From the NCBI GenBank assembly GCA_004296455.1, contig AP018280.1, positions 5,084,001 to 5,148,000 of the forward strand: a DNA stretch of 64,000 bases. Direction: 5' to 3'. The position numbers and the translations under genes are program-made. Below, piece by piece: positions 1 to 64,000 of this stretch. The notes below the pieces were generated by a model that saw only the letters and a list, made by a program, of their open reading frames with translations, was not told where the DNA came from and searched no databases. This DNA comes from Calothrix sp. NIES-4101. Lineage in GTDB: Bacteria; Cyanobacteriota; Cyanobacteriia; Cyanobacteriales; Nostocaceae. The first letter of the stretch is position 1, and every line of letters begins with the position of its first letter.

Positions 1-15
1 TTTGGGCAAACAAGC

Positions 16-167
16 TTAGGACTTACGCACTCTTAATACAAACAAAATCAGAGTTGTGATTATCCTCCGGTAAGGACTAGCCTACGGCGACTGCACAGCT
101 AGCTTTTATTATGCTCAACAGTGAAACCTTGTTATTTTTTGATCACATGGTTTGTGCGTAAGTCTAA
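16..167. mobile_element. MITE-like element with terminal inverted repeats
   Basis: The ends carry inverted copies of GACTTACGCAC (20-30) and GTGCGTAAGTC (154-164), extending outward to TTAGG on the left and CTAA on the right. The tetranucleotide AAGC lies directly outside both ends (12-15 and 168-171), compatible with a 4-bp target duplication. The 152-bp interior has no open frame of note, so this looks like a non-autonomous element. Similar ACTTACGCA-ended repeats are common in filamentous cyanobacteria. The parent IS family was not identified. Confidence 0.55.
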
Positions 168-202
168 AAGCAAAAAAGAATATTTACTCAGTCATGAATC
201 AA

Positions 203-1078
203 CTAAGCGTGGAGCCGTTCAACTAAATACAGCTTTTCCTCCATTTGACGTTCGTGTTCAACCACAAACACGTTTGAGTATAAATTCGCCATAATTTGTT
301 TACCTTGCTGTGTTAGGGATAAATAGCGCAATCCGTCCTGAATGTATGGAAATACACCATTCCAGTAGAATTTCGCGTAGTTTTTCCGCAAGTCCGCAGG
401 TGTTTTATATCCTAGGACTTTGTTCATTCCAGTTTCTTCAAACTCGTAGAACAAAGAAGTAATTTTTTTGAGATAACGAGGATCACTTAATTGTCCGATT
501 AAATCTGCGGCACGTACTAAGGCTGCAAAACTCTGGGTTCCTTGATGATCTTCTGCGGCAGGTACAGGAAAGCGAGTTAGTTCTATATTCGTTTTGATGA
601 CCTCTGCATCAATGAGGTTATGTCCGCCAAATCTCTCGTCGATAAATAATTTTGCCCGATCAACATGATAGGGTGTCATACTTGCATCTGATGCTCCTGG
701 TGCCAAGGAAATCATTTTTCCTTCTTTACCTGTGGAGTACAATCCCTCTATTTCTAAGTCTTGACGACAAACACCTTTGACATAACCAATATCATGGCAG
801 ACTAAGGAAATAATAAAGTGCAACCAGTCTTCACTGGATACACCACCTTCACGGATGTGCTTACCGCGCAGAATTTCCTGTCCTACGAGAGTAACTAATA
901 TTGAATGTTCGACATTGTGATACAGGGCATCGCTATTGGCAATATTTTCTAAAGCCATACTACCTGCCCAAGCAATAATATCTTGATAATCTGTTTTCAA
1001 ACATCCATAGGTACGTCTATACCCTTCCCGAATCTGACCCACAAAAGCATCAATTAAAATTTCTGTTGTATTGAACAT
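203..1078 (-). CDS. HD-domain metal-dependent phosphohydrolase-like protein
   Basis: This is a 291-residue protein with an HD-type metal-binding arrangement: His54 and His58 in YHNVEHS and the His95-Asp96 pair in VCHDIGY. These match the H...HD pattern of HD phosphohydrolases, which often cleave nucleotide or cyclic-nucleotide phosphates; the substrate cannot be read from sequence. There is no signal peptide or membrane segment, so it is probably cytoplasmic. It stands alone, facing away from the efflux genes, with the MITE-like repeat just beyond its 3' end. The start is an ATG. The family call is fairly secure, the function open. Confidence 0.75.
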   Translation of the reverse strand: MFNTTEILIDAFVGQIREGYRRTYGCLKTDYQDIIAWAGSMALENIANSDALYHNVEHSILVTLVGQEILRGKHIREGGVSSEDWLHFIISLVCHDIGYVKGVCRQDLEIEGLYSTGKEGKMISLAPGASDASMTPYHVDRAKLFIDERFGGHNLIDAEVIKTNIELTRFPVPAAEDHQGTQSFAALVRAADLIGQLSDPRYLKKITSLFYEFEETGMNKVLGYKTPADLRKNYAKFYWNGVFPYIQDGLRYLSLTQQGKQIMANLYSNVFVVEHERQMEEKLYLVERLHA

Positions 1079-1642
1079 ACTGCTTACTTCTTAATCGTCA
1101 GTTATTTATGGCTTCTTTCAAATTTGCTTCATTAAGCTGCAACTCAATGAGTTTGAAGGATGATGCAGATTTATCCTTACAAGTTATCCTAGAAAGTCTA
1201 AGCTTTCTTGACACTTTTACGATTCACTGCATTGACAAGGAAAATATTTCTGTCTCTATCACAGGATATGCGATGCTTCATATAAGATGCAAAGTTTCCA
1301 GACAAATAAGTGTTTATACGTACAAAAATAATTTAAACTTGAAGTTTTTGATTACACCTAGTATCTGAATAAAGCAAAGACTAAAGACGATATAAACCAA
1401 TTTTATTTGGAGTATTGAGGAGGAACACAGCAGGATAAATTATGTTGTATATTTTACATAAATTTTCTTGACTACGGTGTTAGCACAAGTATAACTGGTT
1501 GCGGTTAAAAAGAATGTCTAATTGGGTGGGCATCGTCACCATATTTAGAAGAAATGAGTCATATTTAATATACGGTAATAATTGTCAATCTTTCTTAAAC
1601 AAAGCTTGTTGGTCATGCTGAAGTGAAACTGGAGGCAGTGCT
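1079..1642. other. Intergenic region, no convincing gene
   Basis: This gap separates the HD protein from the efflux adaptor. An 86-codon frame at 1108-1368 on the plus strand has no recognisable motif and unconvincing composition. Promoters for the two divergent genes must lie here, but no consensus stands out. A Shine-Dalgarno-like GGAGG at 1631-1635 belongs to the adaptor gene. Confidence 0.5.
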
Positions 1643-3172
1643 GTGGGAGAGGAAAGTTTTTCGGAGATCGAGGTGCAAGATTCGGTATCAGCAGTTGAAG
1701 ATGCTGGGATTGAACAAAAAAAAGTCAAGGGACGGGCATGGTTAACACCATTGTTACTGGGCTTGGGTTTGGGAATCACGATCGCAATTGCTGGGACAAA
1801 GTTGATTAGCCAGCGATCGCAGTTACAGAAAACTCCATCTACAAGCCAAGTAGCAACATCGGTGCCTCCAGCAATGACGGTGACTGCAATACCAGCCCAA
1901 GCGACTAGCATTAGTCGTGTTTTGAACGTGACTGGAACTGTTGCCGCCCGGGATTTGACTCCGGTTTTACCACAGGCAAACGGTTTGCAAGTCAAGCAAG
2001 TGTTGGTGAATGTGGGGGATACGGTTCAAGCTGGAGAAGTAATGGCAATACTCGATAATTCTCTCCTCCAAGACCAAATTCGCCAAGCGAGGGCTGATGT
2101 AGAGTCCAAGCAAGCTGACGTATTATCAAAACGAGCTGATTTAGTCTCGAAGCAAGCAGCACTGGTATCGAGTCAAGCAGCCGTAGCAGCAAATCAAGCA
2201 GTGGTGCAGCAACGAGAAGCTGACTTAGCCCAGGCAAAAGCGAGATTGGTAGATGCCCAGCGTAGTTTTCGCCGCAACCAAGAACTTTTTGCCCAGGGGG
2301 CAATTAGTCGCCAAGTATTAGATACTGGCGAGACTAATTTAGCGACTGCGAGGGAAGCAGTCAGGCAAGCAGAAGCCAATATTCGTACTGCTAAAGCGAA
2401 TGTTGAGAGTGCCAAAGCAAATATTGGTAGTGCCCAAGCTAGCATTCGGATTGCCGAGGCTGGGATAAATGGTGCTCAAGCTACAGTTAAGAGTAATAAT
2501 GCCAGGGTTGAACAATTAAAAACTCAACTCGGACAAACTGTAGTTCGCGCTCCAGTCTCAGGTATTGTTGCTGAAAAACTTGCTCGTGTGGGTGATATTA
2601 CGGGTGTACCCCCACAGACGCAGGTGGTGACGGTTGTCGGAGGCTCGCAAAAATTATTTTCGATTATTCAGGATGGGCAATTGCAGTTACAAGCACAGGT
2701 GCCGGAAAACCAGCTAGCACAAATCAGTATTGGTGCGAGTGTCCAGGTAAAATCCGATCAAGATAGTCGCGTACAGTTGCAGGGGAAAGTTCGAGATATA
2801 GAGCCAATTGTCAACCAGCAACGACGGGAAGCAACGGTGAAAATTGATTTACCAGCAAAGAGTGCACTCAAGCCAGGGATGTTTGCCAGTGCTGCAATTA
2901 CAACCACCACACAAACAGGTGTAGCTGTACCTCAGAAAGCCGTGCAATCGCAAGCGAATGGTGACACCGTTGTATTCATCCTATTGGGTGAAGACGCGGG
3001 TAATACGGGTTCCGTTAAGGTAGACAAGGTGAAAGCCCAAAAAGTCGAACTGGGAGAGATTCTGAATGGTGACAGAGTTGAGATTAAAAACGGATTACAA
3101 GTAGGCGATCGCATTGTCATTGATGGTGCTGGCTATGTCAAGGATGGCGACACAGTGCGAGTGAGTCAGTAG
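1643..3172 (+). CDS. RND efflux periplasmic adaptor (HlyD/MFP family)
   Basis: This 509-residue membrane-fusion protein would link an inner-membrane RND pump to an outer-membrane channel. The N-terminus has a single membrane segment (about residues 33-52, LLLGLGLGITIAIAG). A biotinyl-lipoyl half motif follows (VNVGDTVQAGEVMAILD), then a long Ala/Gln/Ser-rich coiled-coil hairpin (about 150-300), the second lipoyl half (VRAPVSGIVAEK) and beta-barrel/membrane-proximal domains. The coiled coil is long for the family and built of near-repeats of the type SKQADVLSKRADLVSKQ. The GTG start is supported by GGAGG seven bases upstream. The RND permease follows 76 bp downstream, so the pair is probably an operon. 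The transported substrate is unknown. Confidence 0.9.
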   Translation: MGEESFSEIEVQDSVSAVEDAGIEQKKVKGRAWLTPLLLGLGLGITIAIAGTKLISQRSQLQKTPSTSQVATSVPPAMTVTAIPAQATSISRVLNVTGTVAARDLTPVLPQANGLQVKQVLVNVGDTVQAGEVMAILDNSLLQDQIRQARADVESKQADVLSKRADLVSKQAALVSSQAAVAANQAVVQQREADLAQAKARLVDAQRSFRRNQELFAQGAISRQVLDTGETNLATAREAVRQAEANIRTAKANVESAKANIGSAQASIRIAEAGINGAQATVKSNNARVEQLKTQLGQTVVRAPVSGIVAEKLARVGDITGVPPQTQVVTVVGGSQKLFSIIQDGQLQLQAQVPENQLAQISIGASVQVKSDQDSRVQLQGKVRDIEPIVNQQRREATVKIDLPAKSALKPGMFASAAITTTTQTGVAVPQKAVQSQANGDTVVFILLGEDAGNTGSVKVDKVKAQKVELGEILNGDRVEIKNGLQVGDRIVIDGAGYVKDGDTVRVSQ

Positions 3173-3248
3173 TCAGTCAGGAGTTACATCATTTATTGGG
3201 AATTATAAATAAGCACCCAATACCTAATCCCCCATTCCCAAAATATAT

Positions 3249-6200
3249 ATGTCTTTCAATCTCTCTGCGTGGTCGATTAAAAAGCCTGTTCCCACGATAC
3301 TCTTATTTTTAATTCTGACATTAATCGGTTGGTATTCCTTTATCACTTTAGGAATTGATACAAGCCCGAATATTGATTTACCTACGGTTTCGGTGACGGT
3401 GACGCAACCGGGTGCAGGACCAGCAGAACTGGAAACCCAGGTGACAAAAAAGATTGAAGATGCGGTTGCGGGTTTAGGTAATATTGATGAGTTGCGTTCA
3501 ACTGTGAGTGATGGAATTTCTACCTCGGTAATTACATTTGATTTGGGGATAAATACAGACCGCGCCACCAATGACGTGCGAAATGCGATCGCTCAAATTC
3601 GTCAAAATTTACCGCAGGATATTAATGACCCGATTGTGCAAAGATTGGAATTTTCAGGTGGGCCAATCCTAACTTATGTGGTCAAATCTCAGACACTTTC
3701 AGTTGAACAGTTAAGTAATATTGTTGACCAAACTATTAGTCGGCGTTTGCTTGGTGTGAAGGGTGTTGCCCAAGTGAAACGTGTTGGTGGAGTCAATCGG
3801 GAGGTTCGTGTGAATTTAAATCCCGAACGCCTGCAATCTTTAAATATTACTGCCACTCAAGTTAATGATCAGTTGCGGGCATTTAATATTAACCTTCCCG
3901 GTGGACGCGCAGAATTAGGTGGTAGCGAACAAAGTATTCGTACCCTTGGTAGTGCCCAAACTGTTAAACAATTGAGCGAGTATGAAATAGTCCTCCCCAA
4001 TGGTGGCTCTGTGCCCTTATCGAGCTTGGGAACTGTGGAAGATAGCTTTGGCGATGTGCGTCAATCTGCCCAACTCAATAACAATCCTGTAGTTGCATTC
4101 CAAATTCTGCGGAGTACGGGTAGTGTCACCGCCACTGTGGAAGAAGGTGTCCAAAAAGCTGTTGCCGAACTCAATCAAACACTTAAAAATCAAAACGTTA
4201 GTATTGAATTAATTTTTACTCGCGCTGCATTTGTTCGTGATTCCTATCAAAGTACAATCGAGGAATTAATTCAAGCTTCCATCCTCGCCGTCATTATTAT
4301 CATGTTGTTTTTACGTGACTGGCGAGCCACATTAATTACTGCTGTAGCCTTACCTTTGTCGATGTTACCGACGTTCTTTGTGCAGCAAGCACTCGGTTAC
4401 ACTCTGAATAATATGACTTTGCTGGGTTTAGCCCTAGCAGTCGGTAACTTAGTTGATGATGCCGTTGTCGAAATCGAAAACATGGAGCGGCATATGGCAA
4501 TGGGTAAATCTCCACGTCAGGCAGCATTTGACTCATCAGATGAGGTGGGTTTGGCTGTAATTGCTTCTGCGGCTACTATTATCGCTGTATTTCTCCCTGT
4601 TGCCTTTATGGGTGGGATTCCGGGTCAATTTTTTCAGCCTTTTGGCGTTACAGTCGCCGTGTCAACATTTTTCTCAACTTTAGTAGCCCGTATGGTGACA
4701 CCAATGATGGGCGCTTATTTACTCAAGGATAAGCAACAGGGGCAAAAGGCAAAAGGCAAAAAGCAAAAGAAATTTTTCTTACTCCCCTTATCCTCCTCTT
4801 CCTCCCGTCGTTTTCAACCCTATAAATCGCTGCTCAAATGGTCATTAAATCATCGCATCACCACAATGATGATTGCAGTAGCATTTTTTATTGGTAGTGT
4901 CATGATGATTCCTTTGATTCCCAAAGGATTGGTTGATGGTAGTGATATTGGTATTTCGACTATTGCTGTCGATTTACCTCCAGGTTCTACTTTGACGGAT
5001 ACCAATAAAGCAGTAACGCAATTAACGAATATAGTCCGTAAAAGCCCTGTAGTTGAAAGCGTATTGGCAACCCAGGAAATTAATTCTGCAACCCTCACAG
5101 TCAAACTCAAATCGAAAGAAGAACGGAAAATTTCCCAGTTAGAATTTGAACAGCAAATACGTCCCGATTTTGCTCAAGTTCCGGGGGCAAGAATCAGTTT
5201 CCAAAGTGCGAGTGCTGTCGGTGGTAGAAAAGATTTAACGGTGGTTTTACAAAGCGAAAATCCTCAAGAATTGCTGCAAGTTGCCGACAATCTGGAAAGA
5301 GAAATGCGAAATGTAGCAGGTTTGATTGAGGTGACATCAAGTGCTAGCTTGGTGAAGCCAGAAATTTTAGTGATTCCCAATCCCCAACGCGCCGCAGATT
5401 TAGGTGTCACCGTCCAAGCGATCGCACGTACAGCTTCACTAGCTACAATTGGTGATAATGAGGCAAGTTTAGCAAAATTCAACCTTCCCGACCGGCAAAT
5501 TCCCATCCGTGTGCAAATTGATCCAAAAGCACGTCAAGATATTGAGACAATCAAGAATTTACAAGTTCCTCGTACTGGTGGTGGAATTGTACCTCTGAAT
5601 TCCGTTGCTGATATTCGTTTTGGTAGTGGCCCTGCAACCATAAACCGTTTTGACAGACAACGACAAGTGTCGGTGGAAGCAAATTTAGAAGGCATTTCCT
5701 TAGGTAATGCCTTGATTGCTGTCGATAAACTCCCAACATTGCAAAAATTACCTCTGGGTGTGACGCGACGTTCCGCAGGTGATGCCAAAATCATGGCAGA
5801 TATTTTTGGCAAATTTGGATTGGCATTGGCTGTGGCTGTAATGATGATTTATGGGATTCTCGTACTGCTATACAACAATTTCCTCTATCCAATCGCAATT
5901 ATGGCGGCATTACCTTTCTGCTTAGGCGGTACATTAGTTGCTTTGTTGCTAGCACAAAAAGCTTTGGGACTTTACGCTTTGATTGGTGTAGTCTTGCTTT
6001 TGGGAATTGTCACCAAAAACTCAATTTTATTAGTGGACTATACATTAATTAATCTTGCCGAAGGTGAATCCCTACGTCATTCCTTATTGGATGCGGGTGT
6101 ATCGCGTTTACGTCCAATTTTGATGACTTCATTTGCAACAATCGCAGGCACAATTCCCCTAGCATTAGGCATTGGTGCAGGTTCAGAAGTGCGTCAACCG

Positions 6201-6407
6201 ATGGGTGTGGCAATTTTAGGCGGATTTACAACTTCGACATTGTTGACATTAGTAGTCGTACCAGTCCTATTCAGCTATATTCATAACTTTGAGAATGCCA
6301 TTGTAGACTTTGTAAGATATGGTTTTAGAGGCAAGAAAACCAAGAGAGTTAGCCCTGAGATTGTAAAACTTCCCCCAAAAGCAGAAAAATCGCGATCGCA
6401 ATCATAA
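3249..6407 (+). CDS. RND efflux permease (AcrB/MdtB-type)
   Basis: This is a 1052-residue proton-driven RND pump with the expected two-fold plan: TM1 near residue 15, a large periplasmic loop, TM2-6 from about 335, a central cytoplasmic loop, TM7 near 540, a second loop and TM8-12. The TM4 acidic pair is present in NLVDDAVVEIEN, and VTKNSILLVDY marks the TM10-11 region. It probably works with the adaptor just upstream. The central cytoplasmic loop (about residues 494-518) is odd: it is Lys/Gln-rich then Ser-rich, encoded by three GGCAAAA heptamers plus AGCAAAA and a pyrimidine tract, as in intergenic cyanobacterial repeats. The frame stays open, so the protein is probably functional. Drug versus metal specificity cannot be told. 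Confidence 0.92.
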   Translation: MSFNLSAWSIKKPVPTILLFLILTLIGWYSFITLGIDTSPNIDLPTVSVTVTQPGAGPAELETQVTKKIEDAVAGLGNIDELRSTVSDGISTSVITFDLGINTDRATNDVRNAIAQIRQNLPQDINDPIVQRLEFSGGPILTYVVKSQTLSVEQLSNIVDQTISRRLLGVKGVAQVKRVGGVNREVRVNLNPERLQSLNITATQVNDQLRAFNINLPGGRAELGGSEQSIRTLGSAQTVKQLSEYEIVLPNGGSVPLSSLGTVEDSFGDVRQSAQLNNNPVVAFQILRSTGSVTATVEEGVQKAVAELNQTLKNQNVSIELIFTRAAFVRDSYQSTIEELIQASILAVIIIMLFLRDWRATLITAVALPLSMLPTFFVQQALGYTLNNMTLLGLALAVGNLVDDAVVEIENMERHMAMGKSPRQAAFDSSDEVGLAVIASAATIIAVFLPVAFMGGIPGQFFQPFGVTVAVSTFFSTLVARMVTPMMGAYLLKDKQQGQKAKGKKQKKFFLLPLSSSSSRRFQPYKSLLKWSLNHRITTMMIAVAFFIGSVMMIPLIPKGLVDGSDIGISTIAVDLPPGSTLTDTNKAVTQLTNIVRKSPVVESVLATQEINSATLTVKLKSKEERKISQLEFEQQIRPDFAQVPGARISFQSASAVGGRKDLTVVLQSENPQELLQVADNLEREMRNVAGLIEVTSSASLVKPEILVIPNPQRAADLGVTVQAIARTASLATIGDNEASLAKFNLPDRQIPIRVQIDPKARQDIETIKNLQVPRTGGGIVPLNSVADIRFGSGPATINRFDRQRQVSVEANLEGISLGNALIAVDKLPTLQKLPLGVTRRSAGDAKIMADIFGKFGLALAVAVMMIYGILVLLYNNFLYPIAIMAALPFCLGGTLVALLLAQKALGLYALIGVVLLLGIVTKNSILLVDYTLINLAEGESLRHSLLDAGVSRLRPILMTSFATIAGTIPLALGIGAGSEVRQPMGVAILGGFTTSTLLTLVVVPVLFSYIHNFENAIVDFVRYGFRGKKTKRVSPEIVKLPPKAEKSRSQS
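4741..4768. repeat. GGCAAAA heptanucleotide tandem repeat inside the RND permease gene
   Basis: Three exact GGCAAAA units (4741-4761) and one AGCAAAA unit (4762-4768) lie in frame within the permease. Short tandem heptamers of this type (STRR class) are typical of heterocystous cyanobacteria but are usually intergenic. Because 28 bp is not a multiple of three, gain or loss of one unit would shift the frame. Confidence 0.8.
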
Positions 6408-6596
6408 AGTAATCATAAAGTGAGGATGTGAGAAACAAGAGATCAACAATTTTCTCCGCATCTTCGCGTTTTCTCTACCGCACTTTCCCCCTTTCCCTAG
6501 TTACACTAGATCAGAAACAATTATTTTCAACTTGCTACAATATCAAGCTTAAAAGCTGTAGCGTTCACAACAGCAGCTGCACAAAGGTCAATTAAT

Positions 6597-8513
6597 ATGG
6601 AAAAATTCGAGTCAAATATCAAGCAAAATAATTTATTAATCAAAAAAAAGCCAAGTAAACGTCTGGCACTAACTGGGATGCTGGCTGCTAGTTTAATCAT
6701 GTTGCCAGGAATGCTGGGTGTGTCTCCAGCAACGGCACAGCAAAAAAACGATCGCGAATTGAGCTACAGTGAATTAATTAAAAAAGCCCAAAATGGCGAA
6801 ATTAAAAAAGTTGAACTTGATGAAACTGAGGAGATTGCCAGAGTCTTTCTCAAGAATCAAAAGCCAGATGCACAACCCCTACAGGTGCGACTTTTAAATC
6901 AAAATAGCGAGTTAATTGGCAAACTGAGACAAAGTAAAGTTGATATCGAGCCAGTTTCCTCCGCTAACAGTCGCGCCGCATTTGGATTGTTAATTAATTT
7001 AATGTGGATTTTGCCCCTCGTGGCATTAATGTTATTGTTCCTGCGACGCTCCTCAAATGCTTCCAGCCAAGCAATGAATTTTGGTAAAACCCGTGCCCGT
7101 TTCCAAATTGAGGCGAAAACCGGAATCAAATTCGATGATGTGGCGGGTATTGAAGAAGCCAAAGAAGAACTGCAAGAAGTTGTGACTTTTCTTAAACAGC
7201 CAGAAAAATTTACTGCTGTTGGTGCACGTATTCCCAAAGGCGTGCTCTTAGTAGGTCCTCCCGGTACTGGTAAAACTTTACTTGCAAAAGCGATCGCCGG
7301 GGAAGCTGCTGTTCCTTTCTTCAGTATTTCCGGTTCGGAATTTGTCGAAATGTTTGTTGGTGTCGGTGCTTCCCGTGTCCGCGATTTATTCAAAAAAGCT
7401 AAAGATAATGCTCCCTGTTTAATCTTTATTGATGAGATTGATGCAGTCGGTAGACAACGCGGTGCCGGCATTGGTGGAGGAAATGACGAACGGGAACAAA
7501 CCCTCAACCAATTACTGACGGAGATGGATGGTTTCGAGGGTAACAACGGCATCATTATTATTGCGGCAACCAACCGTCCCGATGTGCTTGATGCCGCCCT
7601 ATTACGCCCCGGACGTTTTGACCGTCAGGTAATAGTTGATGCACCCGATCGCAAAGGTCGTTTAGCGATTCTTGAAGTTCATGCCCGCAACAAAAAAATT
7701 GACCCCTCTGTATCCTTGGAAGTCATCGCCCGTCGCACTCCTGGCTTTACAGGTGCAGATTTAGCCAACCTCCTCAACGAAGCCGCTATCTTAACTGCCC
7801 GTCGTCGCAAAGAGTCTATTACTCCAATCGAAGTTGATGATGCGATCGATCGTTTGACAATTGGTTTAACTCTAAATCCTCTGATGGACAGCAAGAAAAA
7901 ACGCTTGATTGCCTATCATGAGGTCGGACATGCTCTACTGGCGACATTGTTACCCCATTCCGACCCCTTGAATAAAGTGACAATTATTCCCCGCTCTGGT
8001 GGTATTGGCGGCTTCTCCCAACAAATTTTAAACGAAGAAGTCATTGATAGTGGACTCTATACCCGTGCTTGGATGAAAGATAACATCACCATGACTTTAG
8101 GTGGTAAAGCTTCAGAAGTTGAAGTCTTTGGAGAGGCGGAAGTTACAGGTGGGGCGAGTGGCGATTTGAAAATGGTGACAAATATCGCCCGAAAAATGGT
8201 GACAATGTACGGTATGACAGACTTAGGCTTAGTCGCCTTAGAAAACCAAAATCATGATGTATTTTTAGGTCGTGATTGGGTGACACGCAACGAATATTCC
8301 GAAGAAGTGGCAATTAAAATCGATCGCAAAGTTCGAGAAATCGCCAACGAATGTTACGAAATTGCCCGGAATATTATCCGTGAAAACCGTAATCTCGTTG
8401 ACCGTTTGGTTGATTTATTAATCGAACAGGAAACAATAGAAGGTGAACAATTCCGGCAGATTGTTGCTGAATATACACCACTTCCAGAAAAGGAATTGGC
8501 AAAATCAAGTTAG
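6597..8513 (+). CDS. ftsH: ATP-dependent zinc metalloprotease FtsH
   Basis: This 638-residue membrane-anchored AAA+ protease in cyanobacteria degrades damaged membrane proteins such as photosystem subunits. An N-terminal hydrophobic segment (about 22-48) and a second membrane span (131-150) flank the FtsH extracytoplasmic domain. The AAA module has Walker A GPPGTGKT (220-227), Walker B LIFIDE (275-280) and the second region of homology [15 protein letters not shown]. The zinc motif HEVGH is at 441-445. Length is normal for the family. It lies 189 bp after the permease and has its own strong terminator, so it is probably monocistronic. The HEVGH variant of HEAGH is usual in photosynthetic FtsH proteins. 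Which paralogue it is was not determined. Confidence 0.96.
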
Positions 8514-8538
8514 TTAAATAATATGGAATCAGAAGATG

Positions 8539-8578
8539 CGATCGCTCAATCAATCAGAATTGGGCGATCGTATTTTTT
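8539..8578 (+). terminator. Rho-independent terminator of ftsH
   Basis: A 12-bp stem (CGATCGCTCAAT, 8539-8550, with ATTGGGCGATCG, 8559-8570, one G-U type pair) has an 8-base loop and is followed directly by TATTTTTT. It begins 25 bp after the ftsH stop codon. The stem is built from a HIP1 octamer. Confidence 0.85.
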
Positions 8579-8869
8579 CATATTTTGGATGATGCAATCA
8601 ATCCTCATCTCAGCTTTGTCTCAATGATTAGGAAAAAATCGACACGGAGTTATTCGCAATGAAGACTCGCGAATAATATTTATGTCTTTATTTTTGCAAA
8701 ATTGGGTTTCTCCCGTTATAAAAGTCTCATATCCTTATATTTATCAAATATTTTCTTCCTGGTTGATATCTGTTTTAAGATGCCTGTTTTAATATTTTTT
8801 TCTTAGTTCAATACTATGTTAAATTATTCAATTTTTATTGCTTTTATTGTCACCTTCATTACTCTTGTA
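8579..8869. other. Intergenic region left of the IS630 element
   Basis: This AT-rich stretch has a small perfect hairpin TTATTCGC/GCGAATAA (8650-8657 with 8669-8676). Near its end an ATG at 8816 opens a hydrophobic frame (MLNYSIFIAFIVTFITL) that runs into the IS. With the IS removed, this frame would be 22 codons long and end in TAATG, overlapping the kinase start at 10020. Whether it is translated is unknown; no ribosome site precedes it. Confidence 0.4.
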
Positions 8870-8874
8870 CCATT

Positions 8875-9453
8875 TCACGAAAAGCCTGATACAAATAACG
8901 CCTCTAAAATAAAATCCCATCCAGCGATAGATTTAATTTGAGAAGTAGTCAATTTATTTAGCTGTTTCCAAACTGCTTCTTTTAACTCATCTAATGTCTG
9001 AAAGTATTCCCATTTTAAACCTTTCTTAATCTCTTTCCAAAGCCTCTCAATTGGATTAACTTCTGGTGTGTATGGAGGTTGAAATAAGAGAATTATATTC
9101 TCTGGTACTTGGAGATATTTACTAAAATGAAATGCGCCATTATCTACTTGAATTACATGTATGTCTTCCGGGTATAATTGAGCTAAATTTTCTAGAAATA
9201 TTCCAAAACACAGAGTATCTAAATGCGAAAATTCAAGAGCGAAGTTCTCTCCTGTTAATGGTTCTACTACTCCGTATATATAAAAATTATCTCGTTTCCA
9301 TTGAGTATAACCTACTGGCTTTACACCTGTAATTGTAATTAACCTTCCTGTTACAGTTTGCAGTCCAAATCTGCTTTCATCACCACACCAATAACGTATC
9401 TGACGATGCTGCTCACACGGCGGTATTAAATACTTCTTTATCACTTTTAACAA
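8875..9453 (-). CDS. IS630-family transposase, C-terminal part (OrfB, DDE domain)
   Basis: This frame carries the catalytic DDE core: first Asp in WCGDESRFG, second in VDNGAFHFS, and the Glu in NPIERLWKEIKK. The listed start is a TTG and is probably not used independently. The frame joins OrfA through a run of eight A residues on the coding strand (complement of 9463-9470), a classical -1 slippage site. The fusion would be about 358 residues, the normal size for an IS630 transposase. Confidence 0.9.
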   Translation of the reverse strand: MLKVIKKYLIPPCEQHRQIRYWCGDESRFGLQTVTGRLITITGVKPVGYTQWKRDNFYIYGVVEPLTGENFALEFSHLDTLCFGIFLENLAQLYPEDIHVIQVDNGAFHFSKYLQVPENIILLFQPPYTPEVNPIERLWKEIKKGLKWEYFQTLDELKEAVWKQLNKLTTSQIKSIAGWDFILEALFVSGFS

Positions 9454-9947
9454 TGAAGGAAGTTTTTTTTAAACTCTTCTTCCGCTCCTTTATTTTGCTT
9501 GACGCTGCGTGGACGTGGTGCTTTTAATTTTGCTTTCAATTTATAGCGCACAACTTCATGCACAACTTTATATGATGCTTCGACTCCAAATTCAGCTAAA
9601 AGCCAAGTGCGGACTTCCTCGTAGCTTTTAAACCCTGACGAGTATGAGAGTTCCTTTTGGATTTGCGATCGCACATCCAGTGGTATCTTTTTTGGTCGTC
9701 CTGAACTCTTACGCGCACACAGCAGGTTGCTTAAACCCCCTTCTCTGTAGAGTTTTAACCATCTTTGTATCGTTATACGTCCTCGACCCAATATGACAGC
9801 TAGGTGTTGTACTGTTTCTACCTGACCTGTTTTCAGCAAGTACAACGCTTGAACTCGTTCCTTACCTGACCCTGTTTTCTGTTCTCTCAACAGTTCCTGG
9901 AGTTCTGCTTGTGTTTCATTTATCTCCAGTTTGATAACTCGACACAT
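9447..9947 (-). CDS. IS630-family transposase, N-terminal part (OrfA, helix-turn-helix)
   Basis: This 166-residue frame carries the DNA-binding half of the transposase. Helix-turn-helix patterns occur at about 45-70 (VQHLAVILGRGRITIQRWLK) and in the winged-helix-like segment VRTWLLAEFGVEASYKVV. It ends shortly after the A8 slip site. A -1 shift there leads into the DDE frame, while normal decoding stops after FLHC. The short product could act as a regulator of transposition, as known for other two-frame IS elements; that is inference. Confidence 0.88.
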   Translation of the reverse strand: MCRVIKLEINETQAELQELLREQKTGSGKERVQALYLLKTGQVETVQHLAVILGRGRITIQRWLKLYREGGLSNLLCARKSSGRPKKIPLDVRSQIQKELSYSSGFKSYEEVRTWLLAEFGVEASYKVVHEVVRYKLKAKLKAPRPRSVKQNKGAEEEFKKNFLHC

Positions 9948-10019
9948 TTTTCTAAATCAGTAATTTCTCTCCTATTAAATGTATCATTATTTTAGTGAAA
10001 TGGTATTGGAGCTTGGATA

Positions 10020-11186
10020 ATGTGGCTATCCATTCTCAAGACTCAAAAAATTATTAAATTATTCACGACAAAAACAGAAAAATTGAATTGGCAAATCATT
10101 TTTTCATTAATGATTTTTTTTCTAAGCGGTTATTTATTATGCATCTATTTAACAATTGCCAGGTTAATTGAATGGATACCGTTACTCACGGGCATGGTTT
10201 TCTTCTTTGGAGCATTATTCGTCTTTTTGAGCGTTACTATCTACCTCCAAACATTGCAAAGACTATTGATAGTACAGGAAAAATACCGCACGGCAAAAGA
10301 AAATGCAGAGTCAGCTTTATTTCAATTACAAGAAACTCAGCAAGCTCAAATGCAATTAATCCAACGTGAAACTATGTTAGGTTTGGGAACAATGGTTGCT
10401 GGGGTTGCCCATGAAATTAACAATCCAGTCAGTTTTATTCATGGCAATTTAGAATATCTTTATCAGTATACCCATGAATTACTGAGTCTTCTGGCAACTT
10501 ATGCAGCTGTATACCCCAATCCAGATATCAAAATTGTTAAGGCTCTGACTAAGAGCGATTTCAAGTTTATTCAGAAAGACTTACCAAAACTACTAAAATC
10601 AATAGAAGTTGGCGCAAATCGGATTAGTGAGATTGTCGAATCGCTCTCAAATTTCTCCCGTTTGAATGAAGCCGACTACAAAAAAGCCGATATTCATCAA
10701 GGTATTGATAATACACTCACTATTTTGCAGCATCGCCTCAATACCAGTACTAGCAAACCTATTTTAGTGGTTAAAGAGTACGATAAAATTCCGCAAATTT
10801 TTTGTAATCCTCGCTTTTTAAATCAAGTTTTTCTAAATTTAATTAATAATGCGATCGATGCATTGATTAAAAAAGTAGCGACTGTTGGTCAAACTACAGA
10901 TGAAGCACCAACTATCTGGATTCGTACATTTCATTCTCCAGACAATCACATCAATATCTCAATCGCTGATAATGGTTGTGGTATCAGTGAAGAGATTAGC
11001 CGGAGCATTTTTCAACCTTTTTTTACTACTAAGCCTGTAGGTCAAGGAACTGGTTTAGGTTTGTCTATTAGCCATCAAATTATTGTTGAGCAACATGGTG
11101 GCTCAATCAAATGTACTTCCAGCGCCAAGCAGGGAACTAAAATCGAGATTAAACTACCAATTAAACAATTAACATTATCAGAATAA
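10020..11186 (+). CDS. Membrane-bound sensor histidine kinase
   Basis: This 388-residue kinase has two membrane spans (about 23-46 and 53-77), a short coiled coil (85-115), an H box with the phospho-accepting His in VAHEINNPVSF (about 131) and an ATP-binding domain. The latter shows the N box NLINNAIDAL, G1 box IADNGCGIS and G2 box GQGTGLGLSI. There is almost no periplasmic sensor domain, so input is probably intramembrane or via a partner. No response regulator is adjacent. The ribosome site GGAG (10007-10010) lies between the IS630 end and the ATG, so translation should survive. The native promoter, however, is now over 1.1 kb away. Specific function is unknown. Confidence 0.88.
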   Translation: MWLSILKTQKIIKLFTTKTEKLNWQIIFSLMIFFLSGYLLCIYLTIARLIEWIPLLTGMVFFFGALFVFLSVTIYLQTLQRLLIVQEKYRTAKENAESALFQLQETQQAQMQLIQRETMLGLGTMVAGVAHEINNPVSFIHGNLEYLYQYTHELLSLLATYAAVYPNPDIKIVKALTKSDFKFIQKDLPKLLKSIEVGANRISEIVESLSNFSRLNEADYKKADIHQGIDNTLTILQHRLNTSTSKPILVVKEYDKIPQIFCNPRFLNQVFLNLINNAIDALIKKVATVGQTTDEAPTIWIRTFHSPDNHINISIADNGCGISEEISRSIFQPFFTTKPVGQGTGLGLSISHQIIVEQHGGSIKCTSSAKQGTKIEIKLPIKQLTLSE

Positions 11187-11259
11187 TCAAAAATTACCAT
11201 TCAAACTAAATAGTGGGAAGTGGAGGTTAGCCGGAATTAATATTAAGCCTAATATTTAG

Positions 11260-12366
11260 CTAATATCTCGAATCTAAAATCATCTGGAACCAGTTCTCAA
11301 ATCTCAAACCTAATGCTTCCAGCGAAAATTCAGTTTCCGCTTGTTGACGGCAAGCTTGACGGTTAATCGTATCTAATTTTGTCACCGCATCAATTAACCC
11401 AGTAACGCTATCGGGTTCTACTAAAAATCCAGTTTTCCCATCCTGAATAATTTCCGCAGGGCCACCACGACTGTAAGATATCACAGGTACGCCACAAGCC
11501 AAGGCTTCAATCGCAACATTGCCAAACGCTTCTACCCAACGGGGTGTCATCAGTAAAGCTTGACATTCCCGCACCACCGATTGCATTTTGTCGGTTGATA
11601 AAAATCCCAAATATTCAATTGGCGCATGGGGATAGTCGTGGCAAATTTTTTGCCAGTATTTTTCATCTTGGATTTTCCCCATAATTTTGAGAGGAATGTT
11701 AGTTTTGACAGCAACTTCGACTGCATCTTCCAAAGCTTTTTCAGGAGAAATTCGTCCCAGCCATGCGAGTTGTTGCCGAGGCTCACCACAAAATTGATAC
11801 AAGGATAAATCCAATCCACTACTCAAATAATGGCAAGGTGTAGTTAAATTTGCAAAGGTTGCACCCTGGGAAGGTGTGTAAAAACCGATGGTATGGGGAA
11901 ATGATTTTGATACTTGGGTAATAATTTGGTCGATCGCATCCGAAAGTGAACCCATACTGACAAAATGGGCGATCGGTGTTTGAAAAAATGGTGTCAGGTA
12001 AAAAGGCAACCAATCGTAAGCAAAATTGACAATTAAGTCATATTCAGTTTGTACCTGCCTCGCATATGCCCACATGTTTGCCAACAGCGAGTTACTGGGC
12101 ATAGTAATTGGATCATTGCGTTCTTGGCTTTGGGCAATAACTTGTAAATTACCAGGAATTTGAGTGATCGCAAATTCATTCCACAATGAACCAGTAGGAG
12201 CAACTATCTGGAGCGTATGACCTCGCCGCAACATTTCTTTGGCAATATTATACAAACTTAATTCGACTCCACCACCAAGCCCAGTACCGAGTCCTCCAAC
12301 AGGAGTGGAAACAAAGAGTAATTTTAATGCCTGCGGTGATGATACATTATTTTGCATGGGAGTCAC
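11260..12366 (-). CDS. Glycosyltransferase family 4 (GT-B)
   Basis: This 368-residue GT-B transferase has an N-terminal acceptor domain starting LKLLFVSTPVGGLGTGLGGGVE, a Gly-rich loop typical of GT4. Its C-terminal donor domain has LAWLGRISPEK and the signature E-x7-E region EAFGNVAIEALACGVPVISY. It would move a sugar from a nucleotide donor to a cytoplasmic acceptor; donor and acceptor are unknown. The listed start is GTG, but the ATG at 12357 (MQNNVSS) is an equally good start. It is convergent with the histidine kinase and divergent from the DUF2141 gene, so it stands alone and is not part of the polysaccharide clusters at 26-28 and 41-48 kb. Confidence 0.87.
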   Translation of the reverse strand: MTPMQNNVSSPQALKLLFVSTPVGGLGTGLGGGVELSLYNIAKEMLRRGHTLQIVAPTGSLWNEFAITQIPGNLQVIAQSQERNDPITMPSNSLLANMWAYARQVQTEYDLIVNFAYDWLPFYLTPFFQTPIAHFVSMGSLSDAIDQIITQVSKSFPHTIGFYTPSQGATFANLTTPCHYLSSGLDLSLYQFCGEPRQQLAWLGRISPEKALEDAVEVAVKTNIPLKIMGKIQDEKYWQKICHDYPHAPIEYLGFLSTDKMQSVVRECQALLMTPRWVEAFGNVAIEALACGVPVISYSRGGPAEIIQDGKTGFLVEPDSVTGLIDAVTKLDTINRQACRQQAETEFSLEALGLRFENWFQMILDSRY

Positions 12367-12412
12367 TTAACTTGGTCGGCTAACATAAAATTAGGGGTTA
12401 GGAATTAATCTT

Positions 12413-12889
12413 ATGACGAAACGATTCCGAGTCAGCTTATTATTGTTGCCATTACTCGCAACTGTAGTCGGAAGTTTTTTCTTCTCTGGGAACTCCCAAG
12501 CAAATTTGAGGGGAAATCTCAACGTTGAAGTTGATGCTTTGAGAAGTAAGCAAGGAGAAGTTTGTGCAAACCTATTTGCCAGTAGTAAAGGATTTCCCCA
12601 AGAAGATAAACGCGCTATCCAAAAGCAATGCGTCACAATTACAGAAACACCACTGGTAATCAAATTTAATAATTTGCCAGCAGGTAGTTATGCAGTAGTC
12701 GTCATGCACGACGAAAACAACGATAAAAAATTCAACCGTAATGACTTAGGAATGCCATTAGAAGGCTTTGGATTTTCACAAAACCCCGAAATTAGCGATC
12801 GCGCCCCGAAATTCAGTGAAACAGCCTTTTTTGTGGCAGGTGCCTCAACTGATATCAAAATCGAGTTGCAGTATATGGCTTTGTTTTAA
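12413..12889 (+). CDS. DUF2141 domain secreted protein
   Basis: This 158-residue protein has a signal peptide (MTKRFRVSLLLLPLLATVVGSFFF, probable cleavage after SQA). The mature part matches the DUF2141 pattern: NLNVEVDALRSKQGEVCANLF, then LPAGSYAVVVMHDENND and a C-terminal GFGFSQNP/FSETAFFV segment. DUF2141 is a small beta-rich extracytoplasmic domain without a known activity. The Asp/Asn-rich HDENNDKKFNRND stretch could bind calcium; that is inference. It is convergent with the HEAT-repeat gene downstream. Confidence 0.8.
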   Translation: MTKRFRVSLLLLPLLATVVGSFFFSGNSQANLRGNLNVEVDALRSKQGEVCANLFASSKGFPQEDKRAIQKQCVTITETPLVIKFNNLPAGSYAVVVMHDENNDKKFNRNDLGMPLEGFGFSQNPEISDRAPKFSETAFFVAGASTDIKIELQYMALF

Positions 12890-12920
12890 AGAATTGGGCA
12901 AAAGAAAATGGTCGAACAGA

Positions 12921-14288
12921 TTACGAATTATCCGTATCTTGTCCCGATAATGTCCGAATCCGATTCATCTGCGATAAAGCATATTTGGCTGTTGCCTGTA
13001 CTTGGGGATTTTCATCTTGGCTGGCATGAACCAACATCTGACTAACCTGTGCCATTAAATCATAAACACGAGTTAAATCACGAATCGCATTTTGTCGTAC
13101 TTCTGGACTTTCGTCTTGTAATGACATTGCTAAAGCTCGATTCATCGGTTTGAGCGTGCGAACACTAATTTCTGACACAGCCGCTAAGATTAAACTACGT
13201 TGTTGGGAATCGGCATCCATCATCAAATCAACTAAAGGTTGGATTGCTCGCGAATCACCTTGTTGTCCTAAATCCCAGATGGCTTTGCGTCGCTTAGTTA
13301 TATCAGCGCTACGTAAATCCCTAACTAATTCATCGACAATGTTGACTTTAGCCAGACGCGAAGTTTTTTCGGGGGGGAGTAGTTCGCTTGTAGATGTATT
13401 GGCAGTATGGGAATTTGAACTGTGGGAATTGGGATTGTAAGAATTTGAATTATGGGCATCTTGGAAAGATGGATTGTGAAAATCTGATTCGTTACTTATT
13501 GTCTCAAATTCCTGGATGACAGTTTTTTCGTGTTCTGGATACTCATTGATAACTTGGGCATCGGGAATAAATCTTTCAAATTGTTGGATAACGGTTTCTT
13601 CGTGCGTTGGATATTGAGTAATTACATTTGGTTCTGTTTCCTTGATAACTTCTGCATTAATAACTTGAAAACCCGTTTTCTGAGATTTTGACTTACCGAA
13701 CTCACGCATCAAAAATGCCAACGCACCTAGAGTTCCCAATATACCGATAGCAATCAACACCCACCAAAAAATATCACGTTCCCCAGCAGATTTAGAGGAT
13801 TTAGTTGAAGTAGGGCTAGGAGTTGGTGCTAATTTCTGCTGGATTGCAGCTTCGATTTTTTCTTGAGTTGTATTTTTAAAAATTCCATCTGCATCTAAAC
13901 CATTCACAGATTGGAACTTAGTCACAGCAGCACGAGTACCCGCACCATAACCACCATCAATTTCACCGTTATAAAAACCCAATTGTTTCAGTTGAGTTTG
14001 TAGTTCTTTGACTTTATCACCAGAATTCCCCGGTCTTAGTATTATTTTCTCCTGACTGGCTGGACTAGCTATTGGAGTTGAGGGATTTGTAATCTCAGCA
14101 CTGGGAGTAGTGGTATCAGTAGTTTGGTTACTCGATTCAGTCGAATTGTTGATTTGTAAAAATACCTGTACTAATTTGCTACTCGCAGGTGTAGAATAAC
14201 CATACGCTACAGCATTTGCCCTACTTGGATTCAGACCCAGAAAGACAAAAAAACTAATAATTAACGAGGAAGGACGGCATAGCCACAT
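12921..14288 (-). CDS. Membrane protein with peptidoglycan-binding and HEAT-repeat domains
   Basis: This 455-residue protein has an N-terminal signal sequence (to about ANA, residue 27) and a PG_binding_1 domain (about 78-140, LRPGNSGDKVKELQTQLKQL). A low-complexity stretch, one membrane span (about 174-198) and a hydrophilic linker follow, then HEAT-like repeats (about 330-445, with AIWDLGQQGDSRAIQPLVDL). Topology would place the peptidoglycan-binding part outside and the HEAT scaffold in the cytoplasm. The linker has an internal duplication (ITQYPTHEETVIQQFERF versus INEYPEHEKTVIQEFETI) and an Asn/Ser-rich tract. It may link the cell wall to a cytoplasmic partner; the partner is unknown. 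The next minus-strand gene upstream also encodes peptidoglycan-binding domains. Confidence 0.8.
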   Translation of the reverse strand: MWLCRPSSLIISFFVFLGLNPSRANAVAYGYSTPASSKLVQVFLQINNSTESSNQTTDTTTPSAEITNPSTPIASPASQEKIILRPGNSGDKVKELQTQLKQLGFYNGEIDGGYGAGTRAAVTKFQSVNGLDADGIFKNTTQEKIEAAIQQKLAPTPSPTSTKSSKSAGERDIFWWVLIAIGILGTLGALAFLMREFGKSKSQKTGFQVINAEVIKETEPNVITQYPTHEETVIQQFERFIPDAQVINEYPEHEKTVIQEFETISNESDFHNPSFQDAHNSNSYNPNSHSSNSHTANTSTSELLPPEKTSRLAKVNIVDELVRDLRSADITKRRKAIWDLGQQGDSRAIQPLVDLMMDADSQQRSLILAAVSEISVRTLKPMNRALAMSLQDESPEVRQNAIRDLTRVYDLMAQVSQMLVHASQDENPQVQATAKYALSQMNRIRTLSGQDTDNS

Positions 14289-14543
14289 ATCAAAGAATTT
14301 TAGCCAAAACGTAAAGAATGCAAGTTATTGATACCACGATAACTTCATGGTGCTTAAAATGTTAACTTTTATCTTGACAAAAATATTACATTCCTACCCG
14401 GAAGGTCAAAAAATTCTCATGTTTGGAAAATCGACAGTAGATATATGGTGTCGATGAAACACAGAGCATGAGAGCAGAGAAAAGGAGCGGAAGAAGATTT
14501 CTCATATTTTTAAAAGATTCCGCCTCGCCTTCCCATCTTCCCT

Positions 14544-15677
14544 CTAAGGTTGCTTGCGCCGTCTAGTTAAAATTTCCCAGGTTTCTCCACCTGCTACCCC
14601 ATCAGCAGCAATACCAAAGCGTTGTTGAAGAGCTTTAACTGCGGTTTCCGTGACTACACCAAAGTCACCATCAGGATCATTTTTAAGATATCCAAAACTT
14701 TTTAATCTTCTTTGCAATTCGTATACTTCTTCACCACGCATTCCTAAGCGTAGGATTGGAAATCCAACTGCGGTATATTGGATACCGGGTTTTTGTTGTT
14801 CTTGGCTGACTCTAGGACTGCGGGTAGTTGTCGTCGATGTTGATGACATTGTAGTGCGTCCGTAGCGGTTGGTGTTTGTTGCAGTACGGTTATTGGTTGA
14901 TGTCGATGTGGTGTTACCTCCAGAACGACTAGTTGTGGTGGTACGGGTACGGGCACTTGCCGTCGAAGATGAATTTTGTGCTGGTGTCGAACGATTACTT
15001 TGCTGACGGCTATTTGCAGTATTGGAGCGAGTAACAGAGGTTGTTCTTACTGTTTCTAACTGTTGAGTCTTGGCTGTATTGCTACGATTATTTGGTTTTG
15101 GCTCGGAATTTGCAACTACTACTGGTTTTGGTAAATTAGCAGCAGTATTGGCATTCGTTTGACTAGGAACAGGAAATTTACTACTTGTAATGTTGGTGGT
15201 GGTTGTTGTGTTAATTCGATTTGTCGCGCTTGTTGTTGGCGCTGGGAGTGATGCAGAGGTAATTGTTGACATGTTATCTTGACTAGGAAATAGTCTTTGC
15301 CAAGTTGCTGTATCAACTACACCATCTGGGGTTAAACCCGCAGCTTGCTTAAAACTGGCAACAGCAGCCACTGTTGTATCCCCATATTTCCCATCGACTG
15401 CACCGTTGTAAAAGCCAAGTAACTTTAATGCTGCTTGTAATTCTGTGACTGCTTCCCCTTGACTACCAGATTTAAGGCTAGGGCGATTAATCATAGCTGC
15501 GGGAGAAGCCTGTACAATTTCTTGAGCAACTGTAATTGATGCTACTGATGGAGAAGCGACAAGTAGAGGTACGGAAGAACACAAAAGTAAAGCGAAAAGC
15601 TGGTTCTCATGAAAGAAGCTAAATGGAATGAATGACTTCAGGTAATTAAATATACTTAACTTATCTTTGTCTTTCAT
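14544..15677 (-). CDS. Secreted protein with two peptidoglycan-binding domains
   Basis: I chose the ATG at 15677 (MKDKDKLSIF), preceded by GGGGG, over a GTG 57 bp upstream. The 377-residue product has a membrane/signal segment (about 27-47, LFALLLCSSVPLLVASPSVAS) and a PG_binding_1 domain (about 63-125, LKSGSQGEAVTELQAALKLL). A long Thr/Ser/Asn-rich linker follows, then a second PG_binding_1 domain at the C-terminus (LRLGMRGEEVYELQRRLKSF). No catalytic domain is visible. The protein would sit in the periplasm bound to the wall; the Thr/Ser-rich linker could be glycosylated (inference). A shared origin with the neighbouring HEAT protein is suggested by the similar DGxYGxxTxxAVxxFQ repeats. Confidence 0.8.
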   Translation of the reverse strand: MKDKDKLSIFNYLKSFIPFSFFHENQLFALLLCSSVPLLVASPSVASITVAQEIVQASPAAMINRPSLKSGSQGEAVTELQAALKLLGFYNGAVDGKYGDTTVAAVASFKQAAGLTPDGVVDTATWQRLFPSQDNMSTITSASLPAPTTSATNRINTTTTTNITSSKFPVPSQTNANTAANLPKPVVVANSEPKPNNRSNTAKTQQLETVRTTSVTRSNTANSRQQSNRSTPAQNSSSTASARTRTTTTSRSGGNTTSTSTNNRTATNTNRYGRTTMSSTSTTTTRSPRVSQEQQKPGIQYTAVGFPILRLGMRGEEVYELQRRLKSFGYLKNDPDGDFGVVTETAVKALQQRFGIAADGVAGGETWEILTRRRKQP

Positions 15678-15779
15678 GGATTTTGCCCCCGGAATTTCTC
15701 TTGCTAATAGTACGATCGCGAATGTGCTACACACAACCGTGAAAGGAATAGTGCTGAGTCAGGAGTCAGAAATTAAGAA

Positions 15780-17090
15780 TTAAGAATCAGGATTCAGCAC
15801 TCTTCTAATCGCTTCCTCTTGACCTACTAGCGATATGTAAGGTTCCCGTAAATATTTACACGCAGCTGCTTCTGCTGCTTCTGCTGTGACTGCGGCGATC
15901 GCATCTTGAAAGTCTTGATCAAAGGCGATTCCTAACCCTAAAGTTTCGTACCAGCCATATACCTGTGCTAGTTGAGCGTTTGTTTGTTTACCAAGGGCGT
16001 ATTGGCCTAATATCTTGTTTTTTGCTGCTTGGATGGCATCAGGGGTTAATTTGCTGCTGCTAAGTAAATCGACTTCAGTTCGCAATCCTGTCAGCGCAGT
16101 TTCAGTATTTTCGGGTGCGGTTCCCATGTAAACAATAAAGGAAGAGGAAAATAATCTGGTGGGGTAAAGTGCGGAAACTTCGTAGGCTAAACCACGTTTT
16201 TCCCGCAATTCCACAAACAAACGACTGGAAAGTCCATTACCAAGATATGTAGATAGTAATTTGAGGGCTGCATAATCGGGGGAATGTACCGATGGTGCGA
16301 GATAACCCAACATGAGAATTGATTGTTGGGTATTTTGATGTGTGGCGACTTGTTGGGGTGCGATCGCAATTTCGGGTAAGGTTAATTTTTCTGGGGGTTG
16401 ATTGGTTGGGGGTTGCCAATCGCCAAAGATATCTTCGATTAATTTTACTGCATAATCAACATCAATCCGACCAGCAATACTAATCACTAAGGTATCGGGA
16501 CGAAAATAAGTTTGATGGAATTCAACTAAATCGTCGCGAGTTAAGTTGCTAATTGTGTCTTCATCGCCTAATGCTGACATAGCATAGGGATGATTTTGGT
16601 AGATAATTTTCCGTAACTGCTCGAATGCAATACTAAAAGGCTGTTCTTTTTGCGATCGTAAGTCTTGTAGCGCCAATTTGCGTTCGAGTTCTACTTCAAG
16701 TTCGGGGAAAGTCGGAAACCGCATAATATTTCCCGCCAATGCCAAAATTTCTGGGAAATCAGCCGTTACTGTCTTTACCGACACTACAAAATAATCGCTT
16801 GTACTATCCGTACTCAAACTAGCACCAACAGATTCCACCGCTTCCGCTATTTCCATGCTGGAAAGTGTTGTTTGGCTGTATCCACTTCCATTTGTCTTAC
16901 ACCCTTTTGTCATGACAGCAGAAAGCAAATGTGCTAAACCAGCTTTTTCTTCTCGTTCATAACAACTTCCCGCACCTAAAAACATTCGTGCAGCCACAAT
17001 ATCCGCAGCAGGATTTTCTGTCACCAAAACCACAATGCCATTATTCAATACTGTACGCTTAACTTGAGATTGATTTATAGAGTTTGTCAT
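15780..17090 (-). CDS. M16 family peptidase homologue lacking the HXXEH zinc motif
   Basis: This 436-residue M16B-fold protein has NGIVVLVTENPAADIVAARMFLGAG aligned with the usual N-terminal strand. At the place of the zinc motif it reads His54-Leu-Leu-Ser-Ala58, so the Glu and second His are missing and it cannot bind zinc in the normal way. In bacterial M16B pairs one subunit is catalytic and the other supplies substrate-binding residues; this is probably the non-catalytic partner. The active partner (TTG start at 18798) lies upstream on the same strand, separated by 391 bp. Heptamer AATTAAG repeats overlap the 3' end. No signal peptide is seen, so the location is probably cytoplasmic. Confidence 0.85.
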   Translation of the reverse strand: MTNSINQSQVKRTVLNNGIVVLVTENPAADIVAARMFLGAGSCYEREEKAGLAHLLSAVMTKGCKTNGSGYSQTTLSSMEIAEAVESVGASLSTDSTSDYFVVSVKTVTADFPEILALAGNIMRFPTFPELEVELERKLALQDLRSQKEQPFSIAFEQLRKIIYQNHPYAMSALGDEDTISNLTRDDLVEFHQTYFRPDTLVISIAGRIDVDYAVKLIEDIFGDWQPPTNQPPEKLTLPEIAIAPQQVATHQNTQQSILMLGYLAPSVHSPDYAALKLLSTYLGNGLSSRLFVELREKRGLAYEVSALYPTRLFSSSFIVYMGTAPENTETALTGLRTEVDLLSSSKLTPDAIQAAKNKILGQYALGKQTNAQLAQVYGWYETLGLGIAFDQDFQDAIAAVTAEAAEAAACKYLREPYISLVGQEEAIRRVLNPDS

Positions 17091-17481
17091 CGATTTTTAC
17101 TTGGGTGATGAAAAATAGAAAATGGGAAATTAGTCAGTAAATTTAGGAACTAAATTGAACTCTTTTTTGGACGAAGTGAAAATATCTATTTTTTATAATC
17201 ACAATATCAATGATAAATATAAAGATAAAATATAGAATTGATACAGTTCCACTCCAAGCCTCTATATTGGCGGAGCAAGAGTATCAAAATTAAGAAAATA
17301 GTTACTATTTATAGTGAATTAATTCTGACTGCTGAATTTGAAACAATAGTTTATTTATTTATTAATTAAATAGATAAGGATTATTACATATCTGCTTCTA
17401 ATCTGAGCAAATGTTTTAGTACCTTAATCCTCTGTAATGAATTTTATTTAGCTACTTAAAATCATCGATAATAACCATTGA
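17091..17481. other. AT-rich spacer between the two M16 genes
   Basis: The 391 bp contain no frame of note and no clear hairpin terminator. The length suggests the second M16 gene may have its own promoter rather than being tightly co-transcribed. Confidence 0.5.
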
Positions 17482-18798
17482 TTATCCAGGTTTTAGTACT
17501 GTTACTGCATATTGATGAGGAGAAAGATAATCTTGCGCTAGTTTTTGCAGTTTTTGCACATCAAATGACAAAATCTTTTGTGGATATACAACTGCTAACT
17601 CGGCTTTGGCGACTGTATTGTAATAACCATAAAGCCCAGCTATTTGATTAGGCGTTTCGGTGGAAAAAGCATAATCATTACACAACAGTCTTTGACAACG
17701 CCCTAGTTCTTGTTCCGTGACACCATATTCAATTAACTCTTGCAGATATAAGCAAATTAACGATTCAACTCTGGCTAAATTTTCTGGTTCCAACCAGGCA
17801 GTAATTGTAAATAAACTCGATTCTTTTTGTAATGAGAAATTACAACAAATACCCTGTACTAATTGCAGTTCTTCACGTAAACTGCGTACTAAACGTGAGG
17901 TTCTTCCTTCTGCTAGCAATACCGATAGCAAATCCAAACCATAAGCAGTAGTTAATTGTTCGATTCCTGGTGTTGTCCATGCCATGATTAACCGGGCTGT
18001 TTCTAATCGCGGTAAGGCAATCTCTTGACGACGAACACCTGCAATTAATGGTTCTACCGATGGTTCTCGCAGAGGACAAATATATTGCTCATTTTGAGTA
18101 TTACTTTGAGTATTAACTGGAGCATCATTATTTAATGATAATTGGGAAAATTTAAAGTGTTTTTCAACTAATTTCAACGCACTTTCTTGATTAATTCCAC
18201 CAACAATTACTACCGTCATATTTTCCGGTTGGTAATAACTGCGATGAAAGCAACGCATCGCTTCGGGTGAATGTTGTAAAATATCGCTTTCGCTGCCTAA
18301 AATCGATCGCCCATAGGGATGTTGCGGGTAAATACTAGTAATTAAATACTGATATCCTAACCAGTCTGGATCATCATAACAAGACCGAATTTCCTCTAAT
18401 ACAACATCCCGCTCCCGCACAAACTCATCATCTGGGATTGCTGCATTTAACAGCATATCTGCTAGCTGTGCTAGAGTCTCTTCTAAGTATGAAGCAGCAG
18501 CAGTTAGGGAATAATGTGCGTAATCATAACTAGTCGCAGCATTACTCACTCCACCACGATTTTCAACATTTTGGTCAAACACACCAGGTGCTAACTTGGC
18601 GGTTCCTTTAAATATCATGTGTTCGAGAAAGTGAGCCATCCCAAACCAAGATTTTGGCTCTTCGATAGTTCCAGCTCGCACCCAGATATCCGCCACAACG
18701 ACGGGTGTTGTAGTTATTTCTTGATGAATGAAGGTCAAACCGCCATCTAGTTTGATTATGGAGGCTGGAAACACTGTATTATTCTCTGTGCGTAACAA
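17482..18798 (-). CDS. M16 family zinc metallopeptidase (active subunit)
   Basis: This 438-residue insulinase-type peptidase has the inverted zinc motif His56-Phe-Leu-Glu-His60 (AHFLEHMIFKGT). The downstream acidic ligand lies in ERDVVLEEIRS (Glu136, about 76 residues later), as in M16B enzymes. The R/Y-type substrate-binding half follows in the second domain. It probably forms a heterodimer with the zinc-less homologue encoded downstream. The listed start is TTG without a clear ribosome site; no better in-frame start precedes the conserved core, so the exact N-terminus is uncertain. No signal peptide is visible. The substrate is unknown. Confidence 0.87.
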   Translation of the reverse strand: MLRTENNTVFPASIIKLDGGLTFIHQEITTTPVVVADIWVRAGTIEEPKSWFGMAHFLEHMIFKGTAKLAPGVFDQNVENRGGVSNAATSYDYAHYSLTAAASYLEETLAQLADMLLNAAIPDDEFVRERDVVLEEIRSCYDDPDWLGYQYLITSIYPQHPYGRSILGSESDILQHSPEAMRCFHRSYYQPENMTVVIVGGINQESALKLVEKHFKFSQLSLNNDAPVNTQSNTQNEQYICPLREPSVEPLIAGVRRQEIALPRLETARLIMAWTTPGIEQLTTAYGLDLLSVLLAEGRTSRLVRSLREELQLVQGICCNFSLQKESSLFTITAWLEPENLARVESLICLYLQELIEYGVTEQELGRCQRLLCNDYAFSTETPNQIAGLYGYYNTVAKAELAVVYPQKILSFDVQKLQKLAQDYLSPHQYAVTVLKPG

Positions 18799-19036
18799 TT
18801 TTTTGTAATTGTGACTACAAATTAACTAAATTTTTATGATTTTAGCTTTTAATTGCACTTATTTTCGATGCAAGTTATACAAATTAACCTGAAGTGGAGT
18901 CAAAGCCTGTGCAGAGTTTGTTTATTTCAACTGCTATGAAGTGTTTAGCCGATCGCAGTATAGTTAGTAGTTAATGGTTAATTGTAAATTGGTCATAAAC
19001 CAAAATAAATATTCAAATAATTAAGGAGGACTTTTC

Positions 19037-19456
19037 GTGGAGTCAGAGTGGCGGATGCGGGCACTTCGAGGTGCGACGACGGTATCTGAAAATTCAGTCG
19101 CAGCTATGGAAGAAGCAGTGATGGAACTTTTAGACGAACTCGAAGAACGTAATCAACTACATCCAACTGATATTATCAGTGTCACTTTTTCAGTGACACG
19201 GGATTTAGACGCAATTTTCCCAGCTGCCATCGCTCGTCAGCGTCATGGATGGGATGGTGTACCAATGTTGGATGTACAGCAAATGTATGTTGCAGGCAGT
19301 TTAGAGCGCTGTGTCCGGTTTCTTATTCATGCATATTTACCTGCATCTGTCCCCGTTTATCACACCTACTTGCGAAAAGCCGCGAATCTGCGTCCTGATT
19401 GGAGTTTACCTCAATCTTTACAACCATCACAGTCTGTTATGGGGTCTACTGTCTAG
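19037..19456 (+). CDS. aroH: Chorismate mutase, AroH type
   Basis: This 139-residue enzyme converts chorismate to prephenate for phenylalanine and tyrosine synthesis. It belongs to the trimeric AroH (Bacillus-type) family, shown by WRMRALRGATTVSENS at the start, the TDIISVTFSVTRDLDAIFPA segment, the conserved Arg in LERCVRFLIHAY and the C-terminal HTYLRKAANLRPD. The GTG start is set by a strong AAGGAGGA (19024-19030) six bases upstream. It is divergent from the M16 gene and stands alone. Confidence 0.95.
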   Translation: MESEWRMRALRGATTVSENSVAAMEEAVMELLDELEERNQLHPTDIISVTFSVTRDLDAIFPAAIARQRHGWDGVPMLDVQQMYVAGSLERCVRFLIHAYLPASVPVYHTYLRKAANLRPDWSLPQSLQPSQSVMGSTV

Positions 19457-19583
19457 CATTTCCCCAAGCTAAAATTGACGAGTTGAGATTGACTTGGATA
19501 TTTTTATTCCCGCAAAGTTGCTTTGGTAGACTCATAGAAAACATGGAGATAAGCCCAGAGGGAGATAAAAACTGAACTATATT

Positions 19584-19680
19584 CATACTAAGTTGCACTC
19601 AAATATAGTACCCGGTCATTGCGACGTAGGAAGTAATCTCATTGACTCAAAGTACTACGACATAACGCAACTTGGTATCA
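19584..19680. repeat. REP/MITE-like palindromic repeat
   Basis: Imperfect inverted ends ATACTAAGTTGC (19585-19596) and GCAACTTGGTAT (19668-19679) enclose a core containing GGTCATTGCGACG and AAGTAATCTCATTGAC. The core resembles the GTCATTGCGAGC...AAGCAATCTC repeat known from many bacterial genomes, and the ACCAAGTTGC ends resemble other cyanobacterial MITE ends. It lies in the convergent gap between aroH and the inositol-phosphatase gene and could also act as a folded 3' structure. Confidence 0.55.
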
Positions 19681-19721
19681 AAACACAGTTTCTCCCTCCA
19701 GCAAAAAACCCAAAATTTCGC

Positions 19722-20528
19722 TTAAATTTTCACATCTTGAAGAAAAGGTTCAAATACAGAAATCAACTCCGGACGACTCACTGCCAAAGTCGGGAAAGAA
19801 ATATTGCTGTAATCCACTCCCGGAGATACGGGAAAAGGTTGCATTTTTAAGGATTTCCAACAACCTCCAGCCGCTTGGAGAATTACCCAAGCTGCGGCGA
19901 TATCCCAAATTTTCGGTGTAGCTTCAATAGTCCCCAAAACAGAGCCATTGGCAACGGTTAAAAAATTGTAGCTAGCTACCCCTAACATCCTAATTTTGCA
20001 GGGAAAATCTTTTTGAATCGCCGATGTACTGCGGGAACAAACATTGAAAAAATGGTTGCTAGTCAGTGTATCGTTACTGGCAAAAATAGGGTGATTGTTA
20101 CGGAATGCACCAGTCGGAGCGGCTAAACCCGAACTACCTTCCCAATAACCATGAAAAGATTCATTTAATGTTGGTAAATAAATAAAACCAAATACTGGTA
20201 TTTTTTTATATAGCAAGCCTAGGGAAATTGACCAGATAGGAATACCGCGAGTGAAATTGGTAGTACCATCAAGCGGATCAATTACCCAGCACCAATCTTG
20301 CTCGGGAAATACTTTGTTACCTTCTTCACTGAGGATGCCATAGCCTTGGAAATTGGCTGTAATTGCATCGCGGATGGCTTGATCTGCCCATTTATCAGCT
20401 TGAGTGACGAGGCTGCCATCAGCTTTTTCGTCGGCTTGTACCTGTCCGAAATGTTCAATCAGTTGTTTGCCAATCTCCGCAGAGGTTGCTTGAGAAAATT
20501 CGAGAATGGTAGTCCAGAAATCTGTCAT
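19722..20528 (-). CDS. Inositol monophosphatase family protein
   Basis: This 268-residue Mg-dependent sugar-phosphate phosphatase has the metal-binding set Glu68-Glu69 (ILSEEGN), Asp84-Pro-Leu-Asp87-Gly-Thr-Thr (VIDPLDGTTNF) and the C-terminal WDIAAAW motif. Cyanobacterial members act on inositol-1-phosphate, fructose-1,6-bisphosphate, histidinol phosphate or other sugar phosphates, so the substrate is left open. The start is ATG. It follows the PucC-like gene on the same strand with a 123-bp gap, so it may be co-transcribed. Confidence 0.88.
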   Translation of the reverse strand: MTDFWTTILEFSQATSAEIGKQLIEHFGQVQADEKADGSLVTQADKWADQAIRDAITANFQGYGILSEEGNKVFPEQDWCWVIDPLDGTTNFTRGIPIWSISLGLLYKKIPVFGFIYLPTLNESFHGYWEGSSGLAAPTGAFRNNHPIFASNDTLTSNHFFNVCSRSTSAIQKDFPCKIRMLGVASYNFLTVANGSVLGTIEATPKIWDIAAAWVILQAAGGCWKSLKMQPFPVSPGVDYSNISFPTLAVSRPELISVFEPFLQDVKI

Positions 20529-20651
20529 TTTTTGAGGGGAAAGGGGAAATAAGCGGGGAAAGGGGAACCGGGCAAGGTTGATATTGAGACTTGAAAACGA
20601 TCAAAATTAGTCTTCAAAATTGATCATCCAAACCTCATACCCCATAACCAA

Positions 20652-22121
20652 TTAATCTAATTCGCTTTCTAAAATAGATGCGATCGCATTTTTAGTATCT
20701 TGTTCAAACTCTTTAATATTGACACGTCGCAGTAACATTACAGCCACAATCATGCCTACAGCTTGTAATCCAAACACTGTTCCATAGGCAAGCACTGGAT
20801 TCCCAAATACCAATTTGCCAAAATTTAAGACTGCACCACCTAATACCGTTGCTAAGCCTCGTGCCATTGCTTGTGCTAAGCCCCAAGCACCAACAAAAGT
20901 TCCGGCTGTTTCTGCGGCAGTTAAATCGAGCATCAAACTTGTAGCACCAGCAGTAATTGCTCCTGAAGATAAACCAAAAAATAACAGGCTAGCCATTAAC
21001 AAACCCACATTGGCGCTAAAACCAGCCATCACCATCAAACCAAAACTCACCGCCGCCGCAATACAACCCAACTTGGTTGTGTTTTTCTTACCCAAACGGG
21101 GAACTAACAAAAAGCCAGTGGCACTAATGCCAATGAGTGTGCCAATCCCAAAAGGAATATTCAATCGAGTAGTCTGAGCAATACAAAGTCCAAATACCTC
21201 ACCTCCATAGGGTTCGAGGATGGCATCTTGCATAAAAATACTGAGGGTTAGCACCAGTAAAAAACCAAAGAATACACCAGTTTGCCGACTGGCTGTTAAT
21301 ACTCGCAATGCCTTACCCAGGGAAATTTGGTCTTCGCGATCGCTTTTAATCACACGGCTGCTAAAACGCGAATATTTACTCTCGACTCCAAATGTCGCCA
21401 GCAACGATAAACCAAAGACAATCGTCGGCATAATCATAAATACCGGATTCACTGATGCTTGCAATTGAGCAATATTAACTACTTTGGCTGTTGCCGTCGG
21501 ATTGTAGGATAAAATTGCTGCGCCACAGATTTCTGGACGTTCCAACAACCGCGAACTCACTATTGCACCAACAACAATTCCTACCATCAACATCGACCAA
21601 ACCACTCCAATCAGCTTAGAACGGTTGTCTTCATCAGTAATATCCACTAGTAAGGCTGTAAAAGGAGTGGAGCTAATACTTAAAGCTAATCCATACAGGG
21701 CAAATAATAACCCCAATACTGCTGTCCATCCGTAGGTTATGAGGCTCCAACCGGAGTTTTGTAAACTCAGACCCAATTGCCAGACAGTTTGTAGAGCAAT
21801 AAAAGATATTAATGTAAATGCTGCTGCCCCCAGCCAAACATAGCCGGTACGATGGTAGCCAAATAGAGTTTTAGAATCAGATAGTTGTCCAAACCAGATT
21901 CGCACGGGAGCAACAAACTGATGCATAGCGATCGCAGTTGCTGCAATAAAGGGTAAAACCTTGAGTTCATCAATCATGACTCGATTGAGTACACCCAGAG
22001 TCAGTAGGGACATGATACCCAACCCCATCTGAAATAAACCCAACCGAAACATTGTAAATAAATTGAGCTTGGGTAGACTTGGGTTATCTACTCCCGGATT
22101 CGATAAATTGCCACTTGCCAT
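20652..22121 (-). CDS. BCD-family MFS transporter (PucC/LhaA-like)
   Basis: This 489-residue protein has about 12 membrane spans. The N-terminus (LNLFTMFRLGLFQMGLGIMSLLTLGVLNRVMIDEL) matches the bacteriochlorophyll-delivery branch of the major facilitator superfamily, with FGQLSDSKTLFGYHRTGYVWLG as the loop-2/3 motif. In purple bacteria PucC and LhaA help assemble light-harvesting complexes. Cyanobacterial homologues are thought to handle chlorophyll or chlorophyll-binding proteins in the thylakoid membrane. Substrate and direction are not shown by sequence. The start is ATG. Confidence 0.88.
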   Translation of the reverse strand: MASGNLSNPGVDNPSLPKLNLFTMFRLGLFQMGLGIMSLLTLGVLNRVMIDELKVLPFIAATAIAMHQFVAPVRIWFGQLSDSKTLFGYHRTGYVWLGAAAFTLISFIALQTVWQLGLSLQNSGWSLITYGWTAVLGLLFALYGLALSISSTPFTALLVDITDEDNRSKLIGVVWSMLMVGIVVGAIVSSRLLERPEICGAAILSYNPTATAKVVNIAQLQASVNPVFMIMPTIVFGLSLLATFGVESKYSRFSSRVIKSDREDQISLGKALRVLTASRQTGVFFGFLLVLTLSIFMQDAILEPYGGEVFGLCIAQTTRLNIPFGIGTLIGISATGFLLVPRLGKKNTTKLGCIAAAVSFGLMVMAGFSANVGLLMASLLFFGLSSGAITAGATSLMLDLTAAETAGTFVGAWGLAQAMARGLATVLGGAVLNFGKLVFGNPVLAYGTVFGLQAVGMIVAVMLLRRVNIKEFEQDTKNAIASILESELD

Positions 22122-22307
22122 CTGGTATCTAAAGGTAACTAATAGTATTTTTTTATCTGTTTTTAAGCATAAACTTCTCTAGCATCATCGCGATATTGAG
22201 TAATGGACTTTTTGCGATCAATATTTATGCTTCGGGAATTTCAGCATTAACAAATTAACTATTACAATAGATTAGTAAAGAAATGTAAATCTATCATTAA
22301 AACTAAC

Positions 22308-23258
22308 GTGGAAACCATCAGACTGGGGCAAAATGGTGTAGCAGTAACACCCCTCTGCATTGGTACTTGGGCATGGGGTGACAAACTATTTTGGAATTAC
22401 GGTAATAATTACGGTGCTGAGGAGTTAGAAAATGCATTTAAAGCAGCTTTGGATGCAGGCGTAACTTTCTTTGATACCGCAGAGGTTTATGGTACGGGGC
22501 TATCAGAAAAATATCTTGGTGAATTCCTCAAGCAAGCAAATAAACCCGTACAAATAGCGACTAAGTATGCACCTCTACCTTGGCGAGTCACAGGAACAGC
22601 CGTTAAGGATGCTTTAACAGCCAGTCTTCATCGCCTGCGAGTTGAACAAGTTGACTTATATCAGGTGCATTGGAGTTTTGCATTTTTAATGAGCCAACAT
22701 ACCCTGATGAATGCCCTTGCCGATGAGGTACAATCCGGCAGAATTAGAGCAGTTGGGGTGAGTAATTATACAGCAGAGCAGATGCGTGAGGCTCAGCAAA
22801 TCTTAGCTCGACGTGGTGTTCCTCTAGCTGTAAATCAGGTACGCTACTCTTTACTTTCTCGCCAAGTCGAATCCAAAGGAATTATTGAGACTGCCCGCGA
22901 ATTAGGTGTGACAATTTTGGCTTATAGTCCTCTTGCCCAGGGCTTACTCACAGGCAAATATGCAGCTAATAACAACACAATACCCACAGGTGCGAGAAAA
23001 GTTGACCCTAGATTTAGACCAGAAGGTTTGCGAAAAATCGAACCAGTCATATCTTTATTAAGACAAATCGGTGACAAATATGGGCGCACTCCCGCACAAG
23101 TCGCACTGAATTGGTTAATTTGTCAGGGTAATGTCATTCCCATTGCTGGAGTCAAGACAGCCCAACAGGTGGTACAAAATGTAGGTGCATTGGGTTGGCG
23201 ACTGAGTCATGAGGAAGTTACAGAGTTGGAATTAGCTACCCGCGATTGGTTGAATTAG
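22308..23258 (+). CDS. Aldo/keto reductase
   Basis: This 316-residue NADPH-dependent oxidoreductase is a (beta/alpha)8 barrel. The catalytic tetrad is visible: Asp and Tyr in FFDTAEVYGTG, Lys in QIATKYAPLPW and His in LYQVHWSF. The C-terminal cofactor-binding loop (GVKTAQQVVQNVGALGW) is present. The physiological carbonyl substrate is unknown. The GTG start follows an AT-rich leader without a strong ribosome site. It is divergent from the PucC-like gene. Confidence 0.92.
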   Translation: METIRLGQNGVAVTPLCIGTWAWGDKLFWNYGNNYGAEELENAFKAALDAGVTFFDTAEVYGTGLSEKYLGEFLKQANKPVQIATKYAPLPWRVTGTAVKDALTASLHRLRVEQVDLYQVHWSFAFLMSQHTLMNALADEVQSGRIRAVGVSNYTAEQMREAQQILARRGVPLAVNQVRYSLLSRQVESKGIIETARELGVTILAYSPLAQGLLTGKYAANNNTIPTGARKVDPRFRPEGLRKIEPVISLLRQIGDKYGRTPAQVALNWLICQGNVIPIAGVKTAQQVVQNVGALGWRLSHEEVTELELATRDWLN

Positions 23259-23325
23259 AGTATTGGGAAGTGAGAATTGGGCATTAAAATTAATAATTAT
23301 TCGTCCTTCCCTTTCCCTCAATCCC

Positions 23326-24522
23326 TTAAGTAGAAGCACCAAAATCCTGCGCCCAGTAGTAATTATAGTTAACGTTACCAGTATCGTTGGCTACATAGTA
23401 ATAGCCAAGACCCATTTCTTGATAATTAGCATTCATAATATTGGCACGGTGTCCGGGGCTGCTCATCCATGCTTGCACAACTTCTTCGGGTGTAATGTAG
23501 CCTGCCGCAATATTTTCACCAAAACACGAGAATTTATATCCAGCGCTTGTTGCTCTGTCTCCTGCACTGGAACCATTTGCTCCTGTATGACTAAAGTAAT
23601 CTTGTCGCGCCATATCTTCACTATGATTCTGTGCTGATTGATTCAATTTCTGATTCAGTCGGAGTGGCTGCAATCCACCTTGTATACGTTCTTTATTTGT
23701 CAAATCCAAAACTTGCTGGATGAAATTATTGGTAGTAGTAGTGGATGTTGTTGGTGCTGGAGGTGCAATTTCTGGAGTGCCCGTGTCAACTGAATCGGAT
23801 ATCAGCTTACTGGAGAAAGTCAAGTTATAGTTGGAGTTTTGGTTTTCACTTGCTTGGTAAACACGTAGGTAGTAAGTACCATTCGTCAAATTGTTTAAAC
23901 TGAATGATTCGCTGACGTTACCAGAGTTTGTTACAGAGGTAATTAAATTTCCCCTGGAGTTTAGCAATTGCAAATCTAGATTTCCACTCAATCCATTCAA
24001 GGTGATATACAAACTTGTATCTTGTGAATCCAAGTCAAATTTGTAAATATCGATTTGGTCATTACTAGCGATCGCATCTCGATATGTAACTGGTGTTGGA
24101 GTCACGGCTATTTCTCTGGCAGTCCTGAAGTTATTACCCGCAAAATCAGCAGTGATATACTCACTCGCATTCCGACCTTCCCTCAAGCCATAATTTGTAA
24201 AATGCTCGAATAGCTGCTCATTACTAAATGCTGATAAGTCAGAATTATTAGCACGATAAAAGTTAAGGTCGAAAACTTGGGAAAATTTTCGACCTTCGGC
24301 TATTCCATAATTTGCTAAATGCTCAAAAAGCTGCTGATTACTGAACCCACTTAAGTCGCTATTACTAGCGCGATAGAAAGATAAATCAACAAACGGCGAA
24401 AATTGCAGGTTTCTGTTTAAACCAACTGTTTGAAAATTAACTAATGCTCCTGCTCCATCAAGACCACGCAAGTCAGAATTAGCACTACGATAAAAGTTTG
24501 CGTCGAATAAATTTACGGGCAT
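23326..24522 (-). CDS. CAP-domain protein with FYR repeats and a PPC domain
   Basis: This 398-residue protein begins with three repeats of about 41 residues, each with FDxxFYRxxNSDL and later NYGLxEGR-like elements (about 1-125). A pre-peptidase C-terminal type beta domain follows (about 130-240), then a Pro/Thr linker and a C-terminal CAP/SCP domain (about 268-398). The CAP domain has NHSEDMARQDYFSHTG, GENIAAG and WMSSPGHRANIM, including the conserved His and Glu. No classical signal peptide precedes the repeats, so export, if any, uses another route. The FYR repeats are known from cyanobacterial surface or haemolysin-like proteins. Function is unknown; the CAP call is secure. Confidence 0.85.
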   Translation of the reverse strand: MPVNLFDANFYRSANSDLRGLDGAGALVNFQTVGLNRNLQFSPFVDLSFYRASNSDLSGFSNQQLFEHLANYGIAEGRKFSQVFDLNFYRANNSDLSAFSNEQLFEHFTNYGLREGRNASEYITADFAGNNFRTAREIAVTPTPVTYRDAIASNDQIDIYKFDLDSQDTSLYITLNGLSGNLDLQLLNSRGNLITSVTNSGNVSESFSLNNLTNGTYYLRVYQASENQNSNYNLTFSSKLISDSVDTGTPEIAPPAPTTSTTTTNNFIQQVLDLTNKERIQGGLQPLRLNQKLNQSAQNHSEDMARQDYFSHTGANGSSAGDRATSAGYKFSCFGENIAAGYITPEEVVQAWMSSPGHRANIMNANYQEMGLGYYYVANDTGNVNYNYYWAQDFGAST

Positions 24523-25085
24523 AGGTATGTTTCCAGATTAACTGGATAGGGGTTGTGCAATTGGTAGTTCCCTATGCCATGAGGCATCGAGCCATATATA
24601 ATGGCTGCGCGACAAATATAAAGAAAATATAAAGCGGGAACACACGTAGAGATTATATCAAAAGAAATACACAGATTTCTGTAAAGTGGATTAAACACAT
24701 TACGTAACCGTGAAATAATTGATGCTTATATGTATCTAAGCAATATTGACAAGGAATTGAGAAAGCTTCCAGAACTCATAAATTTCATAACTGATGCGAA
24801 ATAATTAACAAATTGTGATCATTTCTCAAAGCCAATATTTATTTTTAGAGAGTAAAAACCCCAGAAGCGATCGCGATATTTTGGCGATTTTCAATCTCAA
24901 CGCTTAATATTACTCATTTTTTTGAGCAAATCCGGCAAAATCATCTCTTTTTGTGCGGTGATAATTTGAAAATTCTCTTGCTTGTCCAAGTAGAAAGTGG
25001 ATGTTATGGTTTTCAAAGTGAGAATTAAGTCCGAGTCTGCACATCAAGTAGCAGTAAAATTTCTGAGTTTGAAAACTAATCTAGA
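24523..25085. other. Divergent intergenic region
   Basis: These 563 bp lie between the CAP-protein gene and rfbD and must hold both promoters. One HIP1 octamer is present near 24868. No convincing coding frame, hairpin or operator was recognised. Confidence 0.5.
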
Positions 25086-25988
25086 ATGGCTAAATCAATT
25101 CTGTTAATTGGTAGTAATGGACAAGTTGGCAAAGAACTGGAAAAAATTCTCAATACCCAAGGGAATTTGGTAGCAATTGCGCGTCCAGAAATTGACCTTA
25201 CCAACAGGGATAGTATAGTCAATGCAATCACCAACTCTTTTGGGAACCAAAACAACCCGCAGATTATTATTAATGCTGCGGCATATACTGCGGTAGACAA
25301 AGCCGAAAGCGAAGTTGAACTAGCAACAATGATTAATGCCACGGCACCCGCAATCATGTCAGAAGTTGCTGAAAAAATAGGTGCTGCTCTCATCCACATC
25401 TCTACGGATTACGTATTTGATGGTAATAACAGCCAACCCTATTTGGAAACATATCCGACTAACCCTGTAAGTGTTTACGGCAAAACCAAACTTGTAGGAG
25501 AAGAAGCAATTAAGAAAATTTCTAGTAATTATTTAATTTTGCGTACTGCTTGGGTATACGGATGTTTTGGTAAAAGTAACTTTGTCAAAACAATGCTACG
25601 TTTAGGCGGCGAACGTGAAGAAATCCGAGTAGTTGCCGATCAAATTGGCACTCCCACATGGGCAAAAGATATTGCCAGTGCGATTTCATCGGTTATAGAA
25701 ACGAGCGATATTAAAAGTATCCAGGGTATTTACAACTATACAAATAGTGGTGTTGCGAGTTGGTATGACTTTGCAGTTGCCATTTTTGAAGAAGCCCAAA
25801 ATATTGGTTTTCCCCTCCAAGTGAAGCGAGTAATACCAATTACTACAGCCGAATATCCGACACCTGCAACTCGTCCGGCTTATTCTGTACTGTCTGGTGC
25901 AAAAATATCGGCAATATTGGGAACCTTTGCTCCTCATTGGCGACAAAGTTTAAGAAACATGTTAAAAGATTTAATTGTTAATAGGTAA
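25086..25988 (+). CDS. rfbD: dTDP-4-dehydrorhamnose reductase
   Basis: This 300-residue short-chain dehydrogenase catalyses the last step of dTDP-L-rhamnose synthesis, reducing dTDP-4-keto-L-rhamnose. It has the N-terminal nucleotide motif LIGSNGQVGKEL, the INAAAYTAVDKAE segment, the catalytic STDYVFDG and YGKTK (Tyr-x-x-x-Lys) and LRTAWVYG. Glycosyltransferase genes follow on the same strand. The rfbC epimerase lies about 23 kb downstream, and no rfbA or rfbB is in the window. Confidence 0.93.
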   Translation: MAKSILLIGSNGQVGKELEKILNTQGNLVAIARPEIDLTNRDSIVNAITNSFGNQNNPQIIINAAAYTAVDKAESEVELATMINATAPAIMSEVAEKIGAALIHISTDYVFDGNNSQPYLETYPTNPVSVYGKTKLVGEEAIKKISSNYLILRTAWVYGCFGKSNFVKTMLRLGGEREEIRVVADQIGTPTWAKDIASAISSVIETSDIKSIQGIYNYTNSGVASWYDFAVAIFEEAQNIGFPLQVKRVIPITTAEYPTPATRPAYSVLSGAKISAILGTFAPHWRQSLRNMLKDLIVNR

Positions 25989-26185
25989 TGGGTTCTTAGA
26001 AATACATATTAAGTCATTATTCACCAATAAAAGAGCAAATCTTAAGTCTTGTTTAGTACGAACAATCCAACACGCAGAAGAATTAATCATCAACTGCTCT
26101 GCCAGAATTAATATGATTTCTCTTCTACCTATTTTGTATTTGTTGGGATATTTTTCTGTCATTAATCATTAACTAATAACTAAAA

Positions 26186-27049
26186 GTGATTTATTTTGTA
26201 ACGGTAAACTATTATTCGGGATTACTAATTAGTCAATTAATTAATTCTCTACTTTCAAAAAGTAATGAAAACCAGTATAAGTTTATTATTGTCAATAACT
26301 CACCTGACGATAAATCAATTGAAAATTTAGCTAGCGAAACTGTTTTCATACTTGATATTGGTAGTAATATTGGCTTCGGCAGTGCTTGTAATTTTGCAAT
26401 TAAATGGATTTACGATCGCGATAGCCAAGCAATTATTTGGTTAATTAATCCTGATGCCTATTTTGTCGATGATTCTGCCGTAAAGCTGCCATATTTTTTA
26501 AAAAATTACCCAGAGATTTCCATCCTCGGTACTATTATCCGCACACCGAGAAATGATATTTGGTTTGCTGGTGGTAGTTTTGTCCCATTCACAGGAACAA
26601 TTTCGGCTGTTGATTTATTAAGTAATAGTGATGCTGATTATGTTGATTGCGATTGGGTTTCTGGTTGTAGCTTGATTATTAACCTACGCAATTTTAGTGA
26701 ATGTCCACTATTTGACACAAATTATTTCCTATATTACGAAGATTTTGACTTTTGTAGACGCTATGCGATCGCTGGTTACAAAATAGCGGTGACTAAGCAA
26801 TTAAATATTGTCCATCAACCTTCTTCAATTACTAATAGATATATCAAACAAAAAATTCAACATAGTACCTATAGCTATTTATTAACTTTAGAACATTATA
26901 CAAGTAATTTAGTGTTTTCTATTCGTTTTGTTCGGCTTTTGCTTTTTGCTACGGTTTTAATTTTTATTAAACCTCAAATAGCTTGGGGAAAATTCCACGC
27001 AATATATCTATATTGGCGAGATAGAATTCAAGCCAGTCATGAATATTAG
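26186..27049 (+). CDS. Glycosyltransferase family 2 (rhamnosyltransferase-like)
   Basis: This 287-residue GT-A protein has the N-terminal VTVNYYSG, nucleotide-binding FIIVNNSPDD, NIGFGSACNFAIKW, a DxD-like INPDAYF and acceptor-side YYEDFDFCRR. The NxGFGxxxN and EDxDxxxR pattern is typical of rhamnosyltransferase-like GT2 enzymes, which fits the rfbD gene upstream. A hydrophobic C-terminal segment (VRLLLFATVLIFI) may attach it to the membrane. The start is GTG at 26186; 197 bp separate it from rfbD. Confidence 0.85.
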   Translation: MIYFVTVNYYSGLLISQLINSLLSKSNENQYKFIIVNNSPDDKSIENLASETVFILDIGSNIGFGSACNFAIKWIYDRDSQAIIWLINPDAYFVDDSAVKLPYFLKNYPEISILGTIIRTPRNDIWFAGGSFVPFTGTISAVDLLSNSDADYVDCDWVSGCSLIINLRNFSECPLFDTNYFLYYEDFDFCRRYAIAGYKIAVTKQLNIVHQPSSITNRYIKQKIQHSTYSYLLTLEHYTSNLVFSIRFVRLLLFATVLIFIKPQIAWGKFHAIYLYWRDRIQASHEY

Positions 27050-27140
27050 AGTTATATTATCACGCTCAAATAGTTCTCATTCGACTAGTGTTGGAGCGAT
27101 TAAGAATTTTCCATGCAAATTATAGATTGGCAATATAAAA

Positions 27141-28235
27141 ATGAGTCAACTACTAGTTAATTTGTCAGTTATATTTTCTCAGCCAACGGGAATAAGTAAT
27201 TATGCGCTAAATCTATTTCCATATTTAAAAAAATTAAATCCAACCTTATTAGCATCTCAAAAATACCCTAATTTTGAATGCTATTCAATTCCAGATAATT
27301 TAACACCCGCTCAAGGTTCTCAAGGACATCTACGACGCTTAATTTGGACACAATTTAAATTACCAGCAATATATCGAGAACTGATGGCAAAGTTGATTTT
27401 TTCCCCTTTACCAGAAGCACCTCTTTATCGCAACTGTCGTTATATTGTCCAAGTCCATGATTTAATTCCCTTACGATTTCCCAATCTCAAATCACCCCTG
27501 ACAAATTATTTTCGTTACATTGTTCCGCAAGTGCTTACCCAAGCACAACATATTATTTGTAATTCTGAATCTACGGCGGCTGATATTGTTGATTTTTATG
27601 GAATACCAGCAAGTAAAATTACACCGATTTTACTCGCATATGATGCCAATCATTTTCAACCTCATTTAAATTCTGATGAGCCTGAAAAAAATAAGCAGGA
27701 GAAACCATATTTTCTCTATTTAGGAAGACAAGATAAATATAAAAATGTTGGCGGAGTGATCCAAGCATTTGCAGATTTAGCAAACAATAAAAATTATGAA
27801 TTATGGTTAGTGGGGCCTAGTGACAAACGCTTTGTACCAACTTTAAAAATGCAAATATCTGCATTAGGAATCACAGAACAAGTTAAATTTTTAAACTACG
27901 TACCCTACAGCAAACTACCAAATATTATTCGTCATGCCATAGCCTTAGTATTTCCCAGTTTTTGGGAAGGATTTGGGTTTCCGGTACTAGAAGCGATCGC
28001 TTGTGGAACTCCTGTAATTACTTCTAATCTATCCTCACTACCGGAAGTTACAGGTGATGCCGCAATCTTAATTAACCCATATAACACCGCCGAAATTACC
28101 ACAGCCATGCAGCAAATGGTCAATGATCAAGAAATGCGATCGCAACTCTCAAAACTGGGATTGGAGAGAGCAAAAAAGTTTAGCTGGGAAAAAACCGGAC
28201 TAGCGACAGTGGAAGTATTAACAAGGTTTATTTAA
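27141..28235 (+). CDS. Glycosyltransferase family 4 (GT-B)
   Basis: This 364-residue GT4 enzyme has [11 protein letters not shown] in the N-terminal domain, donor-domain start [14 protein letters not shown], and the signature [23 protein letters not shown] with the E-x7-E glutamates. This resembles mannosyl- and rhamnosyltransferases of the WbaZ/MtfB type. With the upstream GT2 and rfbD it probably builds a rhamnose-containing surface glycan; that is inferred from context. The start is ATG. Confidence 0.88.
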
Positions 28236-28329
28236 GAGGAACAGACACAGGAACGTTCTGAATCGCAACAATTCTTGCACGCAATCTCTCAACTCCTGCG
28301 TCTGCGCTTCTCCTCCCTATCTCCCTCTA

Positions 28330-30111
28330 CTACGGTGTGCTGCCGACTATTCCTCCCACTGCTCCCGAATAAACTAAACCACGCTGCATATCCATTGTTA
28401 AAATTGCCCCATCGCGAATCACTTGCGTTGCTTCTTTGACACCGACTATCACAGGAACGCCCAATCGCGAAGCAATCACGGCTGCGTGACTTGTAAGACT
28501 TGCATCTTCAGTAATAATACCTGCGGCTTTGCGTATTGCCTCAACAAAGTCAGCCGTTGTATGGGATGCTACTAATATATCGCCGTAATTAAAGTTACCA
28601 ACATCAATGCCACTATGGGCTACTCTTGCCCGACCGCTAACGGAGCCTTGTCCAAGTCCAATACCGTGACCGAGTACCGATGTCACAACTTCGACTTTAA
28701 TTAAATCAGTGGAGCCAGAAACCCCTTGTAAAGTGCCTGCTGTCATCACGACCAAATCGCCTTCAGAGACCATTTTATTTTCTAAGGCAACATTGATTGC
28801 TGCTTGGAAAGTTTGACCAGTGGAGGGTAACTCCAGCACTAGCAATGGTTTAACTCCCCATACCATCTGTAACTGTCGGGCGACGTTGACATGGGGTGTA
28901 ACGGCTAAAATTGGCGTTTGTGGGCGGAATTTAGAAACGTTACGGGCTGTTGCGCCTGTTTGCGTCAATGACATAATCGCTGCGGCATCTAACTGCTCGG
29001 CAATTTGACTGACTGCTTGGCTAATGGCATTGGGAATTGAAGGTCGGGTGCGTCCCTGACGGGCGTTATTATTTTCTGCGGCTTCTTGTTCCATACGTTC
29101 GGCAATCCTTGCCATTGTCGCCACAGCTTCAACTGGAAATTTACCAACAGCAGTTTCGTTAGAGAGCATTACTGCGTCTGTACCGTCCAAAATGGCATTT
29201 GCTACGTCTGAGACTTCAGCACGGGTTGGACGGGGATTATTGACCATGCTATCGAGCATTTGAGTCGCGGTGATGATGGGGATGCCGAGACGATTGGCGG
29301 TGGCAATGAGGCGTTTTTGTAAGACTGGAACATCTTCGGCGGGTAATTCCACACCTAAGTCACCCCGGGCTACCATGACACCGTCGCACAAAGCTAATAC
29401 CGCTTCCATTTGTTCGATCGCTTCATGTTTCTCGATTTTGGCGACAACTGGTACTTGCTTACCTGTGCTGGAAATTAATTCTTTAATTTCAATAATATCT
29501 TGGGGGTTGCGAACAAAGGACAAGGCTACCCAATCCACACCTTGATCAAGACCAAACATCAAGTCTTCGCGGTCTTTGTCAGTCATGGCTTTGATGGACA
29601 AATACACGCCAGGGAAGTTAACACCCTTATTATTAGAAAGCGTACCACCCACAGTCACACGACAGTGTAAATCGCCTTTGTTACGGTCTACTTCTTCAAC
29701 TACCATTTCCACGCGCCCATCATCGAGCATAATACGTGCCCCTGTCGGCACTTCATCGGCTAAATAATCGTAGGTGACACAGCTAATCTCTTGCTGACCA
29801 ACAACTGGACGATTTGTTAAGGTAAAGCGATCGCCTTTAGCGACAACTATCGACCCATTTTCAAATTTTCCTAAACGAATTTTTGGACCCTGTAAGTCCT
29901 GTAGAATGCCTACAGGTTGATTAAGCTCAAATGCAGTTTGGCGAATTAACCTGATATTACGTTGATGATCGGCATGGGAACCGTGGGAAAAATTTAACCG
30001 TAGTGTCGTTGCACCCGCTTCAATAATCGCCTTCAGCATTTCTGGGCTGCTAGTGGCAGGACCAATTGTAGCGACAATTTTGGTGCGACGAATCAAATCT
30101 CTTAATTGCAT
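28330..30111 (-). CDS. pyk: Pyruvate kinase with C-terminal PEP-utilizer domain
   Basis: This 593-residue glycolytic enzyme transfers phosphate from phosphoenolpyruvate to ADP. The N-terminus RRTKIVATIGPATSS, the ATRLNFSHGSH equivalent (TLRLNFSHGSHADH) and the active-site segment VPVVAKIEKHEA with ARGDLGVELP and ATQMLDSM are all present. Beyond the usual roughly 475 residues it carries an extra domain (about 500-590, GIITEDASLTSHAAVIASRL). That is the swivelling phosphohistidine domain of PEP-utilising enzymes, common in cyanobacterial and Bacillus pyruvate kinases. The TSHAA motif with its His is intact. It is monocistronic as far as can be seen. Confidence 0.96.
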   Translation of the reverse strand: MQLRDLIRRTKIVATIGPATSSPEMLKAIIEAGATTLRLNFSHGSHADHQRNIRLIRQTAFELNQPVGILQDLQGPKIRLGKFENGSIVVAKGDRFTLTNRPVVGQQEISCVTYDYLADEVPTGARIMLDDGRVEMVVEEVDRNKGDLHCRVTVGGTLSNNKGVNFPGVYLSIKAMTDKDREDLMFGLDQGVDWVALSFVRNPQDIIEIKELISSTGKQVPVVAKIEKHEAIEQMEAVLALCDGVMVARGDLGVELPAEDVPVLQKRLIATANRLGIPIITATQMLDSMVNNPRPTRAEVSDVANAILDGTDAVMLSNETAVGKFPVEAVATMARIAERMEQEAAENNNARQGRTRPSIPNAISQAVSQIAEQLDAAAIMSLTQTGATARNVSKFRPQTPILAVTPHVNVARQLQMVWGVKPLLVLELPSTGQTFQAAINVALENKMVSEGDLVVMTAGTLQGVSGSTDLIKVEVVTSVLGHGIGLGQGSVSGRARVAHSGIDVGNFNYGDILVASHTTADFVEAIRKAAGIITEDASLTSHAAVIASRLGVPVIVGVKEATQVIRDGAILTMDMQRGLVYSGAVGGIVGSTP

Positions 30112-30510
30112 AGGGAGGTGGTTATAGGGAGCTATCTGGGAATAATCGTAAAATCGAATGGTAGTCGCTGTCTGTTCCTACCGATAGTTTGAGAATCGGG
30201 AATGGGCATTGGGGACAGGTAGAAAGGGCAACATGGGTATGAGAAGACTGAAGATAAGTATTAATAAGTATTAATAATTATTATTCTTGCTTCCCCTATC
30301 TCCCCTCTCCTCTCTCTTTGCCTCTTTATCCCATGCCCATCGTCCAATTCCATATCTACTCGATTGGAATCATATCGTTAATTCAGCTACCGATGTACCG
30401 GGAAATAAATTAATCTTGAGTACATAAAACTTTATTATTCGACAGTTTCTGTCGTATATTCGTAATATTTGATTTCGCGATTTAATTGCGTGAAGGTTAA
30501 GGAGTTTAGA
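30112..30510. other. Divergent promoter region of pyk and crtR with spacer repeats
   Basis: This gap contains a degenerate palindromic spacer typical of the window (GGAATGGGCATTGGGGA and, further on, CCCATGCCCATCGTCCAATTCC) and a pyrimidine-rich tract near 30290-30325. Close to crtR a perfect short palindrome CGACAG-TTT-CTGTCG lies at 30440-30454. No coding frame is supported. Confidence 0.45.
30440..30454. promoter_or_regulatory. Short perfect palindrome upstream of crtR
   Basis: CGACAG and CTGTCG are separated by TTT and lie 56 bp before the chosen crtR start. It may be an operator or a 5' leader hairpin. No regulator is assigned. Confidence 0.3.
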
Positions 30511-31422
30511 ATGCTGACGGCGGAGGCACCAAAGCCATTGACAACTCTCCCCCCAAGGGAACTATTAGCGCCTCCGGGTGGTTTGAATCCTACGTTGCTA
30601 ATGTTTCTTGCGGCGGTAGGAATTGTTATCTTATCTTGTTTCGGTTACTGGGTTTGGGGATGGAATGACTGGGCGTGCTTTTGCCTAAATGTCCTTGCCT
30701 TACACATTTCGGGGACAGTTATTCACGATGCTTGTCACCAGTCTGCCCATAGTAACCGTATTTTGAATGCCATATTGGGGCATAGCAGTGCCTTAATGCT
30801 GGCTTTTGCATTTCCAGTGTTTACCAGGGTACATTTGCAGCATCATGGTCATGTCAATGATCCAGAAAATGATCCAGACCATTATGTTTCGACTGGCGGG
30901 CCATTGTGGTTAATTGCAGTACGCTTTTTCTATCACGAAATATTTTTCTTTAAGCGACGGTTGTGGCGTAAGTATGAATTATTAGAATGGTTCCTCAGCC
31001 GCCTGTTTGTCGCATCTATTGTCTATATTTCAGTCCAATATCACTTTTTGGGCTTTGTATTAAATTTTTGGTTTGTTCCCTCATTAGTAGTTGGGATTAC
31101 ACTGGGGCTATTTTTCGATTATTTACCCCATCGTCCATTCGAGGAACGTAACCGATGGAAAAATGCCCGTGTCTACGCCAGTCCTATCCTAAATATTTTA
31201 ATCTTGGGGCAAAATTATCATCTTATTCATCACTTGTGGCCTTCAATACCTTGGTATAAATACCAACCTACTTATTATTTGATGAAACCAACACTTGATG
31301 AAAAAGGTTCGCCACAATCTTTAGGGTTGTTGACAAAGAAAGATTTCCTGGGATTTTTGTACGATATTTTTCTCGGTATTCGCTTCCATCATTCCCACAA
31401 GGAAGATGCTAAGAAAAATTAG
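30511..31422 (+). CDS. crtR: Beta-carotene hydroxylase CrtR (desaturase-like)
   Basis: I chose the ATG at 30511 because GGAG (30501-30504) sits six bases before it; an in-frame ATG at 30469 lacks such a site. The 303-residue integral membrane di-iron enzyme has the His boxes HDACHQSAH (72-80), HLQHHGHVND (108-117) and YHLIHHLWP near 248, with several membrane spans between. Box spacing and the VNDPENDPDH segment match cyanobacterial CrtR, which adds hydroxyls to beta-carotene or deoxy-myxol derivatives to give zeaxanthin or myxoxanthophylls. Fatty-acid desaturases are related but differ in these boxes. A strong terminator follows. Confidence 0.88.
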   Translation: MLTAEAPKPLTTLPPRELLAPPGGLNPTLLMFLAAVGIVILSCFGYWVWGWNDWACFCLNVLALHISGTVIHDACHQSAHSNRILNAILGHSSALMLAFAFPVFTRVHLQHHGHVNDPENDPDHYVSTGGPLWLIAVRFFYHEIFFFKRRLWRKYELLEWFLSRLFVASIVYISVQYHFLGFVLNFWFVPSLVVGITLGLFFDYLPHRPFEERNRWKNARVYASPILNILILGQNYHLIHHLWPSIPWYKYQPTYYLMKPTLDEKGSPQSLGLLTKKDFLGFLYDIFLGIRFHHSHKEDAKKN

Positions 31423-31456
31423 CAAATAATGCCAAATATAATATCAATTGGACATT

Positions 31457-31489
31457 CCCGGTTTTTAGATGAAAACCGGGTTTATTTTT
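31457..31489 (+). terminator. Rho-independent terminator of crtR
   Basis: A 9-bp perfect stem CCCGGTTTT (31457-31465) with AAAACCGGG (31472-31480) has a 6-base loop and is followed by TTTATTTTT. It begins 35 bp after the crtR stop. Confidence 0.88.
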
Positions 31490-31552
31490 GGCTTGCTAGT
31501 TGTAGTTTGTCCGCAGAACTTGATATAGACAAAAGGTTATCAACTTCAAGTA

Positions 31553-32455
31553 CTATTTTCCCCAGATATAATCAGCGATTTTTTTATTTTGAGGTAAATT
31601 ATTATCTTCTGGTGGACTTAATAATACAGAACGCTGAGTAAAATTCCTCATATTTGTTTTACCCTGTAAGCGACGTTGTACACGACTGGGAATCCCATAA
31701 TCATAAACAATATGTCCTTGCCCAGCTAAAACAACCACTTGATAATCGGGATTTTTTTGGACAAAACTAGCAATGCTTTCTGCCATTGTTTCATCCCATA
31801 GAACTTGCGCTAAAAAAAATCTTTCGGAATTTTTACTATTACCATGTCCGCTGTTTTGATGTCCGTCAAAAGCTGCCAACACTAACTTACGGTATTCATC
31901 GGGAGCAGTACGAATTTCCGAAAATGGTGGAATTAATTTACGTTCTTCAGGTGTGAGACTTTCCAAACCTTGGCGAGAAACTTTGCGAGTAATTTCAGTG
32001 GGAGTATTTGTGGCAATTAGGGGTATATTGTTCGCTTTCGCAAAACGGATAATTGGTGCATATAATTCCCAAGGAAAACCCCAACGCTGTTCGTATTCTG
32101 TTTGTTTCACTAATTCTGCTTCTGTGATTTTTCCCGCCAGATATTGATTGAGAACATCTTGGTAAGGGCGCTGAAACATTTCCAGAGCGATCGCGATTTT
32201 TTGATTATTATTTACTTTACGGTTAGATAATGCTTGAATAATCTGTAACTGAAGTGCATGGTCTTTAGCACTGTCGTGGGTTTCTCCAAGATATATTACC
32301 CTTGCTTTTGATATTTCTCCGGCAAGTTGGGTGACATTATTAACGCATTTACTACTAGCAAAGCGAGTTTCGCAAGGCTTTGCGGCTTGTGTTTGGGCAC
32401 AAGCTGGTAAGGTGCAAAATACCAAAAATCCCAACGATAGAGCAAATAATCGCAT
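31553..32455 (-). CDS. ChaN-like haem-binding lipoprotein
   Basis: I chose the ATG at 32455 (MRLFALSLGFLVFCTLPAC) because it gives a proper lipoprotein signal with lipobox LPAC; the longer frame from 32548 has no such signal. The 300-residue product has the ChaN/DUF399 pattern: ARVIYLGETHDSAKDHALQL, ALEMFQRPYQ, and VVVLAGQGHIVYDYGIPSRV. ChaN of Campylobacter binds haem and is linked to iron uptake; that function is only presumed here. It is divergent from the alcohol dehydrogenase gene (98 bp between starts). Confidence 0.83.
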   Translation of the reverse strand: MRLFALSLGFLVFCTLPACAQTQAAKPCETRFASSKCVNNVTQLAGEISKARVIYLGETHDSAKDHALQLQIIQALSNRKVNNNQKIAIALEMFQRPYQDVLNQYLAGKITEAELVKQTEYEQRWGFPWELYAPIIRFAKANNIPLIATNTPTEITRKVSRQGLESLTPEERKLIPPFSEIRTAPDEYRKLVLAAFDGHQNSGHGNSKNSERFFLAQVLWDETMAESIASFVQKNPDYQVVVLAGQGHIVYDYGIPSRVQRRLQGKTNMRNFTQRSVLLSPPEDNNLPQNKKIADYIWGK

Positions 32456-32553
32456 CAGTTTAATTAGGTTGTGACAAAGGGAATGGGAAATAGAATAATT
32501 ATACGGATAACAAAAACTAACAATAACAAATACTCTCCCCTTCTCCAAATTTT

Positions 32554-33510
32554 ATGAAAGGAATCTGGTTAGAAAACCAACAATTACAACTTCGTACTGA
32601 TATTCCTGTTCCCGAAGTTCCCGCAGGTGAAGCGTTAATCAGGGTATTATCGGCGGGTATCTGTAATACTGATTTGGAATTAAAACGCGGTTACTATCCC
32701 TATACAGGAATTTTAGGGCACGAATTTGTTGGTGTTGTCGAACAGGGTGACGAAAATTTAATCAACAAGCGGGTTGTCGGTGAAATCAATGCTGCTTGCG
32801 GTTATTGTCGCTTTTGTCTCCAAAAACAACCAACTCACTGCGAAAACCGTACTGTTTTAGGTATTGTCAATCGCCATGGTGCCTTTGCTGATTATTTATC
32901 TTTACCTGTGAAAAATCTTCATGTTGTCCCCGATAGGATTACGACTGAAGTTGCCACATTCACAGAACCGGTAGCAGCAGCTTTAGAAATCCAACAACAA
33001 ATTCAAATTCATCCGAGCGATCGCGTATTAGTTGTTGGTGATGGTAAATTAGGACAATTAGTAGCGCAAACTTTGGCTTTGACGGGCTGTGATTTGTTGG
33101 CAATTGGCAGGCATCAGTCAAAATTGGCAAATTTAGAAGCAAAAGGCATCAAAGTGGGCTTTGTTGATGATGTGAAAGAGCGTAGTTTTGATATTGCCGT
33201 TGAATGTACTGGCAATGATATCGGCTTTGATATTGCCCGTCGAGCTTTACGTCCTCGCGGCACATTAGTATTAAAAAGCACTTATGCCGGAAAGCTGAGT
33301 ATAGATGCTTCTGCTTTAGTTGTTGATGAGATTACTTTGATTGGTTCGCGTTGCGGTGCTTTTGCTCCAGCGCTGGAATTATTAGCACAAGGGAAAGTAG
33401 ATGTAATTCCACTTATTCATTCACGTTTTCCACTTACAGATGGGTTGGCTGCATTTGAGGTTGCTCAAACGAAGGGTGTCATGAAAGTTTTGTTGGCAAT
33501 CAATGATTAA
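32554..33510 (+). CDS. Zinc-dependent alcohol dehydrogenase-like protein (MDR family)
   Basis: This 318-residue medium-chain dehydrogenase has the catalytic zinc residues Cys in AGICNTDLEL and His-Glu in LGHEFVGVVE, the structural zinc cysteines in ACGYCRFCLQKQPTHC, and the NAD(P) fold VLVVGDGKLGQLVAQ. It is shorter than the usual 340-350 residues. The closest broad relatives are sorbitol/threonine dehydrogenase-like proteins that are widespread in cyanobacteria. The alcohol substrate cannot be deduced. The start is ATG. Confidence 0.87.
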   Translation: MKGIWLENQQLQLRTDIPVPEVPAGEALIRVLSAGICNTDLELKRGYYPYTGILGHEFVGVVEQGDENLINKRVVGEINAACGYCRFCLQKQPTHCENRTVLGIVNRHGAFADYLSLPVKNLHVVPDRITTEVATFTEPVAAALEIQQQIQIHPSDRVLVVGDGKLGQLVAQTLALTGCDLLAIGRHQSKLANLEAKGIKVGFVDDVKERSFDIAVECTGNDIGFDIARRALRPRGTLVLKSTYAGKLSIDASALVVDEITLIGSRCGAFAPALELLAQGKVDVIPLIHSRFPLTDGLAAFEVAQTKGVMKVLLAIND

Positions 33511-33576
33511 AATGTAATCCTGACTTTTTCTTTCCTCGAACAATAAATCACTATCTGAATTCACAGTTGAGCAAAA

Positions 33577-33864
33577 TTAATACAACATCGGATTTGTTTT
33601 TGCTGAATAATCAGTGCAATTAATCGCTTCTTCTGTATTGGCAATGGATGGATGGACTGTACATTTGAGACGGTAGTCTGCTGTGAAAAATTGACAGTTG
33701 CAGCAGGGGATTTGGTGCATTTGTTTAGCGATGGTGACGCTATGACTTGCGGCTGAATATAGGCTGGAGATAACGATAAATATTAAGCCCCAAGCAGTAA
33801 GAAAACAAATGGGTACTAGTAATGGTTGAATCGCATTAATTAAGCTTGTAAGTATTGTTAACAC
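33577..33864 (-). CDS. Small conserved-looking membrane protein with Cys cluster
   Basis: I do not recognise a named family. The 95-residue product has one or two N-terminal membrane spans (about 5-36, LINAIQPLLVPICFLTAWGLIFIVISSLY) and a C-terminal soluble part with IPCCNCQFF and LKCTVHP, four cysteines that could bind a metal or form disulfides. The GTG start follows GTTAGAGAAAAAG, a weak ribosome site. The pattern looks like a genuine small cyanobacterial protein rather than a chance frame, but this rests on composition and the Cys spacing only. Confidence 0.6.
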   Translation of the reverse strand: MLTILTSLINAIQPLLVPICFLTAWGLIFIVISSLYSAASHSVTIAKQMHQIPCCNCQFFTADYRLKCTVHPSIANTEEAINCTDYSAKTNPMLY

Positions 33865-33937
33865 GGTACTTTTTCTCTAACTACAATTATTAATTGGTTA
33901 GGGGAGAATGCTGATAACAAATGTAAATCAATGGGGC

Positions 33938-34020
33938 GTTACGGCTAGCTAATGGCTACTGTTGCCCTAATTTTGCATACAAAAAATGAGCATAAGCTCA
34001 AATTTTTGCATCACCGTAAC
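33938..34020. repeat. Inverted-repeat element downstream of chlG
   Basis: GTTACGG (33938-33944) and CCGTAAC (34014-34020) bracket a region that also holds the TGAGC/GCTCA hairpin. It may be a degraded MITE-like element that now supplies a terminator. Confidence 0.4.
33981..34008 (-). terminator. Terminator of chlG (possibly bidirectional)
   Basis: The stem TGAGC/GCTCA (33987-33991 with 33996-34000) has an ATAA loop and A/T runs on both sides. Read on the minus strand, downstream of chlG, the hairpin is followed by ATTTTTTG. Confidence 0.6.
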
Positions 34021-34097
34021 ACTACCTAACTAATCTGTGTGTGAGTCCTATCTATTAATTTTTGCAGTTTATGGCAATTTTTTTGAATTTACATTTC

Positions 34098-35105
34098 TTA
34101 AAGATTGGCATGACCGATCGCTAAACCAACAATCAGCATTCCTAATACAAGAAATGGTTGGGCGCTAGCTTGGTATTTTACGTCATTAGTTAGCGGGTCA
34201 CGCAAAAAGTACATATCTTGGAACACCATTTGGGGAATAACCATTAGTAACAAAATAGCTGCGTAGAGTTGCTGATGAATAAAAATTAAATATCCAGCGA
34301 TCGCAATTTGAAATACGTCTATCATTGTCACGCATATCCAAGCCGCAGTTTTCACCCCAAACATTACAGGTAAAGATTTTAAGCCCAGTTTGCGATCGCC
34401 TTCAATACTCTTAAAGTCATTGACAATAGCAATACCTAAACCCGCAAAGCTATACACCACAGTCATGACAACGACTTTCCAGTCCAGTTCCCCAAACAAA
34501 GCATGACCAGTACACCAAGGTAAAGCAATGTAACTGGAGCCCAAAGCGTAAGTACCCAACCAACCATTTTGTTTGAGCTTGAGTGGTGGTGCGGAGTAAA
34601 TATAGGCAATGAACACGCCAAATATTGCCATTACCGTAATTGTGGGAAATTCATGACCAGACCAAACATCTAAGCCATAAGCCAAGGCGACACCACTTAA
34701 CATTAACACCCAAGCTTGCGTAATCACTTGGGGCAGGGAAATTGCACCGGAAGGAATGGGACGATAGGGTTCATTAATGGCATCAATGTCGCGATCATAA
34801 AATTCGTTAATAGTTTGCGTATATCCCGTCAGTAAGGGGCCTGAAAGTAACATACAAGCCGCAGACTTGAGGAAATTTTCCCACGTCCAGATATATTCGC
34901 CGGAAGAAGCTGCGCCACAAACGACACCCCAAATTAAGGGAATCCACGTAATCGGCTTCATTAATTGCAAACGAATTTTCCAAATCGAAGTATCGCCAGT
35001 TGTGGCACCTTTCATCCCTAGTAGTTGTCGGGTTTTGGCAGTGCGTTCCTCTGCGAGATTGATTTCTTCGCTGGGATTTGGGGTAGTGGGTGTTGATTCT
35101 GTCAT
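34098..35105 (-). CDS. chlG: Chlorophyll synthase
   Basis: This 335-residue integral membrane prenyltransferase (UbiA family) esterifies chlorophyllide with geranylgeranyl or phytyl diphosphate, the last committed step to chlorophyll a. It has the diphosphate-binding N-x3-D-x3-D motif (Asn100, Asp104, Asp108 in NEFYDRDIDAI), NEPYRPIPSG, and a second Asp motif in VNDFKSIEGDR, with about eight membrane spans. Length and N-terminal soluble extension match cyanobacterial ChlG. It acts in the thylakoid membrane. The start is ATG. A hairpin terminator follows. Confidence 0.96.
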   Translation of the reverse strand: MTESTPTTPNPSEEINLAEERTAKTRQLLGMKGATTGDTSIWKIRLQLMKPITWIPLIWGVVCGAASSGEYIWTWENFLKSAACMLLSGPLLTGYTQTINEFYDRDIDAINEPYRPIPSGAISLPQVITQAWVLMLSGVALAYGLDVWSGHEFPTITVMAIFGVFIAYIYSAPPLKLKQNGWLGTYALGSSYIALPWCTGHALFGELDWKVVVMTVVYSFAGLGIAIVNDFKSIEGDRKLGLKSLPVMFGVKTAAWICVTMIDVFQIAIAGYLIFIHQQLYAAILLLMVIPQMVFQDMYFLRDPLTNDVKYQASAQPFLVLGMLIVGLAIGHANL

Positions 35106-35219
35106 ATTTTGTTTAATTGAATGGACATGGGTAAGAGCAGATTGAGGAAGAGAATCTAGGTGTCAAGAGAAAAGTTTTCCATATCTCTCGAATCCCTGTA
35201 GCCTCTGTCCTCACCCTCC

Positions 35220-36320
35220 TTAAAATGAGATTATCAAATAACCATTCTGAAACTTCGCCCCAGTGACTTGCTTACCGCTTAAAGTTGGGGGCAGTAAAAT
35301 ATTTCGTCGTTGATCACCAGCTTCAATAGTGACTTCGGGGCCATATTGAGTAAGCTTGACTTGTTTTTTGTCAAATCCAGGTAAAAACAAGCGCACCTGA
35401 CGGGCATTAGTATCTATTTCAATCGGGCGTGGTGCTTGAGTTGCTTGGGCGACAAAATTGGGCAAATTGTCGATAATTTGCGGAAATTCTGAGGAATTTG
35501 TGCCAACAACCGTACTCACAGGTAACGGTGCAAACTGCTCGCTGAAATTTTCCGAAGCGATCGCATCTGCTAGAATTACGCCACCTATGGTTAATCCGAC
35601 TTGTTGGGCACTACCCCAGAGATAGCGAGCGGTGGCAATTTCGATTTCGTCATCTTTTGTCACCAAAAATGCTGCAACTCGATGGGGGCTAGCGAGAGCT
35701 TCTTTACCCCGATCAAGCATATTATTGGCCATATTGGTGGGTTGGGAAAAATTATCTGCCATCCAGTTAACATTAAAAAATGTACTGATTAGTGGCTGAA
35801 TTAGGGGCGATTCGGAAATACCTTTACCTAAATCCGAGTTGATAAACAGTTGGCGAAAACGGCGCACGTACCAACTTAGGGATTCCGGCATTCCCAACAT
35901 TCGTAATGTATTAGTATCACCAGTGCCATCATAAATAATGGCATCATATTTACCGCTTTCTTCATATTGACGGATGGCATTTAGTGCCAATGCCGTATCC
36001 ATTCCCGGCAACACTGATAATTCTTGACCGTAAACATCCTTAAGAGTAGGTGTTTTCAGATACTGTGCCTCTAATTTTTTCACCTCATCCCAACTACGTT
36101 CGAGTAGGACTGCGGTTTGAAATTGTACAGCATGTAAATTAGCAGAAATTTCCTGTGGATCAGAACCAAGAGTAGTATTTAACAGGATTTGCATTGCTGG
36201 CTCAGCATTTCCCGCCAACAGTACCCGTTGCCCTTCGCTAGCTAGTTTCATCGCTGAGGCGATCGCAATTTTGCTGCGAGTAGTCCCGTCTTTCCCTAAA
36301 AATGTTAATATCAACGCCAT
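35220..36320 (-). CDS. ArsA/Get3-like ATPase with degenerate P-loop and HSP20-like C-terminus
   Basis: This 366-residue protein starts like the ArsA/Get3 (TRC40) family: ALILTFLGKDGTTRSKIAIASA, RVLLAGNAEPAM, and YDAIIYDGTGDTNTLRMLGMPES. The deviant Walker A normally reads KGGxGKT/S, but here it is GKDGTTRSK, so the terminal GK[ST] is replaced and ATP use is questionable. The C-terminal about 80 residues (from PRPIEIDTNARQVRLFLPGF) look like the alpha-crystallin-type ArsA_HSP20 domain. Such fusions occur in cyanobacteria and plastids. The role may be handling of membrane proteins or metalloid resistance; the client is unknown. It is separated from chlG by 114 bp on the same strand. Confidence 0.8.
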   Translation of the reverse strand: MALILTFLGKDGTTRSKIAIASAMKLASEGQRVLLAGNAEPAMQILLNTTLGSDPQEISANLHAVQFQTAVLLERSWDEVKKLEAQYLKTPTLKDVYGQELSVLPGMDTALALNAIRQYEESGKYDAIIYDGTGDTNTLRMLGMPESLSWYVRRFRQLFINSDLGKGISESPLIQPLISTFFNVNWMADNFSQPTNMANNMLDRGKEALASPHRVAAFLVTKDDEIEIATARYLWGSAQQVGLTIGGVILADAIASENFSEQFAPLPVSTVVGTNSSEFPQIIDNLPNFVAQATQAPRPIEIDTNARQVRLFLPGFDKKQVKLTQYGPEVTIEAGDQRRNILLPPTLSGKQVTGAKFQNGYLIISF

Positions 36321-36687
36321 TATTAAAAGTTCCTAATATTTGTCTAAATAGAGTTTGTCTGAATATTACTGAGTTAAAAGTCTTGTAGTTAGCTACACAA
36401 GAAAATGTACTGAGTAATAATAATTGGGAATTGAGAATAAATTTGTTTCATCCTCAATAATTTATTTCCCAATCTCTATTCTGCCACTCAGCACCCAGTA
36501 CAATCTTGCAAAGAATGCGGAGAACCCAAGAATGATAAATCTGAGGATGCAAATTAGGAAGTGATTTCTTCGTCTCCCTAACTAAAGTCGGGGCTTTTAA
36601 TCATTTCCGAACGGAATATGAAGTTTATTCTCCATGTCTTTGCGTCCCCTTTCCACATTCCCCTCTCCGCGTCTTTTTTAGCAACTT
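36321..36687. other. Intergenic region between petP and the ArsA-like gene
   Basis: These 367 bp contain degenerate spacer sequence of the GGGAATTGAG/TTTCCCAATCTC kind and a pyrimidine-rich tract near 36640. No frame or clear terminator is supported. Confidence 0.45.
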
Positions 36688-36879
36688 CTACACAGCTTTG
36701 ATTTCATCCTCAAAAAACCAAGTAGCAAAATTGTCATCAAACAAAACCACAAAACCATAACCACCACCATCAGTCATTTTGTAACCTTGGATGATGCCAG
36801 TTTGCCCCAACCTTTTTGCAATAGCCGCAGAAACGCGATCGCGCAAACGAAATACTTTTACTCTCTGTCCGATTTCCAT
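36688..36879 (-). CDS. petP: Cytochrome b6f complex subunit PetP
   Basis: This 63-residue protein matches the small peripheral PetP subunit (DUF2862) of cyanobacterial and red-algal cytochrome b6f: MEIGQRVKVFRLRDRVS, then LGQTGIIQGYKMTDGGG, and the C-terminal FATWFFEDEIKAV. It has an SH3-like fold and binds the cytoplasmic side of the complex, affecting electron flow. It has no membrane span, as expected. The ATG start gives full family length. The gene is alone in its orientation here. Confidence 0.85.
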   Translation of the reverse strand: MEIGQRVKVFRLRDRVSAAIAKRLGQTGIIQGYKMTDGGGYGFVVLFDDNFATWFFEDEIKAV

Positions 36880-36978
36880 GCCAACTTAAAATAACGCAAC
36901 AAACCAAGATTCAGTTTAGCCGAATCCGGGACTATACCGTAATTCCTTTAAATGTTTCTTAGAGCCTATAGATACCTA

Positions 36979-37369
36979 ATGTTTGTCACAGTGCAACAGT
37001 TAGAACAACAAATGCCCGATGCGACTCGGTTGTTAAGTGATGAGCCAGAAATGGAAACTTCGTTGCACTACATGCAGCTATTACTATTGGTGACTTCTTT
37101 AGAATGGCTGTGGCAAGATAAAAATGATTTCTTTATTGGGGTAAACCTGACAATCTATAATTTAGTTCCAGAAGGGGAGTTAGTCCCAACACCAGAAGAC
37201 GCACGCAAGGTTAGCTCAAGAACAGCAAAACGATACAGCAAGAGGCACAAAACAAGTACACAAGGCGCAACAACAGGCACAAACGAGAGCCGAACAAGCC
37301 GAATTGCGATCGCATCGCTTAGAGTCAGAATTGCGTTCTCGTGAAATTAACCCAGATAGTGTAACCTAA
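36979..37369 (+). pseudogene. Uma2 family (DUF820) gene remnant, deleted and frameshifted
   Basis: The 5' part encodes a typical Uma2 start (PDATRLLSDEPEMETSLHYM, WLWQDKNDFFIGVNLTIY). It then jumps straight to the C-terminal segment LVPEGELVPTPEDARK, losing roughly the 130 central residues that carry the nuclease-fold core. A one-base insertion near 37210 then shifts the frame. The lost frame continues as LAQEQQNDTARG and AQTRAEQAELRSHRLESELR to a stop at 37367-37369. That tail is the coiled C-terminus usual for Uma2 proteins. The continuous frame from an upstream ATG at 36952 to 37344 is therefore not a real protein. Confidence 0.8.
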
Positions 37370-37444
37370 TAACGTAAATTAATAGCAAAGAAACTTTTTG
37401 AAGTTGCTAACTTCATTAAGCTCATGAAAGTGTGTAGGTAGTGA

Positions 37445-38323
37445 GTGAAGGCGAGGAAAATTAAATTGTTGAATGCATTCAAGGGAACTGCGAAAAAAGC
37501 GGTCAGACTAAAACGCTTTCTGCCAATCAGCGACAAAACCTGGGCAAAATTTGATTTATTGAGAACTCTCGTACGACGGGACTTAGAAGCGCGTTACAAA
37601 GGTTCTGTCTTAGGAAATCTTTGGCCTCTACTCAATCAATTAGCCCAACTACTAATTTATACTTACGTTTTTTCGGTTGTACTCAAAGTAAAGTTATCCC
37701 TAAAAGGTTTGCCTGAAAATAACTTTACCTTTGGCTTATGGTTATTTGCTGGACTTCTACCTTGGATTGCATTCAGTAATGGTTTAATTCAATCATCCAC
37801 CTCAATCGTTGGACAGCCCAACTTAGTTAAAAAAGTAGTCTTTCCTCTAGGGCTACTGCCACTTGTTCCAATTCTCTCAGCCTTTATCGAAAGTGCCTTT
37901 GGCTTAATCGTATTAATTATTTTTGTTGCCTTTACTTCCCACACCCTACACCCAACCTTGGCACTTTTACCCCTAATTTGGCTACCGCAACTACTATTAA
38001 CCGCAGGATTAGGTTACCTGGCAGCAGGATTTACTGTTTTTCTCCGGGATATCCCCCAAACAATTAGTGTATTATTAAATATTTGGATGTATGCTACCCC
38101 AATAATTTATCCAGCCTCAGCTATCCCCGAAGGGTGGCGAGATTGGGTATTCTGGTTAAATCCCTTAACTGCGATCGTTGAAGTCTACCGCGACTTAGTT
38201 ATCAATGGAGAGGTAACGCACTGGGGTGAATGGGGTGTCAGTTCCTTAATCGCCTTGGTAATTTTCTGTATTGGTTTGTGGTGTTATCGTCGTTTGCGCC
38301 CAGCTTTTGCAGATGTTCTGTAG
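37445..38323 (+). CDS. Polysaccharide ABC-2 exporter permease (Wzm type)
   Basis: This 292-residue inner-membrane permease has six predicted spans. The amphipathic N-terminal segment LLRTLVRRDLEARYKGSVLGNLWPLLNQL is the hallmark of the ABC-2 polysaccharide export family, with ANGxxP-like turns and NPLTAIVEVYRDLV near the C-terminus. With the ATP-binding protein downstream it would flip a completed lipid-linked glycan across the membrane. The listed start is GTG at 37445 with little ribosome-site support. It is the first intact gene of the polysaccharide locus. Confidence 0.9.
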   Translation: MKARKIKLLNAFKGTAKKAVRLKRFLPISDKTWAKFDLLRTLVRRDLEARYKGSVLGNLWPLLNQLAQLLIYTYVFSVVLKVKLSLKGLPENNFTFGLWLFAGLLPWIAFSNGLIQSSTSIVGQPNLVKKVVFPLGLLPLVPILSAFIESAFGLIVLIIFVAFTSHTLHPTLALLPLIWLPQLLLTAGLGYLAAGFTVFLRDIPQTISVLLNIWMYATPIIYPASAIPEGWRDWVFWLNPLTAIVEVYRDLVINGEVTHWGEWGVSSLIALVIFCIGLWCYRRLRPAFADVL

Positions 38324-38504
38324 TTTTGCAATACTCACAAAAACAAGGTGTTGAGATATGTAGCTTGGTTTAAGGAGATAATTCAGTTAAAAATCAGATG
38401 CTATATTTGATAATTATATTTAGTATATTCAGTTTTTTCTAGAGATAGTATTGTAGACTTTGTGTTTTAAAGTGTGTGAGAGTTTGAGGATTGATGGCGA
38501 AGGT

Positions 38505-39899
38505 ATGGGAGAAGAAATAGCAATTTCACTCAAGAATGTATCAAAATGCTTTAAGCGTTATAACCATCCAGTAGATAGGCTTCAGGAAATATTATTACCT
38601 GGTAAAAATAGAAGCGAGGAATTTTGGGCACTACGAGATATCGAGCTTGAGATTCCGCGAGGAGAAACAGTTGGAATTGTTGGACGTAATGGTTCGGGGA
38701 AAAGCACATTACTACAAATTATAGCAGGAACACTGACACCTACTACCGGGGAAGTAAAAGTAAATGGTCGAGTTTCAGCTTTATTAGAATTAGGCAGTGG
38801 TTTTAACCCAGAGTTTACTGGGCGGCAAAATGTATTTTTTAATGGGCGACTGTTAGGATTAAGTCAAAAAGAGATAGAAGACAAATTTGATGAAATCGCT
38901 TCATTTGCTGATATTGGTGACTTTATTGATGAGCCTGTTAAGACATATTCAAGCGGCATGTTTGTACGTTTAGCTTTTGCTGTCGCTATTAATGTTGATC
39001 CAGAAATTCTGATAGTTGATGAAGCTTTATCCGTTGGTGATGGCGTTTTTGTACATCGCTGTATGGCAAAAATCAAAGATTTTCAAGATTCTAACGGTAC
39101 AATTTTATTTGTTTCCCATGATCTTGGTTCGGTAAATCGCCTTTGTTCGAGTTGCTATTGGTTAAACAATTCTCGAATCGTCGAAAAAGGTAGTCCAGTA
39201 GATGTTAGTAAATCATATCAAGCATGGGTGTATGAAAAGATAAATGAAGGAATGAAAAAAAAATCAGATGCTGCCTGTAATTTTGTGATTAATGCAGAAA
39301 ATCTCACAACTTCACAATTAGAAGACAATTCCCAAAATAAAACATCAGAAGATTTAGGAATAAGTATAAATCCTTTTAATAACCAAAAATACCTTTATTT
39401 CCCTAGTACAAAAAGATTTGGCACCGGACGCTGTGAAATTCTAAGTTTAGAAATCCAGAATAATGAAGGAAAAAACACTGGGTTTGTTATGCCTGATGAC
39501 ACCTTAACAATCAAAACAAAAATTCTCAGTCATGATCAAGTTAAAAATCCACTCTTTGGCATTATGTTATATGACCGATTGAGAACTGCGATCGCCGGAT
39601 GGAATACGACTCAATACAAGCATAAATTATCTCAGTTTGAAAAAGGAGAAATTATTTGCGTGACTTTTGAAATCAAATGGCCACATATTAAAAGTGATAC
39701 TTATTCACTAGAGCCAGCGATCGCAGATGGAAGCCAAGACAGCCACGAAATGATTGATTGGGTACAAGCATCTATTGCCCTACAATCAGGAGTGACAGAT
39801 TTAACCTTTGGTTTTATTAGGTTTACTGATGTAACAGTTTCACATAGCGTTAATGTACCGGTACTGAACGAAGTATTAAGTAATACTTTATCAACATGA
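38505..39899 (+). CDS. Polysaccharide ABC exporter ATPase with carbohydrate-binding domain (Wzt type)
   Basis: I chose the ATG at 38505 (MGEEIAISLK); the longer frame starts with a TTG at 38460. The 464-residue protein has Walker A GRNGSGKS (60-67), signature YSSGMFVRLAFA and Walker B EILIVDEALSVGD. A C-terminal domain of about 180 residues (from about 285, FPSTKRFGTGRCEILSLEI) matches Wzt_C. In O9a-type systems Wzt_C binds the modified non-reducing end of the glycan, so export waits for chain capping. That C-terminal domain, followed by methyltransferase genes, points to a capped polymer (inference). Its stop overlaps the next start by four bases. Confidence 0.92.
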   Translation: MGEEIAISLKNVSKCFKRYNHPVDRLQEILLPGKNRSEEFWALRDIELEIPRGETVGIVGRNGSGKSTLLQIIAGTLTPTTGEVKVNGRVSALLELGSGFNPEFTGRQNVFFNGRLLGLSQKEIEDKFDEIASFADIGDFIDEPVKTYSSGMFVRLAFAVAINVDPEILIVDEALSVGDGVFVHRCMAKIKDFQDSNGTILFVSHDLGSVNRLCSSCYWLNNSRIVEKGSPVDVSKSYQAWVYEKINEGMKKKSDAACNFVINAENLTTSQLEDNSQNKTSEDLGISINPFNNQKYLYFPSTKRFGTGRCEILSLEIQNNEGKNTGFVMPDDTLTIKTKILSHDQVKNPLFGIMLYDRLRTAIAGWNTTQYKHKLSQFEKGEIICVTFEIKWPHIKSDTYSLEPAIADGSQDSHEMIDWVQASIALQSGVTDLTFGFIRFTDVTVSHSVNVPVLNEVLSNTLST

Positions 39900-40576
39900 T
39901 GATTTGTAATTGTTGCGGTTCCACTCATTTTCAACATCAAGATGTTCTTTGGGAAGAATTGATAGTTGAATGGAGGATATCAAATTATGAAGTTGACTAT
40001 ATTAATCAACAACAAGGTTACCATTGTCAAAATTGCCACTCGAATTTGCGTTCAAACGTATTAGCTTTGTCAATTATGAGAAGCTACAGTTATCAAGGAT
40101 TATTTCAAGATTTTGTAAAAGAGAAAAAAAAACAAGATTTACAAGTATTAGAAGTTAACGAGGCTGGCAGCTTAACACAATTTTTGAGGCAAATGCCAGG
40201 TCATCAGTTAAAGATGTACCCGGAAGTAGATATGATGAATATGAGTTTTGCAGATATGACTTTTGATTTAGTTGTTCATTCAGATGTTTTAGAACATATA
40301 AAGTATCCAATTAGAGCGTTATCCGAGTGTTACAGAATTTTGAAGCCAGGAGGATATTGTGCTTTTACAGTGCCAATGATTATTGAACGATTAACAAACT
40401 CAAGGCAAGGTATGCCGCCTAGCTATCATGGTTCGGGAGATAACAAAGAGGATTACTTAGTTTATACAGAATATGGTAGTGATGCTTGGAAGCAAGTAAT
40501 ACAAGCAGGATTTCAAGAATGCCGAATTTTTTCGATTAATTATCCTGCGGCTCAGGCATTAGTAGCAGTAAAGTAA
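39896..40576 (+). CDS. SAM-dependent methyltransferase with N-terminal Cys cluster
   Basis: This 226-residue protein overlaps the Wzt stop by four bases, so it is translationally coupled. The N-terminus has MICNCCGS and CQNCHSN, a likely zinc ribbon seen in polysaccharide-locus methyltransferases. The Rossmann part shows FDLVVHSDVLEHIKYPIRALSECYRILKPGG, the motif II/III region of class I methyltransferases. The glycine-rich motif I is degenerate (VLEVNEAGSL), so activity is uncertain. It would act on a sugar or the glycan end. Confidence 0.75.
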   Translation: MMICNCCGSTHFQHQDVLWEELIVEWRISNYEVDYINQQQGYHCQNCHSNLRSNVLALSIMRSYSYQGLFQDFVKEKKKQDLQVLEVNEAGSLTQFLRQMPGHQLKMYPEVDMMNMSFADMTFDLVVHSDVLEHIKYPIRALSECYRILKPGGYCAFTVPMIIERLTNSRQGMPPSYHGSGDNKEDYLVYTEYGSDAWKQVIQAGFQECRIFSINYPAAQALVAVK

Positions 40577-40600
40577 TATCAACAAACCATCTTGGAAAGT

Positions 40601-41587
40601 ATGGAATTTACAGGCGAAAGATATATCCCTTCAGTTGGCGGGAAAATCAAGTACGAACATTTACACCGTTATGCGATATGTTTAGACTTTGTTAGTCAGA
40701 AAGCTGTATTAGATATAGCTTCAGGTGAAGGGTACGGTTCCGCTTTGTTAGCCAATGTTGCCGCATCAGTTATTGGGGTTGATATTGATAGTGAATCCAT
40801 TGACTATGCGAAAGCACAATATGCTAATCATCATAATTTACAATTTCTCGTTGGCTCTTGTGAATCCATTCCATTGCCAGATAAGTCAGTAGATGTAGTT
40901 ACATCTTTTGAGACACTGGAGCATCATAATCATCACGAAGAAATGATGCAAGAAATTAAAAGAGTCTTAAAACCTGATGGAATATTAATTATTTCTTCTC
41001 CAAATAAATTAGCTTATTCTGATGAAGCAAATTATTCCAATCCATTTCATGTCAAAGAATTATATTACGAAGAATTAGTTGACTTGTTAAGCAGATATTT
41101 TAATCATAATAAGTTTTATGGCCAAAAAATGACATCTAGCTCATTTTTGCTGCCATTAATAAAAACAGAAGCAATAAGTCTTACAGCGTTTACAGGAAGT
41201 GACAATTATGTGGAAAAAAGAATTTGTAGCTCTCAATCACCAGACTATTTTATTGTTGTATGTTCTGATGTAGCTGATGCAGTAAAGCCTTGTCTTACTT
41301 CTTTATATGTAGATGATTCCGAAGATTTATTCAAAACTTTTGAAATGGGCTGGATTCATGAAGGAGAAAAGTCACGGAATTATCTATTACAGCAACAGAA
41401 AACTCAGCTTGAATTAGAAAAAAAAGAGCAGCAACTGCATGATACTTTAGCGGAGTCTCAGAAAAAAACTTATCAATATCAGAAAGAGTTGGGATATTTA
41501 AGAGAAAAAATAGTAGAGATGGAGAATAGCAAATTTTGGAAGTTAAGAGAAATCTGGTTTTCATTTCAGAGAATAATGAAAAAATAG
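40601..41587 (+). CDS. SAM-dependent methyltransferase with C-terminal coiled coil
   Basis: The ATG at 40601 (MEFTGERYIPSVGGK) is preferred over a TTG at 40592. The 328-residue protein has motif I VLDIASGEGYGSALLA, acidic motif VIGVDIDSESIDYA and SFETLEHHNHHEEMMQEIKRVLKPDG. After the methyltransferase domain, a coiled coil (about 260-305, QQKTQLELEKKEQQLHDTL) leads to a basic-aromatic tail ENSKFWKLREIW. The same tail ends the GT2 protein starting at 42653. This architecture recalls WbdD, the O-antigen capping enzyme whose coiled coil sets chain length, although the kinase domain of WbdD is absent. Confidence 0.85.
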   Translation: MEFTGERYIPSVGGKIKYEHLHRYAICLDFVSQKAVLDIASGEGYGSALLANVAASVIGVDIDSESIDYAKAQYANHHNLQFLVGSCESIPLPDKSVDVVTSFETLEHHNHHEEMMQEIKRVLKPDGILIISSPNKLAYSDEANYSNPFHVKELYYEELVDLLSRYFNHNKFYGQKMTSSSFLLPLIKTEAISLTAFTGSDNYVEKRICSSQSPDYFIVVCSDVADAVKPCLTSLYVDDSEDLFKTFEMGWIHEGEKSRNYLLQQQKTQLELEKKEQQLHDTLAESQKKTYQYQKELGYLREKIVEMENSKFWKLREIWFSFQRIMKK

Positions 41588-41680
41588 TGGAATATAAATA
41601 ATTTATCAAAAGTACATTTCAATAATTACCTTATCAGTAATAATTTTGCATATTTTAGGAGAAAAGCTAGGAATATTGGA

Positions 41681-42616
41681 ATGCAAAGTATCACACATGT
41701 AAGATTATTTATCACAAATTTAGGCAATCATTTTATGATTGAGATTGCTAATATATTTGCTGAGGGCTTTATAAATAACTCTATTTCAGTAGAAATTTTA
41801 GCTGATGAATTGCCATCTGATTGTTGTGAAGAAAATATCATCCAGATTATTGTAGCTCCTCATGAATTTTATCCTTTGTTCCTAGAAAAAAAATGTTCAT
41901 CATCAGATGAAATATTAAAATTTACTACACAATGTTATTTATTAAATGTTGAACAACCTGGTAGCCCTTGGTTTGAAATTGCATTTGCATACTCTCAATA
42001 TGCTAAAGGTGTGTTTGATATTAACCAACAAGGTATAGATGAATTTAATCAGCGTAATATTAATGCTATCCACCTACCCTTAGGTTACGCCTCTTTTCTT
42101 GAGACAAAGGAAAGCTTGGAAAAACAATCAAAAAAAGTAGATATTTTATTTTTAGGAACAAATTCCCCAAAGCGAGACTTGTTTTTATCAAAAAACTCAG
42201 ATTTTTTAAATAAATATAATTGCCGACTCATTATTGTCAGACTTGATCAGCCAAGATTGTTGACAACGCCTGGATTTTATGCTGATGAAGAACGTAATTC
42301 TTTAATAAGTTCTAGTAAAATTATACTTAATATTCATTTTGCTGATAGAACATATTTTGAATGGCATAGGGCATTAATAGCAATGGCAAATCATTGTTTA
42401 TTTATTTCTGAAAACAGCGATTATATTTACCCCTTGACTAACCGAGAACATATGGTAGTCACTGATCTAAATAATATAATATTTGAATGCGAGTATTATC
42501 TTCAGCATGAAACAGAAAGAAGAAAAATAGTTCAGCAAGCTTATGAGTTTGTCACAAAAAATTGGAATTCTAAAATCATTTGCAAATTACTTTTAGATAA
42601 ACTTAAAGTAAACTAA
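41681..42616 (+). CDS. Probable glycosyltransferase-like protein (GT-B, CgeB-like)
   Basis: This 311-residue protein is not firmly recognised. It has VDILFLGTNSPKRDLFLSKN, a GT-B C-terminal domain start, then SSKIILNIHFADRTYFEWHRALIAMANHCLFISE and HMVVTDLNNIIFECEYYLQH. This is the layout of the CgeB/YkvP-like glycosyltransferase C-terminal domain, where a name like Glyco_trans_1_2 is often given. The N-terminal half is divergent. AT content is high. The position between methyltransferase and GT2 genes supports a glycan role. AGGAGAAAAG (41657-41666) is a possible but distant ribosome site. Confidence 0.6.
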   Translation: MQSITHVRLFITNLGNHFMIEIANIFAEGFINNSISVEILADELPSDCCEENIIQIIVAPHEFYPLFLEKKCSSSDEILKFTTQCYLLNVEQPGSPWFEIAFAYSQYAKGVFDINQQGIDEFNQRNINAIHLPLGYASFLETKESLEKQSKKVDILFLGTNSPKRDLFLSKNSDFLNKYNCRLIIVRLDQPRLLTTPGFYADEERNSLISSSKIILNIHFADRTYFEWHRALIAMANHCLFISENSDYIYPLTNREHMVVTDLNNIIFECEYYLQHETERRKIVQQAYEFVTKNWNSKIICKLLLDKLKVN

Positions 42617-42652
42617 ATTAATACATTTTTGGAGAGAAGAGATTGTAACCTG

Positions 42653-43807
42653 ATGGAAGATTTTGACTTTGTTGTGAAAAAAAATTTCATGCTCACCAAA
42701 TTAGAAATGTCAAAAATGTGTGAGCATTTAGGTAAACAAGCATGGGAAATAGTTCCTAATTCTGCATATGAAAGATGTTTTAATTCAAGCATCTCTATTA
42801 TTATTTCTCTTTATAATTACTCCAGATATATATATGAATGCCTAGATAGTGTTTGCGCCTCTCAAATCAATAATATCCCTGGAGGTATTGAAATTATCGT
42901 TGTTGATGATTGCTCTAATGATAGTTCTTTTAATTTAGTTTATGAGTATCTTAAAGAAAAATCTAATATCCCCATCTGTTTGGTTAAAAAAGTTTTTAAT
43001 ACAGGTTTGGCAGATACAAGAAATGTTGGTCTGAACATTGCACGTTCACCTTATATATTTATTTTGGATGCGGATAATTGGATATATCCAAATTGCTTAT
43101 CTATTCTTTTTGAAGAAATAAATTCGTCATCTTATGCATCTGTTTATGGCATTATCAATAAATTCGACAACCAAACAAAAGAATATATAGGGTTGATTTC
43201 TCAATGGGAATGGGATGTAAGTGAGCTAGTTCGAGGTCCCTATATTGATGCAATGGCGATGTTCAATAGGGATGCGGTTATAAAGGTTGGTGGTTATTCA
43301 ACAGAATTAATGGCTATTGGTTGGAGTGGTTGGGAAGATTATGATCTATGGTTAAAGCTAGCACAAGCTAATTACTCGTGTAAGTTGGTTCCTCAAATTT
43401 TAAGTGCTTACAGAGTTCATTCCCAGTCAATGATAAATATTACAAACCAGTATGTAGTACCATTAGCAAAGCACTTTACTAAAAAGTTCTCGAGTCTGCT
43501 TAATAAATATTCTGATCTTGATACCGTTTTTGGATTATCTCGTAGTGGCTTGCTTCACATAAATAATCAACCTATCCCTACTCACCAATCTACTGATTTA
43601 GTTGAGAAAGTTCAGCTAAATCAAACTCAAGCAGAATTAGCGCAAACCCACTCACAATTACAGCAAACTCAAGCAGAATTAGCGCAAACCCACTCACAAT
43701 TACAGCAAACTCAATCCAAAATTGTGGCGATTGAAAACAGTAAATTATGGAAAATTAGAAAAGTTTTGGTCTTTATAGAGACAAATCTTCGGATTGGAAA
43801 AATTTAG
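42653..43807 (+). CDS. Glycosyltransferase family 2 with C-terminal coiled coil
   Basis: The ATG at 42653 (MEDFDFVVKK) is chosen; GGAGAGAAGAG lies 12 bases upstream. The 384-residue protein has the GT2 core SIIISLYNYSRYIYECLDSV, EIIVVDDCSND, NTGLADTRNVGL and the DxD-like ILDADNW, with WEDYDLWLKLA on the acceptor side. A Gln/Thr-rich coiled coil (about 322-355) contains two exact copies of QTQAELAQTHSQLQ and ends in the tail ENSKLWKIRKVL, matching the tail of the upstream methyltransferase. The 42-bp repeat behind the coiled coil is identical at DNA level. Confidence 0.87.
   Translation: MEDFDFVVKKNFMLTKLEMSKMCEHLGKQAWEIVPNSAYERCFNSSISIIISLYNYSRYIYECLDSVCASQINNIPGGIEIIVVDDCSNDSSFNLVYEYLKEKSNIPICLVKKVFNTGLADTRNVGLNIARSPYIFILDADNWIYPNCLSILFEEINSSSYASVYGIINKFDNQTKEYIGLISQWEWDVSELVRGPYIDAMAMFNRDAVIKVGGYSTELMAIGWSGWEDYDLWLKLAQANYSCKLVPQILSAYRVHSQSMINITNQYVVPLAKHFTKKFSSLLNKYSDLDTVFGLSRSGLLHINNQPIPTHQSTDLVEKVQLNQTQAELAQTHSQLQQTQAELAQTHSQLQQTQSKIVAIENSKLWKIRKVLVFIETNLRIGKI
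43622..43705. repeat. Perfect 42-bp tandem duplication in the GT2 coiled coil
   Basis: Two identical 42-bp units (43622-43663 and 43664-43705) encode 14 residues each, two heptads of a coiled coil. A third partial unit (CAAACTCAA) follows. Being a multiple of three and of seven residues, copy-number change would lengthen or shorten the coiled coil without breaking frame or heptad phase. Confidence 0.95.
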
Positions 43808-43903
43808 TCACTTAAAGTTGAGTGTGTAAATTTAAGTTATTATAAGCAATGATGCTTTACTGTAAGACTAATTCCCGCCTATGTCATATAAAGGTATATT
43901 TAG

Positions 43904-45184
43904 ATGAATGCACAAATAAATCAAATATTACAACTTGTAAAAACGAAATTTTTTAAGCCTATTAAAAATCAAATTAAATCAATTTTGTTCAAGACTAATA
44001 GATATACAATTAATACTACTTCAGATAGTATTAACTTAAAGTCTAGTATACCTGTTACAAAACCCACAAAAAAAGTGATGATGCTGTTGTGGCCTTTCAT
44101 TGCAGTAGGTGGAGCAGAAAATCTCACTTTAAGTATACTTAAAGAACCTCGAATTCTGAGCAAGTTCGATTACATCAATGTTTGCTTACTAGAACCATCA
44201 GATTCTCTTGGAGATTTATCACCAGCTTTTGAAGAGATATCTTGCGCTTTTTACAAAGCTGAGAACTTTCAAGATACAAGATATATTAACGCTTATATTG
44301 AATATCTCTTAGAATATTACAAAGTAGATGTTCTTTTTATCCCTAATGGCACTACAGTCTTCTACGATTCAGTCCAAGTAATTAAGGAGAAGTTTCCATC
44401 ATTGAGGATTGTCAATCAAGTCTATGACCATGAAGAAGGATGGATAAGACACTACGATATCTCAAAAGCAGCCGCCATCGACTTTCATGTTGCTCCCAAT
44501 TTGCAGATTCGGGAAAAATATATGAGCTATCAAGTTCCTAGTAACAGAGCGCCTTTAATATATCATGGCATTGATTTAGAAGTCTACAACCCCGATAAAT
44601 TATTATCGGCAAATTTAACAGCTATAAAACACAAATTAGAACTGCCAGAAAACAAAATAATTATTACTTTTGCTGCTAGAATTCATCCACAAAAGAGACC
44701 AATGGATTTTGTGGAAATAGCCAAACAGTTTTCTCCTGATAGTAGATTTCATTTTCTAATGGTAGGAGATGGTGAGATGGCTGCAAAAGTGCAATTAGAA
44801 ATTGACTCCATGAAAATTTCTAACATCACTAAATTAGGTTTTTATAAACCTATTCAAGATATTTATCTATGTACAGACATTTTAGTAGTCACATCAGAGT
44901 ATGAAGGGCTTCCATTAGTTGTACTTCAATCATCATCTATGGGAATTCCAATTGTTTCAACTTCTGTTGGTGCAATTCCTGATGTTATTAAAAATAATGA
45001 AAATGGGTTTCTCGTAAATCAAATTGGAGACTTAGATTTATTTAATTACTACATCCAAAAATTAGCTAATAATCTTGAAGACTTTAAGTCTAGAAGTAAA
45101 AGTAACTATATAGAATTGTCTCATCGTTTTAGTTTAGAGAAAATGTGCGAGAGTTATTTAGAAGTATTTGAAGGTAAACTATGA
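43904..45184 (+). CDS. Glycosyltransferase family 4 (GT-B)
   Basis: This 426-residue GT4 protein has a basic N-terminal segment (about 1-50) and then KVMMLLWPFIAVGGAENLTL. The donor domain starts IIITFAARIHPQKRP, and EYEGLPLVVLQSSSMGIPIV is the E-x7-E-like signature. The second glutamate position reads Gln (LQSSS rather than LEA), a substitution also found in some active GT4 enzymes. It shares a four-base ATGA overlap with the next GT2 gene, indicating an operon. Donor and acceptor are unknown. Confidence 0.85.
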   Translation: MNAQINQILQLVKTKFFKPIKNQIKSILFKTNRYTINTTSDSINLKSSIPVTKPTKKVMMLLWPFIAVGGAENLTLSILKEPRILSKFDYINVCLLEPSDSLGDLSPAFEEISCAFYKAENFQDTRYINAYIEYLLEYYKVDVLFIPNGTTVFYDSVQVIKEKFPSLRIVNQVYDHEEGWIRHYDISKAAAIDFHVAPNLQIREKYMSYQVPSNRAPLIYHGIDLEVYNPDKLLSANLTAIKHKLELPENKIIITFAARIHPQKRPMDFVEIAKQFSPDSRFHFLMVGDGEMAAKVQLEIDSMKISNITKLGFYKPIQDIYLCTDILVVTSEYEGLPLVVLQSSSMGIPIVSTSVGAIPDVIKNNENGFLVNQIGDLDLFNYYIQKLANNLEDFKSRSKSNYIELSHRFSLEKMCESYLEVFEGKL

Positions 45185-46254
45185 ATCCAAAAGTTTCAAT
45201 TATTATTCCTTCATACAACCACAGTAAATATATTATACAAACACTTAATAGCGTTTGTAATCAAACATATGAAAACCTAGAAATAATAGTTATAGATGAC
45301 GGTTCTTCCGATGATTCTGCCAAGCTTATCTCTGAATTTTCAGACCCCAGACTATTGTTCATACAACAAAATAATCAGGGGGCACATGCAACTATTAATC
45401 GCGGATTATCAATGGCATCTGGTGACTATATCGCCATATTAAATTCTGATGATCTGTATATGAAAAATAGAATACAGACATGTTTAAATATAGCTACAAA
45501 CATAAATAAAGATTCAATGATTACTTCCTATATAGAAGTTGTTGATTCTAACGGACAAGCATTAGGGATAAAAGAAGGGTACAAGAATATGTTTCCCTAT
45601 CAACCTCTTTATCCAGAGAAAACTTTTATTACAACTGATGATCCAATTAAGAATTTATTAATGTTTAACTATATAGCAACAACCTCTAACTTTTTTTGTC
45701 ACAAGTCAATAATAGATAAAATAGGTGAGTTTTCTCCTTTAAGATATGTTCATGATTGGGATTATTTCTTACGTATTGCTGAATATTTTCCTATACATAT
45801 TATTAATCAACCATTATTACAATATAGAGTTCATCAAAACAACACAATAAGTGAAAATAAGTCAAGAATGATATTAGAAATATGCTGGACAATTGCAAGA
45901 AATCATCAAAATATAGTTAAGAGTTTGACTAGCAATATGGAATCTGAGCAAGAACAGTTTGATTTTTTCTATCAACTTTTCTATTCTCTTGAGGCTTTCA
46001 ATTGTGAGAAACTTCTTCTTACCTTGATATTTATGTTTAATTCTAGCCAGTCATTATCATTCGCAATGGATGATATGTTAGATCCTCAACATCCACTTCA
46101 TTATCAATTTTCTATGGAGATTGAAAATCAAGTAATGCAAAAAGAAAATGGTAAATTTAAATCAAGTAATACAGGTAATATAAATGATAAATTTAATCTT
46201 TTAGTTTCTTTGATGAAGAAACTAAAAATTTTCAAACAAGGAACGAATAATTAA
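45181..46254 (+). CDS. Glycosyltransferase family 2
   Basis: This 357-residue GT-A enzyme has VSIIIPSYNHSKYIIQTLNSVCNQ, IIVIDDGSSDDSAKLI, NQGAHATINRGL, a DxD-type LNSDDLY and VHDWDYFLRIAEYFP near the acceptor side. The C-terminal about 120 residues are not recognised. It is translationally coupled to the GT4 gene upstream. Codon use is strongly AT-biased, as in its neighbours. Confidence 0.87.
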   Translation: MNPKVSIIIPSYNHSKYIIQTLNSVCNQTYENLEIIVIDDGSSDDSAKLISEFSDPRLLFIQQNNQGAHATINRGLSMASGDYIAILNSDDLYMKNRIQTCLNIATNINKDSMITSYIEVVDSNGQALGIKEGYKNMFPYQPLYPEKTFITTDDPIKNLLMFNYIATTSNFFCHKSIIDKIGEFSPLRYVHDWDYFLRIAEYFPIHIINQPLLQYRVHQNNTISENKSRMILEICWTIARNHQNIVKSLTSNMESEQEQFDFFYQLFYSLEAFNCEKLLLTLIFMFNSSQSLSFAMDDMLDPQHPLHYQFSMEIENQVMQKENGKFKSSNTGNINDKFNLLVSLMKKLKIFKQGTNN

Positions 46255-46315
46255 TTTCATTATCAAGTCTGAATTTTATTTTAGAACATTTGTCTCTCTC
46301 ATTACTCAATAAAGT

Positions 46316-47521
46316 ATGAATCCTCTGTTTTCAGTAATTATACCCACATACAATAGGTTATCTATCTTGAAAGAGACCTTGCACATGTATGAGATGCAAG
46401 AGAATTTGGATTTTGAATTTGAAATTATTTTAGTAGATGATGGCTCGACTGATGATACATACAAATTTTTATCAGAATATAAATCATCGTTCTTTCCTTT
46501 ATTTGTTTATCATCAATCGAATCAAGGACCAGCACAAGCCAGAAATTTAGGCATTTCTCAGGCTAAAGGAAAATATTTACTTATCACTGGAGACGATATT
46601 GTACCTAGTACCAACTTTTTAGCTGAACATTATAAAGCTCACCAAGATAGTTCATCAAATGACGTTGCAGTATTAGGTAAAACTGTTTGGCATCCGAACT
46701 TAAATATTAACTCTGTAATGAAACATATAGATGGAATAGGAGCACAACAATTTAGCTATTACTATTTGAAAAATAGAATGAAGCTTGACTTTCGTCATTT
46801 TTATACATCAAACATCTCTATCTTACGTTCTGAATTGACAAAAATTGATAAATTATTCGACACAGATTTTTATTATGCAGCATATGAGGATGTTGAATTT
46901 TCTTATCGTTTAATGGGAACTAAGAGTAATATTATTTATTATGAAGATATTATTGCTTATCACCATCACGAGTACAACCTACATAGTTTTTGTCAAAGAC
47001 AGCGCCGTGCGGGTAGAATGGCTTGTGTTTTCAAAAATAAACATCCTGAAATTGCTGAAAAAATAGGCTTTGCAGATTTAAACCGTTTACTTGAATGTAC
47101 TAATACAAAATCGACCCCTCTTTCCACACATTTATTGGAAGAATGGGAAAGTTTTATTGTTCAGTTATTTGAGAAATATACTTACCATTCCCATGAATGG
47201 CTTGATGATGTGTATCTAGGGATTTTTAGATATTTTTATTTTAAAGGCATTATTGAAGATACTTATAACGAACAGAAAGCTAATTGTTTATTACCTAATT
47301 TAATTTTTGCTTGTCTTTCTCAGGTTATCCAAAAATTGATTAGTAATGAGAGTACTAGTTTCTCTTCAAATGACTTACTCTTTCTTAATCAAATATTACA
47401 TGATTCTTCCAAATATTCAAATGCCTTTCAAGTAGCCAAATATACTAAAATTAAGTCGGGCTTAAAATTTATTAAACAAATAATTAAATCTGTATACTTT
47501 AAGTTGTTATACTCTAAATAG
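46316..47521 (+). CDS. Glycosyltransferase family 2
   Basis: This 401-residue GT-A enzyme has FSVIIPTYNRLSILKETLHMY, EIILVDDGSTDDTYKFL, NQGPAQARNLGISQAKGKY, an ITGDDIVP DxD equivalent and AYEDVEFSYRLMG, a common GT2 acceptor-side motif. The C-terminal helical part (from about 275) is unassigned. It follows the previous GT2 by 61 bp. The gene is AT-rich and lies within the stretch without HIP1 sites. Confidence 0.87.
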   Translation: MNPLFSVIIPTYNRLSILKETLHMYEMQENLDFEFEIILVDDGSTDDTYKFLSEYKSSFFPLFVYHQSNQGPAQARNLGISQAKGKYLLITGDDIVPSTNFLAEHYKAHQDSSSNDVAVLGKTVWHPNLNINSVMKHIDGIGAQQFSYYYLKNRMKLDFRHFYTSNISILRSELTKIDKLFDTDFYYAAYEDVEFSYRLMGTKSNIIYYEDIIAYHHHEYNLHSFCQRQRRAGRMACVFKNKHPEIAEKIGFADLNRLLECTNTKSTPLSTHLLEEWESFIVQLFEKYTYHSHEWLDDVYLGIFRYFYFKGIIEDTYNEQKANCLLPNLIFACLSQVIQKLISNESTSFSSNDLLFLNQILHDSSKYSNAFQVAKYTKIKSGLKFIKQIIKSVYFKLLYSK

Positions 47522-47624
47522 TTCAAGAAGTATTAAAGTTGTAAAATTGTCGCCTCTGTTGTCAACAAAACATTATTAATTATTGTTGCTTCATTAAATA
47601 TTCACTTAGCTACGGTTATATAAA

Positions 47625-48566
47625 GTGGTACTTCGAGTTTTGATAGTTGGAGGAAGTGGTTTTATTGGTTCGCAACTTGCTAATTTTTTAAGTGCCCAAG
47701 GGCAGTCTGTTAAAATTTACAGTCGAACTTGTAAGACATGTACTGATAAATTAAGTGGTATTGAATACTTATATGGGGATTTTTCAAATCAATATCTATT
47801 AAAAAAAGCTTTAAAGAATATTGATGTTGTATATCAAATGGTTAGTACAACTATACCTAGCACATCTAATCAAAATCCTGTGGAGGATGTTGCAGATAAT
47901 GTCATTAACATGATTAGCTTCTTACAATATTGTGTTGATGCATCAGTAAAAAAGGTCATTTTTCCATCATCTGGTGGTACTATTTACGGTATTCCTCAAC
48001 ATATACCTATTCCTGAAACCCATCCAACAGAACCTATTTCTTCTTATGGTATTACTAAACTTACTATAGAAAAATATTTGTTTCTATTTCATCATCTTTA
48101 TGGTCTTGATTATACTATTTTGCGTATTGCTAATCCATATGGTTACGGTCAAAATCCAACCAGAAAAGTAGGAGCCATTACTATATTTCTTGACTTAATC
48201 ATGAGGAATTTACCAATCAGAATTTGGGGTAATGGGGAAATAATTAGAGATTATGTTTATATTTCTGATGTTTCTCGGGCACTATATGCTGCTCAAGCAA
48301 CAGATATAGAACAAAAAATATTTAATATTGGTAGTGGAGTAGGTACATCACTCATTGAATTAATAGAGTATTTTAAAGAATACATACCTCAGAAAAGCTT
48401 TGAAGTTCAATATATTGATAGTCGTACATTTGACGTACCTATTAATATTCTTGATATTAGTAACGCAAATCAAGTATTAAACTGGCAACCAACTATTTCA
48501 CTTCAAAAGGGCATCAAACTAACATGGGAGTGGTTAAAATTATGGCATTCTCAAAATCAAAAATAA
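47625..48566 (+). CDS. NAD-dependent sugar epimerase/dehydratase
   Basis: This 313-residue extended short-chain dehydrogenase has the nucleotide motif LIVGGSGFIGSQLAN, catalytic Ser-Ser in FPSSGGTIYG, Tyr-x-x-x-Lys in SSYGITKLTIEKY and the RIANPYGYGQNP segment. This is the UDP-glucose 4-epimerase-like group. It would supply a nucleotide sugar to the neighbouring transferases; the exact sugar is not determined. The start is GTG at 47625. Confidence 0.87.
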   Translation: MVLRVLIVGGSGFIGSQLANFLSAQGQSVKIYSRTCKTCTDKLSGIEYLYGDFSNQYLLKKALKNIDVVYQMVSTTIPSTSNQNPVEDVADNVINMISFLQYCVDASVKKVIFPSSGGTIYGIPQHIPIPETHPTEPISSYGITKLTIEKYLFLFHHLYGLDYTILRIANPYGYGQNPTRKVGAITIFLDLIMRNLPIRIWGNGEIIRDYVYISDVSRALYAAQATDIEQKIFNIGSGVGTSLIELIEYFKEYIPQKSFEVQYIDSRTFDVPINILDISNANQVLNWQPTISLQKGIKLTWEWLKLWHSQNQK

Positions 48567-48806
48567 GAATTAGAACTAGCTATTGGATTAAACTTAAATT
48601 AAACTATAAACTTAATAACTTTGACTTTAACTTATGTATACAGTTATAGTTAAGAAAATTTTTATCTTTACGTGAGCATTATTAAGATATTGCTTAATAT
48701 GTCATTCTATTCATTCAATTCAAAGATTATTTTGTTAATTTATGACAATTGGGATTATTCATCACTAAATCAAATATAAAAATTAATAATAATCCTAGGA
48801 AAATCA

Positions 48807-49352
48807 ATGAATGTGAATCCGAGCTTAATTTCAGATGTATTATTGATCGAACCCCAAATCTTCCAAGACGATCGCGGTTTTTTCTTTGAATCTTATAATC
48901 AGCAGAAATTTATCGAAAAAACTGCTTTAAATCTCAATTTTGTCCAAGATAATCAATCACTATCTAAGCAAAATGTGCTGCGGGGACTCCATTACCAAAT
49001 TATTCAACCCCAGGGGAAATTAGTACGTGCGGTATCTGGGAATATCTTCGATGTCGCAGTTGATATTCGTCAAAGTTCCCCAACTTTTGGGCAATGGGTA
49101 GGTTACGAACTCAGTGCTGAAAACAAGCGCCAACTTTGGATACCAGCAGGTTTTGCCCACGGTTTTGTTGTCCTTTCAGAAGTCGCCGAAGTTCTCTACA
49201 AAACTACAGATTATTATGCACCATCAGGCGATCGCACTATCCTTTGGAATGACACAGACTTGGCTATCGATTGGCAATTAACTACAGACCCAATTTTATC
49301 ACCAAAAGATCAAGCTGGAAAAGCTTTTAAAGATGCCGATTTGTTTCCATAA
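48807..49352 (+). CDS. rfbC: dTDP-4-dehydrorhamnose 3,5-epimerase
   Basis: This 181-residue cupin-fold enzyme epimerises dTDP-4-keto-6-deoxyglucose at C3 and C5. It has DDRGFFFESYNQQKF, FVQDNQSLSKQNVLRGLHYQ with the catalytic His, QGKLVRAVSGNIFDVAVDIR, and WIPAGFAHGFVVLS. It feeds the RfbD reductase encoded at 25.1 kb. It marks the return of HIP1-like sites and less AT-rich codons after the polysaccharide island. The start is ATG. Confidence 0.95.
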   Translation: MNVNPSLISDVLLIEPQIFQDDRGFFFESYNQQKFIEKTALNLNFVQDNQSLSKQNVLRGLHYQIIQPQGKLVRAVSGNIFDVAVDIRQSSPTFGQWVGYELSAENKRQLWIPAGFAHGFVVLSEVAEVLYKTTDYYAPSGDRTILWNDTDLAIDWQLTTDPILSPKDQAGKAFKDADLFP

Positions 49353-49362
49353 TTATTCTACC

Positions 49363-49926
49363 TTAAACATTTATCGCATCTTCATAAATATCTGCCATTG
49401 TCAAGCTTAAGCCAATAGAATTTAAGGATAATTCATCATCTTTGCCTAAGATTTCCAATAACCAATTCCCTTGAGTATCTCGATGATAAACCTCTACTTT
49501 GATTTCCTCTTGGGAAACTAATACATATTCCTGCAAACTTTCAATACTTTGATAATTGATACGTTTTTCGCGTTTATCTGTATTTTTAGTAGAATTGGAT
49601 AAAACCTCCACAATTAAAGTTGGACGAGTTTTAAAGTATTTTTCTTTATCATTTGGGTCACAGGTGACTAAAAGATCGGGATAATAGAATATATCGGCTT
49701 TTTGCACCTTGATTTTAACTTTCATATCGGAAACGAAAGCACGACAAGGAGTCCCACGTAGATGAGGACGTAGCAAAGCGATGATATTAATAGCTATCAA
49801 GTTATGTTCCTCACTCGCACCAGCCATTGCGAAGATTTCTCCATCTACATATTCGTGACGGATATCGCTCTCTAGCTCGAATTTCAGGTATTCTTCAATG
49901 GTAAGAAAATGGACTGGCGAGCGCAT
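49363..49926 (-). CDS. Uma2 family (DUF820) endonuclease-like protein
   Basis: This 187-residue protein has the PD-(D/E)XK-like Uma2 core: FLTIEEYLKFELESDIRHEYVDGEIFAMAG, DMKVKIKVQKADIFYYPDLLVT, and LIVEVLSNSTKNTDKREKRINYQ. The Asp of YYPDLLV and Glu-x-Lys-type VEVLS are in place. The family is hugely expanded in filamentous cyanobacteria and no clear function is established. It is convergent with rfbC. It contrasts with the broken Uma2 copy at 37 kb. Confidence 0.88.
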   Translation of the reverse strand: MRSPVHFLTIEEYLKFELESDIRHEYVDGEIFAMAGASEEHNLIAINIIALLRPHLRGTPCRAFVSDMKVKIKVQKADIFYYPDLLVTCDPNDKEKYFKTRPTLIVEVLSNSTKNTDKREKRINYQSIESLQEYVLVSQEEIKVEVYHRDTQGNWLLEILGKDDELSLNSIGLSLTMADIYEDAINV

Positions 49927-50057
49927 AGCTTTTCTCAGTTATGGATGAACAGGATAAGCTTGGGGAAGGTCAATCTTGCATTTACTCCAAAAAAGATATT
50001 CGGCGACATTAATTTAGTTAACGACGACAAATAATCTTTAGTTAATCTCAATAAAAA

Positions 50058-50131
50058 TCGGGATGACTGGATTCGAACCAGCGGCCCCTTCGTCCCGAAC
50101 GAAGTGCGCTACCAAGCTGCGCTACATCCCG
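50058..50131 (-). tRNA. tRNA-Pro (anticodon CGG)
   Basis: A full cloverleaf is visible on the minus strand: acceptor CGGGATG/CATCCCG with discriminator A, D arm with AGCTTGGTAGC, anticodon stem CTTCG/CGAAG with loop TTCGGGA giving anticodon CGG, and T arm GGTTCGAATCC. No CCA is encoded. The mature form is 74 nt. Confidence 0.95.
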
Positions 50132-50285
50132 ACACAGTTTTACAAATTTAATTGAGATTATACCATAAAACAAGGTTTTTTAGTTTCCTGAAGAATGCCA
50201 CAAGATGTTCAGCTAAGTAATAACCAATAACCAACAAACTTGCTACTATAACTCTGTATATCTAGATCAACGGTAAATCAAAACT

Positions 50286-51170
50286 GTGGTAGTAAAACCG
50301 GACTGGCTGCGGGTTAAGGCACCTCAATGGGAGCGTGTTGGTAGCGTTAAGGAGATTTTACGGGATTTAAACCTGAATACAGTTTGTGAGGAAGCTTCTT
50401 GTCCGAATATTGGTGAGTGCTTTAATGCAGGGACAGCAACGTTTCTAATTATGGGTCCTGCTTGTACTCGTGCCTGTCCTTATTGCGATATTGATTTTGA
50501 GAAGAAACCCCAAGCGCTTGATCCAACGGAACCAAGCAGGTTAGCGGAAGCGGTGCGACGAATGAACCTCAATCATGTAGTCATTACTTCGGTGAATCGG
50601 GATGATTTAGCTGATGGGGGTGCTTCACAGTTTGTCCGTTGCATTGAAGCAACCCGTGCTGTTTCTCCCCAGACAACTATTGAGGTATTAATCCCTGACT
50701 TGTGTGGCAACTGGGAAGCTTTGGAAATGATTTTAGAAGCACAGCCTGAAGTTCTCAACCACAACACTGAAACTGTTCCTCGCTTGTATCGTCGCACTCG
50801 TCCCCAAGGTAATTACGATCGCACTCTCGAATTATTAAAACGCTGTCGGCAAACATCGCCTTGGGTTTACACAAAATCTGGCATCATGGTGGGCTTGGGA
50901 GAAACCGATGAGGAAATTCGCCAAGTAATGCAGGATTTGCGGGCTGTTGATTGCGATATTTTGACAATTGGACAATATTTGCAGCCTTCTGCCAAACATT
51001 TGTCAGTTAATGACTTTGTGACTCCAGAACAATTTGCAGCTTGGCAAACTTTTGCCGAGGAAATTGGTTTTTTACAAGTTGTGTCTTCACCCTTGACTAG
51101 AAGTTCGTATCATGCAGAACAAGTTAGGGAATTGATGCAACGATATCCACGAGTCAGAAGTAGTGATTGA
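50286..51170 (+). CDS. lipA: Lipoyl synthase
   Basis: This 294-residue radical-SAM enzyme inserts two sulfurs into protein-bound octanoyl groups to make lipoate. The auxiliary cluster cysteines are Cys34, Cys39 and Cys45 ([12 protein letters not shown]), the radical-SAM cluster is Cys60-x3-Cys64-x2-Cys67 (CTRACPYC), and the C-terminal RSSYHAEQ supplies the Ser ligand. The GTG start at 50286 lacks a strong ribosome site but fits family length. It stands alone. Confidence 0.96.
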
Positions 51171-51255
51171 TCAGTTGAGGAATTGTTCAGCTGTGTTGTG
51201 CTGTCTAGGACTTCAATAATCGCCGCCAGAAACATGTCCAGGAACTATTAAACTG

Positions 51256-52311
51256 GTGTTTTGTATGTTCAGAGAAATAGTGCTAAACCGAACCACACTT
51301 TTGCTGACAAGGATACAGATATACTGCAAGCGTTTGTTCACAAAAAATATTGATGCCAGCAAACTCGAAAAACTCCGACTTGAGTTGCTAGAAGAGTCGA
51401 AGCTGAGCCGCAGCTATGTAATTTTAATACTTGGTTCCTGTATCATTGCGACACTGGGCTTAATTTCTAACAGTGCGGCTGTCATCATTGGAGCGATGAT
51501 TGTTGCTCCTTTAATGTTACCAATCCGAGCTTTAGCCTTTGGCGCTCTCGAAGGAGATGTCATACTATTTCGACGCGGGTTAATTGCAGTCACAGTCGGC
51601 ACAATATTAGCTATCACCCTCGCTTGGTTGTTAGCTTCCTTGGCAGCAATTTCCATGTTTGGTAGTGAAATTTTAGCTCGAACAAAGCCAACTTTAATTG
51701 ACCTGGGCATTGCGATCGCAGCTGGTGGTATTAGTGGTTATGCGAAAATACAACCGAAAATTTCTGGTAGTTTAGCCGGAACAGCAATTGCCGTCGCTCT
51801 CATGCCCCCAATTTGCGTAATTGGTATTGGGTTAGCTAATGGGAATTGGTCTTTGAGCATGGGAGCCACATTACTTTACCTAACTAACTTGCTGGGGATT
51901 ACACTATCCTGCATGGCGGCTTTCTTAGTCACAGGTTACGTGAAATTAGCTCAGGCACGTAAGGCATTGATATGGGCGATCGCTTTGACAGGTATACTCC
52001 TGATTCCCTTGAGTTTAAGTTTTATTGATTTGGTTAAGCAAACCCGCCTGGAAACAAGTTTGAAACAGGCATTATTGAAACGAACAATTACGTTTCAACG
52101 AGTAGATTTGATCAAAACAGAGACAAACTGGTTGGTAAATCCGCCAGAAGTACGATTGACTGTTCGTAGTCAGGAAACAGTAACCCCAAAACAGGTGCAA
52201 CTTCTGGAAGAATTTGTAGAAAGAGCTATGGGGCAGCCCTTCCGATTAATCTTTGATGTTAGTCAAGTTGAGGAGGTGAGCGGGAACCAGACTACAAAAC
52301 CCCGTCAATAA
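51256..52311 (+). CDS. DUF389 membrane protein
   Basis: This 351-residue protein has about six membrane spans and the DUF389 hallmarks: YVILILGSCIIATLGLISNSAAVIIGAMIVAPLMLPI, followed by GGISGYAKIQPKISGSLAGTAIAVALMPP. A soluble C-terminal tail (about 270-351) follows. DUF389 proteins are widespread but their transport role is not established. The listed start is GTG at 51256; ATG at 51265 is an equally good choice. Confidence 0.85.
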   Translation: MFCMFREIVLNRTTLLLTRIQIYCKRLFTKNIDASKLEKLRLELLEESKLSRSYVILILGSCIIATLGLISNSAAVIIGAMIVAPLMLPIRALAFGALEGDVILFRRGLIAVTVGTILAITLAWLLASLAAISMFGSEILARTKPTLIDLGIAIAAGGISGYAKIQPKISGSLAGTAIAVALMPPICVIGIGLANGNWSLSMGATLLYLTNLLGITLSCMAAFLVTGYVKLAQARKALIWAIALTGILLIPLSLSFIDLVKQTRLETSLKQALLKRTITFQRVDLIKTETNWLVNPPEVRLTVRSQETVTPKQVQLLEEFVERAMGQPFRLIFDVSQVEEVSGNQTTKPRQ

Positions 52312-52556
52312 TCAACTGGATATTAAGTCTCTAAGGGAATAAATGAGACAACAATACATGAGTATTACAATAATAATTTATTGATTTAGCGAAAATTTTG
52401 GGTTGAAAACGCTGTACAAGGAATATGTACTACAGGTTACTCAACCTGAGTTCGGGATAAGCTGAGATAGTGGTCGTGATGTTACTTTTTTCAAATTTCA
52501 GCACAATTCCTTGAATCCAACTGATATTTTTCTGTTATTACAGCTAAAACCAAGAA

Positions 52557-52607
52557 TTGGGGGATTCTCCCCCAAACCCCCGATTGGGGGACGGTTGCGT
52601 CCCCCAA
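52557..52607. repeat. Paired GGGGG/CCCCC hairpin repeat
   Basis: The first hairpin is TTGGGGGA/TCCCCCAA (52557-52564 with 52568-52575). The second is TTGGGGGAC/GTCCCCCAA (52584-52592 with 52599-52607) with loop GGTTGC. Repeats of this TTGGGGG-loop-CCCCCAA type are dispersed in Nostoc-like genomes. Confidence 0.65.
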
Positions 52608-52764
52608 GCCCCCTCCAAATAAGAAAGGCACAAATTTTTGGGATCGATGAATTGCAAGGCTTCTTAATTCAAATTAAAACAAAACTCTTAACCCGAACTC
52701 AGGTTACTCAACAACAACAACAAGGCAACAGCCAAAACTTTCAACTGGTCAAGCAAAAATTATA

Positions 52765-52832
52765 GGGTCTGTTAGTGACAGCATTACGTACCAATCATTG
52801 GGAATAGTACATTACACTCTGCTAACAGACCC
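52765..52832 (-). terminator. 68-bp inverted-repeat element, probable psaL terminator
   Basis: GGGTCTGTTAG (52765-52775) and CTAACAGACCC (52822-52832) are perfect 11-bp inverted ends, with further partial pairing inside. On the minus strand, downstream of psaL, the structure is followed by TATAATTTTTG, as in a terminator. The form is also that of a short MITE. Confidence 0.55.
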
Positions 52833-52886
52833 GAGGGCGTGTATTTTATTTAATCCACGTTCCCAATTTTGCAATCAAACTAAAAA

Positions 52887-53405
52887 CTAACCAATCAAAC
52901 CTTGGAACAGGTCTAAATTACTGGTTAGGAAGTAAGCGGTGATTGCACCGCCAATACCACCAATCAAAAAGGCGCTAGCGAAGTTATTCCAACCCTCTTT
53001 TGAGCTAAAAGCATCAGGTGGATTTGGTACGGTAACGCTAGCAAGCGCTTTTGGAGGGTTGCTGTTTGCGTACATCGACAGACAAGCGGTCAAGATGACG
53101 ATTAAACCGATGCTTGACAGTAAACCTGCAAGGTTAGCGTTGGCTGCGTTCCGCAACGGACCCAATTTATCAAAGGGTCCAAAGATAAAATAACCATGTG
53201 CCATGCCAACTTCTAACCCACGACGGAAAGGAGTTAGACCCGGACGATAGGCTGGTAAATTATTGATGAACCATTTGGTTAATGGAGAAGAATTGATTGG
53301 GGTTTCCAAGTTGCCTTGCTGTGGGTCGCGACCTGCGGGAAAAACAACTTCGCGGTTTCTGGGGTCGCTGGCAAGATTTTTTGATGCGTCAACTGCTTGC
53401 GCCAT
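52887..53405 (-). CDS. psaL: Photosystem I subunit XI
   Basis: This 172-residue thylakoid protein mediates contacts between PSI monomers. It has PINSSPLTKWFINNLPAYRPGLTPFRRGLEVGMAHGYF, the chlorophyll-proximal GPFDKLGPLRN, and membrane spans at about 85-110 and 142-162. Between them lies a Pro-rich loop (NSNPPKALASVTVPNPPDA). That loop and the psaF-psaJ-psaL order are features reported for cyanobacteria with tetrameric PSI. The start is ATG. A 385-bp gap separates it from psaJ, so it may have its own promoter. Confidence 0.96.
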   Translation of the reverse strand: MAQAVDASKNLASDPRNREVVFPAGRDPQQGNLETPINSSPLTKWFINNLPAYRPGLTPFRRGLEVGMAHGYFIFGPFDKLGPLRNAANANLAGLLSSIGLIVILTACLSMYANSNPPKALASVTVPNPPDAFSSKEGWNNFASAFLIGGIGGAITAYFLTSNLDLFQGLIG

Positions 53406-53790
53406 ATTTTATGTTTGCCTCTAAATAATCGATAAATTTGGCAAGATTTTATCTTCATGATAATTGAAGCTGACTACGCTTCTGTCTGTTCTGTTTAAAA
53501 AACTTAATTTAATAGTGAATTTGTTAATTAAAACAATCACAATTACGTATTTTCTGATATCCAAGCTTGCCAGCGTCAAAATTAGTGGTAAATAAAAACT
53601 TGCTCAAATCAACTTATTTCCATAATACAATTTACAGAAAATTAGCAGAAAATTATTTTAATTAATTAAAGATTAATCAAATACTAATGAAAAAAACAAG
53701 ATGGCACTTAGGAGTTAAAAAATAAAATTTCAACTCCCAAGCACCAAAGCTTTTCAATCAAAAGTTATGACTAATTTTCACATACCAGGA
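53406..53790. other. psaJ-psaL intergenic region
   Basis: This AT-rich 385-bp gap must hold the psaL promoter if psaL is independently transcribed. It contains the weak hairpin at 53707-53741. No psaI or other small gene was found. No clear HLR1-type repeat was recognised. Confidence 0.45.
53707..53741 (-). terminator. Possible psaJ 3' hairpin
   Basis: CTTAGGAGTT (53707-53716) pairs with AACTCCCAAG (53732-53741), one G-U pair. On the minus strand, after psaJ, a run of seven T follows about ten bases beyond the stem. It may attenuate rather than fully end psaF-psaJ transcription before psaL. Confidence 0.45.
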
Positions 53791-53925
53791 TTAGGGCAGG
53801 GGATGGAAAAGTAGGTCAGGGAAAAAGCGGTTAAATTCAATCAAAAGTCCGGCTGTGAAAATCAGTAAAGCAAATAGCAATACTGGTGCAATTGATAAGT
53901 ATCTAACGAAATGATTTTGTGACAC
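53791..53925 (-). CDS. psaJ: Photosystem I subunit IX
   Basis: This 44-residue single-span thylakoid protein binds next to PsaF. Reading the minus strand from a GTG at 53925 gives [18 protein letters not shown], then a membrane span and the PsaJ hallmark [16 protein letters not shown] before a TAA at 53791-53793. GGGAG lies nine bases upstream of the GTG. The gene sits between psaF and psaL on the same strand, as in Nostoc-type genomes. It is below most gene-calling length limits and starts with GTG, so it is easily missed. Confidence 0.93.
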
Positions 53926-54127
53926 TGTTTATAGCTCCCAAAAATGGTTTTGCGGAAAATTCAAGTTTGGAAAAATTCAGGTTCTTCCATATTTTCGGAA
54001 GGTATTCCCGCGCAACTTACCAAATAAAATTGGTGTTAGCCGATCTCAATTTTCCAAAACGGATTTACAATCTTGCGATCGCAATTTACCCCACTAATCT
54101 CAAAATAATGAAATCGGAGGATAAACA

Positions 54128-54622
54128 CTAACGTGGGGAGATGGTGATTTCTGTATCTTTTGCTGTTAACTCACCTGTAGTCAACTCTTTGAGAGCTGCT
54201 GCGGGCCAAGCAAAGCCAGTGAGCATGATTTGAAATGCCAAAGGTACATCGATCACGATTTCCTTAATTTCTGGGTTATCGCCCTTACGGATAGCAATGA
54301 GGTAAGCACGACCAACCCAACCAATCCAGCCGGCAATGTAAAGGAACAGCAAGCTAGGAATGAGGAAATCTCCCGCACGGTCGAGGCGACCGTCAACGAT
54401 TAGGTGAGGTAAACCCTCAGGACCGCAGAGCGCTTGCGAATAACGTTCAAAACGCTTTGCACCAGAACTGGGGTCAGAAGTGGTGTTACGAGCGTTTTCA
54501 GCCCGTTGCTGGAACGCTGGGGAGTCTTTACAGGGTACTAAGTTAGCTCCGAGTGCCATCGAAGGCGGGGTGAAGCTAAACCAAAGACAGAAGGCTAATA
54601 TCAGAGCAAACAAACGTCGCAT
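54128..54622 (-). CDS. psaF: Photosystem I subunit III (PsaF)
   Basis: I chose the ATG at 54622 ([15 protein letters not shown]), with AAGGAA nine bases upstream; a longer frame from 54685 adds 21 residues without family support. The 164-residue precursor has a lumenal signal peptide (about 1-23, ending SMALG) and [15 protein letters not shown], with [17 protein letters not shown] giving the conserved lumenal disulfide Cys pair. The main membrane span ([17 protein letters not shown]) and [18 protein letters not shown] follow. It docks plastocyanin or cytochrome c6 in some lineages. It is divergent from tsaD. Confidence 0.95.
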
Positions 54623-54657
54623 GGAATTGTTTCCTTTTATTACGAAACAAAAAATTT

Positions 54658-54685
54658 CTTGTACAAAACGAGGCGGCTTGTACAA
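54658..54685 (-). promoter_or_regulatory. Direct repeat of palindromic TTGTACAA upstream of psaF
   Basis: CTTGTACAA occurs at 54658-54666 and again at 54677-54685, 19 bp apart (about two helix turns), 36-63 bp before the psaF start. The core TTGTACAA is itself palindromic. This geometry suits two regulator dimers on one DNA face. No regulator is assigned and it does not fit the NtcA consensus. Confidence 0.4.
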
Positions 54686-54896
54686 TCTTTATTTGCATAA
54701 CTAGCATGTCATCATAATCCTTGCTCGTGAACCGAGTAAAGTTGAAGTAAATAAAAGTTAAAGCTTCTCAACGAAAATTATGGGAGTGAGGCAGAGTCAG
54801 AAAAAGGGGGAAAAATTTTTCTACATCTCTTGATTCCAGCTTATTCTGACTTCCTTGCCTGCTCACGTCCCTGCGTCCCCATTCCTGTTTACTACC

Positions 54897-55940
54897 ATGC
54901 CAACCGTATTAGCCATAGAAACTAGCTGTGATGAAACTGCCGTTGCAATTGTTAACAATCGCGAAGTGAAGAGTAGTATTATTTCTTCACAAATTCCTGT
55001 GCATCGGCAATATGGGGGAGTTGTGCCGGAGGTTGCTTCCCGATCGCACCTGGAAACAATTAATCATACAATTTCCCAAGCCTTTGATGAGTCAGGGCTA
55101 TCCTGGGAACACATTGATGGGATTGCCGCAACCACTGCACCGGGACTAGTGGGAGCGTTGCTAGTGGGGTTAACGGCGGCAAAAACCTTGGCAATACTGC
55201 ATGAAAAACCTTTTTTGGGAGTTCATCACCTGGAAGGGCATATTTACGCCACTTACCTGAGTGAGCCGTCATTAAAACCCCCTTTCCTGAGTTTATTGGT
55301 TTCCGGTGGACATACGAGCTTAATCCACGTTCAAGAATGTGGTGTCTACGACACATTAGGGGGAACTCGTGATGATGCAGCAGGTGAGGCATTCGATAAA
55401 GTTGCCCGACTGTTAAAACTTGGTTATCCTGGGGGCCCAATCATTGACAAAATTGCCAAAGAAGGCGACCCCCTCGCTTTTCCTTTACCTGAAGGCAGGG
55501 TTTCGCTACCAAATAACGCTGGATTTCACCGTTATGATGCTAGTTTTAGCGGCTTAAAAACGGCTGTATTGCGTCTCGTACAGAATATTGAAGCTGGAGG
55601 TCATGAAGTGCCAGTTAGGGACGTTGCAGCCAGTTTCCAGTACACTGTAGCCCGTGCTTTAACTAAGCGGACTATTGCCTGTGCCCTGGATTATGGTCTG
55701 ACTACCATAGCTGTTGGGGGTGGTGTTGCTGCCAATAGTGCCTTGCGATCGCATTTAAGTGCTGCTTGTGCTGAAAATAACCTGCGGGTCTTATTTCCGC
55801 CCTTAAAATACTGTACCGATAATGCTGCCATGATTGGCTGTGCAGCCTGTGAACACCTGGCTCTTGGTCATACCTCGCCGTTGACATTGGGTGTTCATTC
55901 TCGGCTAGCGCTGACTCAAGTTATGAGTTTATATAAGTAA
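54897..55940 (+). CDS. tsaD: tRNA threonylcarbamoyladenosine synthase subunit TsaD
   Basis: I chose the ATG at 54897 ([14 protein letters not shown]), the invariant family start; the upstream in-frame TTG at 54855 adds 14 unrelated residues. The 347-residue ASKHA protein transfers threonylcarbamoyl to A37 of ANN-reading tRNAs with TsaB and TsaE. Motifs include HHLEGHIYA (metal His pair near 110), [29 protein letters not shown] and [12 protein letters not shown]. The psaF-tsaD divergent arrangement is conserved in Nostoc-type genomes as far as I recall. Confidence 0.96.
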
Positions 55941-56050
55941 TTGTGAATCAAGTCCAGAGTAATATTATTTACATTATTCTTAATTATTTACTCAGCAAAC
56001 TTTACAAGACGGTAAATTACAAAAAGGCAAATTACCGACATCAGCCAAAA

Positions 56051-56959
56051 CTAAGAATGCTGCGTCACGAGTCTACGGATTTCATCGGCAACAGCATGAG
56101 GTTGTTCCAACATTGCTAAATGTCCGCAATTAGGTATTTCTGTCACATTTTCACCGCTATATTGAAACGAAGGGTGGAAACTGGCTAAATGACGGACATA
56201 TTTTGGTTCCATAACTTTATCTTCGGCACCAGCTAGGAAGTAAACTGGCTGTTTGATTTCGGCGACTAACTGGGGTAGACGATTAACTTCTTCTTCAGTT
56301 GTCGAATCAAGTAATGATCCTAGTGCGGCTTCGGGATCAGCAACAATAAAATCTATAACTCTTTGCCTTGCCCATTGTCGTTCTAAGGGACGTACAACAC
56401 TTGCTCGTGTAAATAATAAATCAATTAGTGGTACTTGAGTCAGCCATCGCGGACGTACTTGTAAAAACTTTTGTCCTGCTGTCCGAAATTGCTCGAATGC
56501 TTCTTTTAAGTAAATACCACCACCAGCATTAACACAAATCACTCCTTTGACCACATGAGATAATTGCACAGCAGCCCAGAGTGCGATCGTACCTCCTAAT
56601 GAGTGACCAACTAACCAAGCACTTTGAATATTCAGGTTTTGTAACAAAATTGCTAAATCCTGAGCATATGTTGTTGGCGCGTAAAGAGAATCAAAGGGAT
56701 TTGTATCATTACCACTATAATCTGGTGAAAATGTCAAATCTTTGGTGTCGCGATTGTTATCTACTTTGGTTTGTGACTCGCCAAAACCTCTAAGATCGTA
56801 AGATAAGCACTGGAAATCGTCTTTGAGAAGAGAAATCACAGGTTGCCAGTATCCACGACTATTTAGCCAACCGTGGACAAAAACTAAAGTATCTGGGTTT
56901 GATGTCGGGTTTGTGAGCTCGTACGCGTGTGGAACGCCCAAGATTTCGATAGTTGCCAT
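56051..56959 (-). CDS. Alpha/beta hydrolase
   Basis: This 302-residue hydrolase has the oxyanion region FVHGWLNSRGYWQPVI and nucleophile elbow VGHSLGGTIALW (catalytic Ser). The acid is probably the Asp in LAGAEDKVM, and the catalytic His is in IPNCGHLAMLEQP. There is no signal peptide. The substrate is unknown; relatives include esterases and C-C bond hydrolases. The start is ATG. It is convergent with tsaD and separated from the ACT-domain gene by 177 bp on the same strand. Confidence 0.9.
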   Translation of the reverse strand: MATIEILGVPHAYELTNPTSNPDTLVFVHGWLNSRGYWQPVISLLKDDFQCLSYDLRGFGESQTKVDNNRDTKDLTFSPDYSGNDTNPFDSLYAPTTYAQDLAILLQNLNIQSAWLVGHSLGGTIALWAAVQLSHVVKGVICVNAGGGIYLKEAFEQFRTAGQKFLQVRPRWLTQVPLIDLLFTRASVVRPLERQWARQRVIDFIVADPEAALGSLLDSTTEEEVNRLPQLVAEIKQPVYFLAGAEDKVMEPKYVRHLASFHPSFQYSGENVTEIPNCGHLAMLEQPHAVADEIRRLVTQHS

Positions 56960-57136
56960 ATTTCTATCGTACCCTTAAGGATGGCTGCGACTGAATTCAT
57001 TTGGAAAAGATAACCAAAGAAAGTGGAAGTTAAAAGTAAAAATAACAGATTTTTTGCTGATCTTTATTTTCCTTTTGCTATTTTTTTGTGAAAAAATAAA
57101 ACTGTTTATCTATCCGTTGATGCTGCTATCCGCTCA

Positions 57137-57859
57137 TTACCTGCCTAGTAACCTCTGTCGTACCCCTTCTGCAATTTTATGCCCTAGATATTCTGGGATT
57201 AAACTTTCGTTTGGTCCGAGTAGGTAAAGTATGAGTCGGGTACGTCCACGCCAAACTAATAAATTGGCATTGACAACCAAAAGGTCTTCTTGCCAGATTG
57301 CGTACATAACTTTGTAGAATAAACCCGGTTGGTTATCGGCTTCAATTACCAATGCTGGTAAGTGGAAAACTGGATCGACGTAAAATTCGGTTTGAACCTG
57401 TTCTAAACCAGCATCTAAATTAAATTCAACAGCTAGCATTTCTTCGACTTCAAATCTGCCACCAAGGGCTTCGCGAATTGCACGACAGACGTTTTCGGCG
57501 GTTTTGTCGGTCAGGGATTTACTACCACGGGATATGATGAGCTTGATAAATACCAGCATCGGCGGTTTTATTTGCCCGTAAAGACTTAGCGAATGGATTG
57601 TGAGTCCATAAGCCGCCAAAACACCGAAGATATCACTGAGTAGGAAAGATTGGTTGCGGTAGGCAAAATGCAGGGCACTTTTGCTACCTTCGGGTTTGAG
57701 TTCGATGACTGCGCGTCTAGTTTTGTATAGACGGTAGGCAAGACGTAAATTTTGCAGTTGAATTTCGCTACTAACAAATTGCTCATAAAACTGGGGAAAA
57801 GCTCTATTAAAGCGTTTGAGAAGTTCGAGGGTAGAAGTTTTTAAACCAGAAGCCATCAT
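57137..57859 (-). CDS. ACT-domain protein (two ACT-like modules)
   Basis: This 240-residue protein has two ACT-like segments, each beginning with a beta strand and a turn: SFLLSDIFGVLAAYGLTIHSLSLYG (about 70-95) and ALVIEADNQPGLFYKVMYAIWQEDLLVVNANL (about 168-200). ACT domains bind amino acids or other small ligands. No catalytic domain is attached, unlike GlnD or RelA, so it may be a regulatory partner. It is a conserved cyanobacterial type, but its role is not known to me. Confidence 0.75.
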   Translation of the reverse strand: MMASGLKTSTLELLKRFNRAFPQFYEQFVSSEIQLQNLRLAYRLYKTRRAVIELKPEGSKSALHFAYRNQSFLLSDIFGVLAAYGLTIHSLSLYGQIKPPMLVFIKLIISRGSKSLTDKTAENVCRAIREALGGRFEVEEMLAVEFNLDAGLEQVQTEFYVDPVFHLPALVIEADNQPGLFYKVMYAIWQEDLLVVNANLLVWRGRTRLILYLLGPNESLIPEYLGHKIAEGVRQRLLGR

Positions 57860-58821
<962 letters not shown>

Positions 58822-58974
58822 GGGGATGAGAAGAATGTGAGAGTCAAGAGTCAGGATGAATAAACATTGTCTTTTTTTCTGTACAATTACAATCGGATAT
58901 GCTATTGTTAGTTATAAGTGAAATTCCGTGTCCTAAAGTTTTAATTCTTAATGATATGGGACTAAATTATATTC

Positions 58975-59048
58975 CGGGATGTAGCGCAGCTTGGTAGCGC
59001 GCCTGCTTTGGGAGCAGGATGCCGCAGGTTCGAATCCTGTCATCCCGA
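58975..59048 (+). tRNA. tRNA-Pro (anticodon TGG)
   Basis: The cloverleaf has acceptor CGGGATG/CATCCCG with discriminator A, anticodon stem CCTGC/GCAGG and loop TTTGGGA giving anticodon TGG, and T arm GGTTCGAATCC. No CCA is encoded. Its 5' half is almost identical to the CGG isoacceptor at 50.1 kb. Confidence 0.95.
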
Positions 59049-59645
59049 TGTTTGACTAAAAGTCAAAAATACTTTTTCAGACCCAAAATGTAGTCACCTA
59101 CTTGGGTCTTTTTATTTTTCCTTTGGGTGGGAACGTCAATACAAAACTTAACAAAAATTTTATCTATTTTTCTCTCATCAAAACTACGGGTTTTCCGAGT
59201 CATGTAGTATGTATTTTAGTCACAAATTATGATGTTACGCAATTATTTGTAAATACAAGGAATATACCTTGTCACTATGCTGTGAGTGAATTTTAACTGC
59301 GAGCAACAAATCCTCAGTACAGTAAAAACTTGTAGATTTAATCACACTTTGGTCAAATTGGGGTGGAACGATCGCAATCAGAGAGCGTCGATTATAACTG
59401 ACAAAGGCAATAAAATAGCATTTGTCACTATGCGTAAACAAGGAACTTTCGCCATCAGAAGACGACAGACAGTCATACAACATGTAAACAATTTCGCAAT
59501 AACTAACCAAAAAGCAAACACGAAATTGATCAACAACCGCATAGGCAATTAGTTACGGATAGTTTCGACAGCTAAAACTATTTATTGCCAAGCTAAGTCA
59601 AACATCTGTCTGATTTGATTTAAAGTTTTAATGTTAGGAGAAGTC
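59049..59645. other. Intergenic region after tRNA-Pro
   Basis: Apart from the terminator at 59079-59119, the region contains overlapping frames on both strands (59235-59510 minus and 59286-59552 plus). None has a motif, a ribosome site or credible composition, so I see no supported gene. Confidence 0.45.
59079..59119 (+). terminator. Rho-independent terminator after tRNA-Pro
   Basis: An 8-bp stem AGACCCAA (59079-59086) with TTGGGTCT (59102-59109) is followed by TTTTATTTTT. It lies 31 bp downstream of the tRNA. Confidence 0.8.
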
Positions 59646-60467
59646 ATGAAATCATTGGTTCGCTGGGGCACAACATTCGGTTTGGTGGGGAGTACTCTGT
59701 TGGCAACAGTTGTTAGCGGAATTGCCCCAGTGTTTGCATTACCAGAACAGCAAATTAAAGAAAAGTTGGATTCTGTTCCTGTTTGGTTAATTACTAACCC
59801 TCAAGGTTTACCACTTAGTCGGCAATTACCCGATCCTCAAAACGCTCAAAAATCCAAAGGTTCGGTGACTGGGGTTTACATGAGCCGCCAAGATGCACAA
59901 GCTTTTATTAAAGAACTGCAAGCAGTCAAAAATCCTGATCCAAAAATGGCAGAAATGTTGAAAAGCTTGCAAGCAACTGCTGTACCTTTGGGAAGTATTT
60001 ACCAGCAGTTACAACAAAGCAAAAATAAACCTGACAGCTTGAAATTCGCCTTTAAACCAAATGATCAAGATGTGAAAGGAGCTGTTGAATTACTCAAAGC
60101 TAGCGGTCAGAAGGTTGAACAATTTAGAAGTGTACCTGTATTTATGGTAAGATTTGCTCCTGATAAGGGATATGTACCCATTCAACTAGGTACAGACAAG
60201 AAAGAGTATATCCCGATGTTCACCAGCAAGCAGGATGCAGTCGCTTTACTTGGTCAGGTTAAACCAAAATTTGCTAAAGCTGACATTCAAGTTGTGGATG
60301 TCGATGGTGTAATTAAAACCCTGCAAGATAAAAACGACGAATGGCTCAAACAGGTAGTATTTTTCCCATCACCAGAAGCACGAGAATACATTCGTACCTT
60401 GGCAAATAATAAGCCACAACAACCTGGGGCAAAACCAGCCACTCAACCAGCTGCTCCCAAAAAGTAA
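59646..60467 (+). CDS. Tic22-like periplasmic protein
   Basis: I chose the ATG at 59646 (MKSLVRWGTT), six bases after TAGGAG. The 273-residue precursor has a signal peptide (about 1-32, ending VFALPEQQ). Two Tic22-type halves follow: VPVWLITNPQGLPLSR with YMSRQDAQAFIKEL, and VPVFMVRFAPDKGYVP with MFTSKQDAVALLGQV. The C-terminus is Pro/Ala/Gln-rich. Cyanobacterial Tic22 is a periplasmic chaperone for outer-membrane proteins. It may share a transcript with prmC (29-bp gap). Confidence 0.88.
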   Translation: MKSLVRWGTTFGLVGSTLLATVVSGIAPVFALPEQQIKEKLDSVPVWLITNPQGLPLSRQLPDPQNAQKSKGSVTGVYMSRQDAQAFIKELQAVKNPDPKMAEMLKSLQATAVPLGSIYQQLQQSKNKPDSLKFAFKPNDQDVKGAVELLKASGQKVEQFRSVPVFMVRFAPDKGYVPIQLGTDKKEYIPMFTSKQDAVALLGQVKPKFAKADIQVVDVDGVIKTLQDKNDEWLKQVVFFPSPEAREYIRTLANNKPQQPGAKPATQPAAPKK

Positions 60468-60496
60468 GATAAAGATTGGCATATGGGCATAAGTTA

Positions 60497-61528
60497 ATGG
60501 TAGACAAGGAAGACAAGGAAAATTTAGGAACAGGGGGATGCGGTGACGAAGGTAGGAAGAAACAGGAAGAATCATCTCCCTCCCCATCTTCAGATTCTCC
60601 TATTTTCCTGTCTCCTTCACTGCCCAATGCCCAATTCCCCAACTTAGTATCCGGTGAAGAACTTTGGCTATGGCGAAATGCAGCAATTTCCAGTGCGATC
60701 GCTCATAATGTTCAAACAAGGGAAGTGGATTGGTTATTGCGGGAAATAGCTGGTTTGGATAGTTTAAATTTGCGCTTGGAGTTGTATCGAGAGCAACCAG
60801 AAATCAAGATGTCCCTACCTCTGGCAGATTTAGATGGGCTGTGGCAAAGGAGATTACATGAACGTTTGCCAGTACAATACATTGCCGGAGTCACTAATTG
60901 GCGACAGTTTCAACTTCAAGTCACACCAGCAGTTTTAATTCCCAGGCAAGAAACTGAGCTGCTAATTGATTTGGCTTTGGCGGCGACTGAGAATAATCAA
61001 AGCTTGCGAAATGGTAATTGGGCAGATTTAGGAACTGGCAGTGGAGCGATTGCGATTGGGTTGGCTGATATTTTTCCCAATGCTGTAATTCATGCAGTTG
61101 ATTTGAGTATGGCAGCGTTGGAGATAGCGCAAAGAAATGCAGAGAATTTAAGTTTTCTAGAAAGAATCAAATTTTATCAAGGTACTTGGTGGGAACCGCT
61201 TGTACATTTCCAAGGCAAATTTAGCGGTATGGTATCCAATCCACCGTATATTCCCAGAGAAACAGTGTTAACTTTAGACCCAGAAGTTGCTAATCATGAG
61301 CCACATTTAGCTCTGGATGGTGGGGTTGATGGCTTAGATTACATTCGTCATTTGATCCAGGTTTCTCCAGAATATTTGCAGTCTGGCGGTGTGTGGTTAA
61401 TTGAAATGATGGCTGGGCAAACTGTGCTAGTCCGCGAGATGTTGGAAAGTAATGGTAATTATTGCAACATTGAAATTCATGCTGATTTAGCTGGGATTGA
61501 AAGGTTTGCGATATGCCAGAGGCATTAA
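60497..61528 (+). CDS. prmC: Peptide chain release factor glutamine methyltransferase
   Basis: PrmC/HemK methylates the GGQ glutamine of release factors. SAM motif I is WADLGTGSGAIAIGLA and the catalytic NPPY is in VSNPPYIPRE; the N-terminal helical domain starts LVSGEELWLWRN. No start codon lies close to that conserved start. The nearest in-frame starts are ATG at 60497 (chosen) and 60476, which add about 55 low-complexity residues (KEDKEN, EESSPSPSSDSP). The DNA there is the kind of degenerate intergenic repeat seen elsewhere in the window, ending CCCAATGCCCAATTCCCC. Either the repeat is translated or the real start differs. Confidence 0.9.
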   Translation: MVDKEDKENLGTGGCGDEGRKKQEESSPSPSSDSPIFLSPSLPNAQFPNLVSGEELWLWRNAAISSAIAHNVQTREVDWLLREIAGLDSLNLRLELYREQPEIKMSLPLADLDGLWQRRLHERLPVQYIAGVTNWRQFQLQVTPAVLIPRQETELLIDLALAATENNQSLRNGNWADLGTGSGAIAIGLADIFPNAVIHAVDLSMAALEIAQRNAENLSFLERIKFYQGTWWEPLVHFQGKFSGMVSNPPYIPRETVLTLDPEVANHEPHLALDGGVDGLDYIRHLIQVSPEYLQSGGVWLIEMMAGQTVLVREMLESNGNYCNIEIHADLAGIERFAICQRH

Positions 61529-61792
61529 GCTTTGGTTATGGTATTGCAAGGACAATAAGTTATATAGTTATTAATCTATCAAGTAAGTAGTGAGATTACA
61601 TGTAACATTTCTACGCATGTGAAATAGAAAATTCCGTTATACTCATAGTCATAATCATGTGTGGTTGAGTATTTATTATTAAGACTGACACGGGGATTTG
61701 GAGACGCGGAGAAGTGTAGAAGCTTTAATTGTAAGTGATTAGCCGAACATGATATTAAGCGCTAAACATCAACTCCAGTATTAATTTTGTCT

Positions 61793-63404
61793 ATGGAATG
61801 GTTAGCTTTGTGGGGTATTCAAACTGCGGTGGGGTTTCTGTTTACTCCTGTGATGCAGAAGTTTGCAGAGGATTTGGGTAAGGATTTACTCAAAGATGTG
61901 CTTAAGGATGTACTCAAGGGTTTACCGGGGAATATTCTGCAATCTTTAAAAAAAGAGGAAATTGATATTGCGGTTGGGAAAGCAATAAAAGAGTTTTTAG
62001 AAATTCTTCAGCAGGAATTAATTAATAGTGATTGCAGTGATGATGAAGTTAAAAAATTTAATTCGTCTTTAACTAAATTTCTCCGAATTGAGCAAGTACA
62101 AGAGATATTAGGTAGTGCTTTTAATCCTGAATGTATAAGTATTGATACTCAAATTTTAGAAAGAATTTGGTATGACCAAAATTTATTGGCATTACCAGAA
62201 GATTTTGCTTGGAAACGGTTAAATAAACCCTACCTCAACAAAGTTAAAGCTATTATTCGCGAGTCGGATAAACTAAGAAATGCGTTTGATTCTTATCAGT
62301 TAGAAAAAACGGCTGATAATACTCAAGAGCTAGTTGGAGTCTCTCCTGATTTCGATTTACGACGCTATCAAGAAGGTATTCGTCAAAAGTATGGCTATCT
62401 GAAGTTAGATTCTCTCGATAGTAGTGGTTCTGCATATAATGAGTTGAGATTGCAACAGGTTTTTATTGCTCAGAATGTGCGTGAATGTGTGAAGATTTTA
62501 CCTCATGTGTTTGAGCGCAGTAAGGAATATCAAAAATATCTCAACGAAACGGGTAAAGATGCAGAAATTAAGGATATAAATGAGTTGGAACGCTATCAGA
62601 AAAGTTATATTGAAGCGCCAATTCGTTCTGTTATTGATATTATTAACGAAAAGAAAAATCGTAACTATTTAGTTATATTAGGTGACCCAGGTGCGGGGAA
62701 ATCAACTTTATTACAATTTTTAGCTTTAAATTGGGCAGAATCAAAATTAACTAATTACTTTAATCAGCCAATTCCAATCTTGATTGAATTGCGAACCTAT
62801 GCACGGCAATTTAATGAGAAACATTGTAAAAACTGGCTCTTCAGTTCTTTTTATGGAAAACTTAGCTAAAAATCCTTGAAAGCCTTATTACATAGGAATT
62901 TAGCCTCAAAAAGTATCATAGTTGCTTGTAATCATTGTTTTGTAAGGGTTTTACTGCAAAAAAACCTCAAGCTCCATAAAACTTGCCGAAGAGCCTAAAA
63001 ACTTTCTTGAATATTTACATAATGCACCAGGGGCAATTTGCCATTTAAATCAATTGGGATTACATGAGCAATTACAAAAAGGTAATGCTTTGGTGATGTT
63101 TGATGGGTTGGATGAAGTATTTGAGCCAGCCCAAAGGGAAGATATTATCAACGATATTATTCGCTTTACTGATGAATATCCCGACGTGCAAGTAATTGTC
63201 ACTTCTCGCGTGATTGGTTATAAAGATGAACGCTTTCGGAATAGCGAATTTCGTCACTTGATGTTACAGGATTTTGATGATGGACAAATCCAGGATTTTA
63301 TCAACAGATGGCATCAATTAACTTTTAATGATAAAGCCGATGCAGAAGATAAAAAAGCACGCTTAGAAAGGGGAATAGCACGCAGTAAAGCGATTAAAGA
63401 ATTG
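61793..63404 (+). pseudogene. NACHT/STAND NTPase gene interrupted by a MITE and an IS66-type element
   Basis: The gene starts at ATG 61793 (MEWLALWGIQTAV; a TTG at 61787 is in frame). The product has an unassigned helical N-terminal region of about 290 residues with an amphipathic DLGKDLLKDVLKDVLKG stretch. Then comes a NACHT module: Walker A GDPGAGKST (in YLVILGDPGAGKSTLLQFLA), LIELRTYAR, and after the MITE the Walker B-like ALVMFDGLDEVF and VIVTSRVIGY. A stop inside the MITE ends the first piece. Removing the MITE and one target copy rejoins the frame exactly. At the 3' end, AIKEL is followed at once by foreign sequence where AGNPLLL would be expected. NACHT proteins of this type act in anti-phage or other conflict systems; the sensor part is lost or beyond the window. 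Confidence 0.88.
62835..62995. mobile_element. 161-bp MITE with 8-bp target duplication (ISL3-like ends)
   Basis: The terminal inverted repeats are GGCTCTTC...TTTTATGGA (62835-62857) and its imperfect complement (62973-62995), 18 of 23 matching. The octamer TAAAAACT flanks both sides (62827-62834 and 62996-63003). GGCTCTT-type ends and 8-bp duplications are features of the ISL3 family, so it is probably a non-autonomous ISL3 derivative. It has no frame for a transposase. Exact target copies suggest a fairly recent insertion. Confidence 0.9.
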
Positions 63405-64000
63405 TAGTTTTTCACTTTCCCCCCTAAAACAAGAGTTTGCAGTGTAGGTAAAACTAGGGGTGTAGTTCATATGGTAATGTAAAAAATCATTGTGCAATGC
63501 AAACCAAAAGCTCATGAACCGACTGAGTAAAGAAGACTTAGCACAAATGAACCGGGACTACTTCCAATCTCTGGACAAGCAGAAATTGGTGGAAGTTGCG
63601 GGAAATCTTCATAAACTAGCAGTCGAGCAACTAGAAAAATTAGAGCAAAATTCGAGCAATAGTTCCTTACCCCCATCATCAGACCAATTCAAAAGTAAGG
63701 AAAAATCAGGGTTACACCAAGAAGAACAAACACCGCACTCAGAATCACAAACAGAACCAAAGCAAGAAGATAAGGTTGTTTCCGAATCCAGGGAAAAACC
63801 AAAAAGTAAGGGATTCGCTCTAAAAAAGCCGGGAAAACAACCAGGGGCTAAGGGGATATGGCGGACAGCACCCTTAGTGCCAAACCAAACCATATCCCAT
63901 TACCCAAAAACTTGTGCATCGTGTAACAGTGGATTAGAAATAGACCAACAAGCAAAACCCCACATGGGCTATTACGTATTGGAACTGGAAAAATTAGAGT
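63405..64000 (+). mobile_element. IS66-type element, left part (runs off window)
   Basis: The NACHT reading frame breaks off at 63404. The sequence TAGTTTTTCACTTTCC that follows has the look of an IS end rather than host coding sequence, and a transposase frame starts at 63514. The right end and any target duplication lie outside the window. Confidence 0.7.
63514..64000 (+). CDS. IS66-family transposase, N-terminal part (incomplete)
   Basis: The frame opens at ATG 63514 (MNRLSKEDLAQMNRDYF) and stays open to the window end (162 full codons). It has a coiled N-terminus (LHKLAVEQLEKLEQ), the IS66 hallmark NSSNSSLPPSSDQ, a charged linker, KKPGKQPGAKG and the start of the zinc finger HYPKTCASCNSGLE. 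The DDE catalytic domain would follow beyond 64000. It is reported here because it has no stop within the window. Confidence 0.85.
   Translation, partial: MNRLSKEDLAQMNRDYFQSLDKQKLVEVAGNLHKLAVEQLEKLEQNSSNSSLPPSSDQFKSKEKSGLHQEEQTPHSESQTEPKQEDKVVSESREKPKSKGFALKKPGKQPGAKGIWRTAPLVPNQTISHYPKTCASCNSGLEIDQQAKPHMGYYVLELEKLE

Follow-up and report, generated by a model that had tools for sequence, protein, structure and literature searches.

Two unrelated enzymes encoded beside an ABC exporter in the 64,000-nucleotide window analysed here (Calothrix sp. NIES-4101, contig AP018280.1, positions 5,084,001 to 5,148,000) end in a coiled coil followed by the same short tail, which raises the question whether the locus encodes a chain-length ruler of the kind described for WbdD of E. 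coli. Length control of ABC-exported polysaccharides is understood mainly from a few enterobacterial systems, and a short motif that marks the ruler base would help in finding terminators of unknown chemistry. A WbdD-like, kinase-free ruler of the O8 type was found to be the best reading of the locus and is considered reasonably probable; the ruler interpretation put forward in an earlier note on this DNA was, taken as a whole, partly supported.

The exporter locus and its tailed enzymes

All features described below lie on the plus strand, with coordinates counted from the start of the window. The exporter consists of a Wzm-type ABC permease (37445..38323; ABC2_membrane, Pfam PF01061, E = 5e-26) and a Wzt ATPase (38460..39899; PF00005). 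As in other Wzt proteins with a C-terminal glycan-binding domain, this ATPase passed the cut-off of PF14524 (Wzt_C, residues 317–454) with 88.3 bits against 30.4 (E = 6.3e-25), confirming the domain previously proposed from the letters alone, and its best PDB sequence matches, ABC transporter and TagH/TarH chains, covered the ATPase part. It is followed by a small tailless methyltransferase, MTa (39896..40576; PF08241, E = 2.8e-13, and gene order), and by the SAM methyltransferase MT (ORF 40592..41587 with an ATG at 40601), the proposed terminator and ruler. The methyltransferase domain of MT is N-terminal (PF08241 over residues 40–134, E = 1e-25), and downstream of it stand a coiled coil of about 58 residues (41339..41521; coil estimate and helix model) and the tail ENSKFWKLREIWFSFQRIMKK (41522..41584). 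After a tailless Glyco_trans_1_2 glycosyltransferase (41681..42616; PF13524, E = 8.4e-8) comes the GT2 glycosyltransferase, the proposed base-tethered polymerase component (ORF 42629..43807 with an ATG at 42653; PF00535, E = 2.6e-26). A perfect 42-bp tandem repeat (43622..43714; 2.2 copies, 100% match) encodes 14-residue units of its coil, which precedes the tail ENSKLWKIRKVLVFIETNLRIGKI (43733..43804); both tails were assigned by ORF translation, motif pattern and tail HMM. The locus continues with three more glycosyltransferases, all tailless (43904–45184, 45181–46254 and 46316–47521; ORF list and Pfam), an NAD-dependent epimerase/dehydratase (47625–48566; PF01370, E = 9.3e-45) and an ORF at 48807–49352 which we take to encode an RmlC-like protein.

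MT and GT2 fall in unrelated Pfam families, bearing out the view that they are unrelated enzymes. Their common ending was confirmed as well: ENSKFWKLR begins at 41522 in MT and ENSKLWKIR at 43733 in GT2, and a degenerate DNA pattern for ENSK-x-WK-x-R had exactly 2 matches in the 7.59-Mb genome, namely these two genes. The same pattern read backwards gave 0 matches in the 7.59-Mb genome, and a looser version of the tail pattern gave 3. A tail HMM trained without the window tails recovered both of them from a set of 1,220 ORFs, with E-values of 3.4e-8 and 1.3e-5. Single-sequence AlphaFold2 models, which were of low confidence outside the helix and not reliable for the catalytic domains, placed coil and tail in one unbroken helix both in MT (residues 243–330; block-mean pLDDT 89–96 for residues 271–330) and in GT2 (residues 322–389; 72–90 for residues 331–390). 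The tails are basic, with a median net charge of +5. A classical amphipathic helix was considered for the tail and is not claimed, since the hydrophobic moment at 100 degrees was not above that of shuffles in 70 tails (the shuffle fraction had a median of 0.46 and was never below 0.05; it was 0.07 for the window MT and 0.25 for the window GT2).

Comparison with WbdD and the proposed mechanism

The architecture of MT resembles that of E. coli WbdD (O8; O9/O9a, with WbdA), where an N-terminal methyltransferase is likewise followed by a coil and adjoins Wzm and a long Wzt. Scanning of 10 locus ORFs showed no kinase family among the Pfam matches (E up to 0.001), in agreement with the earlier note; its conclusion that the system would be a different version did not stand, because WbdD of O8 is likewise described as a simple methyltransferase (PMC3482155), and a missing kinase is no distinguishing feature of the window system. 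In this respect MT is similar to O8 WbdD and unlike the methyltransferase-kinase WbdD of O9/O9a. Other differences include the distance from the motif S to the protein end (19 residues in MT against 117 in O9 WbdD), the MT coil, which is shorter than the approximately 200 Å reported for WbdD, and the partner glycosyltransferase, which bears its own tail in the window, unlike in the WbdD system.

The post-coil S-x-x-W-[KR] segment of MT occupies a place similar to that in WbdD: in E. coli, the WbdD-type proteins of O9, O8 and O99 have S-x-x-W just past the coil, the next residue being R, R and M, respectively. Profile comparison of the cyanobacterial and the other motif sets gave Prob 88 and E 2.9e-6, with a score of 21.6 against at most 15.9 over 200 column shuffles, values that are partly circular and are given little weight, since membership of both sets depended on S-x-x-W-[KR], either directly or through a profile trained on sequences chosen in this way, and their similarity is thus partly built in. 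The cyanobacterial tail HMM had no match on WbdD, and a proteobacterial HMM built from nine sequences reached only E = 0.43 on the window GT2, with non-tail ORFs scoring alike. At E < 0.01 the nine-sequence HMM had matches in 11 of the 80 cross-phylum loci and in none of the reversed sequences. As judged from these sequence comparisons, common descent of the cyanobacterial and WbdD forms of the motif is unproven.

In the cross-phylum sample, a strict regular expression matched 7 of 36 loci with a long Wzt and none of the 10 with a short one, the other 34 loci having no Wzt class assigned. For the nine-sequence HMM, the count of the motif against Wzt length (9 of 55 long, 2 of 24 short, one unassigned) was not significant (p = 0.49). 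Of the named loci from outside the cyanobacteria, 19 were read (L093, L124–L141). The motif followed a coil in nine of these by pattern and in two more by eye (in the O99-type protein of L124 and, in L134, at the end of a protein of 995 residues), and it was not seen after a coil in the eight others (L126–L131, L133 and L137); the Wzt of L127 is only 246 residues long. Coil-less pattern matches in L128, L131 and L134, and a match in a small ORF on the other strand of L137, were set aside as chance. A pyruvyltransferase-domain protein also carried the motif outside cyanobacteria.

From these features we infer that the locus product would be a polysaccharide exported via Wzm/Wzt and that the tailed MT would act as its chain terminator, of the kinase-free kind represented by O8 WbdD. 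The catalytic domain of MT would be positioned at the far end of the coiled coil, opposite the base with its S-K-x-W-K-x-R tail; this tail may anchor the coil base at the membrane and/or the polymerase, and GT2, with the same tail, would be a polymerase component at the same base. The chain would elongate until its end reaches MT, where it would be methylated, then recognised by Wzt_C and exported, the minimum chain length being set by the length of the coil.

Tail distribution and coil length in cyanobacteria

The tail recurs as a module in cyanobacteria. A Wzt_C gene was located within 20 kb of 20 out of 31 tail clusters (0.59 expected; 40 family genomes), a number reached in 0 of 20,000 simulations, while Wzx was near 0 of the 31 among the 150 of 170 Wzx matches listed. 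A wide spread of the tail away from ABC-exported polysaccharides, which by the earlier note would have spoken against its ruler reading, was not found. The other 11 clusters had no Wzt_C within 20 kb. Unlike the Wzt_C exporters, some tail-linked exporters have a short Wzt: in L076, L077, L079 and L080, all without Wzt_C within 20 kb, Wzm was accompanied by a short Wzt instead, and the same was true for L078, where the tail match sits in a 39-residue frame. Neither Wzm nor a strong Wzt match was present in the stretches read of L073, L074, L075 and L083, L044 had no Wzm match, and both the tail ORF and the exporter were absent from L081. Of the 70 regions scanned, 14 lacked a tail ORF; in at least one of the remaining 56 (L065) the match seems due to chance.

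The tail was carried by methyltransferases, GT2, Glycos_transf_1 and sulfotransferase-containing proteins (two of the latter in cyanobacteria), and a single locus may encode as many as three tailed proteins (L034, L039 and L043, for example). This variety, together with the occurrence of the tail beside a short Wzt without the glycan-binding domain, would suit a general tether that brings the enzymes of polysaccharide synthesis together at the membrane or the ABC exporter, with the coils serving as oligomerisation spacers that set no length. Such a role is rather unlikely, given that the methyltransferase coils are longer and more variable than the glycosyltransferase coils and that the motif has a similar place in WbdD, where chain length reportedly changes with the length of the coil (PMC5082667 and PMC6286764).

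Measurable in 10 of the 13 orthologs, the MT coil was 43 residues long at its shortest and 223 at its longest. The coil estimator consisted of composition rules and passed through four versions, each revised after failures of its predecessor. Version four, which adds gap tolerance and is the sole version taken as evidence, made the MT coil the longer one in 16 of the 17 loci where both enzyme classes occur, many of these loci being orthologous and hence not independent, and the GT coil the longer one only in the window; version three had given 12 and 5. The window coils (58 residues in MT, 59 in GT2) are short and about equal, which does not support the earlier reading. The MT and GT labels came from phmmer, by which L077:5185-6219 was labelled GT, yet it is a methyltransferase by Pfam, and its L074 ortholog was probably mislabelled as well; L077 and L074 are outside the 17 loci, but were counted in the GT median. 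The usual order was reversed in L255 (MT 64, GT2 124) and, by eye, in L145, with a short sulfotransferase coil and a long GT2 coil. These two loci and the short window MT coil, no longer than that of GT2, count against the WbdD-like ruler, as do six orthologous MT loci with a single tail protein (see below).

A DNA array was present upstream of the tail in 32 of 75 tail genes, and in 26 of the 32 the best-fitting period was 21 bp or a multiple of it; some arrays were only about 60% alike. Strict heptad steps in the MT coil were rejected overall: in the 10 of 13 orthologs with the anchor pattern (lacking in the other three), the anchor-to-tail lengths left remainders of 1, 5 or 6 on division by 7, and multiples of 7 made up 14 of the 45 pairwise length differences. 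The close pair L225/L226 differed by exactly 14. A broader proposal is tentative, and we lean slightly away from it: in several phyla, coiled-coil terminators of ABC-exported glycans and their polymerases may share the post-coil S-x-x-W-[KR] as a base element, an interchangeable docking tag letting enzymes of different origin swap between loci, and the cyanobacterial ruler may be written in 42-bp repeats, whose gain or loss would change chain length in two-heptad steps. The coils, many of them repeat-built, would offer a natural series of ruler lengths within one orthologous enzyme for testing the ruler model.

Orthologs, gene order and fusions

The tail was kept in all 13 MT orthologs read, window included, and the surroundings were read for 11 of them, again with the window. 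The order Wzt–MTa–MT was found in the window, L085, L040, L256–L258, L260, L261 and, with one additional ORF between, in L262, so that MTa stands between Wzt and the tailed MT in the window and in 8 of the 10 other loci, while MT directly follows Wzt in L259 and L263. L262, with an ortholog of the window MT, and L079 encode fusions of the type MT-coil-tail-GT2-Glycos_transf_1. Their layout is that of the terminator-coil-polymerase proteins Klebsiella O7 ORF6 and O12 WbbB, as presented in PMC11231755, which describes terminators with a coiled-coil ruler as widespread among glycan assembly systems that use ABC transporters and reports O7 ORF6 orthologs in cyanobacteria; unlike in these fusions, MT and GT2 of the window are separate polypeptides.

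The order and the fusions bear on the possibility that MT methylates internal sugars, with Wzt_C reading something else and the coil being structural. In favour of this, MT is of a generic SAM type, none of the 36 matched PDB sequences was named WbdD (a result that also counts against the WbdD-like reading), no NCBIfam model was above its cut-off among the 25 listed, and a second methyltransferase, the tailless MTa, adjoins it. The conserved position of MT after Wzt and its fusion to coil-tail-GT modules, a layout of known terminators according to PMC11231755, make internal methylation improbable and are consistent with the terminator role in the WbdD-like reading.

Pairing of the MT and GT2 coils into a heteromeric ruler, a version raised in the earlier note, has on its side the coil and tail on both window enzymes, the 17 loci with a tailed MT plus a tailed GT and the tail in 20 of 20 GT2 orthologs read (window included), but is very improbable as a general mechanism, given the single tail protein (by tail HMM) in six orthologous MT loci (L256–L259, L261 and L263), the coil lengths mostly differing widely within a locus, and the genomes of the MT (13) and GT2 (21) orthogroups, which overlap only in the window's own genome, so that the coil pair of the window is not conserved. 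The GT2 linker was nearly constant, with 42–44 residues in 17 of the 20 orthologs and 53 in L254.

The tailed enzymes of the window locus and their orthologs

The locus comprises the ABC polysaccharide exporter permease Wzm (37445-38323) and ATPase Wzt, the latter with the C-terminal glycan-binding domain Wzt_C (PF14524; 38460-39899), followed by a small tailless methyltransferase, MTa (39896-40576), with a CxxC...CxxC pattern seen by eye at its N-terminus, the SAM methyltransferase MT (40592-41587), a glycosyltransferase without tail (41681-42616), the glycosyltransferase GT2 (42629-43807) and, downstream up to 49352, three more glycosyltransferases and sugar-nucleotide genes. The earlier reading that MT and GT2 both end in a coiled coil with a common tail was borne out: their C-termini read ...EMENSKFWKLREIWFSFQRIMKK and ...AIENSKLWKIRKVLVFIETNLRIGKI, respectively, and these two tails were the only matches of the strict motif ENSK-x-WK-x-R (ENSKFWKLR in MT, ENSKLWKIR in GT2) in the whole genome. 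In single-sequence structure models the coil and tail of each protein formed one helix, and the GT2 coil contained a perfect 42-bp tandem repeat (43622-43714) with two heptads per unit. Two other Wzt_C matches in this genome (G000:C1:6442013 and G000:C1:1594747, the second under the curated cut-off) had no tail match nearby.

Orthologs were searched in 192 genomes of the family using only the catalytic parts of the two enzymes as queries, which kept coil and tail from steering the result. This yielded 13 MT and 21 GT2 matches, including those of the window, and the tail was present on 13/13 MTs and on 20/20 GT2s for which loci were given, with a variant, SKFWLLR, in the GT2 ortholog of locus L254. 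The order Wzt, MTa, MT was found in 9 of the 11 MT loci read (of 13, window included), with one extra ORF within it in L262 and an additional ORF separating Wzm from Wzt in L040; in L259 and L263 MT directly followed Wzt. MTa may supply a second methylation step. The window's genome was the sole one holding both orthogroups: elsewhere GT2 had a methyltransferase of a different type as its neighbour (L035 and others), and MT had other glycosyltransferases (L085, L040). Because the partners differ elsewhere, the window resembles a mosaic of tailed enzymes.

The tail as a recurrent module near ABC exporters

With a relaxed DNA pattern, matches appeared in 78 of 99 family genomes, many of them arising by chance. 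Forty regions around chosen matches were read and translated, giving the post-coil consensus I-x-A-M-E-S-S-K-F-W-K-L-R-x-x-W-F-x-x-K. Two or three ORFs per locus were often tailed in these regions, and sometimes the tail was internal, between the coil and glycosyltransferase modules. Adding the window and another 20 regions brought the collection to 75 tail proteins (62 with a C-terminal and 13 with an internal tail), and among the 53 scanned, matches were to Methyltransf_11 (24), Glycos_transf_2 (21) and Glycos_transf_1 (9). None of the Pfam and NCBIfam matches listed, up to 25 per table for some NCBIfam searches, was motif-specific. In a phylum sample, matches were found in 52 of 244 genomes. 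Where tail genes contained DNA repeat arrays, the period was mostly a multiple of 21 bp (26/32). Two short ORFs of 113 and 131 residues (L044:9672-10013 and L045:9885-10280) ended in coil and tail, with no Wzm match in the stretch; a protein combining GT2 and Glycos_transf_1 domains (L039:9847-12435) had two consecutive tails near its C-terminus.

The tail HMM A1, whose training set includes both window tails, gave 42 matches in 24 of 40 family genomes, forming 31 clusters. A Wzt_C match (105 in total) lay within 20 kb of 20 clusters, which held 30 tail matches; the chance expectation was 0.59, and 20 was reached in none of 20,000 simulations. A tail lay within 20 kb of 18 of the top 25 Wzt_C matches; among the 20 that followed the count was 3, and among the last 60 it was zero. 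Among the 11 clusters with no Wzt_C nearby, L076, L077, L079 and L080 had Wzm and a short Wzt lacking this domain. No cluster lay within 20 kb of Wzx among 150 of 170 matches listed, which is an absence and not proven avoidance, since only 0.83 clusters were expected by chance.

Likeness to WbdD-type proteins

Three proteins read for reasons other than the motif, all of the type of the E. coli O-antigen chain terminator WbdD, carried it right after the coil: O9 WbdD of E. coli HS (EKIHRSRSWRMTKGYRYLG), the O8 methyltransferase (LHNSRSWRITQPLRWLS) and an O99-cluster protein (SRSWMITKPYRYFG), in which W is followed by M and not by K/R. Coiled-coil proteins encoded next to Wzt on Shinella, Marivivens, Paraburkholderia, E. 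coli, Citrobacter and Enterobacter plasmids showed S/T-x-S-W-[KR] at this position. Altogether, 11 of 19 named non-cyanobacterial loci had the post-coil motif (two by eye), and a profile from nine such proteins, which matched no reversed sequence, recovered it in 11 of 80 other Wzt loci, among them loci of Firmicutes, Proteobacteria and an actinobacterium. When compared, the cyanobacterial and non-cyanobacterial profiles aligned around S-x-x-W-[KR] as their core (Prob 88, E 2.9e-6). Their score of 21.6 exceeded those of all 200 column shuffles, the best of which reached 15.9, but the similarity is partly built in because both sets had been picked by this pattern; single-model searches between the sets were negative or weak. 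The cyanobacterial tail and the WbdD-type segment are thus similar motifs in the same position, and shared ancestry is likely, though unproven. A 995-residue Azospirillum protein annotated as glycosyltransferase (L134:16306-19293) had NSPFWRLRG near its end, which reads as an intermediate between the cyanobacterial and proteobacterial forms.

Coil length, the proposed ruler and candidate fused terminators

It is established that coiled-coil terminators serve as rulers for glycans exported by ABC transporters; they are said to be widespread, and O7-type orthologs are reported from cyanobacteria (PMC11231755, excerpts). In WbdD, altered coil length is reported to shift O-antigen length (PMC5082667 and PMC6286764, excerpts). 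In the accessible portions of the open-licence literature nothing was recognized on the motif after the coil, on its occurrence in polymerase glycosyltransferases or on repeat-built coils, and these features may tentatively be regarded as new.

The MT coil ranged from 43 to 223 residues in 10 orthologs measured, those of L225 and L226 differing by exactly 14 residues. For GT2, 17 of the 20 orthologs had a spacing of 42-44 residues; it was larger in L254 (53) and, where 14-residue repeats were present, in the window (74) and L236 (136). According to a composition-rule estimator tuned over successive versions, the MT coil exceeded the glycosyltransferase coil in 16 of the 17 loci, all except the window. 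In the mechanism we propose, MT would cap the chain at the distal end of its coil, the tail would secure the coil base near the membrane and the polymerase, GT2 would be placed at this base, and Wzt_C would pick out capped chains; candidate tail partners are membrane lipid, Wzm/Wzt, a glycosyltransferase or another tail. If this holds, the short MT coil would be expected to go with short chains in Calothrix sp. NIES-4101. Pairing of the MT and GT2 coils as a ruler, suggested in the earlier note, is possible in the window but not a general feature of tail loci as detected by the tail HMM, which a too-divergent tail could escape.

Klebsiella O7 ORF6 and O12 WbbB have been described as enzymes of terminator-coil-polymerase layout (PMC11231755, excerpts). 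In L262 an ortholog of the window MT was fused as MT-coil-tail-GT2-Glycos_transf_1, an order also found in L079. Another family genome encoded a sulfotransferase domain followed by coil and tail, two Glycos_transf_1 stretches and a GT2 domain (L042:6355-11115), and an Oscillatoria princeps MAG a sulfotransferase domain followed by coil and tail (L145:12534-13568); both proteins are candidate sulfate chain terminators. Candidate terminators of other chemistry came from two non-cyanobacterial loci, with coil and S-x-S-W-[KR]-I-T following either a pyruvyltransferase domain (L212:5702-7093; E 3.2e-17) or a weak APH-kinase match under the cut-off (L147:12345-13985; E 0.0049).
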